Shown here piece after piece: positions 1 through 44,678 of a stretch of DNA of 44,678 nucleotides. The notes below the pieces were generated by a model that worked only from the letters and a program-made list of their open reading frames with translations, did not search any database and was not told the origin of the DNA. The stretch is from a virus: positions 1-44,678 of IMG/VR virus record IMGVR_UViG_3300034093_003569. The stretch is one strand, 5' to 3'. The position numbers and the translations under genes were made by a program. Every line of letters begins with the position of its first letter. The first letter of the stretch is position 1.

Positions 1-71
1 CAAAACGCAGACAAGCAGTAGCAATTGCACTTAGTACTGCTGGCAAGCCTCTCTCTAAAACAAATAAATAA
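1..71 (+). CDS. 3' end of a small basic protein (partial, runs off the left edge)
   Basis: The frame is open from the left edge to TAA at 69-71 and encodes about 22 residues ending in the stretch RRQAVAIALSTAGKP plus a short Lys/Asn tail. Endings of the type RKQAxAIALSxAG are common in small lysine- and arginine-rich hypothetical proteins of phages. Only the C-terminus is visible, so function cannot be assigned. It lies upstream of, and in the same direction as, the small putative structural genes that follow. Confidence 0.5.
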   Translation, partial: KRRQAVAIALSTAGKPLSKTNK

Positions 72-75
72 AATT

Positions 76-104
76 TTGACATATAATATTATATATGTTT
101 AAAT
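76..104 (+). promoter_or_regulatory. Candidate promoter for the rightward structural genes
   Basis: TTGACA at 76-81 is followed after 17 nt by TTAAAT at 99-104. The -10 region also overlaps TTTAAATA (98-105), one base away from the T4 late-promoter box TATAAATA, so either a sigma70 or a late-type promoter is possible. The ribosome binding site AAGGAG at 122-127 lies 8 nt before the ATG at 136. Confidence 0.45.
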
Positions 105-135
105 AATTACATACCACTCATAAGGAGACTATAAA

Positions 136-774
136 ATGCCAAGTAAAAATATATACTACGTAGGTACTGGCGGATATGCCAACTACTCTACTCTAGCAGA
201 AATCCCTGCTTCTATACTAGCAGCGGGTGATACAACTATCGCGATGGGTCCAGGTACCTATGATCCACTTACAGCTGCTGTACTAAATAATGTCAGCTTT
301 GTAGGTCAAGGTGTACATGACGAAATTGTAATCAATGGTAACTTCACTATTGCTAATACCTCTACAGGTATTATCACTTTTGAAAACTTAACTTTAGTAG
401 GTACTGGAGCTTCAAATGGTTTTACTGGAGCTATACAGAAACTAGGAATCGGTTCTTGCCCAATATTTATAAGACACTGCACAATTACTAGTAGTGCTCT
501 AGGTGTTGTTCATCATGGTACCTCAGCACAAGGTGGAATAACTAAACAAGTTGAAATGGAATACACAGATGCTAGAGCCACAGATAGAGCTATATACGCT
601 AACGCAAACATAGCTGTAAGCTTTAGTGCTCTTAATAATATTACTGCTAACGCTTACTTCACCTACGGTGCGGGCGGTGTGGCAATAGTTGGCGGAGCAA
701 ACGTAACTGCTTCTACTTCTACTGGTTCTAATGTAGGCAATATGACAGAAACTGTCATTGCCTTCATATCATAA
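136..774 (+). CDS. Pectin-lyase-like beta-helix protein, probable virion or surface component
   Basis: 212 residues. The N-terminus (YYVGTGGYANYSTLAEIPAS, residues 7-26) and the following GPGTY at about 58-62 resemble the opening of pectate-lyase/pectinesterase-type right-handed beta-helix proteins. The rest is Gly/Thr/Ser/Asn-rich with short repeating beta-strand-like segments. I see no catalytic triad, signal peptide or membrane segment. A strong AAGGAG site and a promoter candidate precede it, and it heads the block of small rightward genes. Family knowledge suggests tail fibre, tailspike or head decoration; the fold call is moderately supported and the location in the virion is inference. 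Confidence 0.6.
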   Translation: MPSKNIYYVGTGGYANYSTLAEIPASILAAGDTTIAMGPGTYDPLTAAVLNNVSFVGQGVHDEIVINGNFTIANTSTGIITFENLTLVGTGASNGFTGAIQKLGIGSCPIFIRHCTITSSALGVVHHGTSAQGGITKQVEMEYTDARATDRAIYANANIAVSFSALNNITANAYFTYGAGGVAIVGGANVTASTSTGSNVGNMTETVIAFIS

Positions 775-796
775 TAAATTAAAGGAGAATAAGTAA

Positions 797-1150
797 ATGG
801 CTATGATTAGTAAAGAAGTTACTGGTAGCGCTGAGGCGATGAAATATGTAAGAAACGGAAAAGATGCTCCTAAAACTGCTATGGGAGGTACTGCTCGTAC
901 TTCTTTTACCGGTTCTAGCGATACTCGCGCAGCAGGAGCACCTGGACCTGGTATTGGTATGAAACCTGTTGAAGGTTATATCAACCAAGGCCCAGTTATG
1001 ATGGATATCAGCAACCAACCTATTGGTGGTATCGGAATTGGCGGCCCTGCAAGCATATCTGTAGGAAGCAGCAGAGTAACTGTTAGTAAAGAAAACATCA
1101 CTGGTGGCATGGGTGGTAGATTTATCGCTGAGTCAAAGGGTAAGTTTTAA
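797..1150 (+). CDS. Small glycine-rich hypothetical protein, putative structural
   Basis: 117 residues, rich in Gly, Ser, Ala and Met, with no motif I recognise. The central part has repeated Gly-Ile and Gly-Gly pairs (around residues 72-85), and the C-terminus is basic. AAAGGAG at 780-786 fits the ATG at 797; a second ATG in frame at 803 is farther from the site. It sits 22 bases after the beta-helix gene and 2 bases before the next gene, so the group is likely cotranscribed. Composition and location suggest a virion-associated protein, but this is inference. Confidence 0.55.
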   Translation: MAMISKEVTGSAEAMKYVRNGKDAPKTAMGGTARTSFTGSSDTRAAGAPGPGIGMKPVEGYINQGPVMMDISNQPIGGIGIGGPASISVGSSRVTVSKENITGGMGGRFIAESKGKF

Positions 1151-1152
1151 TA

Positions 1153-1365
1153 ATGGCAAAATCTATCTCTGGTGTTGAAATGAGAGCTGGTACTAGTAAT
1201 CCTATTGGAGACAATAGATATGGCGCACGTGAAATCTATGATCCTAAAGTAGATGCCGCTACTAAAAAGTATTATAGAGATGGTGCGCCAGTAGTAGTAA
1301 CAGAAGTAAAAAATCCTCTGACACAGGTTGTAACGACTATTAAACCTAAAGGGTCAACTGTTTAA
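1153..1365 (+). CDS. Small hypothetical protein, putative structural
   Basis: 70 residues starting MAKSISGVEMRAG, charged in the middle (YDPKVDAATKKYYRDG, about residues 29-44) and with no recognisable domain. Its ATG follows the previous stop by 2 bases. Its own stop TAA (1363-1365) shares one base with the ATG of the next small ORF, which suggests translational coupling. No function is assigned; it is kept because it fits exactly into a chain of tightly spaced same-strand genes. Confidence 0.5.
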   Translation: MAKSISGVEMRAGTSNPIGDNRYGAREIYDPKVDAATKKYYRDGAPVVVTEVKNPLTQVVTTIKPKGSTV

Positions 1366-1478
1366 TGATTGTTCCAGAGGTTTTTCAGCGTTCAATGCCG
1401 AAACCTATAAAAAAGAAGAAGCCTGCAAAGGCTTCTTCTAAACCTACTAAAACACTTAAAAAATCTAAAAGCTCTTAA
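1365..1478 (+). CDS. Lysine-rich 37-residue peptide overlapping a terminator hairpin
   Basis: The ORF starts at ATG 1365-1367, overlapping the previous stop (TAATG), and ends at TAA 1476-1478. It encodes 37 residues, very rich in Lys, Ser and Pro after residue 11 (PKPIKKKKPAKASSKP). The coupled start argues for translation, and basic small proteins are frequent in phage structural blocks. Against it, the middle of the ORF is an almost perfect stem-loop (1414-1439) that looks like a terminator for the opposite strand. It overlaps the end of the convergent methyltransferase gene by 14 bases. Confidence 0.4.
   Translation: MIVPEVFQRSMPKPIKKKKPAKASSKPTKTLKKSKSS
1409..1439 (-). terminator. Strong intrinsic terminator for the leftward transcripts
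   Basis: AGAAGAAGCCT (1414-1424) and AGGCTTCTTCT (1429-1439) form a perfect 11-bp stem with a 4-nt loop reading GCAA on the + strand. Read leftward, the stem is followed by a T run (complement of A at 1409-1413), the signature of a rho-independent terminator. Read rightward it is followed by AAACC, so termination of the structural transcript here is less likely. It is the natural end of the whole leftward block. Confidence 0.7.
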
Positions 1479-1485
1479 TTGAGCT
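1458..1485 (-). terminator. Weaker second terminator-like hairpin for leftward transcripts
   Basis: AGCTC (1470-1474) and GAGCT (1481-1485) flank TTAATT, giving a 5-bp stem. Leftward it is followed by a T-rich tract, the complement of A-rich 1458-1469. It overlaps the last codons of the leftward methyltransferase gene. With the stronger hairpin 30 bases further on it forms a tandem arrangement. The short stem keeps confidence low. Confidence 0.35.
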
Positions 1486-2025
1486 AACTAAATTCTTTAA
1501 CCAAGTTTTATCATAAGGCGCACATATAAAAACGTGCGCCTTACTTGTTTTTATAATCTTAGCAATTATAGCTTTATGGTCAACATCTACACTAATAAAT
1601 ATAAGATCGTCTGTTTCCATACTTGAATAATCAAAATCTAATGCATCCATAGCATAAATCTCTATAGCATCTTTAGCTGGTGAAGCTGCTATTAGTTTTC
1701 TGCTAATTTTTGCTCTTTTTTCATCTATTTCTATACCTATCTGTTTTACATTAGGATTTCTTTTATGTAGATCGAACATAGAGTATGGATACATACCACT
1801 ACCAACTAATATTACCTTACTACAGCTGTCTAGTTTATATAACTGTTTTTTATCTCTAAGAGTTCTAATTATCCAAGCGTTAGTTTCTGCTTTAGTATAA
1901 GCTAACTCTAACTCACCTGTTTTAATAAGTATCTTCAGTAATTTAATCTCATTCTCGGCTACTCTATATTTCCATTCAGTTTCTGCTATAGCTACCTCAG
2001 CCATTGTGAATTTTTGCGATGACAT
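1465..2025 (-). CDS. Class I SAM-dependent methyltransferase-like protein
   Basis: The last gene of the leftward block. The core has a motif I-like stretch VILVGSGMYPYS followed by an acidic residue pair at the end of strand 2 (IGIEIDEKRAKISRKL), then a mid-domain YAMDALDF. This is the Rossmann layout of class I methyltransferases, and the GSGMYPYS turn is reminiscent of nicotianamine-synthase-like members. The substrate is unknown. I chose the ATG at 2025, which has GGAG 7 nt upstream; longer (2046) and shorter (2004) starts in the same frame have no visible ribosome binding site. It overlaps the upstream glycosyltransferase gene by 29 bases. Confidence 0.6.
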   Translation of the reverse strand: MSSQKFTMAEVAIAETEWKYRVAENEIKLLKILIKTGELELAYTKAETNAWIIRTLRDKKQLYKLDSCSKVILVGSGMYPYSMFDLHKRNPNVKQIGIEIDEKRAKISRKLIAASPAKDAIEIYAMDALDFDYSSMETDDLIFISVDVDHKAIIAKIIKTSKAHVFICAPYDKTWLKNLVSSIKSF

Positions 2026-3109
2026 TCGCTGACTCCATTGCTCCATCTAACTTAAAGTTAAATTTGTTAGGTTTATTAGCTAATACTTCTTTTAGTACGT
2101 CACCTAGTTTAAAAAATTCTGCATGGTTAATTACTTTAAAAAAGTTATAAGGCTCAAATACATATGCTCTAACAAATTGTTCCATTTTTCTACCACTTTC
2201 TCTTGGTATAATAATTGAAGGAACCTGTCCTTTTAGTATCTCGGTAGTAGCATTGTACCCGCCATATGTTATATAGGCTGCACAGTGTTGTAGCTTATCT
2301 CTTAGATTAGGTATATAGTCTACTAAGTATAGATTATCTTTTTTACCGTATTGTAAGGTTACGTATCTGTTAGCTACTGGCATAACAAAATCATACTCAG
2401 CAAAGTCTTTAGCTATCTTCATTATATGCTTAAATAGTAATACGCCTTCTTCTTTATTTAAGCCAGTACTTACAAATATCTTATTACTATTACCTATATG
2501 CTTCTCACTTTGATTTTCATCACATACATATCCAGTATAGTATACTTTATCTTTAATATTATTTATAATCTGTTGACTATTAGCATGCTTATGTCTATCA
2601 GCTACTAGTGGTAGAATATTTTCATCACCATGTACTAGCACTGCTTCAGCATAATATTTACATATTAAGTTCTGAGTATAACTAACCCAGTCTTGTAACT
2701 GGTTATCATGAGGTTCGTCCCAAGGAAAGTCTCTTACAGATATTATTATCTTGATATTTCTTTTTTTACACTCTTCAAAGTATCTTATGTACTCATGCGC
2801 AAATTGATGCCTACAAAAAGGAAAGCCTTCGCATACTAGTGTTTTGATATTCTTTGTTTCTAGTATGTTAATGAAACTACGTATTCTAAAATTAATTAGA
2901 TTCTCTGACATAATAAAGTTAAACAAGTCTTCTGTAGGTATCTTATGATCTTTAAGAAAAGATACATGTTCTACAGAGTACTCTAGAGGTGGCTGAAACA
3001 GTTGATCAATTATTATTACATCTTCAAATTCAGCTGTTTTTTCAGCGATAAATTTGATACGTTGGCTGTGACCTATACCTCTATAGTACTGTGTTAAAAA
3101 AGCTATCAT
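1997..3109 (-). CDS. GT-B glycosyltransferase of the MurG/COG4671 type
   Basis: 370 residues. The N-terminus carries the GxGH turn (GIGHSQRI, 11-18) seen in MurG-like GT-B enzymes. The C-terminal half has a donor-binding signature: YGGYNATTEILKG at 282-294, then P-R-E at 302-304 and MEQFVRA at 309-315. COG4671 members show the same order. Such enzymes transfer a sugar from a nucleotide donor; the acceptor here is not evident. No signal peptide or membrane segment is seen, so it should act in the cytoplasm. It is followed without a gap by a methyltransferase, so both may modify the same polymer or DNA (inference). Confidence 0.75.
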   Translation of the reverse strand: MIAFLTQYYRGIGHSQRIKFIAEKTAEFEDVIIIDQLFQPPLEYSVEHVSFLKDHKIPTEDLFNFIMSENLINFRIRSFINILETKNIKTLVCEGFPFCRHQFAHEYIRYFEECKKRNIKIIISVRDFPWDEPHDNQLQDWVSYTQNLICKYYAEAVLVHGDENILPLVADRHKHANSQQIINNIKDKVYYTGYVCDENQSEKHIGNSNKIFVSTGLNKEEGVLLFKHIMKIAKDFAEYDFVMPVANRYVTLQYGKKDNLYLVDYIPNLRDKLQHCAAYITYGGYNATTEILKGQVPSIIIPRESGRKMEQFVRAYVFEPYNFFKVINHAEFFKLGDVLKEVLANKPNKFNFKLDGAMESANVIAKIHNG

Positions 3110-3133
3110 TTAATTACAGTCAAAATATATACT

Positions 3134-3808
3134 TTAATTAATAAATTCCTGTGTCATTGGAAAGATAGATGTAATTGCTTCGCCGATTGCTCTAGCAAGT
3201 TCTATGTGTTCTTTTTGAGTTCCCTCTGTAGTTCTTAAATCAATATAGTGAATATAGCTACGAATTGTTCCATTAATTGAAACTCTAGAAATAGTGTTAC
3301 CTTCGGGAAGAACTACACGAGCTTGCTCTTTAGCAATACCATTTGCTGTAGCCCATTCATATGCTGCTTTAGCAGTTTCAATAACTTTCTTTTGATGTGC
3401 GTACCATTCACGACTAATGTCACTATCAAGAGTTTTATTCATATCAAATTCAATAGAGTTTTGACGATTCTTCTTATCCTGCCAACGAGCTTCGCGTAAC
3501 ACAAAAGGGTCTCCCATAGCTACAGGATCAGCATAGCGCTGGGAAAACTCTTGGAATGAGAAAGAGCGATGGCGTAAAAGTTGACGTGCAATATCTCTTG
3601 TAGTTTCTACTTCTACAGTTGCACTAGCCATTTCTAATGGACTCCAGTGCTTATGTTTAATTAAATATCTAATTAGCTTTTCTGCTGTTTCTGAATTTAT
3701 TTGATTACCTGGATTAGAAATACGGGCACAATAGGCAATTAAATCTTGAGCGTCCTGTAGATCAATATTACCTACTGGTTTAGTCGCCCCTCTAAGTACT
3801 GCTTTCAT
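3134..3808 (-). CDS. thyX: FAD-dependent thymidylate synthase
   Basis: 224 residues, the usual length for ThyX. The family signature RHRSFSFQEFSQRY is at 79-92 (RHR, seven residues, then Ser), which binds dUMP and FAD. The enzyme converts dUMP to dTMP with methylene-tetrahydrofolate, using FAD and NADPH, and replaces the unrelated ThyA. The ATG at 3808 lies inside the 3' end of the dUTPase-like gene (17-base overlap), which would supply its dUMP. It belongs to the nucleotide-metabolism run that ends with nrdB and nrdA. Confidence 0.95.
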   Translation of the reverse strand: MKAVLRGATKPVGNIDLQDAQDLIAYCARISNPGNQINSETAEKLIRYLIKHKHWSPLEMASATVEVETTRDIARQLLRHRSFSFQEFSQRYADPVAMGDPFVLREARWQDKKNRQNSIEFDMNKTLDSDISREWYAHQKKVIETAKAAYEWATANGIAKEQARVVLPEGNTISRVSINGTIRSYIHYIDLRTTEGTQKEHIELARAIGEAITSIFPMTQEFIN

Positions 3809-4394
3809 CTTTATTATCTTTCATTATCAATTCTATTTCAGTTCTTGAATAACCTTCTGAGAACTTCTGCTTTTCTTCAAATCTATTAATACTTTTGTTA
3901 ATTATATTTTTAATTTTTTGAATATAATCTTGTGATCTTGTTTTCCATTCAATTTTTTCTATCTCATCAACGTATTTTATTACCATTCGTGGGCGTTCAG
4001 TTATAGATAAGAGTGCTATTTTTTGAGCTGGCTGTATAACCTGTGCTTGATCATTTTTATTTTCTATCAAAACCCATATTTCATTCCTAAAGCCATAATC
4101 GAAACAACTAACTCCGTCAGCTACCGCTAATCCACATTGGTATACAAGTGTAGTAAAAGATCTAACTTCTAACTCGTATTTAGGAGAAAGGATATGTGGA
4201 TATATACCTGTTGGTATAGGAATAATCTGTCGAGGAGCTATAGTAATACTATCACTTAAGCAAGCTCGTAAATAAAAAAAAGTATCTAGAGGATTATCAT
4301 AATCAAAGCCCCAGGATACCCCTAAAGTTTTTTCAAGCTCTAGCGCTCTGGAACTTTTTTCTATTTGTATGTTACAAACTGGAGAGTCGTTCAA
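3792..4394 (-). CDS. dut: dUTPase-like protein
   Basis: 200 residues. Trimeric dUTPase motifs are visible: motif 2-like VRSFTTLVYQCGLAV (78-92), motif 3-like FDYGFRNEI (98-106) with the catalytic Asp at 99, and motif 4-like AQKIALLSI (123-131). The Gly/Ser-rich motif 5 that closes the active site is not seen; a charged, probably helical tail of about 50 residues takes its place. The start is TTG at 4394, with AAGGA upstream; no ATG is available. It overlaps the 5' nuclease gene by 23 bases. It probably hydrolyses dUTP to dUMP for the neighbouring ThyX, but the missing motif leaves activity open. Confidence 0.65.
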   Translation of the reverse strand: MNDSPVCNIQIEKSSRALELEKTLGVSWGFDYDNPLDTFFYLRACLSDSITIAPRQIIPIPTGIYPHILSPKYELEVRSFTTLVYQCGLAVADGVSCFDYGFRNEIWVLIENKNDQAQVIQPAQKIALLSITERPRMVIKYVDEIEKIEWKTRSQDYIQKIKNIINKSINRFEEKQKFSEGYSRTEIELIMKDNKDESST

Positions 4395-5217
4395 TATACT
4401 CTGATCCTTCTTTACCAGCCATAATAGCCTCTACACAGTAATCTTTAAGATTGATTAGTTTTTCATTCTTAATCAGGGTATCTTTACCTGCATTTAGATT
4501 AGCAATATATTTAGCTTTACCTTTTAGTGGCAGTGCCTTGACAAGGTTATCAAGTGTTACATATTCTTTAGCAAGTGCTTGTGCTCTTTTAGGCCCTATA
4601 CCTTCTATACCTATAATATTATCACTCTTGTCTCCCTCAATGATTCTAGACATCATATACTGCTCAGGAGTTAGTTCGGTATCTTCAAATAACGATTGTT
4701 TAGTTACTTCTTTTCTGCCGAACATATTAAAGATAGACACTTTATCATCTACTAGTTGAATAAGATCTCGGTCAGAAGACACAATCCACGTATGATCATA
4801 TTTTTCTGAGATATTTTGTGTGATCCAAGCTAGAAGATCGTCTGCTTCTACACCTCTAAATTTTAGTACCTCTTCATCTAACTCATCTGGCAGTGCATTA
4901 AGTACTGCAAAGAAATCATCATAGCGTTTAATCTCTTCTTCTTCTTGTGGTTTTTTACGAGTACCTTTATACTCTTCTAGCATCTCCATGCGATAGTAAC
5001 TTTTACCAAAGTCAAAACATACAATAGTCCTAGCAGCTTCGTATGACTTTGCTAATGACTGAATAGTGCGTACAAATTCTGTATTAAAAGAAGCATAATT
5101 AGGACGCTGTAACCATCGATAAGATAGATTATTAGCATCAATAATTAAAAGATTTTTATGAGTTGTATAGTCTACCTGATTTAGATCAGCAAGATCATCC
5201 CATGATTTGGTTGTCAT
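4372..5217 (-). CDS. 5'-3' exonuclease/flap endonuclease (T5 D15-like FEN family)
   Basis: 281 residues. The acidic metal-binding residues of the FEN family are present: LLIIDANN (D27), EADDLLAW (E124, D126, D127), SSDRDLIQL (D149, D151) and GDKSDNI (D196, D199). The helix-3-turn-helix IGIEGIGPKRA at 202-212 binds duplex DNA. These enzymes remove flaps and RNA primers during replication. The family A polymerase of this phage (22913-25171) lacks such a domain, so this protein probably supplies it in trans. The ATG at 5217 is preceded by AGGAAT. Confidence 0.9.
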   Translation of the reverse strand: MTTKSWDDLADLNQVDYTTHKNLLIIDANNLSYRWLQRPNYASFNTEFVRTIQSLAKSYEAARTIVCFDFGKSYYRMEMLEEYKGTRKKPQEEEEIKRYDDFFAVLNALPDELDEEVLKFRGVEADDLLAWITQNISEKYDHTWIVSSDRDLIQLVDDKVSIFNMFGRKEVTKQSLFEDTELTPEQYMMSRIIEGDKSDNIIGIEGIGPKRAQALAKEYVTLDNLVKALPLKGKAKYIANLNAGKDTLIKNEKLINLKDYCVEAIMAGKEGSEYIERLSSL

Positions 5218-5262
5218 TTATATAATTCCTATTTTGTATAATTCATATTAATACATAAATAG

Positions 5263-5715
5263 CTATAAGGCAAGGTTAGTTTGCTTTTTAATTGCAGTTA
5301 ACCACTCTGATAACAGAGCAATTTTAAACTGATGCCCAAAAGATTTAATCTCAATATAGTTATCAACTATTATTTCATCTGAAAATGCTACAAAGTCTTT
5401 TGAGCGATTCCACCTAAATATCAATAATGGTTTTTTACGCATAACCCCTGCCTCTCTTACCGTCTGCGCCCAAAAACTATACATATCTGTAGTTTTTGAA
5501 GTAAGTAGATTATTCCACTCTATAGATGCGTAGTGTTTACACTCTATGCAATAAGGAAACCAAGCAGTATCATGGGGCATCCATATATCACCTTTTAGAT
5601 AGTCGATAGCTCCACTTAACGGAACTCTTCTAAACTCTTTTCCAAATTCTTTACTAAGAAGCAGCGCTATTTTTGCCTCATAAGCGCTGCCTTTAATTTT
5701 ACCTGCGTTAGCCAT
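5263..5715 (-). CDS. PD-(D/E)XK nuclease, Holliday-junction-resolvase-like
   Basis: 150 residues. The pattern fits Hjc-type nucleases: an early Glu (E13 in GSAYEAKIALLL), RRVPLSGAIDYLKGDIW with D43, then the E-x-K pair in CIECK (E58, K60). Such enzymes cut branched DNA, and in phages they often resolve recombination intermediates before packaging. Its start lies 8 bases inside the phoH gene. The catalytic pattern is clear; the junction-resolvase role is inferred from the fold and from the neighbouring recombination genes. Confidence 0.7.
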   Translation of the reverse strand: MANAGKIKGSAYEAKIALLLSKEFGKEFRRVPLSGAIDYLKGDIWMPHDTAWFPYCIECKHYASIEWNNLLTSKTTDMYSFWAQTVREAGVMRKKPLLIFRWNRSKDFVAFSDEIIVDNYIEIKSFGHQFKIALLSEWLTAIKKQTNLAL

Positions 5716-6448
5716 TAAGTCCCAACTTATACTTATTTATAATATACTCTTTGACTAATGCACTTCTTACAATGTCTTCAACATCAAATTCAACAAAGGC
5801 AAATCTATTCATAGCTTTTAAAATTTTCATAAAATCTATGATACCATTTTTCTCTGATGCTTTTGTAAAGTCGCTTTGAGTATGATCCCCACAAAATAGT
5901 ATTTTACTATTTTTACCTATTCTTGTGATTATACTATCTAACTCATGGAAATTCAAGTTCTCGCATTCATCCACTATAACTATAGTATCATTAAAAGTGG
6001 TGCCCCTAATAAAAGAGGTGCTTATAAACTCAATACTTCCTTGTGCTTTAAGACTCTCATAAGCGTCTTTAACAGCAAAAAGCTCCCCACAAATTGAATT
6101 GTAAGGAGCTTCATATGCTGATATCTTTTCTTCTGCGTTGCCTTTTAGAAAGCCCATATCCCTTGTAGGAACTACCGATCTAACTATAGCTATTTTTTTA
6201 TATTTATTACTTGGATCTAATACTTCTTCTAAAGCTAAGTAAATACTTAAAAATGTTTTACCTGTTCCAGCTATACCATGAAGTAATAAGTTTTTATCTT
6301 CTCTATATAACTTGAAAGTATCATTTTGATGACTAGTTATAGGTTCAAAAGTTTGTAAGTCATCTATTCTAACTTTTCTTAATGCTTTTTCTTCTGTATT
6401 ATTTCTAGTATAGATTGTATTTATCTTTTTGCTAATTGATCGCGCCAT
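5708..6448 (-). CDS. phoH: PhoH-like P-loop ATPase
   Basis: 246 residues. Walker A is GIAGTGKT (58-65) and Walker B is IVIVDE (156-161), followed by GDHTQSDF (187-194). This order is typical of PhoH/RhaB-type ATPases, which are very common in marine phages and may act as RNA helicases or in phosphate stress; the exact role is unsettled. The N-terminal 40 residues are a variable extension. The ATG at 6448 has AAGG upstream. It lies between the resolvase-like gene and glutaredoxin. Confidence 0.9.
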   Translation of the reverse strand: MARSISKKINTIYTRNNTEEKALRKVRIDDLQTFEPITSHQNDTFKLYREDKNLLLHGIAGTGKTFLSIYLALEEVLDPSNKYKKIAIVRSVVPTRDMGFLKGNAEEKISAYEAPYNSICGELFAVKDAYESLKAQGSIEFISTSFIRGTTFNDTIVIVDECENLNFHELDSIITRIGKNSKILFCGDHTQSDFTKASEKNGIIDFMKILKAMNRFAFVEFDVEDIVRSALVKEYIINKYKLGLNG

Positions 6449-6460
6449 ATAAGGCCTTTC

Positions 6461-6697
6461 TTATGAACTAATGTCTAGTATCCCAGACTTCATAAGTTCA
6501 TTATAACCACCTATATGATTTCCGTCTATAAAAATTTGTGGAACAGATAGTGCATTAGGTACTTCTTTTAATAGTTGCTCACGTGTCCAGCCGCTACCAA
6601 CTATGCGTTCTTCATAAGATACACCAGCTTTTTTTAAAGCATCCTTAGCTTTGATACAATAAGGACAAAAATCTTTGCTCCATACTATAGCTTGCAT
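6461..6697 (-). CDS. grx: Glutaredoxin
   Basis: 78 residues, the normal size of a phage glutaredoxin. The active site CPYC is at 11-14, the cis-proline loop is VPQIF at about 52-56, and GG follows at 63-64. It reduces disulfides using glutathione and is the expected electron donor for the class Ia ribonucleotide reductase encoded just upstream (nrdB, nrdA). Its start overlaps the stop of the MazG-like gene by one base, which indicates cotranslation. Confidence 0.93.
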   Translation of the reverse strand: MQAIVWSKDFCPYCIKAKDALKKAGVSYEERIVGSGWTREQLLKEVPNALSVPQIFIDGNHIGGYNELMKSGILDISS

Positions 6698-7095
6698 TAA
6701 AGATCTCCTTCTTTACGGTTTTCGCTGTAATGAGCATCAAATGATCCTCCAGGATATCTAGATTCTAGTTTACGCACATTCTCCGCAATAACATCATTAG
6801 GGTCTAGTCCTAGCGCACGACAGCTATTAACCCAATACCACATGATATCTCCTAACTCACGTTTCATATGAAAGATATTCTCATCATTCATAGGCTTACC
6901 TTGAAAGATTGCTTTTTTGACAATCTCCATAAATTCTCCAGCTTCTGCACTAAGACCTACTGCTCCAGTTAATAATAGCGATACGTTTACTTTACTTTCT
7001 AGTTCTCTAATACGTAAGATCATCATCTCAGTATCATTTGACTCTATGCTAGTAACAGCTTGTACGAAGTCTTTATACTTATTTAAATCAATCAT
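6697..7095 (-). CDS. mazG: MazG-like nucleotide pyrophosphohydrolase
   Basis: 132 residues with the all-alpha NTP pyrophosphohydrolase metal motifs EAGEFMEIVKK (E51, E54, E57) and RELGDIMWYW (E80, D83). It would cleave NTPs or dNTPs to the monophosphate and pyrophosphate. Phage MazG proteins have been proposed to clean the nucleotide pool or to lower ppGpp; the substrate is not readable here. It sits between nrdB (4-base overlap) and glutaredoxin (1-base overlap), which favours a nucleotide-pool role. Confidence 0.85.
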   Translation of the reverse strand: MIDLNKYKDFVQAVTSIESNDTEMMILRIRELESKVNVSLLLTGAVGLSAEAGEFMEIVKKAIFQGKPMNDENIFHMKRELGDIMWYWVNSCRALGLDPNDVIAENVRKLESRYPGGSFDAHYSENRKEGDL

Positions 7096-8219
7096 AGGCT
7101 AAATCCTTTAAAACTATCTTTATCAACATCTTGTTTAGTTCCCCCAATTATGTAACTAGAGATTTCTGTTTCTTGAGGAGCTACTTGAACTTCTCCACCA
7201 GATATCCACTTCTGTGTCCAAGGTAATGGATTAGCTCTAGGTACTGAGAAAACAGATTTCATACCAATAGACATCATACGCTTATTAGCAATCCATTCAA
7301 TATAGTCCTCAAGTAACTTAGCATTAAGCCCGATCATAGAGCCATCTTTAAATAAATACCTAGCCCATTCTTTTTCTTGTGCTACAGAATCTGTGAACAT
7401 TTTTATTACTTCTTGTTCGCACTCTTTAGCTATTGTAATAAAATCAGTGTCATCTTGTGGAAGTAGCTTAAGTATCTGTTGAGTACTTGCTAAGTGTAAG
7501 TTTTCATCACGCGCTATAAACTTAATGATTTTAGCATTACCTTCCATCTTTTTAAGTTCAGCGAAAGCCCATGAACAAGCAAAACTAACATAGAATCTCA
7601 CACCTTCTAGAATATTAACACTCATCAAGCATAGATATAACTTTTTCTTTAGTTCATAAAGATCAACTACAATCTTCTTATCATTAACCGTATGTGTACC
7701 TTCCCCAAGTAGCTGATACCACTGAGTAGCTTCTATAACATCATCATAGTATTTAGATATATCAACAGCACAATCCATAATTTCTTGAATATCCATCATC
7801 TCGTCAAAGATTTTACTAGGATTAGCATATACATTACGAATAATATGCGTGTAACTGCGGCTATGAATAGTTTCACTAAAAGCCCATGTTTCAATCCAAG
7901 TTTCTAGTTCTGGAATAGTAACTAGAGGCAATAACGCTAGGTTAGGTGATCTGCCTTGTACCGAGTCTAGTAAGATTTGACGTTTAAGATTAGAAGTAAA
8001 TATATGCTGTTCGTGCTCTGTAAGACCTTTAAAATCAGCTGCGTCTCTTAATACATCAATCTCTTCTGGTCTCCAAAAAAATCCTAACTGCTTATCAGTT
8101 AGTTTATCAAAAGATTTATACTTTAGAACATCATAACGTTGCATCCCAATTCCTTCATCGGAATCAAGAAACATCTTAGCTTTAGTATGGTCTGACTTGC
8201 TTGTATTTAATACTGACAT
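7092..8219 (-). CDS. nrdB: Class Ia ribonucleotide reductase, small subunit
   Basis: 375 residues. The di-iron ligands and the radical Tyr match E. coli NrdB shifted by a single position: D85, E116, H119, E205, E239, H242 and Y123. It therefore carries the oxygen-generated Fe-tyrosyl radical and pairs with the NrdA encoded at 9021-11315. The two genes are separated by an unrelated methyltransferase gene and a scrap of NrdA coding sequence (8234-8257), so they were probably adjacent once. The ATG at 8219 has only a weak AGAAAG-type site. Confidence 0.96.
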   Translation of the reverse strand: MSVLNTSKSDHTKAKMFLDSDEGIGMQRYDVLKYKSFDKLTDKQLGFFWRPEEIDVLRDAADFKGLTEHEQHIFTSNLKRQILLDSVQGRSPNLALLPLVTIPELETWIETWAFSETIHSRSYTHIIRNVYANPSKIFDEMMDIQEIMDCAVDISKYYDDVIEATQWYQLLGEGTHTVNDKKIVVDLYELKKKLYLCLMSVNILEGVRFYVSFACSWAFAELKKMEGNAKIIKFIARDENLHLASTQQILKLLPQDDTDFITIAKECEQEVIKMFTDSVAQEKEWARYLFKDGSMIGLNAKLLEDYIEWIANKRMMSIGMKSVFSVPRANPLPWTQKWISGGEVQVAPQETEISSYIIGGTKQDVDKDSFKGFSL

Positions 8220-8233
8220 GGTAATTTAACTTT

Positions 8234-8257
8234 CTATAAAATGCAGCTATCGCATGC
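8234..8257 (-). pseudogene. Remnant of the NrdA C-terminal tail (CDSC redox motif)
   Basis: Between the methyltransferase stop and nrdB, the leftward strand reads Ala-Cys-Asp-Ser-Cys-Ile-Leu-stop. The true NrdA end (9021-9047) reads Ala-Cys-Asp-Ser-Cys-Val-Ile-stop. The DNA TGCGATAGCTG is identical in both places and the similarity extends a little upstream. An in-frame TAA just before it (8258-8260) means it is not translated as an extension. Its stop lies 14 nt before the nrdB ATG; the real NrdA stop lies 12 nt before the methyltransferase ATG. This is best read as the original 3' end of nrdA, left behind when the methyltransferase gene was inserted. Confidence 0.65.
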
Positions 8258-8261
8258 TTAT

Positions 8262-9008
8262 TCATGTTTTTTTAAATATTATTTTGATGTTACCATCTAT
8301 GTAATCATCTACTTCATCAACATTATCTTCATAATATAGTAATTCTAAATTATCACATATAGAATAAACTTTATCAAAGACGTATTTTCTTAAATTTAAT
8401 TTAGAATCCAATTTTTTAGAGATAATAAATTCCGGATCAACTTCATTAGTCACATCTATTAGACGTTGCATATTAAAAGTTATATATCCTAATCCATTAG
8501 GCTGTATAATGTGAGATAATTGCTCTATTATATATTGAATTTGATTTAGATGAATAAAATGTAAAGAGTTAATAGCTATTGCAGCAGAAAATTCTTCCCT
8601 GTGAGCTTCCATGAATTTTTCATCAAAAAGTCCTTGAATATCAGCTCTTGGATCATCGTCTAGTCCAATAATAGGATATATACTTTTGAATAGATTCATA
8701 CCGCATCCAATATCAATTATTGGGTACTGCTTTGTATTTTTCACAATATAATCTAGCATATAGAAGCTAGATAACGTGAGTCTGCCTTGGTGTATATGCC
8801 TTTCGCGAGGAGTATATACCTTAATGGGTTTTTTAAAATTTCTACCAGCCCTATCAAAATCCCAAGTAATAATTTGAAAGGGCGTTGCGACTCTTATAGC
8901 AATAGAAATCTGTTTAAGCTTATCAAACACTTCTGATTTTAAGAAATCTTCTTTCCATTGCTTCCTGTCAGGTAACATGATCTTGTTAATAAGGATTGAT
9001 GCAGCCAT
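8262..9008 (-). CDS. Class I SAM methyltransferase inserted between nrdA and nrdB
   Basis: 248 residues. Motif I is IIDIGCGMNLF (97-107), strand 2 ends in GLDDDP (115-120), and a motif IV-like region is AAIAINSLHFIHL. The last 30 residues are very acidic, then KKT. The GCGxNxFK core is shared with the methyltransferase at 38272-39009 (GCGYNQFK), suggesting one family. No target-recognition domain or DNA-methyltransferase DPPY motif is seen, so a small-molecule, surface or protein substrate is as likely as DNA. It follows nrdA by 12 bases and is followed by the NrdA-tail remnant. Confidence 0.75.
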   Translation of the reverse strand: MAASILINKIMLPDRKQWKEDFLKSEVFDKLKQISIAIRVATPFQIITWDFDRAGRNFKKPIKVYTPRERHIHQGRLTLSSFYMLDYIVKNTKQYPIIDIGCGMNLFKSIYPIIGLDDDPRADIQGLFDEKFMEAHREEFSAAIAINSLHFIHLNQIQYIIEQLSHIIQPNGLGYITFNMQRLIDVTNEVDPEFIISKKLDSKLNLRKYVFDKVYSICDNLELLYYEDNVDEVDDYIDGNIKIIFKKT

Positions 9009-9020
9009 TTATTAATACTC

Positions 9021-11315
9021 CTAAATTACACAGCTATCGCAAGCTGCTTCATCTTCTAATAGATTATCATCTAATTGAGCATTATCCTCTAACTTATTTA
9101 GATCAACTTCACCTTGTCCATCAAAAGTATTAAAATAATATAGCTGTTTTCCTCCGTACTTATAAAACATAAGTATGTGCTGCAGCATGGTGCTCAGTGG
9201 TATTTTTTCATCTTGGTAGTGTTGTGGATTATAGCTAGTATTAACGCTAATACCTTGGTCAATATACTTTTGCAATACTGCCATAATTTTTAAGTAGCCT
9301 TCTGGGCTTTTCTGATCCCATAAAAGTTCATATTTAGTTTTTAATTTATGAATACCAGGAATAACCTGTTTTAATACCCCATCTTTAGATTGCTTTACAC
9401 TTACAAAGGCTCTCGGAGGTTCAATGCCGTTTGTTGCATTAGCAATTTGAGCGCTTGTCTCTGCTGGCATAAGAGCCATGAGAGTTGAATTACGAATACC
9501 AGTAGACTTTAACTGCTCTCGTAGTCCTACCCAATCCATACGCTCTATATGAGGTACTAATTCATCTAGTTCTTTTTTATATGTTTGGTTAGGGGTAATA
9601 CCGTGACCGTACTTAGTTTCCATAACGCCTGGAATAGCTCCTTGCTCAATAGCAAGATCCGCACTAGCTTTAATTAAATAATATGACCAAGCTTCTGCAT
9701 ACTCATCAATCAATGCTAAATTAGGATTCTCATAACCAGTATTATTTTTAGCTAACCAGTAGGCTAGATTAATAATACCTACGCCTAGAGGTCTACGTTT
9801 CATAGTACTGTTATACGCTGCTAATACGGGGTAGTTTTGATAGCTAAGTAAAGCATCTAATCCACGTACTGCTAATGCACATACGTGCTCAAAGTCTGAA
9901 GGAGTCTTAATATTACCCCAGTTAATAGCACTAAGAGTGCAAAGTGCGATCTCACCATCTGGATCATTTAAGTCATTAAGAGGTTTAGTAGGTAAGTTAA
10001 TCTCACAACATAGGTTGCTTTGACGGATCGGTGCAACACTTTCAATAAAGGCACCATGCGTATTAGCATGATCCACATTCATTAAGTATATACGTCCAGT
10101 ATTTTTACGTTCTTCCATAAAGTTAGTAAATAGATCAATAGCTTTAATAGTCTTTTTACGTATTGTTGGATTATTTTCTGCTCTTTCATACAGCATTTTA
10201 AAGCGATCTTGGTCAGCAAAAAATGCATCATACAGTCCTGGTACATCATGCGGGCTGAATAAGGTTATATTACCGCCTGATAGTAGTCGCTCATACATTA
10301 GTTTATTAAATTGTACTCCATAATCCATGCCCCTTACACGATTATCTTCAGTACCCTTGTTATTTTTGAGCACAAGTAGGTCTTCTACTTCATAATGCCA
10401 GATAGGATAATAAAGTGTTGCAGCACCGTTTCGTACTCCTCCTTGACTACAGGAACGTGTAGCAGCTTGAAACATTTTATAAAATGGAATAACACCTGTA
10501 TGATAAGCATCACCACTTCTAATAATAGAGCCTAGTGCCCTAATTTTACCAGCATTTACTCCAATACCAGCTTTTTGACTTACATACTTTACAATAGCTG
10601 AAGTAGTAGCACTAATGCTATCAAGACTATCATCAGACTCAATAAGAACGCAGCTACTGAATTGGCGTTGTGGAGTTCTGACCCCTGCCATTACAGGAGT
10701 AGGAAGACTAATATCATATAGGCTAATAGCATCATAGTACTCTTTTACCCATTTCATTCTAGTTTCTTTTGGATAATCTTGAAATAGAGTAAGTGCTATC
10801 ATCATATAGGCCATTTGAGGAGTTTCATAAATCTCCTTAGTTACGCGATTTTGAACTAAGTATTTACCTCTCCACTGCTCCATAGCTGCAAATGCTAGGG
10901 TATTATCTCTAATATGCTTAATATTACTATCTGCTTTAGATAACTCTTTTTTAGAGTATTTATCTAATATAGCAGCGTCGTAAAAACCTTTTTCTATATT
11001 TTTATTTATTAAGTCTAACAATGAACAAGGTTCGTAGTGCCCATATACTTGCTTTCTTAGGTGATAGTTAATCAAGCGCCCTGCTACCCACTGATAATTG
11101 GGGCTAGCCTCTGAAATTAGATCAGCTGCGCTCTTGATAAGAGTTTCTTGAATATCGCTTGATTTAATATTATCATAAAACTGAATTTTACTATTCAGCT
11201 CAACTTCACTTACACTAACTCCAGCAATATCTTCGCAAGCAAAACTTACTACTTTATGTAGCTTCTCAATGTCTAAGGGCTCTGAGGTACCATCACGTTT
11301 AATCACACTTATCAT
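9021..11315 (-). CDS. nrdA: Class Ia ribonucleotide reductase, large (catalytic) subunit
   Basis: 764 residues, close to E. coli NrdA (761). An N-terminal ATP-cone-like domain (VIKRDGTSEPLDIEKLHKVV, about 4-23) suggests allosteric control by ATP/dATP. Substrate-site motifs are FSSCVLIE, SNLCCEINLPT (equivalent of the E. coli N437/C439/E441 region) and GEIALCTLSAINWG. The C-terminus CDSCVI holds the shuttle cysteine pair that glutaredoxin re-reduces. It makes dNDPs for phage replication together with NrdB. It follows the sbcC-like gene by 10 bases. Confidence 0.96.
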   Translation of the reverse strand: MISVIKRDGTSEPLDIEKLHKVVSFACEDIAGVSVSEVELNSKIQFYDNIKSSDIQETLIKSAADLISEASPNYQWVAGRLINYHLRKQVYGHYEPCSLLDLINKNIEKGFYDAAILDKYSKKELSKADSNIKHIRDNTLAFAAMEQWRGKYLVQNRVTKEIYETPQMAYMMIALTLFQDYPKETRMKWVKEYYDAISLYDISLPTPVMAGVRTPQRQFSSCVLIESDDSLDSISATTSAIVKYVSQKAGIGVNAGKIRALGSIIRSGDAYHTGVIPFYKMFQAATRSCSQGGVRNGAATLYYPIWHYEVEDLLVLKNNKGTEDNRVRGMDYGVQFNKLMYERLLSGGNITLFSPHDVPGLYDAFFADQDRFKMLYERAENNPTIRKKTIKAIDLFTNFMEERKNTGRIYLMNVDHANTHGAFIESVAPIRQSNLCCEINLPTKPLNDLNDPDGEIALCTLSAINWGNIKTPSDFEHVCALAVRGLDALLSYQNYPVLAAYNSTMKRRPLGVGIINLAYWLAKNNTGYENPNLALIDEYAEAWSYYLIKASADLAIEQGAIPGVMETKYGHGITPNQTYKKELDELVPHIERMDWVGLREQLKSTGIRNSTLMALMPAETSAQIANATNGIEPPRAFVSVKQSKDGVLKQVIPGIHKLKTKYELLWDQKSPEGYLKIMAVLQKYIDQGISVNTSYNPQHYQDEKIPLSTMLQHILMFYKYGGKQLYYFNTFDGQGEVDLNKLEDNAQLDDNLLEDEAACDSCVI

Positions 11316-11325
11316 ATATATTTCC

Positions 11326-13152
11326 TTACTGTATACTGCTAATATTGTTATTTTTTACTATAGATATTTTATCAATTAATGGGTGTGTAAAATCATGAGA
11401 AATTAAGAATACATTTAAATCATGTTCTTTTTGTAGTACTTCTACAAGCTTCTCTTTACCTTCATCATCAAGTACTCCTGTTATTTCATCTAGAAATAAT
11501 AGATTTATACTGCTGCCACCTAATTTAGACAGCAAGCTTCTAATAGCCAAAAGAACAGAGGTTTGAATTCTACTAAATTCTCCGCCAGATACCGTCTCTA
11601 TCGGAGTACTTATTCCATTATTTATAACTGTTATATTCAGTTTTTCTTTGTCTAAAGTAAATTCGACTTGGAACTGCCCATCACTAAGTAAAGATAGGTA
11701 ATAATTTATAGTAACTTCTAATTCCTTAGTCAAATTCTCAAGCTTAAAAGCTACAATTCCAGAGGTGCTGAAAGCTTTTTTAAGAATATTTAAAGAAACT
11801 GATTGATCTGATTTAGTTACTATATCATCTTTTACTCTTGTTTGTCTAATTGTAAATTCATTTTTTTGTTCAATTAGAGCATCTACCTTAGCGTTGTGTG
11901 CGCTGACTCTTTTATTGTGGTCAATTGCATCCTTTATTTCTTTACTATTTGTACTTGCAATAGCTTGAAGATTTCTAAGTTCGCTTTGCAGTTCTGTTAC
12001 ATTAGGAAACTCTTTAGGAATAGTATTATCTATAAGCTGTGTTAGCTGTTCAAATCTATTAATTTTTTCTTGATTACTAATAAAATATAATTTTTGAGCT
12101 TGAATTGTATCAATCTCTTTACTCCAAGCTCTAGATTTATCTAGCATTTCTAACTGTATAACCTTGTTACTAGCAATCTTCAACTGTATATCTTGTTTAA
12201 TTACTACTATGTGCGTAGTATCAATAGTTTGTCCGCACACATTACACTTATCATTAATTTTAATATTAGCTAGCTCTTTTTCAAGATTAGCTATATCTTT
12301 ATTGAGCATAACTAAATCCATCTTAAGCGTCTGGTACTCATCCATAAACTCAAAAGCGGCAGGCTCTTTAATTCCTAGTTCAAACTGTAGACCGTCACGC
12401 TCTTGTATATACATATTGTTTTTATCAATTTTTCTACAAGTATCGTTGACATTAGTAATTTCTCTATTAATATCGCTTATTCTTACAGTAACAGCCTCAT
12501 CTGTGATAGGTACTGATACTTCTTCTATCTTAGTAGGTATACTAGTATTGTTCAAAAAGTCTTCTATAGACTTTAACTCACCTTGTGTGATGTTAACTTC
12601 TTTATCTAGTTCAGAAGACTTAGCTTTAATTCGTTCACCGATATCAATATATTTTTCTAAGTTAAATAGATTGATTAGAAATTTCTTTCTATTAGTATCT
12701 GTAGCCTTTAAGAAATCAAGTAGATCAGTAGATGACTGATAAGTTAGCTGGGAAAATACTTCAAAATTAGAACCAATAATATCACTAATCTTTTTATAAG
12801 TATCTAGTACTTTATGCTCTGATATATCTTTACCGTCTTCGATAAGTTGTACCTTAGTCTGGGCTCCTATACGCTTAATACTAACTTCATAATCTACATT
12901 ATCTGCCGTAAATGTTAAAGATGCATCCCAAGTCTTATTCTTGCTCCAACGATTGATAATGTCAGTCTTTTTGATTCCTTTAACATTCTTGTTAAATAGT
13001 ATCTCTTGTATGATAGTAGATATAGACGACTTACCGCTACCATTAGGAGCAGTAAGCTGTGTTATGCGGCTCTTATTTAAATCCAGTGAGTTATTTTCTC
13101 CATAGCTAAACATATTAGAGAATTGTAGATTTTTTAATATAATTTTACTCAT
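11326..13152 (-). CDS. sbcC: SbcC/Rad50-like recombination ATPase (T4 gp46, T5 D13 type)
   Basis: 608 residues. Walker A is APNGSGKS (35-42). A long central region with heptad-like charge pattern contains the zinc hook CNVC (303-306). The ABC signature VSGGEFSRIQ and Walker B LLFLDEITGVLDD lie in the last 100 residues. With the SbcD-like nuclease it forms the complex that processes DNA ends for recombination-dependent replication. Its ATG overlaps the stop of the PP-loop gene (ATGA, 4 bases), so the trio sbcD - PP-loop - sbcC is translationally linked. Confidence 0.92.
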   Translation of the reverse strand: MSKIILKNLQFSNMFSYGENNSLDLNKSRITQLTAPNGSGKSSISTIIQEILFNKNVKGIKKTDIINRWSKNKTWDASLTFTADNVDYEVSIKRIGAQTKVQLIEDGKDISEHKVLDTYKKISDIIGSNFEVFSQLTYQSSTDLLDFLKATDTNRKKFLINLFNLEKYIDIGERIKAKSSELDKEVNITQGELKSIEDFLNNTSIPTKIEEVSVPITDEAVTVRISDINREITNVNDTCRKIDKNNMYIQERDGLQFELGIKEPAAFEFMDEYQTLKMDLVMLNKDIANLEKELANIKINDKCNVCGQTIDTTHIVVIKQDIQLKIASNKVIQLEMLDKSRAWSKEIDTIQAQKLYFISNQEKINRFEQLTQLIDNTIPKEFPNVTELQSELRNLQAIASTNSKEIKDAIDHNKRVSAHNAKVDALIEQKNEFTIRQTRVKDDIVTKSDQSVSLNILKKAFSTSGIVAFKLENLTKELEVTINYYLSLLSDGQFQVEFTLDKEKLNITVINNGISTPIETVSGGEFSRIQTSVLLAIRSLLSKLGGSSINLLFLDEITGVLDDEGKEKLVEVLQKEHDLNVFLISHDFTHPLIDKISIVKNNNISSIQ

Positions 13153-14051
13153 AGAGTTAAACCTTTTTGTTGTATAAATAGCTGTCTAATGTATTTGAGA
13201 GTGAACTGATCCCAAGTGATAAAACTTTGGTATCTGTAACCTGCTTGCTCTCTTATAGCATCTTCTAAGTCTGGTATTATTTTATTATTTTTTTCCCAAC
13301 CTGTCATCTTAGTTCTTAGTTTAAGATGTGGGAAAGCGTTGTATAAAAATGTATTGTCCTTGTCTCCAGGTTGCGATCCGTCATAGTTAGCTGCATAGTG
13401 ACAAAAGATTGGTTCTAAAGACGTGAATGTAAAGAATAGCTTATTAGTACTAATAGCATACTTAATTATGTTAGGAGAATCTTCCCACCAGCCTACGCCG
13501 ATTTCACTATGAAAGTCTGGGTTATGCCCTGAAAATATTAATATCTCATCTTCGTCTACATAGTGAAATAGATTAGTTAGAGCTATTTGAGAGTAAGAGT
13601 GTGTAAACTGCCCATGCTTTACTCCTTCAGGAATGATCTTTTCTACCATGCGAGACATAGGTAGATTGATAATAGCATGAGGTATGTGCCTATCTGCACA
13701 GTATTTAGCAGCAAAAATAATGTCATGATTATTAGTGCCGTCAAACAACCGTTGAGAAACTGCACGAAATGGTATGCCTAGTTGGTAGAATGTTTCAGCA
13801 GTAACTTCAGAGTCGATCCCGCCTGATAGCGCTAGTACAAATCTATGTTTAGAGCTGTATCTTTTAGCAAATTCTTTAACTAGCAGAGTTATGTCATTAT
13901 GAAAGCTAGTACCGCGCCTAGTATAAACTGGCACGGTAGCTCTTACACCAATACTAGGGATTCTTTGAGATGATATAAACTTATCTGGTCGTATATAGCT
14001 ATTATTCTGAGTATATTCCCAGTAAACTCTATTAAGAGATAAATCAATCAT
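13149..14051 (-). CDS. PP-loop (N-type ATP pyrophosphatase) family enzyme
   Basis: 300 residues. The PP-loop SGGIDS is at 76-81 within FVLALSGGIDSEVTAETFY, followed by AAKYCADRHIPH, the usual arrangement in the adenine-nucleotide alpha hydrolase superfamily (asparagine synthase C-domain, NAD synthase, QueC and relatives). The four-cysteine zinc site of QueC is not apparent, and no glutaminase domain is present. These enzymes activate a carbonyl or similar group by adenylation before adding nitrogen or sulfur. It is inserted between the sbcD- and sbcC-like genes with minimal overlaps (1 and 4 bases), so it is expressed with them. The substrate is unknown. Confidence 0.7.
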   Translation of the reverse strand: MIDLSLNRVYWEYTQNNSYIRPDKFISSQRIPSIGVRATVPVYTRRGTSFHNDITLLVKEFAKRYSSKHRFVLALSGGIDSEVTAETFYQLGIPFRAVSQRLFDGTNNHDIIFAAKYCADRHIPHAIINLPMSRMVEKIIPEGVKHGQFTHSYSQIALTNLFHYVDEDEILIFSGHNPDFHSEIGVGWWEDSPNIIKYAISTNKLFFTFTSLEPIFCHYAANYDGSQPGDKDNTFLYNAFPHLKLRTKMTGWEKNNKIIPDLEDAIREQAGYRYQSFITWDQFTLKYIRQLFIQQKGLTL

Positions 14052-15013
14052 TAAGCTACGCTTAGGCTTTTAAACTCTGCCATAATCTTCTGTACGTCAG
14101 CTACTTTAATATACGCAAGATACATCTCTAGTTCTTCAAAAATAGACTTGTTCTTTAGATCAAGAGTAGAGTCTGATGATGGCTTTTCTACCATTTTCTT
14201 GTCTAGCAGCTCGCTCTTCTCTACACGACTTAGTTCATCAATAGTTCCTGTAACTTCATACATAACATGATCGTATATAGATGCTACCATTGACTCACCT
14301 ACTTTAATAGTACGACGAATCAGCTTAGGTAGTTTAAGATCTATAAACTCACGAGTATAGTTACGAGAGTCAATCACTGTAAACATATCAACTCCATACT
14401 CGCGGCTATCATCTCTATCAAAAGTAGTATTTAATGGAGAACCAGGATAGTAACAGTTAGTGTCATGATAACGATGATTAAAGTGTAGATCACCAAGTAT
14501 ACACAAGCCCCAAAGTCCGAGACGGGAAAAGTCATACTCTGCAGTGATGTGCGGAGCAACTTCTCCACGAATGTGCGTAACGAGTATATCGCCGTCAACA
14601 TAAGGGGGTAGACTGTCTGTTTGTACTGAGCCGTAAGGAAAGAAACAAAATCCTTGCGATCCAAGTACTGCTCGTGAGTTTCTTGTAAATACTCTGACGT
14701 TAGGATTGTTGATCGTATTTTCGAGAGTAAAGTGTTCCCAAAATGTTTCACCTTTTTTAGTAGCTTCATGATTTCCTGGTATGATATATGTTGGAATGGT
14801 TACAGAGTTTAGATATGAAAGAACTAAACAAATCTCATCAGGCTCTGGCTTTTTATCAAATAAATCTCCAGCAATAATGTGTACGTCACAAGAGCTTTCT
14901 AGATTACGCATCTTGTCAAACATGAGTTGAAAACGATTAGTTTGCCAATCGTATGGTACTTTTTTCTTGTGCAGGTTGACATGCCAATCTGCAGAACTTA
15001 AAATCTTAATCAT
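14051..15013 (-). CDS. sbcD: SbcD/Mre11-like nuclease (T4 gp47, T5 D12 type)
   Basis: 320 residues. Calcineurin-like phosphoesterase motifs appear in order: SSADWH (D9, H11), IIAGDLFD, IPGNHE, then ILGDLHFNHRY with YPGSPLNTTF near the end of the catalytic domain. It is the nuclease partner of the SbcC-like ATPase. The start ATG at 15013 has AAAGG about 10 nt upstream. A TACAATAAATA element (15043-15053, leftward) in the preceding gap could be a -10 region for this gene, but no good -35 is seen. Confidence 0.93.
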   Translation of the reverse strand: MIKILSSADWHVNLHKKKVPYDWQTNRFQLMFDKMRNLESSCDVHIIAGDLFDKKPEPDEICLVLSYLNSVTIPTYIIPGNHEATKKGETFWEHFTLENTINNPNVRVFTRNSRAVLGSQGFCFFPYGSVQTDSLPPYVDGDILVTHIRGEVAPHITAEYDFSRLGLWGLCILGDLHFNHRYHDTNCYYPGSPLNTTFDRDDSREYGVDMFTVIDSRNYTREFIDLKLPKLIRRTIKVGESMVASIYDHVMYEVTGTIDELSRVEKSELLDKKMVEKPSSDSTLDLKNKSIFEELEMYLAYIKVADVQKIMAEFKSLSVA

Positions 15014-15205
15014 TTGTATTTGCCTTTAGTCAAAAAGTATGCTATTTATTGTAGGCGGATAGTGAATAACAATACACCGCAGGTGAAAAGCTGGTGAACA
15101 GGGCTCGACAACTGTTCCACATAGGTTAGAACGTAGTTCTGTAGAGGGCAACGGGGCTCTGTAATATGCAACGGAGTTGCACAACTGTATCAGCCAGAAT
15201 TCCGT
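15014..15205. other. Structured non-coding gap with a chain of hairpins
   Basis: The largest gap in the window (192 bases), and visibly richer in G+C than its surroundings. Inverted repeats on the + strand: GAACAG/CTGTTC (15096-15101, 15112-15117), AGAAC/GTTCT with a GTA loop (15128-15140), TGCAAC/GTTGCA with a GGA loop (15167-15181), and GCGG/CCGC (15055-15058, 15077-15080). ACAACTGT occurs twice (15109-15116 region and 15181-15188). I find no tRNA cloverleaf and no ORF. It could be a small structured RNA, a 5' leader of the sbcD-like gene or a replication-origin element; the sequence does not decide. Confidence 0.55.
15138..15177 (+). repeat. Two imperfect 20-bp tandem repeats (iteron-like)
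   Basis: 15138-15157 and 15158-15177 both start TCTGTA and contain GCAACGG, with 14 of 20 positions identical. A weaker third unit (15118-15137) keeps the AACG core in register. The 20-bp period puts the units about two helical turns apart, as expected for binding sites of a protein that stacks along one face. The two hairpins AGAAC-GTA-GTTCT and TGCAAC-GGA-GTTGCA lie 40 bp apart in the same array. Confidence 0.45.
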
Positions 15206-15817
15206 CTAAATTTCTAGATATTGATACTGATTAGTATACCAACAAGCTACAGTATATCTAGTACCAGAAGTTACTTTACTTACTCCATGAATATACTTAC
15301 TACTAGATGGAAAGATTAATAAAGTATCTGCTTTAGGTTTAAAAGACCATTCTAGCTCTGGAAAATAAATTTCTCCACCCTTATAATCATCGTTAACATA
15401 GTATATACCTGACCAAGTTCTAAAACTGGTTGGATGAGCTTCTGTATTACCATCTGGCCATGAGTTATCAGAATGTGGAGACATTTCTGATCCTTCTTTC
15501 CAGCGAGTTAGCTCTGTATTATCTGGAGCATGTAGCTCATTAAAAGCTGTGTGTATAATACTCTGCCCTACAAATCTTACATAATTCATATAATGTTTTA
15601 GTATGAACTTCTCATAATTTTCGGTACTACTGAGTAATTTAAAGGGGATTGTCCTACCTTTAAACATAGGTATAGATTGAGCTGCTGTAAATTCTTCAGA
15701 ATCAAATAAATTCACATTCTCAGTAACTTTTTGATAAAAGTTTTGATTCTCAACTGGTGCTAACAAGTCGCTTTTAATTCTTATACTGTGTAGTAATAGC
15801 TGTTTATCTATACTCAT
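15206..15817 (-). CDS. 2OG-Fe(II) oxygenase, prolyl-4-hydroxylase type
   Basis: 203 residues. The iron-binding triad is H115-x-D117 (in MSPHSDNSWPDG) and H177 (in KYIHGVS), and the 2-oxoglutarate Arg is R187 (in GTRYTV). The GGEIYFPELEW segment at 147-157 is the typical strand of P4H-like phage oxygenases. It should hydroxylate a protein side chain or small molecule with O2 and 2-oxoglutarate. It overlaps the radical SAM gene upstream by 14 bases, suggesting a shared pathway or at least joint expression. The target is unknown. Confidence 0.85.
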   Translation of the reverse strand: MSIDKQLLLHSIRIKSDLLAPVENQNFYQKVTENVNLFDSEEFTAAQSIPMFKGRTIPFKLLSSTENYEKFILKHYMNYVRFVGQSIIHTAFNELHAPDNTELTRWKEGSEMSPHSDNSWPDGNTEAHPTSFRTWSGIYYVNDDYKGGEIYFPELEWSFKPKADTLLIFPSSSKYIHGVSKVTSGTRYTVACWYTNQYQYLEI

Positions 15818-16766
15818 AATGGTTTATTGCTTTCTTTTCTATTCTAATATCGGGCCCACAGCCACAAAAGCTAAAAGGGCATACTATGGGATTTGCTATA
15901 TTTTTTAAATCTTGTTTATAAATATTACCTATTTTACTTTTTTGATATTTTAATAAACAAGCACTAGGAAAAACATCTCCAGTAGCTGTTATATGTAATC
16001 TAGCTTTGCCAATGTAGCATAGTAGTCCTTTAAAGTTAGTTATGTTATTAGCAGCTAAGTCTTCTACCTGTTTATATTTTACTACTTTATCTGAGTAAGT
16101 AATCTCGGTGTATCTGCCTTCATCACCTAGATTGCTAGTATCTGTAAATATGCTTAGTTGCTCATCTGTGTAGTATATAAACTTAGAAGCTATAAATAAG
16201 GTGTTAGTGTCTTCATCTTTTATTTTATTATACCTTACACTATTAGTATATTTTAATTTTTCATACACATACTTACATATATCCCAGTACTTAGGTAGCA
16301 TGAGTATGCCTACAGATTTTAAAAAGTTATTACTATATAAGTATTCAACTTTGTTTATAAAATCATCTGGATTAGAAAATTCTGGATGAAAGCTAGCATC
16401 TATACAGTTTTTGAAAGTTTTATTCTTAAGTTTATTTTTTAAAGCATTAATAGGTAAAGATAGATTAGTAATTATTTTAAATACATGATTCTTAGAGTGT
16501 ATTATCTGTAATAACTCTGCCCAGTGCTTAATTAGTGTAGGCTCTCCACCTAAAAAATCAAATTTAATTACTTTTTTAGGAAAGTAATTAATTAAGTAAC
16601 CTATAGCTATTTCATAATCTTCTAGACTTTTTGTAAGCAGCGGTTGAGTATTATCATAACTTTTACAGTAGCTACAAGCGTAGTTACATCTAGTAGTTAG
16701 ATCCCACTCAACCTCTACATCATACTCATTTGTGTAAGTTTTTACACGAGTAATATTACTTTGCAT
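15804..16766 (-). CDS. Radical SAM enzyme with C-terminal auxiliary-cluster cysteines
   Basis: 320 residues from the ATG at 16766. The radical SAM motif CNYACSYC is at 27-34, preceded by the strand VEVEWDLTTR. DFLGGEPTL follows (the GGE motif binding the SAM amino group). The C-terminal third contains further cysteines (ATGDVFPSACL, then VCPFSFCGCGP), the pattern of a SPASM/twitch-like second Fe-S cluster. A longer frame beginning with TTG at 16793 exists but is less likely. The start overlaps the glycosyltransferase gene by 11 bases. Such enzymes often modify peptides or sugars; the substrate is unknown. Confidence 0.85.
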   Translation of the reverse strand: MQSNITRVKTYTNEYDVEVEWDLTTRCNYACSYCKSYDNTQPLLTKSLEDYEIAIGYLINYFPKKVIKFDFLGGEPTLIKHWAELLQIIHSKNHVFKIITNLSLPINALKNKLKNKTFKNCIDASFHPEFSNPDDFINKVEYLYSNNFLKSVGILMLPKYWDICKYVYEKLKYTNSVRYNKIKDEDTNTLFIASKFIYYTDEQLSIFTDTSNLGDEGRYTEITYSDKVVKYKQVEDLAANNITNFKGLLCYIGKARLHITATGDVFPSACLLKYQKSKIGNIYKQDLKNIANPIVCPFSFCGCGPDIRIEKKAINHYEYR

Positions 16767-17601
16767 TAATAATCTTAGATACGTCGCCCTCAAAAGTATA
16801 GCTACCTACGTGATTGAGTTTAGTATTAGGATCTAACCAAATCTCTCCACCTAGTTTTTGCCACCTTCTACAGAATGTGTAGTCTTCTGAAAGATACCTA
16901 TTATCATCTGGATCATGAATAGTGTCAAAGAATGAGTAACAATATTGATTAAACTTAGGATCAATATTAGAATCATTACGATAATGCAATTCAGGATAGG
17001 CTTGCATCATTTTTTCTACTACTCTACGCTTTACCATAAAGAATCCTGTAGATGCATCTAAAACTTCTACAGCTCCATTTTCTACTCTAATTCTACGATT
17101 TTCATGGTCAGTAAATTTAAAGTTAATAGCATACTGAATAGGTAGCGCTTTTTTAGGATAAGCAGCTGTCATAATATCCTTATCATATGCTAGAGCGCGC
17201 AACACATCTTCTGGTTGAAACTCAATATCTGAATCAACAAAGAACAGATGAGTACATTGACTTTCTAGAAACATAGCAGTCATAATATTTCTAGCTCTAG
17301 TAATTAAACTCTCATTTCTTAAAGTTGTAATTCTAAAGTTAATACCATGGGCCATCAGAGTTTGTGTTAGTCTAAACATGCTTAAGAAGTACTGGTCCGT
17401 AAGCATACCACCATAACAAGGGGTAGCAATAAATACATTAAATTTTCTCAATACATCTAGGTCAATAGTGGCTTGATCTCCATTAACTGATTTAAATGCC
17501 CCAAAAGCATGTGTTTTAGGGGCCTCAGTTACTGGAGTTTCATTAACTACCTCACTAGCAGACGCGTTAGTTTTAGCAAAGTCTGCTAATGATTTCTTCA
17601 T
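16756..17601 (-). CDS. GT-A fold glycosyltransferase
   Basis: 281 residues. After a 50-residue Ala/Thr-rich leader the domain opens with VFIATPCYGGM (56-66). The metal-binding DxD is DSD at 123-125 in HLFFVDSDIEF, and an acceptor-side YLSEDYTFCRRW follows near the end. This arrangement is frequent in marine phage glycosyltransferases of unknown acceptor. It lies directly downstream of the ssDNA-binding protein gene (4-base overlap) and upstream of the radical SAM gene, so a highly expressed replication gene leads a modification cluster. Confidence 0.82.
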   Translation of the reverse strand: MKKSLADFAKTNASASEVVNETPVTEAPKTHAFGAFKSVNGDQATIDLDVLRKFNVFIATPCYGGMLTDQYFLSMFRLTQTLMAHGINFRITTLRNESLITRARNIMTAMFLESQCTHLFFVDSDIEFQPEDVLRALAYDKDIMTAAYPKKALPIQYAINFKFTDHENRRIRVENGAVEVLDASTGFFMVKRRVVEKMMQAYPELHYRNDSNIDPKFNQYCYSFFDTIHDPDDNRYLSEDYTFCRRWQKLGGEIWLDPNTKLNHVGSYTFEGDVSKIINAK

Positions 17602-18257
17602 GCTAGGTCATCCACATCTTCTGAAGGTTTAAATTCATCTGATATATCACCAGCAAATAGTGTAGTATTTTTCATAAGCCATTCTTTTTGTTCATCATAT
17701 GTTTGACGCTTATAGATTTTAGCTAGATCAAATAGTTCTAACTCCAGCTCTGCTGGTTTTAGAGGAGAGTTACCACGTGCAGGAATTAATGTATATTTAA
17801 CATTTTGAGGTAGTGGTCCTGTTTTTTCTTTCTTAATAGTCAGATCATATCCGCCAGTAGCATCTGATGGATTACCGTAGTCAGGATTACCTGCATAGTC
17901 TACTATCTGAGCATAGATTGTTTGACGAAGATCTAGTAACTTAATACTATTATCTGAGCGATCAATAACATTGCATACATAAGAAAATTGTGGTTTTTCT
18001 GAGTATACGTCTGCGTCTAGCTCTTTGAAGGGATCTTTATTTGAAGCAATGAATGTTTCTTTTTCCCTATCAAATTGTAGACATTCAATAGGCATTTTTT
18101 TACCTTCTTTTGTAACTACCCAGTAGCAGTAACGAGGCATTACATCTCCGATTAGTCTAATTCTAGTATCACCAAGACCCATAGTTAGACGTTGAATCTC
18201 CCTACGATCTTGATTACCTGTATTCTGTTTGCCTTTAGCTTTGTCCCATGAGACCAT
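17598..18257 (-). CDS. 32: Single-stranded DNA-binding protein, T4 gp32-like
   Basis: 219 residues. A basic N-terminus (MVSWDKAKGKQ) is followed by a core with RLIGDVMPRYCYWV (34-47), CNVIDRSDNSIKLLDLR and YDLTIKKEKTGPLPQNVKY, which resembles gp32-type core segments of T4-like marine phages. The C-terminus is acidic (SDEFKPSEDVDDLA), as in gp32 where it recruits replication partners. The zinc-binding residues of T4 gp32 are not obvious. It protects ssDNA and coordinates polymerase, UvsW and recombination proteins. AAGGAA precedes the ATG at 18257, and a structured leader lies just upstream. Confidence 0.85.
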   Translation of the reverse strand: MVSWDKAKGKQNTGNQDRREIQRLTMGLGDTRIRLIGDVMPRYCYWVVTKEGKKMPIECLQFDREKETFIASNKDPFKELDADVYSEKPQFSYVCNVIDRSDNSIKLLDLRQTIYAQIVDYAGNPDYGNPSDATGGYDLTIKKEKTGPLPQNVKYTLIPARGNSPLKPAELELELFDLAKIYKRQTYDEQKEWLMKNTTLFAGDISDEFKPSEDVDDLA

Positions 18258-18275
18258 TTGTATATTCCTTTTTGT

Positions 18276-18317
18276 GAACTATAGTTCTTGAGTTTAGGAT
18301 TTCCTCGAAACCGAGGA
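18276..18317 (-). promoter_or_regulatory. Structured leader upstream of the gp32-like gene, possible autoregulatory pseudoknot
   Basis: Leftward, a stem TCCTCG/CGAGGA (18317-18312 with 18307-18302) encloses the loop GTTT. AAAC (18295-18292) six nt after the stem can pair with that loop, giving an H-type pseudoknot. A perfect 12-base palindrome GAACTATAGTTC follows at 18276-18287. Next come an A-rich stretch, AAGGAA and the start codon. T4 gene 32 is translationally autoregulated through a 5' pseudoknot followed by an unstructured A/U-rich region, and the layout here is similar. Stem 2 is short (4 bp), so this is tentative. Confidence 0.4.
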
Positions 18318-18740
18318 TTCTAGTGGAAAATATATATTATTTTCATCTAATTCTAAAAATGGATTATATGCTACGTTATTAAAGTAGTTTCTAGGTATAT
18401 AATCTACTTCTTCATTTATTCTTCGCATAGACAACGCCCGTAAATATAACATCTTCTGTCTAGCACTTACATTTGTAAATAAGAAACTAGTGTTTTTAAA
18501 GTAGCTCTGTATCTCTCTAGTTCTGTAGTTACATACTAAATTACTCTTATATTGAGTAAATGTCTTAGAGTGAAATAAGAACGGGGGTATATGGTTAATA
18601 TTCAACTTATTAAGAAGATTTTTAGCATATGACTCATTATACACATTAGTTTGAGCATATGCCAAGATAATAATAGCAGCAGGATCGCTTCTTCCTACTG
18701 ATACTAATTCTGCCCAATTAAAGTAGGTAGTCAATATCAC
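18294..18740 (-). CDS. Hypothetical protein
   Basis: 148 residues beginning with GTG at 18740, inside the 3' end of the methyltransferase-like gene (23-base overlap). There is a hydrophobic patch PAAIIILAYAQ near residue 20, then Tyr/Asn-rich sequence and a basic middle (YLRALSMRRINEE). I recognise no domain. Its terminal codons and stop are part of the hairpin leader of the gp32-like gene, so translation of this gene could influence that structure. Confidence 0.55.
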   Translation of the reverse strand: MILTTYFNWAELVSVGRSDPAAIIILAYAQTNVYNESYAKNLLNKLNINHIPPFLFHSKTFTQYKSNLVCNYRTREIQSYFKNTSFLFTNVSARQKMLYLRALSMRRINEEVDYIPRNYFNNVAYNPFLELDENNIYFPLESSVSRKS

Positions 18741-19236
18741 TCTTTTCTGTAATGCACAAAGTATTAACTACTTTAATTTTATTTAATATTTTATTGCTAA
18801 CTAATTTATCTACTACTATCTTTACTCCATCTAGCATGCTAGTACTTGTAATATAGTCGTGAAATATAAAGTACTTATCTACATTATTCCAACAATTTTT
18901 TATATTACTTATAACGGCATCAGCAGAGTGATTAGTATCTACAAATACTGTTCTAAATACTCTATTGTATTTAATTTTAGTTGAATCTGCAGTAATAGCT
19001 ATTAAGTTATTACACAGGTATTTATCTTTTGCATCAAAAGCTAATAGAGGTCTAGCTACCATGTCTACACTAATTAATACTCTATCTGTTTCTTTTATAG
19101 CTTCTAGTATAACTTTAGTCGATCCGCCATAGAATCTGCCTAGCTCTAAAATATCTCCGTCAGTATCTTTAATAAATGTATACAGTGAGTATGCTTCATC
19201 TGCTGACAGTATAGTAAATTTATTACAGAATGTCAT
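18718..19236 (-). CDS. Class I methyltransferase-like protein (Methyltransf_24 type)
   Basis: 172 residues. Motif I-like DILELGRFYGGSTKVILEA (28-46) resembles the ELG-x-GGST loop of small methyltransferases of the cephalosporin-hydroxylase/TylF type. ISVDMVARP gives the acidic end of strand 2, and VFVDTNHSADAV then YFIFHDY give the metal-binding D-x-x-H and HDY landmarks. It probably acts on a small molecule or sugar. Its ATG at 19236 overlaps the UvsW-like helicase gene by 14 bases. Confidence 0.7.
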   Translation of the reverse strand: MTFCNKFTILSADEAYSLYTFIKDTDGDILELGRFYGGSTKVILEAIKETDRVLISVDMVARPLLAFDAKDKYLCNNLIAITADSTKIKYNRVFRTVFVDTNHSADAVISNIKNCWNNVDKYFIFHDYITSTSMLDGVKIVVDKLVSNKILNKIKVVNTLCITEKSDIDYLL

Positions 19237-20509
19237 ATCCGCGCTGCTTATACCATTCTAATCTTTTTTGTTGCTGTCTAGCTACTACTCCACCAGTTAG
19301 CCAAAAGTCTTCTACTAGTGGTTTATTAGCCTCTGGATGTTCTCTAATAATTCTTCCTATACGCTGTTCTAGCTTTATTGGGTTATTACTAGGACAAGTT
19401 ATATAAAGAGTATCAAGCCTATGACAAGAAATACCTTCATCAAAAAGCTTAGTTGATAAAACGGCTTTGTACTTTCCTCCAACGTTCGAAAGAACGTCTG
19501 TTCTAGTTGATTCATCTGTTTCTCCTATTAAACAAACACTTTCTGGTATCAGTGCTTGTAGATCTTTTAGCATCTGTATTCTCTCTCCAAGTATAAGAGG
19601 ACACCTACCAGCTTTAATATGTGTTTTAGCTACATTAGCTATAAACTTTAGATAATCTTTATTAGCACATAGTTTATTTAATTGTCTTGACCAGTCTCTT
19701 TGAGGGTCTATCACATTAAATTTAAAGTCTGTTCTTCTTATGTGTACTGCAGGGTTATCATGCTGTCTAGGGTCTTTTGCATGTACCATAAAAGTAGAGA
19801 AATAATCAGATAAATATACATGTTTACCGTCTTTTCTTTTTGGTGTGGCGCTAATTCCTATTTTTATCTTAGCGTTAAGACCGTTAAGAGCAGTAGAAAA
19901 CATATCTGCAGGGCATAAATGAGCTTCGTCTACTAGTATCATAGAAAAACTATTTTTTAGACTATCTATATTATTATATACACTTTTGTATATACCTACA
20001 GTTACATCTTGTACATCAAGTAGTCCATCACCTATTTTACCGATCTTAGCAGTAGGTATTTGCTTTTCTAATTCTTCTATCCACTGTCTAAAAAGTAATT
20101 TGGTATGTACCATAACTAATGTTTTAGTTTTATTTCTAGAAATAATCTCGCATCCAGTAAACGTTTTACCCCACCCACAAGGAGCTTGAAGTATTCCACT
20201 TCTAGCTCTACCTCTAGAAAAGAATTCGTCTACCACGTCTTTTTGCTCAGGACGTAATGTACCAGAAAAAGTTAAATCAGCATTGGTAGTCTCAAATGTT
20301 CTATTATCTATTACAGTATCCCACTCTAGCTTATAGTACCCATTAGCTGGTACTATATAGTGAGTGTCTGATTCTTTAATAGTAGATAAAAATTCATCAC
20401 CATTATCATATGTAAATAAAGAAATAAGAAGATCGTGATCATATACATCTTCTTTTTTAATGTATAGCCTATCTGATATTTCTATTTGCTTTACTTTTGC
20501 TTTTTTCAT
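19223..20509 (-). CDS. uvsW: SF2 DNA helicase, UvsW/T5 D10-like
   Basis: 428 residues. A substrate-binding N-terminal domain of about 80 residues precedes the RecA-like core. Motif I is APCGWGKT (109-116), motif II DEAH (194-197), motif III ISATPKRKDG (219-228), and motif VI EQRIGRIIRE lies near residue 385. UvsW-type helicases remodel branched DNA and R-loops, and in T4 they shift replication from origin-driven to recombination-driven. The placement next to polymerase and ssDNA-binding protein genes fits. It overlaps the next upstream gene by 4 bases. Confidence 0.92.
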   Translation of the reverse strand: MKKAKVKQIEISDRLYIKKEDVYDHDLLISLFTYDNGDEFLSTIKESDTHYIVPANGYYKLEWDTVIDNRTFETTNADLTFSGTLRPEQKDVVDEFFSRGRARSGILQAPCGWGKTFTGCEIISRNKTKTLVMVHTKLLFRQWIEELEKQIPTAKIGKIGDGLLDVQDVTVGIYKSVYNNIDSLKNSFSMILVDEAHLCPADMFSTALNGLNAKIKIGISATPKRKDGKHVYLSDYFSTFMVHAKDPRQHDNPAVHIRRTDFKFNVIDPQRDWSRQLNKLCANKDYLKFIANVAKTHIKAGRCPLILGERIQMLKDLQALIPESVCLIGETDESTRTDVLSNVGGKYKAVLSTKLFDEGISCHRLDTLYITCPSNNPIKLEQRIGRIIREHPEANKPLVEDFWLTGGVVARQQQKRLEWYKQRGYDIL

Positions 20510-21000
20510 ATTAATACTGTTGCTCTTTTCAGTTCTTTTTCGTAAGTAAATTCTCTAATATACCACTCATTATTTACTTTAACTATACTAGCATATAATT
20601 CATCAACTACGTTAACTGATTCTTTAGTATTTAGGGTAAATGGATAAGAAATATTTTTTAACCATACTAAGTTATCTTTAATTCTAGTTATTTTTCTTTT
20701 ATCTGCTGATACTGATTCTTGAGTAGATAAATCGTAAGGTATAGCCTTACAGTCAATACCCCACTTAACGTTACTTATAATTATATCTTGTAAGTTTCTA
20801 CAAGTATAGTCAAACTTTAGTCTATTATCTAACTTTAGCAGTCTAGAAAAGTAATCACCAGATATATTTTTATCATCTACAGTTTCTAAATGACTATCTT
20901 TATATTTTCTTATATAGATCTTATCTAAAGAGTATATAGTTTCATAAGGTTTTTTTATTAAACCAAAAAATGGATAATTAATATTATCAAACTTACTCAT
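20506..21000 (-). CDS. Hypothetical phage protein
   Basis: 164 residues, mixed alpha/beta by composition, with many aromatic and charged residues and no cysteine motif or nucleotide-binding loop. It starts MSKFDNINYPFFGLIKKPY and ends VNNEWYIREFTYEKELKR plus a short tail. It overlaps the aminotransferase gene by 8 bases and the helicase gene by 4, so it is a real member of the operon. I do not recognise the family. Confidence 0.6.
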   Translation of the reverse strand: MSKFDNINYPFFGLIKKPYETIYSLDKIYIRKYKDSHLETVDDKNISGDYFSRLLKLDNRLKFDYTCRNLQDIIISNVKWGIDCKAIPYDLSTQESVSADKRKITRIKDNLVWLKNISYPFTLNTKESVNVVDELYASIVKVNNEWYIREFTYEKELKRATVLI

Positions 21001-22093
21001 TAAGTTGTCTATACGCTTTAATTATTTTGTTAGCTATTATATACATATCATAAAATGAGTGTTTAAAACTAGTAAAAAGTAAACCGTTAGTGGGATATAA
21101 GATTTTATCTTTAAATAGTAGGGCTATAAACTTATCTTTATTTTCTATTCCTAATATTCTAGATACACTACCCGTACCTACACATTCTATATTAGCTGCG
21201 CGTAACATATTCCTAAAGTATGCTCCTAAGCAATCTAAATGATCATAATCGCTATATTCAAGTTGTTTTACTAAGGCTATAGCAGCACTAGAGGTAAGAG
21301 GATTAAGAGAGAATGTGCCCCCAGTCCATATGTCTTTTGTATCATCTAAAAAGGTAGTATTAGCGATTTTATCAGTAAATGCCGTAATGCCTATAGGAAG
21401 ACCTCCCCCAACAACTTTGCCATAAACTATAATATCTGGTTTGACTGCTATTGAAGGAGTTATTCCTTTAATGGTGTATCTGAATCCAGTAATAATCTCA
21501 TCAAATATTAACACAGTATTATATTCTTTGCATACTCGTTCAATATTTTTCAATAAGCTTGATTTATAAACTGGATTAGTCTGCTGTATCGGTTCAATTA
21601 TAAAAGCAGCAATTTCATCATGATATTTATGTATATAGTCTACAGCATGCTCTATATTTGGAACACTTAATTTATAAGTGCTGTCTACCCCTGTACCTTT
21701 ATATAAGGTAATATCACTGACCCCATGCCATCCTGTATACAGAGACGCTATAGTCATTTTACCTGTAGATGCTCTAGCTAATCGCACAGCTCTTTGAACA
21801 GCTTCTGAGCCTGAGTTAGAAAATACATAATTATTAATATGAGTCGGTGTATGTTTATCTATAAGATCAGTTAATATTTTATTATTTTTATTGTTCTTTT
21901 GGCTTACTATAAGGTTAGTAGCTTGTTTAGTGATAGCTTTTACTATTTTTTTATTTGAATGACCTAATATGTTAACACCAGATCCCATACTTAAATCATA
22001 ATATTTATTACCTTTATCATCAAATAGGTAAATACCCTTACCTTTATTAAAAGCGTGTCCGTGAGCGCTAAAATTATAGTTTATTCCACACAT
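20993..22093 (-). CDS. Class III PLP aminotransferase (glutamate-1-semialdehyde aminomutase-like)
   Basis: 366 residues, somewhat short for the family (about 420-430). SNSGSEAVQRAVRLAR (92-107) is the cofactor phosphate loop, GWHG is at 121-124, LIFDEIITGFR (195-205) carries the Asp that contacts the pyridine nitrogen, and the Schiff-base Lys is K226 in YGKVVGGGLPIG. The enzyme moves an amino group onto a keto or aldehyde carbon, or shifts it within a molecule. Its start lies 20 bases inside the upstream radical SAM gene, so the two are likely made together and may share a substrate. Confidence 0.88.
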   Translation of the reverse strand: MCGINYNFSAHGHAFNKGKGIYLFDDKGNKYYDLSMGSGVNILGHSNKKIVKAITKQATNLIVSQKNNKNNKILTDLIDKHTPTHINNYVFSNSGSEAVQRAVRLARASTGKMTIASLYTGWHGVSDITLYKGTGVDSTYKLSVPNIEHAVDYIHKYHDEIAAFIIEPIQQTNPVYKSSLLKNIERVCKEYNTVLIFDEIITGFRYTIKGITPSIAVKPDIIVYGKVVGGGLPIGITAFTDKIANTTFLDDTKDIWTGGTFSLNPLTSSAAIALVKQLEYSDYDHLDCLGAYFRNMLRAANIECVGTGSVSRILGIENKDKFIALLFKDKILYPTNGLLFTSFKHSFYDMYIIANKIIKAYRQLNE

Positions 22094-22916
22094 CTACATA
22101 ATCTCCGCCCAATAAAGTGCCATCTGCTGTACACACATTACATGGAGACATATTTCTATCTCCATTAATTAACTTTGTTCTAACTTTACTAATATAGGAA
22201 CTTTTCCATATATCATATATATTTTGGTTACTTATATTTCCAAATCTTATTTTTTTAGACCAGTCATTAGTACATAGTAATATGTCTCCATTCCAATCTA
22301 ACATCATAGAATACGCAGTATAATTACAAGGCTTACTTATATCGGCTACTTTATTAGTTTTAATAGATCCAGCTCTATTTGTTAATAATAACCCATAATC
22401 ATCTTTTTCTGTAAGCCACCTACTCCTTAGAGTAACCTTACTAGGATCTATATTAGATTCTTTTATTAGTTTATTAAAATAATCAACTTGACTAGGCCCA
22501 TCATACATACTTATTAGTAAGTGATTTAACCCTGCCGAAAAAAGTTCATTTATTAACTTTGAAGTTACCTTATCTCCATTTGTTACTAATTCTACTCTAA
22601 AAGATTTTAATTTATCTATACCCATAAGTATATATTTATATAACAGGGGCTCAGAATATCCAGATAGATTTATAGTACCTTTATAATTTAGCCTATTTAG
22701 TTGATCAGCTAGATTATCTAATAAGTTTATAGACATATGTATATTCTGATTAGGGTATATATCTTCTGATACCCTTGGGCAGAATATACAAGTTCTATTA
22801 CATAATTCAGATAAATTTATCTCTAACCAATTAAATAATGGTATGTTATTAATAAACTGTATATCATGCATATACTCTGAACGTCTCTTAAAGTTAGCAT
22901 GAATATCTGAATTCAT
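22074..22916 (-). CDS. Radical SAM/SPASM-domain enzyme
   Basis: 280 residues. The radical SAM motif CNRTCIFC is at 39-46 in WLEINLSELCNRTCIFCPR. The C-terminal part has a SPASM-like arrangement: GDILLCTNDW, then GNISNQNIYDIW, then SPCNVCTADG. The ATG overlaps the polymerase stop (ATGA). SPASM enzymes often cross-link or modify peptides, or act on sugar or amino-acid derivatives. Together with the next-door aminotransferase it makes a two-enzyme module placed inside the replication genes. Confidence 0.85.
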   Translation of the reverse strand: MNSDIHANFKRRSEYMHDIQFINNIPLFNWLEINLSELCNRTCIFCPRVSEDIYPNQNIHMSINLLDNLADQLNRLNYKGTINLSGYSEPLLYKYILMGIDKLKSFRVELVTNGDKVTSKLINELFSAGLNHLLISMYDGPSQVDYFNKLIKESNIDPSKVTLRSRWLTEKDDYGLLLTNRAGSIKTNKVADISKPCNYTAYSMMLDWNGDILLCTNDWSKKIRFGNISNQNIYDIWKSSYISKVRTKLINGDRNMSPCNVCTADGTLLGGDYVDVWNKL

Positions 22917-25171
22917 TTATAGTCTTCTAGTTCACCCCAGCTAGGGCCTACTTCAAAATCTACTTTAATAGGGCAGCCCGGAATGGACAACCCTCTATCT
23001 CTTTGAATGCATTCTTTAGCATTTTTTACATATTCATCTACTAGATCTTCACGTACTTCAGATACAATAGAGTCATGGACTACAGTAAAAGGCTTGATAG
23101 CATCATCATAATTATTAGCCTCGATCCACTTAACTAAATCGATAACTCCTAGAATGTTAATATCAGAAGCTACTGATTGAACTAAAAAGTTAACACCTGA
23201 ACGAATAGCATGTTTTGCTACGCCCTGATTAGGTGACTTTGCTTCTGGTAGGCGGCGTTTACGACCAAAGAAAGCATAGATGAATGCATGATTTTCAATC
23301 TGTGAATTTGATCCATCAATAAACTTCTTGAGAGCTTTAGCCTCGTTAAAGTACTTAGCAATAAACTGTTTAGCCTGAGATACCGTAATACCTTCACCTT
23401 CTTTAGCGTCTTTATTAACGGTTTCAGCAATTTTAGCTGGCCCAGCTTGATACATGATACCAAAGGTAATAGCTTTAGCCCACTGACGCTCATTTGGAAA
23501 TAGTTTTTTAACTTCATGAACTTCGCAGGTAAGATTAAACATCTGTTTTGCAACATACGAGTGAAAGTCAAGTTTATCAATAAACGCTTGCATCAAAAAC
23601 TTATCGCCAGCTAGAACAGCTGCATAATATACTTCGGCAGTACCTAAGTCACATTGAACTATTCTATATCCTGGTCTTGCTCGGAATAGCTTCTTGATGT
23701 CTTTGTTGTCTCTTGGAATATTTTGATAGTTAAGGTTGCCACTGCTTGATAAACGCCCACTAGTAGTGCCGTGAATATTAAAACCACTACGAAGCCTGCC
23801 ATCGAAATCTACTCCATTCTTAATATTTAAAATATAAGTACCTGCCATCTTAGATTTCTCTCTAAGCTCAAGTACAGCTTCAGATAGGGGATGCCCCATC
23901 TCTTTTAGAACCTCTTTATCTACAGACCAAGCGCCTGTTTCTGTTTTCTTAGTTGGTTTAATATTTAGAATATTAAAGAACAGCTCACGTAATTGTGCGG
24001 TAGAGTTAGGATTAAAACTTTTTTGATGAATACGCTCAAAGCGTAGTACTGCTTCATTACAGCTAATCTCTTCTAAGCATTCTTCAACGTCAATTTTATA
24101 CTGATTAGAAAGCCAATCTACAAACTCTACGTCTACAGGTCCACCATTTCTTTCTAGCTTTTTAAGAGTATAGGTACCAGGTAATAGAATCTCTCTATAC
24201 AATTTGGTAAATTCTGCACTTTTTTCTACTATAGGTTTAAACTTATTATAAAGTTGGAAAGTAGCATCACCGTCTTTACAGGCGTATGGACCAAGAATGT
24301 CACTTGGAAGCATTCCATAGTTAAAGTCAGCTAGCTTAACTTTATTCTGTCTAGCCCATGTCTTTTTATATTCATCTAGTTCTTTATCGTAGTCACCTAG
24401 ATCTGTAAAACGTAGTGCAAGTGGCTTTAGACCGTGAGTACCTACAGCTTCTTCTAAGCAGTAATGTAACAACATAGTATCTTCATAGTCAGGGAATTCA
24501 AACCCATACTCATATTCCATATAACCCATATCAAACTTGGCATTATGAAATATAACTTTTTTACTTTTAAATATATCGTGAAACCACTGCTTATGCTTTT
24601 GCACTAAGTCTGCAGATATATACAGACCTTGATGTTCCTTAGTAGAGATAGCAATACCTAGAATAACTCCTGTAAAAGGAGATACGCTAGTAGTCTCGAT
24701 ATCAGCTACAATAGGATTAGCTGCTTCAATCTGAGTCTTATACGTATTGAACTGCTCTTCAGTTTCAATAAAGCAATAGTCTTTCTCAGCTATCTTGCCA
24801 AAGTCTTCACCCGATAAAATCTTAGGAATCTGTGCAAAAGCGCGTTTAATATCATCTTCTAGTTGAGGTTTGATAATACAGATATTAGGATGCATAATAG
24901 GAAGATATTTCTTCTCTACAAACATACCATTATATTTTTGAATACCTGTCATACCTGCTGCGTACTTTAGAGCGTCTGCTCCAATAGGGCAGATAATCTT
25001 ATACGCATCTAGTTCTTTTAAGTCTAGATCAACGTCTTTTTTTAGGATTTTTTCTTTAGTGCCTGAGCTTAGAAACTTTACGTCATACTCTACATTTTTC
25101 AAGTATTTATCAATAATTTTCTTAGCATCACGCTCTGCAGCGCTTGGAAATACAAAACAAATGTCTGTCAT
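22913..25171 (-). CDS. polA: Family A DNA polymerase with 3'-5' exonuclease and a UDG-like N-terminal domain
   Basis: 752 residues from the ATG at 25171 (a TTG three codons earlier is less likely). Residues 1-120 resemble the C-terminal half of a uracil-DNA-glycosylase fold (PIGADALKYAAGMTGI, then KKYLPIMHPN) without its catalytic motif. The proofreading exonuclease starts at IVADIETTSVSPF (154-166). Polymerase motifs A (VQCDLGTAEVYYAA), B (RQWAKAITFGIMYQAG) and C (VHDSIVSEV) follow in order in the last 270 residues. Motif A is unusual, with QCDLGTAE where DxSxxELR is common. It is the replicative polymerase of this phage. It overlaps the primase gene by 4 bases. Confidence 0.94.
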   Translation of the reverse strand: MTDICFVFPSAAERDAKKIIDKYLKNVEYDVKFLSSGTKEKILKKDVDLDLKELDAYKIICPIGADALKYAAGMTGIQKYNGMFVEKKYLPIMHPNICIIKPQLEDDIKRAFAQIPKILSGEDFGKIAEKDYCFIETEEQFNTYKTQIEAANPIVADIETTSVSPFTGVILGIAISTKEHQGLYISADLVQKHKQWFHDIFKSKKVIFHNAKFDMGYMEYEYGFEFPDYEDTMLLHYCLEEAVGTHGLKPLALRFTDLGDYDKELDEYKKTWARQNKVKLADFNYGMLPSDILGPYACKDGDATFQLYNKFKPIVEKSAEFTKLYREILLPGTYTLKKLERNGGPVDVEFVDWLSNQYKIDVEECLEEISCNEAVLRFERIHQKSFNPNSTAQLRELFFNILNIKPTKKTETGAWSVDKEVLKEMGHPLSEAVLELREKSKMAGTYILNIKNGVDFDGRLRSGFNIHGTTSGRLSSSGNLNYQNIPRDNKDIKKLFRARPGYRIVQCDLGTAEVYYAAVLAGDKFLMQAFIDKLDFHSYVAKQMFNLTCEVHEVKKLFPNERQWAKAITFGIMYQAGPAKIAETVNKDAKEGEGITVSQAKQFIAKYFNEAKALKKFIDGSNSQIENHAFIYAFFGRKRRLPEAKSPNQGVAKHAIRSGVNFLVQSVASDINILGVIDLVKWIEANNYDDAIKPFTVVHDSIVSEVREDLVDEYVKNAKECIQRDRGLSIPGCPIKVDFEVGPSWGELEDYK

Positions 25172-26025
25172 CTTAAGCAATTCTCCGCTTGTCTCTGTGT
25201 TAATTCGCCTGGGTCTACGCCGTCTGGTAGTTTAATAATTCTGGAAAATATGTTTTTTGTATCTAGTGCGTTAGCTATTTTAGTAGCTGCCATCTGTCCA
25301 GCATTATCAGGGTCCATCATAATATCTACCCTTGTAACTCCTAGCCTATCAATCATTTCTAGTTTTTTCTTACTGAAGTTACTAGCGCCAAATATACATA
25401 GTGTATTAGTGTATCCTAATTGCCACATATTTAACATATCAAAAATACCTTCTACTAGGATTACATAGTTTGTATTCTTTATCTTATCAATAGGAAATAA
25501 GCAATCTGATACTATTGCATTTTTCGGCTGTCTGTTGTATTTAGATTGATTAGCTAGATTTTTAATAGATCTACCTTCTATAAACTTTATCTTACCAAAT
25601 TGATATACCGGTATGCAAACATAATCTAATAACCCCATCTTAGAAGTAGTAAAAGTATTAAACTCTTTTAGAACTTTTATATCAATACCTTTAAATTCTT
25701 CTACAAAAATCTGCCTATCATCCGGTAACTGAACAGTGTTTAGCTCCATCTTGGCTTCTAATTTTTGTTTTAGTTTTTTAAGCATATACGGATGCTTACT
25801 ATCAAAGTCTAAGATTACAGTTTCACCTATAGAAGCCAAGAATTTAGTAGTACCACCACCAAATCCACAGCTCCAACAGTGAAACATTTCTTTTTCTAGG
25901 TTAAAAGAAAGACTAGGGCTTTTATCCACATGCTGACCGCTAGTACAAGATATCAAAATCTCACTAGGATTATTAGTTTTACGATACTCTATTCCTCTTT
26001 TTTCTAGAAGATCAACTAAGTTCAT
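25168..26025 (-). CDS. DNA primase (zinc-binding plus TOPRIM)
   Basis: 285 residues. An N-terminal zinc site of the CHC2 type is visible: C27, H32, then C50 and C53 in MFHCWSCGFGGG. The TOPRIM part has ILVEGIFDMLNMW with the catalytic Glu and VDIMMDPDNAG with the D-x-D pair. It makes RNA primers; unlike the T7 protein it lacks a fused helicase, which is encoded immediately upstream. It overlaps polymerase and helicase genes by 4 bases each, forming a compact primosome-polymerase cluster. Confidence 0.9.
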   Translation of the reverse strand: MNLVDLLEKRGIEYRKTNNPSEILISCTSGQHVDKSPSLSFNLEKEMFHCWSCGFGGGTTKFLASIGETVILDFDSKHPYMLKKLKQKLEAKMELNTVQLPDDRQIFVEEFKGIDIKVLKEFNTFTTSKMGLLDYVCIPVYQFGKIKFIEGRSIKNLANQSKYNRQPKNAIVSDCLFPIDKIKNTNYVILVEGIFDMLNMWQLGYTNTLCIFGASNFSKKKLEMIDRLGVTRVDIMMDPDNAGQMAATKIANALDTKNIFSRIIKLPDGVDPGELTQRQAENCLR

Positions 26026-27413
26026 ATGTCTTTTGGTCCTTGCTTTTCATTATCTGAGCCAAATTTAACTCCTGCATGAGGTCTCTCATTAATTACTGCT
26101 GTAGAGTTAGGGTTAATCTTAACGCAAGTCCAATCCATAGCTACATCAAAACTCATGGCTTTACCGTTGCGAATCTTAGTAGTGTGAATAGTAATTTTAC
26201 TATCCAATCCTCTATCTTCTCCCTCTGCTGGTGGAAAGAAGTTAAAGCTTCTATCTGCAGAGTCTAGAATACCTTTTGCAAACCTAGCTTCACCAGAAGC
26301 ATCAATTTGATAAGGAGATATCATAGTTACATCATATTTTCTAGCTAGAGATTTTAGATTATCTGCAATAGTAATCTGTGTTTTCCAGTCTTTTTGATCT
26401 TCGTGCTTAATAATGTTGATATAGTCAACTACTGTCATATTAAAGTTAGGATATTTAGAAGAGAACATATTACAATAGTGGTCAATACGATTAAGAGTAA
26501 GCGACTCATCATCAATCATAAATAGCCTATGATCTGTTAACTCCGGCTTAATAATCTTAATACGTTTATCAAAGGTTTTAAAATCTTTATTATCTTCAAG
26601 CTCTTTTAACAGCATGTTTACGCTATCAGATGGTTTATACATTTTTTCAAATTTGGCTTTAGCAATTTGTACACGCTGACTAGCTGTAAGTTGATTTCTA
26701 AATATGTCAAGAAAAGGAACTCCTGACATGATAGATAATACTCGGTCATATACTTCTTTATAACGCATCTCAATAGTAAAGAAAGCTACAGTATTACCTT
26801 CTAAGAATCTATTAATAGCTAAATTCAGAGAGATGATAGATTTACCAGAACCTCTACGACCGCCTAGCAAGATTAGTTCTTGAGTAGCAAAACCACCATT
26901 AACAGCATCAAATTCAGCAGATAGCCCTGAAGGATAAATTTTAAAGTCATTCTCGTCTGGAAAGAAATCAAGTTCTGCAACATCATATAACTCATCATCG
27001 TGAGGTATTGCTTGATTCATATGTAATAAGTGATTTTGAAACTTATCTACAATTTCTACTTTTTCTAAATCTTCTAGCCCATCAATTAGCTTATCAATAA
27101 AATTGATAGTTTCATCTCTGATATAGTAGTCTTGTAGCTGTGCAAGCAGAAATTCATCTTGAATCTGCTCATTAATATTTTCTTCTGCACATATTTGGTT
27201 TTCAATATACTCTTGTAATCCTTGGTCTTTACGAATACTAATTATCTCAGCTACCGACGGTAATCTAGTATTAGCCTTATAAAAAGACTTTATCTTATCA
27301 AACAGCATGCTATTAGTACCAGTAAAATACTGATTCAGCAATTTAGAATATAGAGCGTTACTCTGCGTATCTAATAGACGACGCAGAGTTAGTTTTTGTA
27401 AATCAATTGCCAT
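26022..27413 (-). CDS. dnaB: DnaB-like replicative helicase
   Basis: 463 residues. The RecA-type core has Walker A LLGGRRGSGKS (182-192), then FFTIEMR, MTVVDYINII (Walker B region, about 330) and SPYQIDASGEARFAKG. The first 150 residues are helical and acidic, probably the primase-interaction domain. It should unwind the fork as a hexameric ring on the lagging strand. The ATG at 27413 shares one base with the stop of the HTH gene upstream. Confidence 0.92.
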   Translation of the reverse strand: MAIDLQKLTLRRLLDTQSNALYSKLLNQYFTGTNSMLFDKIKSFYKANTRLPSVAEIISIRKDQGLQEYIENQICAEENINEQIQDEFLLAQLQDYYIRDETINFIDKLIDGLEDLEKVEIVDKFQNHLLHMNQAIPHDDELYDVAELDFFPDENDFKIYPSGLSAEFDAVNGGFATQELILLGGRRGSGKSIISLNLAINRFLEGNTVAFFTIEMRYKEVYDRVLSIMSGVPFLDIFRNQLTASQRVQIAKAKFEKMYKPSDSVNMLLKELEDNKDFKTFDKRIKIIKPELTDHRLFMIDDESLTLNRIDHYCNMFSSKYPNFNMTVVDYINIIKHEDQKDWKTQITIADNLKSLARKYDVTMISPYQIDASGEARFAKGILDSADRSFNFFPPAEGEDRGLDSKITIHTTKIRNGKAMSFDVAMDWTCVKINPNSTAVINERPHAGVKFGSDNEKQGPKDI

Positions 27414-28171
27414 TAGGCTGCCTTAACTGGGTATAGTTGATCACGATTAATATAGTAAAAAGCTTTAGCTTCGTCATCGCGCCACACTCGATAGTATTCT
27501 CTACCGGTTTCTTCAATATTTTTATTAATTCTATTTCTAAGTGTTTGTACAGCGTTTAGTTTCATTTCTGAACCGTCTTCGAACTGCCAATAAATCTCAT
27601 AGTGAATACCTTCTTTAGGCTCATCCCACTTATTCTTAGGGCCAGGTTTAAAAGCATACATCTCAACATACCTTTGTCTACCAGACTCTAGGTGTTCTAG
27701 CATATCTTCATCATATACCTGATCAATAATGCCAAAGCAGTTGTGACTAGCTAAAAATACTTTTTCACCTTTTGTAAACTTTACTTCTAGATCCTGTACA
27801 ATATGATCTACTTTTGCTTCTGAATTCTTACCTCTACCCCTAATAGGAACATTAAGTTCCATAATAATATTTTTAATTTTTTGGGGAGATACGAAATATG
27901 CCTTAGCAATATTAGACTGAGCTTCACCATTTAGGTAGCTTGCAGCTATAGCTTGTTTTTCTTTATCAGTAAAAATCTTATTACGAGCAGCTTTTTTAAG
28001 CTCAGCTTCTCTCTCAATACCTTTATGAAAGTCTTCAATAATGGTATCTAACTTTTTAGTATTATAAGCAATACCTAGATGCTCACAACAAGCTTTCTTA
28101 GTTTTACCTGTTTTAATCATCCAAAGTACTTGACGAATCTTAGCTTCTGTTATTTCAGGGGCTTTGGCCAT
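27413..28171 (-). CDS. HTH DNA-binding protein leading the replication cluster
   Basis: 252 residues. Two helix-turn-helix-like segments: residues 8-45 (EAKIRQVLWMIKTGKTKKAC then HLGIAYN) and about 66-110 (FTDKEKQAIAASYLNGEAQS then FVSPQKIKNIIMELNV). The C-terminal 120 residues form an alpha/beta domain with many aromatic residues. The HTH style resembles modules in the proteins at 31384-32067 and 39614-39922. Being the first gene after its own promoter and translationally coupled to dnaB, it may be an origin-binding or helicase-loading protein or a transcription regulator. Function is not proven. Confidence 0.7.
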   Translation of the reverse strand: MAKAPEITEAKIRQVLWMIKTGKTKKACCEHLGIAYNTKKLDTIIEDFHKGIEREAELKKAARNKIFTDKEKQAIAASYLNGEAQSNIAKAYFVSPQKIKNIIMELNVPIRGRGKNSEAKVDHIVQDLEVKFTKGEKVFLASHNCFGIIDQVYDEDMLEHLESGRQRYVEMYAFKPGPKNKWDEPKEGIHYEIYWQFEDGSEMKLNAVQTLRNRINKNIEETGREYYRVWRDDEAKAFYYINRDQLYPVKAA

Positions 28172-28189
28172 GGTCTACTCCTATTTAGT

Positions 28190-28225
28190 TATTTATAATA
28201 TAACATGATATGAGTAGGATTGCAA
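28190..28225 (-). promoter_or_regulatory. Promoter for the replication cluster, with a late-type TATAAATA box
   Basis: Leftward, TTGCAA (28225-28220) is followed after 17 nt by TATATT (28202-28197), and this runs directly into TATAAATA (28197-28190), an exact match to the T4 late-promoter box. The -35 lies in the palindrome GATTGCAATC (28218-28227), which could be an operator. AGGAG follows before the HTH gene start at 28171. Confidence 0.55.
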
Positions 28226-28233
28226 TCTGAATA

Positions 28234-28542
28234 TTAATGAACAATGAGGGTATCGTCTACAAAAAACAATTCTGACACTACTTCTCTAATTAAACCGGTA
28301 TTTGTATATACAGGTATGAATTTCTCATTAAAAAATCTATTACTTCTATATAGTTTTTCTAAGTAAAAACTACTTATATAGCTTTCTACTAGCTCTACAA
28401 ACTGATCAGTATTTTCATCTACCTTTGGATAATAGCTTTTTGCCATTGCTTGAAAATATTTTGTTTTACCTTCTATAGTTAAACATAATATAGAATCTAA
28501 TGATTCATCTGAGAAATCTTCTAATCTAAAATCACTTTTCAC
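28234..28542 (-). CDS. Hypothetical protein
   Basis: 102 residues starting with GTG at 28542, inside the end of the upstream gene (11-base overlap). It is acidic at the N-terminus (RLEDFSDESLDS) and aromatic-rich in the middle (FYLEKLYRSNRFFNEKF). I recognise no motif. It is the last gene before the replication-cluster promoter and follows the amidinotransferase and its partner gene without a gap, so it may belong to that small transcription unit. Confidence 0.55.
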   Translation of the reverse strand: MKSDFRLEDFSDESLDSILCLTIEGKTKYFQAMAKSYYPKVDENTDQFVELVESYISSFYLEKLYRSNRFFNEKFIPVYTNTGLIREVVSELFFVDDTLIVH

Positions 28543-28978
28543 TATTTATCACTATTCTTTTATAATACTCTTCTGACCATTTATCATAATAATTAGTCTT
28601 AAATAATGTGTATCTTGCAGCTAGTAAGCTAGCTCTATTTTGTATTAAAAATATAACATACTTACCATTACCCGTACTTAGATCTCCTATAAAACCTGGG
28701 TCTAGTGGATGATCTAACATCACTATATGATCAGAGTTACTATTAGCATATATTTCTAGTTCTTTAGCGCTATCTACATCTATATACTCTTCATATATAA
28801 ACACTATTAAATCTATATTATCTATACTTTGTTTAATAGCTGCGTATAGCTCAGACTTATTACCTTTTTCTATAGTATATCTAGCTTTACTAGCAAAGGG
28901 ACAGATTTTATAGTTATCTACTGGTGCAGATATTTTTTTAATCCAGTTGTGTATGTGGCTTTCATAAATATCTTTCAC
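28532..28978 (-). CDS. CPFA-motif protein cotranslated with the amidinotransferase
   Basis: 148 residues. The start is GTG at 28978, 17 bases inside the amidinotransferase 3' end. The same GTG with the same overlap is preserved in the truncated copy at 30120-30245, which supports this start. The N-terminus KDIYESHIHNWIKKISAP leads to YKICPFASKA (23-32), a Cys-Pro-Phe-Ala motif also seen in DUF1415-like proteins, and the middle has DHPLDPGFIGDL. The family assignment is uncertain. Its tight coupling suggests it works with the amidinotransferase product. Confidence 0.6.
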   Translation of the reverse strand: MKDIYESHIHNWIKKISAPVDNYKICPFASKARYTIEKGNKSELYAAIKQSIDNIDLIVFIYEEYIDVDSAKELEIYANSNSDHIVMLDHPLDPGFIGDLSTGNGKYVIFLIQNRASLLAARYTLFKTNYYDKWSEEYYKRIVINSEK

Positions 28979-30041
28979 ATCCGCCTTCTCTTTCTATGTC
29001 TAAAGTTATGCAATGCAGTCCTCCGTCCCAGAACCACCTATGCCTATAATTACATATTATGGGCTCTATACTATGTTTTTTACAGAAATCCCATACGCCT
29101 TTATTATAATTAGTAAATAATACATGAGATTCATCTAGTACTAGGCAATTTAAATCAAAAATAGACTCATTTGAATACCCTAACCACTGATTAAACCATG
29201 TATTTATAAGTACATCAAACTCCTCATTATTAAATTTAGAATGCTCAAAATCATAACTAGTAGCCCACTCTTGAGTTTTTCCATTAGCTAGAGACATATT
29301 TTTTTTACCGTCAGGACGTGTTCTTGTTTTTTTAATCTTAAACCAGCCTTCTTTAAGAACATCAATTGCGTCATACCCTTCTATAACATGTATATCCCAA
29401 TTTGCAAATAAAGAATCTTTAACCATATGCCTCTTATCATAAGTTAATATGACCCCTGGCTTTAAAATTGCAAATACAGCATCTCCGTGAGACATAGGAT
29501 TTTTAAATTTAGCATTAAAAGCTTTGCCACCATGAATAGTATAGCCTAAAGGTTCATAGGTTTTTTTAATATAATCAACCATAGTTTGTGTATTAGAATC
29601 TTCTTGCACATCTACTATAATATCTTTACCTAATCTAATTATGCTAGCAGGATTAAATCCTAGTAATGCTCTTGGTCTTTTAAAGTACTCTGCATGTTCT
29701 TTTAACCCTTTTGCAAACCACATAGTTGTGTCTCTAGCTGAATTTCCAAGTATCAAATCATTATCAAACACTACAGACCAGTCTCTAGGGGTCATTAAAG
29801 CTGGATAATCATAAACGCTACTTTCTTTACCGTAGTCAGGCCTAAATACTTTAGCCCCATAAGTTTCTACTACGTTTATTAGCTTTTGGTAATCTTCTTC
29901 AGTTTCATCTAATAAATAAGTTAGTAGTCTTTTATTATTATCTGAAATATAAGGTAATGTTGCTATAGCTCTTGAATTCCAAGACCTACCTACTACTAAT
30001 TGTTTTAATGGTTGAAATTCTGTATATGCTTGTGGTCTCAT
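28962..30041 (-). CDS. Amidinotransferase, glycine-amidinotransferase family (copy 2)
   Basis: 359 residues. Family landmarks: LMTPRDWSVVF (82-92), SHGDAVF with H185 and D187, and the catalytic Cys C344 in GGLHCITLD. This Cys-His-Asp arrangement transfers the amidino group from arginine to an amine and releases ornithine. The acceptor cannot be read from sequence; known members act on glycine, inosamine phosphate or toxin precursors. AGGAAT precedes the ATG. It is about 80% identical to the copy at 30229-31299, with differences clustered around residues 100-112 and 221-255. Confidence 0.88.
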   Translation of the reverse strand: MRPQAYTEFQPLKQLVVGRSWNSRAIATLPYISDNNKRLLTYLLDETEEDYQKLINVVETYGAKVFRPDYGKESSVYDYPALMTPRDWSVVFDNDLILGNSARDTTMWFAKGLKEHAEYFKRPRALLGFNPASIIRLGKDIIVDVQEDSNTQTMVDYIKKTYEPLGYTIHGGKAFNAKFKNPMSHGDAVFAILKPGVILTYDKRHMVKDSLFANWDIHVIEGYDAIDVLKEGWFKIKKTRTRPDGKKNMSLANGKTQEWATSYDFEHSKFNNEEFDVLINTWFNQWLGYSNESIFDLNCLVLDESHVLFTNYNKGVWDFCKKHSIEPIICNYRHRWFWDGGLHCITLDIEREGGCERYL

Positions 30042-30058
30042 TGCTATTCCTATTATAT

Positions 30059-30084
30059 AAAAAAGACAGTGCTCTCATCGTCCT
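30059..30084 (-). terminator. Decayed terminator hairpin before amidinotransferase copy 2
   Basis: Leftward, GACGATG-agag-CACTGTC (30082-30065) forms a stem with one mismatch and one G-T pair, followed by six T. The paralogous hairpin at 31322-31348 is perfect. The same T tract and the AGGAC start of the stem are conserved, so this is a degraded copy of that terminator. Confidence 0.5.
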
Positions 30085-30113
30085 AGTTTACTAGTATAGT
30101 AGATTTATGTCAA
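30085..30113 (-). promoter_or_regulatory. Candidate promoter of amidinotransferase copy 2
   Basis: Leftward, a consensus TTGACA (30113-30108) is followed after exactly 17 nt by TAAACT (30090-30085), which directly abuts the terminator hairpin. The same geometry occurs before copy 1. Confidence 0.5.
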
Positions 30114-30119
30114 TATCTA

Positions 30120-30245
30120 TTATGCATCAGCAGCTTTTGGGTTATAGTCAGTACTATTAACAACTGAGTAACCTTTATAGTTACCTACTGGGGCAGACAC
30201 CTTTTTAATCCAACTAGCTATATGACTATCATAAATATCGTTCAC
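30120..30245 (-). pseudogene. Chimeric duplication-junction ORF
   Basis: 41 codons from GTG (30245-30243) to TAA (30122-30120). The first part, NDIYDSHIASWIKKVSAP and on to Asn-Tyr-Lys, matches the start of the gene at 28532-28978 (KDIYESHIHNWIKKISAP). The last nine codons, DYNPKAADA, match the end of the HTH gene at 31384-32067 (DYTPKAADA). About eight codons between them match neither. It is exactly what a tandem duplication with breakpoints in those two genes would create. The frame is intact, so a short peptide could still be made. Confidence 0.8.
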
Positions 30246-31299
30246 AACTACCTTCTCTTTCTATATCCAAAGTGATACAATGTAACCCTCCATCCCAAAA
30301 AAATCTATGTCTAAAGTTACATATTATAGGCTCTATATTATGTTTTTTACAAAAATCCCATACACCTTTATTATAATTAGTAAATAATACGTGAGATTCA
30401 TCTAGTACTAGACAGTTTAAGTCAAAAACAGACTCATTTGAATATCCTAACCACTGATTAAACCAAGTATTTATAAATATATCAAACTCTTCATTATTAA
30501 ATTTAGGATTTTCAAAGTCAAAACTAGTAGCCCACTCATGTATTCTTCCATCATTTAGATTTATAATTTTTGTACCGTCACGTCGTGTATGGTTAAGTTT
30601 AAAGGTACTCCAACCTCTTTCATGAATTTTATCTATTTCTATAACATGTATATCCCAATTAGTAAATAAGGAATCTTTAACCATATGATTTGAATCTGTA
30701 GTTAGTATTACCCCAGGTTTTAAAATTGCAAATACAGCATCTCCATGAGACATAGGATTTTTAAATTTAGCATTAAAAGCCTTACCGCCATGAATAGTAT
30801 AGCCTAAAGGTTCATAGATTTTTTTAATATAGTCAACTATAGCTTGTGAGTTAGAATTTTTTTGTACATCTACTATAATATCTTTGCCTAACCTAATTAT
30901 ACTAGCAGGATTAAATCCTATTAATTCTTTTGGTCTTTTAAAATACTCTGCATGTTCTTTTAATCCTTCTGCAAACCATCTACTAGTAGCTTTACCTATA
31001 CTACCAATTATCAGATCATTATCAAATACTATAGACCAGTCTCTAGGAGTCATTAAAGATGGGTAATCATAAATGCTGTCCGCCTTACCGTAGTCAGGTC
31101 TAAATACTTTAGCTCCATAAGTTTCTACTACGTTTATTAACTTTTGATAATCTTCTTCAGTCTCATCTAATAGATGAGTTAGTAGCCTCTTATTATTGTT
31201 TGAAATATAAGGTAGGTTTGCTACAGATTTAGAATTCCAAGATCTGCCTACTACTACTTGCTTTAATGGTTGGAATTCTGTATATGCTTGAGGTTTCAT
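30229..31299 (-). CDS. Amidinotransferase, glycine-amidinotransferase family (copy 1)
   Basis: 356 residues. The same catalytic landmarks as copy 2 are intact: LMTPRDWSIVF, SHGDAVF and GGLHCITLD, so both copies are predicted active. Three residues fewer than copy 2, in the divergent stretch near residues 221-255. The ribosome binding site is weaker (AAGTAG versus AGGAAT in copy 2), which may lower its expression. Its 3' end overlaps the GTG of the chimeric ORF by 17 bases, just as copy 2 overlaps the gene at 28532-28978. The retained active site after considerable divergence suggests selection on both copies. Confidence 0.88.
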   Translation of the reverse strand: MKPQAYTEFQPLKQVVVGRSWNSKSVANLPYISNNNKRLLTHLLDETEEDYQKLINVVETYGAKVFRPDYGKADSIYDYPSLMTPRDWSIVFDNDLIIGSIGKATSRWFAEGLKEHAEYFKRPKELIGFNPASIIRLGKDIIVDVQKNSNSQAIVDYIKKIYEPLGYTIHGGKAFNAKFKNPMSHGDAVFAILKPGVILTTDSNHMVKDSLFTNWDIHVIEIDKIHERGWSTFKLNHTRRDGTKIINLNDGRIHEWATSFDFENPKFNNEEFDIFINTWFNQWLGYSNESVFDLNCLVLDESHVLFTNYNKGVWDFCKKHNIEPIICNFRHRFFWDGGLHCITLDIEREGSCERYL

Positions 31300-31316
31300 T
31301 ACTACTTACGCTATAT

Positions 31317-31348
31317 AAAAAAGGACAGTGAAAAATTTTCACTGTCCT
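31317..31348 (-). terminator. Strong intrinsic terminator after the repeated-HTH gene
   Basis: AGGACAGTGAAA (31322-31333) pairs with TTTCACTGTCCT (31337-31348), a perfect 12-bp stem with a 3-nt loop. Read leftward it is followed by a T run (complement of A at 31317-31321). It ends the transcript of the gene at 31384-32067 only about 20 bases before the amidinotransferase start. Confidence 0.8.
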
Positions 31349-31377
31349 AGTCTACTAATGTAATTGACTTATGTCAA
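31349..31377 (-). promoter_or_regulatory. Candidate promoter of amidinotransferase copy 1, abutting the terminator
   Basis: Leftward, TTGACA (31377-31372), 17-nt spacer, TAGACT (31354-31349). The expected transcription start falls inside the 5' arm of the terminator stem, so transcripts from this promoter would form only a shortened hairpin. The -35 lies in the inverted repeat ATTGAC/GTCAAT. Confidence 0.5.
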
Positions 31378-31383
31378 TAGTTA

Positions 31384-32067
31384 TTATGCGTCAGCAGCTT
31401 TTGGAGTGTAATCGGCACAGCTTAGGCCACGACGAGTCAGTACAGTCTTAACACCGCGAACTGTTTTATCAAATGATGTTGCAATTTCTTCAACAGTTTG
31501 ATCAAGCATATCTTCGATACCAGCATATGGGTCTGCTTTAGCATCTTTTTTATCGCGCTGTGGAGCTTTAACGCCCATAGACAGCAACTTACCACGGATA
31601 GAGTTTACAGAACGGCCTACAGCATCAGCAATATCTTCTAGATATGCGCCGCTATCAACCATTGACTGGATTTTAGCTTCGTCTGCTTCAGAATAGGTAC
31701 GAGGAGTTACTTTTTTCTCAGCGGGCTTAATGTGTGCAGTCATTTCTAGTGAAAGAGCTTTACCATTAATTTGACGAGCTGTGAATTGTCCACCAGCAAA
31801 TTGCTCAGCAATTTCTTCTGCGGTCCAAGTACCTGAGTTTGCACTCAAGAATTGAGATAGAGCAGTAGTTTCTTCAGCAGAGAATACAGGAGCTGCGCCT
31901 GGCTTCTTAGGAACTTCGTAGCCCAGTTTACGCAATTTTGCGGTTACTGAACGACGTGGAAAGTCTAGCTCTTCCATTAGAGCTTCAATAGTATCTTCGG
32001 TAAGTCCTGCAGAAGCAACGTCTTGCAGACGAGCTACCATTTCGTCTGTGTATTCAAATTTAGCCAT
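31384..32067 (-). CDS. DNA-binding protein with four tandem HTH-like modules
   Basis: 227 residues from the ATG at 32067, which has AAAGGA 8 nt upstream; a frame extension to 32091 would put that site inside the gene. Four modules of about 50 residues each end in related helices: RSVTAKLRKLGYEVPKK, TARQINGKALSLEM, RSVNSIRGKLLSMGVKAP and KTVRGVKTVLTRRGLS. Single modules of the same type occur in the proteins at 27413-28171 and 39614-39922. It has its own promoter, a 5' hairpin and a strong terminator, and is richer in G+C than its neighbours, all consistent with an abundant regulator or genome-binding protein (inference). Confidence 0.75.
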   Translation of the reverse strand: MAKFEYTDEMVARLQDVASAGLTEDTIEALMEELDFPRRSVTAKLRKLGYEVPKKPGAAPVFSAEETTALSQFLSANSGTWTAEEIAEQFAGGQFTARQINGKALSLEMTAHIKPAEKKVTPRTYSEADEAKIQSMVDSGAYLEDIADAVGRSVNSIRGKLLSMGVKAPQRDKKDAKADPYAGIEDMLDQTVEEIATSFDKTVRGVKTVLTRRGLSCADYTPKAADA

Positions 32068-32116
32068 GTGTGTGATCCTTTCATTGATCATTGGGTTGGT
32101 TGGTTTTTAAATTAAA

Positions 32117-32142
32117 CAAAAGAGTTATTAATCTCTCTTTTG
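32117..32142 (-). promoter_or_regulatory. 5'-terminal mRNA hairpin of the repeated-HTH gene
   Basis: CAAAAGAG (32117-32124) pairs with CTCTTTTG (32135-32142), an 8-bp stem with a 10-nt loop. It starts where a transcript from the TATAAATA box at 32147-32154 should begin, so it may protect the 5' end. No U tract follows on the leftward strand soon enough to suggest a terminator. Confidence 0.45.
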
Positions 32143-32146
32143 GCTA

Positions 32147-32182
32147 TATTTATATATTACATAAAAACTTTATCTGAAGCAA
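32147..32182 (-). promoter_or_regulatory. Promoter of the repeated-HTH gene, with a late-type TATAAATA box
   Basis: Leftward, TTGCTT (32182-32177) is followed after 17 nt by TAATAT (32159-32154), which overlaps TATAAATA (32154-32147). The same combination, -35 / 17 nt / -10 / TATAAATA, is found at 28190-28225. The rest of the 159-base gap (32068-32226) is A+T-rich with no ORF. Confidence 0.55.
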
Positions 32183-32226
32183 CTATAAATTGAAGGTAAG
32201 CAGCTAGTTGGTCAGTTTTAAATCTA

Positions 32227-33966
32227 TTAAAAATCACCGACTAGGACTTCTTTTTTACTTGACCAGTAATCTACAATCTTAACGCCTAGATCAATTGCTT
32301 TTTTATATTTAGAGGACGAAGTATCTCCAGCAGTAAGTAAAGCATAACAATCTTTAGTTACTGTAGATGTTACCTTAAACCCTTTAGTCTCTAGGATAGA
32401 AGTTAACTCGCCTCTAGTAATATCTGTTTTTCCTGTAATACATATCTTACGAGAACCGTTACCTACAATATCTTCTACTGTCACATTTTGTTCCAGTTTG
32501 AGAGGTAGTGTAAGTACCCAATCCTCATTTTCATCAAGCCAGGATAGAATAGAGTCTATTGTAGAAGGTCCAATACCTTTAATATCTACAGTGGCTACGT
32601 CTCTTAATCTTTTGAAGTTAGGTATTTTATTGATAATCAGCTTAGAAGCTGTTCTACCTACACCATTTATACCTAGAGAAGCTAGCACTAACTCATATGG
32701 CTTAGTCTTAGCTCTTTCTATCTCAGCCTCAATATTAGGTCCAATAGCACCTAACTTATCCCAGTTGTTATTAGCAAATATATCAACTGGGTGTGTTAAG
32801 CCCATCTTCTTAATGTTAGCTGGGCCTAATCCTTTAATATCAATAGTTTTAATAAAATGTTCTAAAACTTTTGTTGTATTAACAATAGCCTTATCACTTA
32901 CCAATAGTCTAGGACCATCTCTCTTTGTCTTGGTGCCTACACTATTCTCTGCGTGACTTTGTGTAATCTTTATACCGTGTTTAGAATGTTCTTTTACACG
33001 AAGGAACTTAGGTATAACTCCGCCAGCTCTTTCAATTTCAATAGTATCTCCCAAGCCTAGATTATGCTGTTCAATAATACTAATATTATGTAAGGTTACT
33101 CTTGAGATAGTAGCGTCATCAATTACTACCGGTGTTATGATACCTGTAGGATTAACTGTGCCAGTTCTACCTATTACCCATACTACATCTTGTAGGGTAG
33201 TAAAAGCTGTTTCTGATTCACGTTGCTTAAGAGCTACAGCAAATCTAGGATATTTAGATGTATAGCCGAGTTTAACGCATTTTTTATAATCATTAATACG
33301 ATATACTAAACCATCTTGAGGATAATTTTTAGCTTTGTTATCTAGTACAGTAAAGAAACCCATATTAGTAAGAATAGACATACGAGTAGTATAATTCATC
33401 TCATAACCTAGAGAGTCATGAGCTACAAATATGATCTCTCTTTCTTTAAATTCTGTAGCTGACTTTAGTCCTAAAGCTCCGCTAACGTAGTTTCTATAAT
33501 TATCTACAGGCTTATCTGTTAGGCATTCGCCATTAACTACTAGTAAAGCTACTTCTGTATTGATCTTCTTAGGGATATTAACTATCTCTAGCGCAAGATG
33601 AGTAACATTTTCTCCCATCTCACCATCTCCGCGGGTTAATGCAAGTTTAAGCTTACCGTGCTTATAAATAAGAGATAGATTAGCGCCATCAATTTTAGGT
33701 GTAATAATATCATACTCTTTGTCGATATTGTCTAATTCATACTCTTTTCTCAAAGAGTATAATTTAAATGGGTGTTTTACCTTACCCGCTTTACCGCCTA
33801 CTTTTAAAGTGGGCGAGTCTGAATCTCGCCAACCTTGTGCTGTTTCCACAGCTTCAAGTTTATCATATAGCTTATCCCATTCTGCATCAGAAATTTCTGG
33901 AGCAGCTGAGTCATAATATAAATGACTGTGTTTAATAACGATTTGTTTGAGTTGTTCATAATTCAT
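32227..33966 (-). CDS. ligA: NAD-dependent DNA ligase lacking the zinc-finger cysteines
   Basis: 579 residues, shorter than bacterial LigA (about 670). The NAD-binding Ia domain is visible (HLYYDSAAPEISDAEWDKLY, 15-34), the adenylated Lys is K91 in the KIDG motif, the OB region has VVWVIGRTGTVNPTG, helix-hairpin-helix repeats follow (IKGLGP, GINGVGRT, IKGIGPST), and a BRCT domain ends the protein (KICITGKTDITRGEL). Between the OB fold and the HhH domain, where LigA has a four-cysteine zinc finger, there is no cysteine at all. It seals nicks during replication. T5-like phages also use NAD-dependent ligase. Confidence 0.93.
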   Translation of the reverse strand: MNYEQLKQIVIKHSHLYYDSAAPEISDAEWDKLYDKLEAVETAQGWRDSDSPTLKVGGKAGKVKHPFKLYSLRKEYELDNIDKEYDIITPKIDGANLSLIYKHGKLKLALTRGDGEMGENVTHLALEIVNIPKKINTEVALLVVNGECLTDKPVDNYRNYVSGALGLKSATEFKEREIIFVAHDSLGYEMNYTTRMSILTNMGFFTVLDNKAKNYPQDGLVYRINDYKKCVKLGYTSKYPRFAVALKQRESETAFTTLQDVVWVIGRTGTVNPTGIITPVVIDDATISRVTLHNISIIEQHNLGLGDTIEIERAGGVIPKFLRVKEHSKHGIKITQSHAENSVGTKTKRDGPRLLVSDKAIVNTTKVLEHFIKTIDIKGLGPANIKKMGLTHPVDIFANNNWDKLGAIGPNIEAEIERAKTKPYELVLASLGINGVGRTASKLIINKIPNFKRLRDVATVDIKGIGPSTIDSILSWLDENEDWVLTLPLKLEQNVTVEDIVGNGSRKICITGKTDITRGELTSILETKGFKVTSTVTKDCYALLTAGDTSSSKYKKAIDLGVKIVDYWSSKKEVLVGDF

Positions 33967-34037
33967 ATTATTAATATAATCTAAGTTTTAGCATTGAGGA
34001 AGTACATAGTTACCTCTAATTTGTTCAACTAACCAGA

Positions 34038-34673
34038 TTAATATAAAAGATCTGGGGGAGTTAATATACTTTTAACATGTTCATCTAACCACCAACGGTC
34101 AGCAGCGTGAATGTATTTTTCATTGGCATCATTTTTTAGTATCTCATCTATCTGCGGATCTTCCCATGCCATCGGAAAGTCAAGCCAGTTACCAAGCGAT
34201 CTTATATACTGACGTCTGTATAAGTATAAAAGTTCTTGGCTTACAAAAAATGGTGGAACCCTCATCCACTGAATAAACTGAGGCATATTTCCCCATGTTG
34301 GTCCACCTCGAAGTCTAGTTTGTTGATGCGTGAGTATATTACGATCGCGACCTATTACTACAGGTTGAACATTGATTCCAAGATTTTCACATTTTTCAAT
34401 AAATTCAAAAATTGGTGGAACTTTAGGAAGCCAATTTTCGATATAAGGATTGCTTATACTCGTAACAGCGTATTGCTTACCTCCCATAATGTCTAGGTCT
34501 ATCTTGTCAAGGTTATTCCAGTAATAGTTGAATGGTTCTTCATAATGCGGTATAAAATAACCATCTGGTTGAAGAGCCTCTTTCCACCCATGCACTGACT
34601 CGTGCATACTAAATATCTTACTAAATAAATGGTTTCCTGATCCTTGCGGACCAAATAACACTATCATCTTCAT
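34038..34673 (-). CDS. P-loop sulfotransferase-like protein
   Basis: 211 residues. The N-terminal loop LFGPQGSGNHLFSKIF (5-20) resembles the PAPS-binding loop of sulfotransferases, which replaces the Walker A of kinases. VQPVVIGRDRNILTHQQTR (102-120) fits the second, 3'-phosphate-binding element. The C-terminus is Trp-rich (HAADRWWLDEH). It would transfer sulfate to a hydroxyl or amine; a kinase is the alternative. It overlaps the next sulfotransferase-like gene by 4 bases and is the last gene of the G+C-richer cassette. The 71 bases after it hold no gene. Confidence 0.55.
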   Translation of the reverse strand: MKMIVLFGPQGSGNHLFSKIFSMHESVHGWKEALQPDGYFIPHYEEPFNYYWNNLDKIDLDIMGGKQYAVTSISNPYIENWLPKVPPIFEFIEKCENLGINVQPVVIGRDRNILTHQQTRLRGGPTWGNMPQFIQWMRVPPFFVSQELLYLYRRQYIRSLGNWLDFPMAWEDPQIDEILKNDANEKYIHAADRWWLDEHVKSILTPPDLLY

Positions 34674-35293
34674 ACTACTGCTACCTCTATATCACCTAAG
34701 TTATATAACTGATGGTATTTTGCAGGCGGTTGCTCAATCCCTAGTCTACAAGCTAATTCTTGATTGCTATCAATATCAAAACTTGCGCCATGCGCAAAAG
34801 CAAAGTCATCAATATCTTGATTCTGTTGATCTATATGCATAGCCATCATCTCAAGATTGCTGTAGTATTGATAATTGGGGTAGGTTATATTAAATTGCCC
34901 GCAACGTACCCACCAACCTAGACAAGCATCATTATCTCTACGCACTAATACAATTGGGCAATCAGGCCAAGTTGCTTTAATACAGTCTAAGTGATGACTA
35001 AATACATGGCTTTTAATTATTCGGGTGCCTGTGCCCTTAAAGGGTCGATCAAATTCAGCTTCAGCTTCCGCTTTAGTAAGTTGTGGGAGACGCATAAAAC
35101 GTCTTCCAAACTCCATACCTGGATCAAAGTATGCACCTAGATGCATAAGCTCTGGCTGTCCCCAAGCACTATGCCAATATGTTCTAGCTTCGCTATAGTC
35201 TGATTGATCAATACTAGGACTGGAGTATATGTTTTTAACCACCGAGCTCCATTTAGAGCCCGGTGCACCTGTTACAAATATGTACTTAGGCAT
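34670..35293 (-). CDS. P-loop sulfotransferase-like protein
   Basis: 207 residues. N-terminal FVTGAPGSKWSSVVKNIY (6-23) is a PAPS-loop-like P-loop. RIIKSHVFSHHLDCIKATWP and IVLVRRDNDACLGWW (114-128) match the second sulfotransferase motif (the R-D of the 3'-phosphate-binding strand). The substrate is unknown. It overlaps the transporter gene by 8 bases and the preceding sulfotransferase-like gene by 4, so the three are coupled. It is related in layout, but not obviously in sequence, to the proteins at 34038-34673 and 36733-37467. Confidence 0.6.
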   Translation of the reverse strand: MPKYIFVTGAPGSKWSSVVKNIYSSPSIDQSDYSEARTYWHSAWGQPELMHLGAYFDPGMEFGRRFMRLPQLTKAEAEAEFDRPFKGTGTRIIKSHVFSHHLDCIKATWPDCPIVLVRRDNDACLGWWVRCGQFNITYPNYQYYSNLEMMAMHIDQQNQDIDDFAFAHGASFDIDSNQELACRLGIEQPPAKYHQLYNLGDIEVAVV

Positions 35294-36746
35294 TAGTAGT
35301 TTTGCTTGCTTTGGTAATAGCTAAGGCTAGAGCACCTGAACCAAATACCGCTAAACAAGTACCTAGCACTGCAATGTTTGGGCCCCCGCCAAAGTTTTGA
35401 CCGTAAACATAAGTTGAGAATCCTACTAAATAAGCAATTAATACTCCCCAGAACATACCTGCTTCGTTGACTAGCTTGTCATTCCACAGGCTAAACATCA
35501 ATGGGAACCATACTGTAGCCCTGAGAATACCAAAGAATAAGAAGATAGTCACCAGTGTCATACCTGGCCAGTTAGCCAGAGTTAAGCCTGCTGCAATCAA
35601 TAAGAACATACCTATTCTACCAATATTAATGCTAGATTGATCATCGCCTTGTGGCTTGACCATGTTCTTAACATCATGTCCAAAGATGTTACTAACGCTG
35701 CTAAGTTGTGAGTCAAGCACAGATACTAGTCCTGCAAACAACATAAATAGATACATTATAGCAGCCCATGCAGGTAGCAAGCTACCTATAGTAAGCACGT
35801 TAACATAACCTAGCAATTCTTTAGGTACTTCGTATTGCATACCCGCAGCTAGAAATCCTAAGATACCGGTCATTAGTGGTGTTAGTATGAATATGAACGC
35901 ACCGCCAACAAATGCTTTGATAACACTATCTTTTTTTACAGCAAAAGCACGTTGATAGAATGCATTATCACCCCACGGTGCTCCCATATGTCCAATAGCG
36001 GTAGAAAAACCAAAGCCCATAAATACGCCTAGTGCAAAGTTTGTACCAAATATATCACGACCATTACCAGTTATACCACCTAATCCTAGATCAACTACAC
36101 CCCAGCCACCGGCTACGCTAACTGCCCAAGGCATCAATATCGCTAGTCCTAGAACTAATACACTCAGTTTGAATATCTCTGTTATAACTGATGCCTTTAA
36201 TCCGCCACGTATGGTATAAGTTAATGCAATAGCTGCCAGAATCAAACTAACTACATGATAGTCCATACCAGTTAATACTTGTACTGATTTAGATCCTGCC
36301 AGCACATTAATAGCAAAACTGCAGATAGCAAGGCTAAATAGCTCAACCATAAACAACGATTGTACACGTTTGCCAAACTTCTCTTTGAGATAACCTGATA
36401 TAGTAAAGCCATCAGGTTTCTTGTCTCGTAATCTCTTAGCAAACCAGCTAAAGAATATCAGGCTAAGAAAGTTACCTATACAGAACCAGAACAATCCAAC
36501 TAGTCCGTTCATGTAGGCTTGTTGTGCAGAGATGAACATTCCAGGTGCCCACATCCATGCAGCACCGGTACTCATCGCTCCTTGAATAGCGCCTACTTCT
36601 CTGCGAGCTACAAAGAAGCCCTCTTTGCTAGTAGCATAGCCTTTAGCAAAAACCCATGTCAATCCAAACACAATAATAGCATAGGCAGCTAGTACCATGA
36701 TTCCTGTGTCGGTAGTGAACAATGGAAAAAGTTTAGTTAGATCCAT
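35286..36746 (-). CDS. Sodium:solute symporter (SSS family)
   Basis: 486 residues from the ATG at 36746, which has AAGGA upstream; the frame extends to 36797 but without a better site. About 13 hydrophobic segments are visible. The N-terminal region has EGFFVARREVGAIQGAMSTG and WMWAPGMFISAQQAY, the substrate/sodium-site region of LeuT-fold SSS carriers, and IRGGLKASVITEIFK later. It should import a small solute with sodium across the host inner membrane. The overall feel is of the urea/DUR3-like branch, but the substrate is not certain. A complete transporter gene is unusual for a phage. It overlaps its neighbours by 14 and 8 bases. Confidence 0.85.
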   Translation of the reverse strand: MDLTKLFPLFTTDTGIMVLAAYAIIVFGLTWVFAKGYATSKEGFFVARREVGAIQGAMSTGAAWMWAPGMFISAQQAYMNGLVGLFWFCIGNFLSLIFFSWFAKRLRDKKPDGFTISGYLKEKFGKRVQSLFMVELFSLAICSFAINVLAGSKSVQVLTGMDYHVVSLILAAIALTYTIRGGLKASVITEIFKLSVLVLGLAILMPWAVSVAGGWGVVDLGLGGITGNGRDIFGTNFALGVFMGFGFSTAIGHMGAPWGDNAFYQRAFAVKKDSVIKAFVGGAFIFILTPLMTGILGFLAAGMQYEVPKELLGYVNVLTIGSLLPAWAAIMYLFMLFAGLVSVLDSQLSSVSNIFGHDVKNMVKPQGDDQSSINIGRIGMFLLIAAGLTLANWPGMTLVTIFLFFGILRATVWFPLMFSLWNDKLVNEAGMFWGVLIAYLVGFSTYVYGQNFGGGPNIAVLGTCLAVFGSGALALAITKASKTTNA

Positions 36747-37467
36747 TATTTTTATCCTTAAAATATTTCCATGCAGCGCGTTGAACCGGACTTCCATCCG
36801 GTTTAAATCCTTCAGCTAATAACTGATAGAATTTTTGTTGTTTACGTCGCATCTCTGAGCTAACGTTAACATATAATTTATTGTCTTTCATAGGCCATCC
36901 AAGTGCTTGACACATCTTGTGCCACAGCACTCCTGAATGCTCATCCAGTATATCTTCTATATTTAACCAAGTTAATCTAGGATCATTTATACCAGATAAT
37001 CCATGACTTTCTATATCGATTCGTAATCTATCTGCTAACTGATAATCGTTATCTATACCCAACATGCCATACCACCGATCACGATCCATAGTAGCTTCGT
37101 TACGTAGATAGCACAATATATGCTCATCTGCTCTAGCCACATCAACATAGATTAGCTTATCAAAAGGCATCATCCAATCTAGTATAGTCTTGATATTACT
37201 ATCTAAGTCTTCTGATGGATTAGAAGGCCAACCGGCATATATATTAGTATGCCATGGTTTAGTATCATTACGGGCTTCTTCAAGTCCAGCCATAAAATCA
37301 TCGATGCCTTTTACTTTACAAAAACTAGCATAACCGTGACTACTGCCGTCTGGAAGCAAAGGATCATCTGTTACACCAGTTCTGTGTTTACTGAACCGCT
37401 CTATCATCCAGCTTATAAAGCTGCCATAGGCTCCTGGGGGATATACTACTACAGTAACTTGATTCAT
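36733..37467 (-). CDS. P-loop protein, sulfotransferase-like (weak)
   Basis: 244 residues. The N-terminus VTVVVYPPGAYGSFISWM (4-21) has a glycine-rich loop after a hydrophobic strand, similar to but more divergent than the other two sulfotransferase-like proteins nearby. FDKLIYVDVARADEHILCYLR could be the second nucleotide-binding strand. It ends in a basic tail (RRKQQKFYQ and onward). The enzymatic call is weak; the gene itself is well supported by its 14-base overlap with the symporter and 3-base spacing to the oxygenase gene. Confidence 0.5.
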   Translation of the reverse strand: MNQVTVVVYPPGAYGSFISWMIERFSKHRTGVTDDPLLPDGSSHGYASFCKVKGIDDFMAGLEEARNDTKPWHTNIYAGWPSNPSEDLDSNIKTILDWMMPFDKLIYVDVARADEHILCYLRNEATMDRDRWYGMLGIDNDYQLADRLRIDIESHGLSGINDPRLTWLNIEDILDEHSGVLWHKMCQALGWPMKDNKLYVNVSSEMRRKQQKFYQLLAEGFKPDGSPVQRAAWKYFKDKNNGSN

Positions 37468-37470
37468 TAC

Positions 37471-38229
37471 TTACACCATATGTAGTAGATTAAATACTGC
37501 TGTAGGCTTACCGATGTCGTTGTGTGCGTTGTCCAATATCATTTGAGTTTTTTCAGTTACTCTACCAGTTATCTGTAGCATTGGTCTATCCCACCATCCC
37601 ATGTTAGCGGTACAATGTGGCATGTCTCTCCATTCCCATGTTATACAATCTCCGGCTTTCCATTGCGTAAAGTTTGCATTACCAATCTGAAATATTTGAC
37701 CTAGCTCCCAATCGGCTAACATTATAGCAAATCTTCTCATGATATTAGGATTTTCATCCATCTCAGTAATCTTAAAACTATTTTCACGCTCTGGTCTAGC
37801 AGCAAAATTATCCATGTGCAGATGCAACATCTGGCCAGTTGTTTGATTATGGAATTTAATCATAGGATCTTCTAAGCCAAGTGTATCAGCTATCTGCCTA
37901 AACAATGGAATATCTTCGGCTGCTGTACGATTGAATACTTCTTGTTTAGGATCAGCGCCAGCACGTATTAGATCTTCTTCCTCTGCACTAGCAGTATAAA
38001 GTCCTTGCTCCGCAATATCTTGGTTGAAATTGTTGCGAGTACTCCAACTACTAGGTTTAGCACGCGGTAGGCACTCATTTATTGCATCGGTAAAGTCAGC
38101 TTTAAATTTGCAAACGTAGGTATAGCTATCGGCTCCAAGTTTAGCTGGTCGGCTGGGATTAAAATGCCACTGGCTTTGTTGTTTAGTGAATTCCCAACGG
38201 CTATTACCCCAATCTTGATATTCAGTCAT
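37471..38229 (-). CDS. 2OG-Fe(II) oxygenase/cupin-like protein
   Basis: 252 residues. The jelly-roll triad is visible: H138-x-D140 in MLHLHMDNF, H205 in RDMPHCTANMGWW, and R215 as the likely 2-oxoglutarate ligand. WKAGDCITWEWRDMP is the typical strand before the distal His. It should hydroxylate a small molecule or side chain. It heads the cassette's leftward run after a promoter candidate at 38257-38285 and has AAGGAAAT before its ATG. Confidence 0.7.
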   Translation of the reverse strand: MTEYQDWGNSRWEFTKQQSQWHFNPSRPAKLGADSYTYVCKFKADFTDAINECLPRAKPSSWSTRNNFNQDIAEQGLYTASAEEEDLIRAGADPKQEVFNRTAAEDIPLFRQIADTLGLEDPMIKFHNQTTGQMLHLHMDNFAARPERENSFKITEMDENPNIMRRFAIMLADWELGQIFQIGNANFTQWKAGDCITWEWRDMPHCTANMGWWDRPMLQITGRVTEKTQMILDNAHNDIGKPTAVFNLLHMV

Positions 38230-38256
38230 ATTATTTCCTTATATGTTGTATATAAT

Positions 38257-38285
38257 ATAGTATAATTTTTTTTACTTTTTTTCAA
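38257..38285 (-). promoter_or_regulatory. Candidate promoter of the symporter/sulfotransferase cassette
   Basis: Leftward, TTGAAA (38285-38280), inside the last codons of the methyltransferase gene, is followed after 17 very A-rich nt by TACTAT (38262-38257); TATACT two bases earlier is an alternative -10. The region is extremely A+T-rich, so chance matches are possible. Confidence 0.35.
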
Positions 38286-39009
38286 GTAAAAAGAACAAAC
38301 GATTGCCATTATCTTTTTTGAAAGTTACTAACTCAACTCCGCAGTCATTAGCTACACGCTGGGCTGCTTCAAAATCCCAAGGGAATATATGAATCCATGG
38401 GCCGTTCTTGTGCGTCTCTCCTGGATTAGCGCGAACATAAATTTGCCCACCTGGTGCAGTTATCTCAACAACCTTGCGAAAGCTAGCAATGATATCTTCA
38501 TACTCGCCAAAATTGATGCTACCAAGTACTATTACTGCGTCATAAGTATCAGGTTCTACATCGTATTCTAAGATGTCTACCATGTAGTCAGCACTACTGT
38601 TAAACTTGTCTATTCCAACTAAATTAGGTATGTGTGGTTTGAATTGATTATATCCACATCCAACATCTAGAACTTTTTTGGGATTGAGTTTATTAATCTC
38701 TTCTACAATACCCCATCCGGTATACTGATAGATATCAGTTTTGGGTTGCCATACTCCACTACCCCAAAAACGTGTAGCATATTTTGTGTCGATATCTTCT
38801 ACTAGATCGGCTACTGACCCTTCTAGATTAGCAATAACATCAAACGTATCTTTTATATCTTGTTCAAACTTTTCAATACCTGTAAGAGTCCAAGGTAAAG
38901 ATTTGATATTAGTATCTTTATTTAGATTACTGCGAATATCTATCCAACGTTCTAAACTAAAGGCATCATCTAAGTTTTTTAGGATATATGTTAAAATTTT
39001 CGTATTCAT
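38272..39009 (-). CDS. Class I SAM methyltransferase
   Basis: 245 residues. Motif I is VLDVGCGYNQF (113-123), strand 2 ends in VGIDKFN (131-137), and AVIVLGSINFGEYEDI forms the motif IV region, followed by GGQIYVRANPGE. The N-terminal 100 residues are a helical cap. The core GCGxNxFK is shared with the methyltransferase inserted beside nrdA. No DNA-target motif is seen, so sugar, lipid or small-molecule methylation is likely. Its start shares one base with the stop of the gene upstream. Confidence 0.78.
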   Translation of the reverse strand: MNTKILTYILKNLDDAFSLERWIDIRSNLNKDTNIKSLPWTLTGIEKFEQDIKDTFDVIANLEGSVADLVEDIDTKYATRFWGSGVWQPKTDIYQYTGWGIVEEINKLNPKKVLDVGCGYNQFKPHIPNLVGIDKFNSSADYMVDILEYDVEPDTYDAVIVLGSINFGEYEDIIASFRKVVEITAPGGQIYVRANPGETHKNGPWIHIFPWDFEAAQRVANDCGVELVTFKKDNGNRLFFLLEKK

Positions 39010-39614
39010 TACTTACCTTTAAGCTCAAAATCTAGTAGATATAATAGACTACAAATTGCATGAGCTAAGTGGCTAATTCCTGATTCTGGATCAATTTTCT
39101 CACCTTGCATATGCGTAGAAAAATGTCTCATGGTTGCCGCTTGATATCTTACAGCTTCCACTTTTTCCCAATTAAATCTATCATATTTAGCTGCTCCATA
39201 AGTTAAAACTTTAACTACTTCATCTACTGCTGCAAACGGCAATAGTGAATAATCAGGTTTACCGTTATCAAACTTCATACCTTCTGCTGTAGTATTTAAC
39301 ACATCGTCAATAGTTTCATAAGTAGTATGATTATGTTCTACATATTTAATTTCTGTAGAGTCAGGCATCAAACTGTAATTAGCGGGCATAAGCTTTACGT
39401 AAGCATCTAAATTTAAATCAATATTCATAGTATTCTGCTTATTATCAATAGTTATTTCTGCAGGTTCCATATCATCAATATGTTTATTCGATTCTAATAA
39501 TGCTTCGTTTGTACTAATTGATGATATGATAGAAGACTTGTTATCTTCCTCTTTAGTTTTGCGTGCTATAAAAGCTGCGTAGCTTTCAGACTCATGCGTA
39601 GATACTTTACTCAT
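39009..39614 (-). CDS. dATP/dGTP diphosphohydrolase-like (DUF5664 type) protein
   Basis: 201 residues. The C-terminal half has the family's conserved order: GMKFDNGKPDYSLLPFAAV, VKVLTYGAAKYDRFNWEKV, then ATMRHFSTHMQGEKIDPESG and HLAHAICSLLYLLDFEL. The last of these provides His and acidic residues of an all-alpha phosphohydrolase. The first 110 residues are variable and acidic. Database members are annotated as dATP/dGTP diphosphohydrolases, so a nucleotide-pool role is plausible but unproven here. It is coupled by single-base overlaps to both neighbours. Confidence 0.7.
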   Translation of the reverse strand: MSKVSTHESESYAAFIARKTKEEDNKSSIISSISTNEALLESNKHIDDMEPAEITIDNKQNTMNIDLNLDAYVKLMPANYSLMPDSTEIKYVEHNHTTYETIDDVLNTTAEGMKFDNGKPDYSLLPFAAVDEVVKVLTYGAAKYDRFNWEKVEAVRYQAATMRHFSTHMQGEKIDPESGISHLAHAICSLLYLLDFELKGK

Positions 39615-39922
39615 TATTTTACCTTGCGTTTAATTGCTTCTAGTAATTTCTGTAAATTTTCTTTTTTATTAAGATTAGTGCCATCTACTCCTAGACCTAG
39701 TAGTATTTCTAATTCTCTGAGCATTACCTTTACAGTTAGTGACTTATCTTCTTCTTCAATTTCTGGCTTCTCATACATTTTAAGTTGCACTAACTTACTT
39801 ATAACACTTCTATAACCTTTAGAGAAGTGAGATGCCAATTTATGCACGTCTTTTACTCCGTCATCTTTATATAACTTAATTAATTCTGCTTCTTGTTCAT
39901 CATTCCAAGCTTTAATACTCAT
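39614..39922 (-). CDS. Small HTH DNA-binding protein
   Basis: 102 residues. The N-terminal module (WNDEQEAELIKLYKDDG, then HKLASHFSKGYRSVISKL, ending near residue 50) is a Myb/SANT-like HTH closely resembling one module of the repeated protein at 31384-32067. The C-terminal half is charged and probably helical (LTVKVMLRELEILLG), suitable for dimerisation. It probably regulates transcription or binds replication DNA. It overlaps the PC4-like gene by 11 bases. Confidence 0.65.
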   Translation of the reverse strand: MSIKAWNDEQEAELIKLYKDDGVKDVHKLASHFSKGYRSVISKLVQLKMYEKPEIEEEDKSLTVKVMLRELEILLGLGVDGTNLNKKENLQKLLEAIKRKVK

Positions 39923-40190
39923 CGTCGTTCTCCAAATCTAATTCTAATTGTGTATCCCATCTATATTTCATTGCAACAGCTTCTCCTGCATCTTCTAAGA
40001 GAGGTATTAATGAACTAACCTCATCTGCAGGAATAGAGAAACCAGATTTAGTAGGATACCACTGGCCTGTATCACCGTCCATAGAGTACTCTCTAATATG
40101 TAAATACAATTTATCTCTAAATTCATTAATTGTAACTTTTACTGCATTTCCATTTGGCTTATGGAAAGCAGTACCAAAATCAATATTCAT
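39912..40190 (-). CDS. PC4-like ssDNA-binding transcription coactivator homolog
   Basis: 92 residues. The core VKVTINEFRDKLYLHIREYS (18-37), then WYPTKSGFSIPADEVSSLIP (44-63), matches the PC4/Sub1 fold: strands followed by a final helix (LIPLLEDAGEAV). PC4-like proteins dimerise to bind ssDNA or melted duplexes and can assist transcription or replication; phage members exist. The acidic end (ELDLENDDEY) is typical of ssDNA-binding proteins. It overlaps the oxygenase gene upstream by 11 bases. Confidence 0.75.
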   Translation of the reverse strand: MNIDFGTAFHKPNGNAVKVTINEFRDKLYLHIREYSMDGDTGQWYPTKSGFSIPADEVSSLIPLLEDAGEAVAMKYRWDTQLELDLENDDEY

Positions 40191-40782
40191 TAATAATAAA
40201 ATCCTTTTTATTATATAAAAAGTCTTTAAGCCAGTCAGTAACTGGATGCGCTTTAAATACTTGAACTAAAGCGTATCTAATCTCATTATCAGAATTATTT
40301 TCCATTGAATGTTCTACTAAATCAGGATCAAATAGTATACTCTCACCTTGCTTTAAACTAAATATACTAACGGCGCCGTTTACTTTAAATCTATATATAA
40401 AATCTTTACTCTCACTTAAAGCTGTTATAAGCCTAAGTCTATAATCTTCTTTATTTTTAACTGCTGTATTGTTACCATCTACATGTAGAGGTATAACTTG
40501 TTTAGGTTCTTGTTTATGCACTCTGATCCTAGTAGTTTCAAACTGAAAATAATCAACTAGAGCTTTGACTTGAGGTATTTTATCATATAAAGCAGTAAAT
40601 TTAAAATTTTCTGGCAGTTCTAGTGGTGCAGACCTATAAAAGTCGTAGACGCTGCCACTCTCGCTCTTGATTGCGATAGCGTCTACATTTCCTGCAAGAT
40701 CATAATCAGTATGTTCTTTGAAGTTTAGCTGGTTAACCCAGTTATTCTGTAAGATTAGTCTCGTCTTTGCTTTCAATAGCAT
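40180..40782 (-). CDS. 2OG-Fe(II)/aspartyl-hydroxylase-like oxygenase
   Basis: 200 residues. The iron-binding H100-x-D102 is in VIPLHVDGNNT, the distal H158 in DLVEHSMENN, and R169 near the 2-oxoglutarate site in EIRYALVQVF. LKQGESILFDPDLVEHS is the strand pattern of aspartyl/asparaginyl hydroxylases. It begins with ATG at 40782, giving a long 41-base overlap with the small gene upstream; no later ATG is available. The target is unknown. Confidence 0.75.
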   Translation of the reverse strand: MLLKAKTRLILQNNWVNQLNFKEHTDYDLAGNVDAIAIKSESGSVYDFYRSAPLELPENFKFTALYDKIPQVKALVDYFQFETTRIRVHKQEPKQVIPLHVDGNNTAVKNKEDYRLRLITALSESKDFIYRFKVNGAVSIFSLKQGESILFDPDLVEHSMENNSDNEIRYALVQVFKAHPVTDWLKDFLYNKKDFIINEY

Positions 40783-40954
40783 CTGGTTCCATTGCTGTTG
40801 TTATTGTTTTAGAAGTTGATGTTAAAGGTTCTGCTGTTAATGACTTCCATCTAGCTATTGTAGCATCTGTTAACCCTTCATCATAGCCGTATACTTTGCA
40901 AAAACTTTTAAGTTCATCTTCACTGGTAAATAGTCTTAGGTTATCGTCTATCAT
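40742..40954 (-). CDS. Small acidic hypothetical protein
   Basis: 70 residues. The first half is helical with an HTH-like feel (TSEDELKSFCKVYGYDEGLT then DATIARWKS); the second half is Thr/Ser/Glu-rich and probably disordered. No family is recognised. It overlaps genes on both sides (14 and 41 bases), so its codons are under double constraint. Confidence 0.5.
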   Translation of the reverse strand: MIDDNLRLFTSEDELKSFCKVYGYDEGLTDATIARWKSLTAEPLTSTSKTITTAMEPDAIESKDETNLTE

Positions 40955-42308
40955 TTATATACTCCTTTATAGTACCGCCTTCAATAGGTCGATCTAAGTA
41001 GTCTTTTCCTAAAATCCATAAATTTGGATTTTTAGCATTTAGTTGACTAACCCATTTATTATAACAGTTACTTACGCCTTGTAAACCCCTAACGTAATGA
41101 GCTCCTACTGTATGAAATGCGTTACTCCACCATATAACAGAATCTTCCTCAGAAGTTACTATAGAAGTAAGTTTTTCTGGATTAACACATATATCTAAAT
41201 GTATATAAGTATGTTTTAATTTTCTATACCTATCCCAATGCTCTTTAATGGCTTTTTCAGATCCCCACCATTTTATCTCTCTTTGCCAAAGATCTTCATA
41301 GGTTTGATGCTCTGTTTCTATGCCGCCAGTTTCGTTTATATTATATGTAGATTTAGCCCATCTTAAAAACTCAGGATAGTCTTCCCCATCCCACTGCTGT
41401 AATAACATCTTTTTAAAAGCTAACGCCTGCTTACTGTAATCATAAAATACTACCTCTGTATTTTCTTCAAAACCAAAAGTATTTAATATCATATTAGGTT
41501 TAAAACTAGCCGCTACTGCGTATAGTTTTTTAATAGGTTTTTGTAGTTTAACATACTTTAAATCTGAGTAATTTTCTGTATTCCAGAAGAATACACAAGT
41601 AGGAGCATAAGCAACTATATTATTTATCCAACTTAATTGTCTTTCTAGTTCTTCAGCACTTTTATCTGGGTATAGATATACTTTAGACTCTCTAATCTTT
41701 GGATGAAAATTATATACAGTTAATCCATTCTCCAAACTCTTATTAATAAAATTCCAACCATCTACTAATGGGGTACACACACTAGTTTCGTCTGTTGGAT
41801 TTAAACTTAATGGAGTATAATCATCATGTATATCCATGGCATGTCTTAAGGCCTTAGTTACCACTTCTTCTTTAGTACTAGTTTTATCCCCAAAAACAGG
41901 TTTATCAAATTTTTCATAATATCTTAGATTAACTAGCATACACTGCTTATGTAACCCATAGTACCCTTTACCTTCGGGATTCTGGCTATTATTAGTTTCT
42001 TTATCCATTATATGTCCTGTGATAAAGAAATTCATATCTTTAATATACTTCTCAATAAAGCTAAAGAAATAGGCGTCTTTAATAATATGGCCTACAGACT
42101 GTACTATACAGTAGTCTACTCCATAGGTTAAAGCTTCGTCTAATACCTCATTAATTGATTTTTTTACTATTATAGGTCCAAAGTACTTAAATCTAGTAAA
42201 AAACTCAGTAATCTCTTTATACTTATCTTGTTGGGTCATATTACCTGACATACTTCTGTCATCATATATCCCTACAACATAATTTTTATTTAATCCCATT
42301 TTTCTCAT
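40941..42308 (-). CDS. Large hypothetical protein, possible two-domain transferase
   Basis: 455 residues with no family I can name with confidence. The N-terminal 150 residues alternate strand and helix (VVGIYDDRSMS, YCIVQSVGHII, FFITGHIMD), suggesting a Rossmann-like or GT-A-like fold. After a Trp/Tyr-rich linker, the C-terminal part has NTEVVFYDYSKQALAFKK and SVIWWSNAFHTVG. These resemble strand 2 and motif IV of a class I methyltransferase, although a clear glycine motif I is missing. It overlaps its neighbours by 23 and 14 bases. The ATG four codons in is an alternative start. Confidence 0.55.
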   Translation of the reverse strand: MRKMGLNKNYVVGIYDDRSMSGNMTQQDKYKEITEFFTRFKYFGPIIVKKSINEVLDEALTYGVDYCIVQSVGHIIKDAYFFSFIEKYIKDMNFFITGHIMDKETNNSQNPEGKGYYGLHKQCMLVNLRYYEKFDKPVFGDKTSTKEEVVTKALRHAMDIHDDYTPLSLNPTDETSVCTPLVDGWNFINKSLENGLTVYNFHPKIRESKVYLYPDKSAEELERQLSWINNIVAYAPTCVFFWNTENYSDLKYVKLQKPIKKLYAVAASFKPNMILNTFGFEENTEVVFYDYSKQALAFKKMLLQQWDGEDYPEFLRWAKSTYNINETGGIETEHQTYEDLWQREIKWWGSEKAIKEHWDRYRKLKHTYIHLDICVNPEKLTSIVTSEEDSVIWWSNAFHTVGAHYVRGLQGVSNCYNKWVSQLNAKNPNLWILGKDYLDRPIEGGTIKEYINDRR

Positions 42309-42918
42309 AGCTTAATTCTACTAATTCCTTAAATTTTTTATTAGGCTTACCGTGTACTATCATGTGATATCTATCTTCATCACTGTTATTAAATATTGCA
42401 TGAGTATTACCTACATCCAGTAAAAAAGCAGTTCCAGCTTTAAAAGGTACATAGCCATCATGACCCTGCATTTTAAAGTTGCAGCCTATAGGGTTATTTA
42501 ATGCTATATTAATTGGTGATAGTTTATTATCTTCTGAATCTGTGTGAGGAGTTATATATCCTTGTGGATCTAATAACATAAATCTAACTCTATAGTACGT
42601 ATCAAAAGGAAATATATCTTTAAAAAAGTTAGTAGTTATCGGGCATAGATCAGCTATTTCTGTCCAAGTATACGGAACGTCCTCATTAGATTTATACCCA
42701 TACTGAGCAAAATGATTAGTTTTTTCAGCTGATATACCATGTATACATAGGCTTCTCCAACCTTTATGCCTATAAGCTCCTTGATCTAAATCTCTATGAG
42801 CTACAAATAGATGCTTAACAGCTTTGGCTTCTGCTAACATAGCAGTATAATCAAATTCTAAATATAGCTTTAACCAAGGAAGTTTACTATCATTTACAAT
42901 CCAGTTATAATCTATCAT
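42286..42918 (-). CDS. Aspartyl/asparaginyl beta-hydroxylase family oxygenase
   Basis: 210 residues. The triad H125-x-D127 (GYITPHTDSEDN), H173 (VGNTHAIFNNS) and R183 (EDRYHMIVHG) is in the correct order for the family, with the conserved strand INIALNNPIGCNFKM between. Such enzymes hydroxylate Asp/Asn side chains or, in the LpxO branch, lipid A acyl chains. Both are plausible for a phage that modifies host proteins or surface. It overlaps the IscA-like gene stop by one base. Confidence 0.85.
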   Translation of the reverse strand: MIDYNWIVNDSKLPWLKLYLEFDYTAMLAEAKAVKHLFVAHRDLDQGAYRHKGWRSLCIHGISAEKTNHFAQYGYKSNEDVPYTWTEIADLCPITTNFFKDIFPFDTYYRVRFMLLDPQGYITPHTDSEDNKLSPINIALNNPIGCNFKMQGHDGYVPFKAGTAFLLDVGNTHAIFNNSDEDRYHMIVHGKPNKKFKELVELSYEKNGIK

Positions 42919-43394
42919 TATAATAAAGCCTCATTAAAAGCAAAACTAGTACCACACCCACAACTAGCTTTAGCTCCTGGATTATTTACAGTAAAAATAG
43001 TAGTTAATCCTGTTACTTTTACATCTATAATAGCACCATATACAAAAGGTAGGCTTTCTTTATCTACTACTGCTAGTGGGTTGGTATATAATGTAACCAC
43101 ATCATAGCTGCTACTGTCTATATTATTTACTACTTCAAACTCATAGTTAAAACCGCTACAGCCACCTCCGCTAACAGAAAACTTAAAATAGCTATCATGT
43201 GGCATATTTTTAATAATATACTGTTGAGCAGTTTCTGTTATTGTAGGTAGTTTACCTTGTACTTTATTATTTAGTATCGGAGGATTTCCATGAAAATCCT
43301 CTAATACTTTTTGTTCTAAAGACATACTTTTCGTTTCTGGTAAATTATCAAAAAAGTTATCTAAGTCTTTTAGGTAGTCTTCCGTTGATTTCAT
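42918..43394 (-). CDS. iscA: A-type iron-sulfur cluster carrier (IscA/ErpA-like)
   Basis: 158 residues. A 45-residue acidic leader precedes the A-type domain (about 110 residues). The three cluster cysteines are present: C79 in SGGGCSGFNYEF, and C145 and C147 in ASCGCGTSF near the C-terminus. It would deliver Fe-S clusters to apo-enzymes. The window encodes two radical SAM enzymes that need such clusters, a reasonable biological link. It overlaps the GT4 gene by 38 bases. Confidence 0.92.
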   Translation of the reverse strand: MKSTEDYLKDLDNFFDNLPETKSMSLEQKVLEDFHGNPPILNNKVQGKLPTITETAQQYIIKNMPHDSYFKFSVSGGGCSGFNYEFEVVNNIDSSSYDVVTLYTNPLAVVDKESLPFVYGAIIDVKVTGLTTIFTVNNPGAKASCGCGTSFAFNEALL

Positions 43395-44514
43395 TAAATA
43401 CCTCTATGTAGCTATCTACAACTATGGACCAGTTGGTTAAAGTATCAATACTTTTAACCTTATTAAATAGTTTCTCTTTCTCATGGCTAGAATACACATA
43501 TCTAAGAGCTTTATCAAGAAACTCAGCTGTAGGCTCATTAATAAAAGTGTGTGAGCTCATTAAACTAGTTGCATCGCCGGGTTTTAATGCAAATATATTA
43601 GGATCGGTAATATTAATAGCTTTAGTCTGCATTTGTAATTTAACACCTACATCATTAGGTATAAAATCATCTGTAGGACCACCACTAGATACGATAGGTA
43701 TACAGCCACAAGCTACAGCTTCTTGTATGTGCATACCAAAACCTTCAGCTCTATAAGGATGTACTACTACTCGACTTGCTTTAAATACATCAGACATTTC
43801 TTCATCTGATAAATCTTGGTTTAAGTAAACTATATCTGCGCAACCTGTTTTGTATTGCATTTTAATAATTTCTTGTAATACATTACTTTGCCCGTACACT
43901 TTAGGATTATCTTTAATAATAAGCTTAGCATTATCATATTTTTTAAAGCATTTACTCCATACATTTAGTAGTATGTCTAAACCTTTTCTCCATTGAGAAT
44001 TGCCTACATATACGAAATTAAACTTACTAGCATCAATACCTAAGTGTTCTACAGAATTACCAGCTTCTAGATTAAATAAGGAGTTATCGTATCCGTTAGG
44101 CACTACAAAACCATCTTTTGGATTCAATCCACCTTTGCTAAATACCTCATTAATATAGTGACTGGGTACTACTAAAGCGTCTGCAAATGTTTCAAACTTA
44201 TATTGCCACTCAAATGGTACTTTAGGATATTCCCAAGGTTGTATATAAATAACTTTAGTATTGTTACTTACAGGCCAGTTCCAAATAGGAGGATAAGTAT
44301 GTCTTACTTGAATGTCTGGGCTATCGACCTCTGGAGATTCAAGCTGCTTAAGAGTTTTAACAACTTCTTTATCAAGTTTAAAAACTGGATCATAGCTGTC
44401 TAGAGGTACAATTTTAATATTTATACCCTTTTTATGTAGTCCTGTTACTATGTTCCTATTAACAATACTTAATGAGTGGTTATCATAGAATTTACCAATA
44501 AATTCAATTTGCAT
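43357..44514 (-). CDS. GT4 family glycosyltransferase
   Basis: 385 residues, GT-B fold. The C-terminal domain opens with FVYVGNSQWRKGLDILLNVW and contains EGFGMHIQEAVACGCIPIVS, the GT4 donor-site motif with the E-x7-E spacing (FGMHIQE region). The N-terminal domain has VIYIQPWEYPKVP and ALVVPSHYINEVF. It uses a nucleotide-sugar to extend a glycan, on the host surface, phage particle or DNA. No membrane segment. The ATG at 44514 shares one base with the stop of the gene upstream. Confidence 0.88.
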   Translation of the reverse strand: MQIEFIGKFYDNHSLSIVNRNIVTGLHKKGINIKIVPLDSYDPVFKLDKEVVKTLKQLESPEVDSPDIQVRHTYPPIWNWPVSNNTKVIYIQPWEYPKVPFEWQYKFETFADALVVPSHYINEVFSKGGLNPKDGFVVPNGYDNSLFNLEAGNSVEHLGIDASKFNFVYVGNSQWRKGLDILLNVWSKCFKKYDNAKLIIKDNPKVYGQSNVLQEIIKMQYKTGCADIVYLNQDLSDEEMSDVFKASRVVVHPYRAEGFGMHIQEAVACGCIPIVSSGGPTDDFIPNDVGVKLQMQTKAINITDPNIFALKPGDATSLMSSHTFINEPTAEFLDKALRYVYSSHEKEKLFNKVKSIDTLTNWSIVVDSYIEVFNEINGRLPKRLR

Positions 44515-44678
44515 TAATAAGCTCCATGCTGTAAATAGTATGATTCAAGTTGCGCTAGCGGTAAAGCAAATAGCTTAGGCCATTGAGCAGCTCCTAGCCC
44601 TGATGTTTTAAAGTTATGTAGTTCTTGATAATTTTCAAGAGTAACTTTATCCCAAATTTGATAAAATGGATCTTTTTC
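44514..44678 (-). CDS. 3' end of a leftward gene (partial, runs off the right edge)
   Basis: The frame is open from the right edge to TAA at 44514-44516, giving 54 residues with the stretches DPFYQIWDKVTLENYQELH and LAQLESYYLQHGAY. Codon use matches the neighbours. The TAATG junction with the GT4 gene indicates cotranslation. Too little remains to name the family. Confidence 0.6.
   Translation of the reverse strand, partial: EKDPFYQIWDKVTLENYQELHNFKTSGLGAAQWPKLFALPLAQLESYYLQHGAY

Follow-up and report, generated by a model that had tools for sequence, protein, structure and literature searches.

The locus considered here raises the question of how a gene encoding a methyltransferase (MTase) came to lie between nrdA and nrdB, and why the DNA behind it still carries what looks like a second end of nrdA. 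The window, i.e. the whole stretch of DNA analysed, is the 44,678-nucleotide IMG/VR viral record IMGVR_UViG_3300034093_003569 of an uncultured phage, in which nrdA, the MTase gene and nrdB all lie on the minus strand. nrdA (9021..11315) encodes the large subunit of a class Ia ribonucleotide reductase (RNR; 764 aa; Pfam Ribonuc_red_lgC, 5e-121, with lgN and ATP-cone). Its 3' end, GAT GAA GCA GCT TGC GAT AGC TGT GTA ATT TAG, reads as a functional C-terminal tail (...DEAACDSCVI-stop). The stop codon is overlapped by an AGGAG Shine-Dalgarno-like site (9018..9022) located 5' of the MTase gene, and a 12-nt gap separates it from the MTase ATG (9008). The MTase gene (8262..9008) encodes a predicted class I SAM-dependent enzyme of 248 aa, whose C-terminus is intact (DGNIKIIFKKT-stop). 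Beyond its stop, positions 8257 to 8234 read GCA TGC GAT AGC TGC ATT TTA TAG, i.e. A C D S C I L stop. The stop of this remnant lies 14 nt from the ATG (8219) of nrdB (7092..8219), which encodes the small subunit (375 aa; Pfam Ribonuc_red_sm, 4e-49), and these 14 nt (8220..8233) form the nrdB leader AAAGTTAAATTACC. A sequence-only reading of this DNA had pointed to the Ala-Cys-Asp-Ser-Cys codons left after the MTase stop, to the two distances to the next ATG and to a sequence shared with the true end of nrdA; all were found, at the positions it gave. The shared sequence is the 11-mer TGCGATAGCTG, which occurs only twice in the whole window: as a left copy within the nrdA tail codons (9031..9041) and as a right copy in the remnant (8244..8254).

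Several data indicate that the remnant is a genuine nrdA tail. Both copies satisfy the redox-active C-x-x-C motif of the NrdA C-terminal tail, the remnant being detached from the nrdA frame. A search for the tail motif C[DE][SATG]Cx[IL]-stop in six frames of 296 fetched loci (2.19 Mb) gave 174 matches in 172 loci. Where positions were printed, these were at nrdA ends; for the other loci, one match per locus was counted. Two tail motifs were found only in the window and in L081, which is a copy of the window, and the motif was absent from all fetched loci of the MTase family that lack nrdA. Moreover, dinucleotide shuffling of the 42 nt preceding nrdB produced an 11-nt identity in 2 of 2000 trials, and shuffling of the entire 801-nt gap did so in 3 of 1000. 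The motif survey and the shuffles therefore rule out a chance resemblance. The remnant had no exact match in IMG/VR. Since an in-frame TAA lies directly upstream, the remnant is not read within any ORF. Its translation by frameshift from the MTase gene was also rejected, the frame being closed by this TAA and the other frames missing the remnant. The GAATAA found directly upstream of the remnant resembles the GAAGAA of L004, L018 and L055, and homologs of the MTase end in FEK-stop or EKHGI-stop; this hexamer may be the native 3' end of the MTase gene rather than an extension of the remnant.

The closest relative devoid of the MTase, found by an NrdA search of IMG/VR, is IMGVR_UViG_3300009785_000113 (hereafter L084), whose NrdA and NrdB are 90% and 91% identical to those of the window. 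Collinearity of the two sequences extends from the junction over 4.1 kb on the upstream side and 3.0 kb on the downstream side, with a DNA identity of about 80.5%. In L084, nrdA ends with TGCGATAGCTGTGTTTTATAG, followed by AAAGTTAAATAATA, the counterpart of AAAGTTAAATTACC, and the ATG of nrdB. The junction is thus GCTTGCGATAGCTGTG/TTTTATAG AAAGTTAAATAATA ATG in L084 and GCTTGCGATAGCTGTG/TAATTTAGGAG...MTase...AAGCATGCGATAGCTGCA/TTTTATAG AAAGTTAAATTACC ATG in the window. Compared with this empty site, the window carries an insert of 787 nt (8242..9028), whose exact ends are ambiguous within the 11-bp repeat and which contains the V-I-stop end of nrdA, the Shine-Dalgarno sequence, the MTase gene and the right copy of the repeat. 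The remnant and the nrdB leader match L084 at 29 of 31 nt (next best locus, 23 of 31), and the end of the L084 nrdA does not match the present 3' end of nrdA in the window. Therefore, the remnant is the original end of nrdA and the present V-I-stop is new. This closest match in a relative free of MTase is what the sequence-only reading had predicted, and no MTase-free relative was found to carry two tails. Within the sequence available for L084 and other close relatives, no copy of the MTase gene was found at another position.

The nrdA linker that precedes the tail (QLDDxxxEDEAAC) is common to the window and L084, and identity to L084 is uniform along nrdA, with no sign of an imported tract upstream of the tail. 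Hence, nrdA itself is native and its imported end possibly comprises only V-I-stop; the part replaced may be limited to the last two codons, the stop and the Shine-Dalgarno sequence. This uniform identity also prevents the left join from being placed exactly. The insert opens with ...GTA ATT TAG GAG, which is an ordinary nrdA 3' end in this phage group (for instance in L003, L045 and L146). On the other side, the nrdB leader is unchanged over 18 nt (TTTTATAGAAAGTTAAAT).

The inserted gene encodes a protein with a DIGCGxN motif (motif I) that is near-invariant across 14 homologs. An AlphaFold2 model built with these homologs (pLDDT 77, pTM 0.79; single-sequence prediction was poor, with a pLDDT of 45) matched SAM methyltransferases of the PDB in Foldseek with TM-scores of about 0.4, and the homolog from L206 clears the Pfam cut-off of Methyltransf_23. 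The modelled Rossmann-like fold and motif I thus qualify the product as a predicted class I SAM-dependent methyltransferase. No nuclease domain was detected in it with Pfam or PHROGs, which bears out the earlier statement that the inserted gene is not itself a nuclease, nor in the scanned proteins of four other junction inserts and the MTases of L206 and L230. The family was collected by alignment-based scans of IMG/VR, which gave 221 related stretches, of which 80 were kept. Such alignment queries were needed: a single-sequence query against viral sequences gave nothing. MTase searches of genome contigs and of a named phage collection gave no matches.

At 13 other IMG/VR loci (L206, L230, L237, L239, L245, L273, L277, L287, L290 and L292-L295), the nrdA/nrdB junction is occupied by a member of this family. 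In a MTase tree with long branches, the MTase of the window groups with those of L230 and L239, both located at the nrdA/nrdB junction, with an SH-aLRT support of 94, below the 95 mark. The nearest MTase is that of L230 (32% identity over the full length), and L206 and L230, which are of the donor type considered below, have TGCGATAGCTG in their own nrdA tail. Elsewhere, some family members adjoin genes that, from their sequences, we take to be folE/queD/queE-like or FEN1-like. L207, L210, L214 and L216 thus carry the MTase gene beside genes reading as FolE, QueD and, in L216, QueE, which suggests a possible link to 7-deazaguanine chemistry. The window also encodes a second class I methyltransferase (38272-39009, minus strand), which belongs to a different clade and whose orthologs occur in phage loci of marine origin (L083 and L188, for example); with about 21% identity and this other clade, a recent internal duplication was rejected.

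We consider it probable that the MTase gene was transferred from a phage with the order nrdA-MTase-nrdB by recombination at the nrdA tail, displacing the old tail. A MTase gene that other phages harbour between nrdA and nrdB would have moved into the junction of the window, the left join falling within the conserved nrdA tail codons (TGCGATAGCTG). The incoming DNA would have contributed the new V-I-stop end of nrdA and the Shine-Dalgarno sequence of the MTase gene. The right join would fall just past the MTase stop, the sequence returning there to the resident tail within the same 11 bp; the original ACDSCIL/VL-stop would thereby have been displaced downstream together with the nrdB leader, both intact. 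The expected donor would have the nrdA tail GTAATTTAGGAG directly before the MTase gene and no remnant. The recombination was probably of the phage single-strand-annealing type. Phage Rad52-like recombinases exchange short, diverged stretches, with a homology far longer there than 11 bp (PMC3945230).

Transfer from such a donor is favoured because nrdA is native, only 7 nt separate the MTase stop from the right copy of the repeat and the 11-bp repeat is exceptional. Indeed, only 0.7% of random windows attain such a length, and the flanking repeats of the 20 other insert-bearing loci compared reach only 6-9 nt, i.e. chance level. Against it, no direct donor was found among the loci, the closest MTase having only 32% identity, and the remnant, or any other second nrdA tail, is absent from all 13 other loci with the order nrdA-MTase-nrdB. 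The earlier proposal that the MTase gene arrived with a replacement NrdA tail is probable and is preferred, on account of the normal nrdA-like ending, to a duplication of the target site; what was imported of the tail is perhaps two codons. Both genes are whole after the insertion, nrdA having a normal end and nrdB an unchanged leader. The MTase gene has its own Shine-Dalgarno sequence and is probably carried on the same transcript as nrdA and nrdB.

Alternatively, a nuclease or a transposase acting in trans could have cut the nrdA tail in a staggered fashion, the break then being filled in around the MTase gene and leaving a target-site duplication and a V-I-stop that would be coincidental. 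The exact 11-bp direct repeat that flanks the insert and its single copy in the empty site fit this scheme. However, a random insert would give [I/L]-stop at this place in only about 0.7% of cases (9/64 x 3/64, our estimate); under this scheme, a reading frame that runs on into an ordinary nrdA end would therefore arise by coincidence in under 1% of cases. Moreover, the new end resembles ordinary nrdA tails, and most of the differences between the two tails are synonymous or conservative codon changes. The single gene of the insert is the MTase gene: no transposase, integrase or other recombinase is encoded in it, and inspection of its ends revealed no terminal inverted repeats. We therefore regard such a duplication as unlikely, although it keeps some plausibility.

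A second alternative is that the MTase gene and the displaced tail predate the split from L084, which would have lost both by deletion between the 11-bp repeats. The L084 junction, GCTGTG/TTTTATAG, is the exact product expected from recombination between the two repeats of the window. However, the MTase is also missing from the relatives just outside the pair, and a loss in L084 would merely shift the same insertion event one node back. In a tree of NrdA and NrdB (114 rows), the window and L084 are sisters (support 100, starred), and the 27-row clade around them contains no other MTase; the presence of the MTase on this tree requires at least 4 changes. On the MTase tree, the nrd address likewise requires four changes, the starred branches alone forcing only two. 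Repeated arrival of the gene would be the simplest history suggested by these trees, with a gain in the lineage of the window since neither the sister L084 nor the rest of the clade has the MTase, and we give an older insertion followed by loss in L084 a slim chance.

Homing proper would imply that a free-standing endonuclease, comparable to mobE of T4, cut the nrdA tail and that the MTase gene was a passenger of the break repair. The nrdA/nrdB junction is a known address of endonucleases (PMC2988022), T5orf172-family homing endonucleases are often near RNR genes, which were found in 33% of their surveyed neighbourhoods (PMC10448857), and the cut site would fall in a conserved coding sequence. 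However, no nuclease domain was found in the MTase family or in the scanned junction inserts. Replication-type exonuclease aside, the only endonuclease-like product among 26 Pfam-scanned proteins of the window is encoded off the junction, and we consider homing very unlikely. This product is a putative PDDEXK_15 phage endonuclease (5263-5715, minus strand; Pfam 8e-30), whose gene lies near phoH and a 5'-3' exonuclease gene. Lastly, an assembly chimera joining the MTase gene into the junction is conceivable for a single-copy metagenomic contig but extremely improbable, since assemblers typically need overlaps much longer than 11 bp for a join, the GC3 of the MTase gene (0.225) is similar to that of its flanks (0.24) and the same family occupies this junction in other loci.

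Other cargo genes were observed at this junction. Compared with its empty relative L067, to which its flanks are 86-90% identical, L160 carries a second cargo insert of about 720 nt between nrdA and nrdB (5288-6005). At the right edge of this insert, 12 nt of the nrdB leader (AGAGAGAAAACT) are repeated in tandem, and the encoded protein is a distant relative of that of the L031 insert (24% identity, 4e-14). Glycine-zipper-like proteins of about 130 aa are patchily encoded between nrdA and nrdB (L003, L004, L010, L018, L055, L085 and L089), and in L004, L018 and L055 their frame extends back into the nrdA tail codons. Direct-repeat signatures at other junction inserts were discarded as being at chance level. 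Away from the junction, the window carries two adjacent paralogous genes (28962-30041 and 30229-31299, minus strand; 81% identical) that we take, on our own reading, to be of the amidinotransferase type; the one scanned had no Pfam match. A homolog of these paralogs lies between the MTase gene and nrdB in L206.

The entry of passenger genes into packed, essential phage operons is usually deduced from before-and-after maps. Here, both junctions can be read to within a few bases because the old gene end lies beside the insert and a relative has the empty site. Neither NrdA nor the nrdB leader is damaged by the insertion, which could in principle be reversed precisely. This case thus records how phages can add genes to an essential operon without breaking it. 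Furthermore, with a MTase family recurring there, the nrdA/nrdB junction appears as a general cargo address and not just as a site for homing endonucleases. A bolder idea, which we hold to be doubtful, is that the tail codons of nrdA serve repeatedly as a landing address, where nuclease-free cassettes carrying a spare nrdA ending insert and which they can leave precisely via recombination at the short repeats. If true, cargo would be exchanged among distant phages at a single, constant place in the genome, both genes remaining intact.

Integrative elements that enter the 3' end of genes (att sites in tRNA or protein genes) restore the gene that they enter. The insert resembles them in that the 3' end is re-created, the old end lies beyond the insert and short direct repeats flank it: TGCGATAGCTG is present at both ends and the V-I-stop of nrdA is re-supplied. 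However, it is only 0.8 kb long, carries one gene and lacks an integrase or excisionase; neither a recombinase of its own nor att-site arms were found. It does not correspond to a DDE/IS-type transposon either, having no transposase and no terminal inverted repeats visible at its ends, nor to a mobE/seg-type element, since the inserted gene has no HNH, GIY-YIG or other nuclease domain.

The junction had been linked to mobE by the sequence-only reading, and the literature confirms that mobE occupies it in T-even phages (PMC2988022, PMC3653736). As for mobE/Hef in T4-type phages, a foreign gene that varies among relatives is tightly packed between nrdA and nrdB (PMC2988022, PMC3653736). However, mobE encodes an HNH endonuclease, whereas the gene of the window encodes a methyltransferase without nuclease domain, and in the window the original nrdA tail is displaced and a replacement ending supplied. 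Such a displaced tail was not found in the text of the mobE review (PMC2988022), and our limited survey of open-licence papers found no report of one at nrdA/nrdB. In Aeromonas phage Aeh1, the insertion of mobE splits nrdA, whose function is retained (PMC2988022, PMC3653736). The window likewise shows an insertion into the nrdA coding sequence with function retained; however, the NrdA of Aeh1 consists of two polypeptides, whereas nrdA of the window is still a single, unbroken gene, its last codons having been supplied anew. A survey of phage RNRs described unknown genes between nrdA and nrdB and inferred that the two were separated by gene insertion or acquired independently (PMC3653736). The window shares such an insertion with these cases but differs from them in that one event is documented by an empty site and a remnant. 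Hence, it is a well-documented variant of the known insertion of cargo at nrdA/nrdB.
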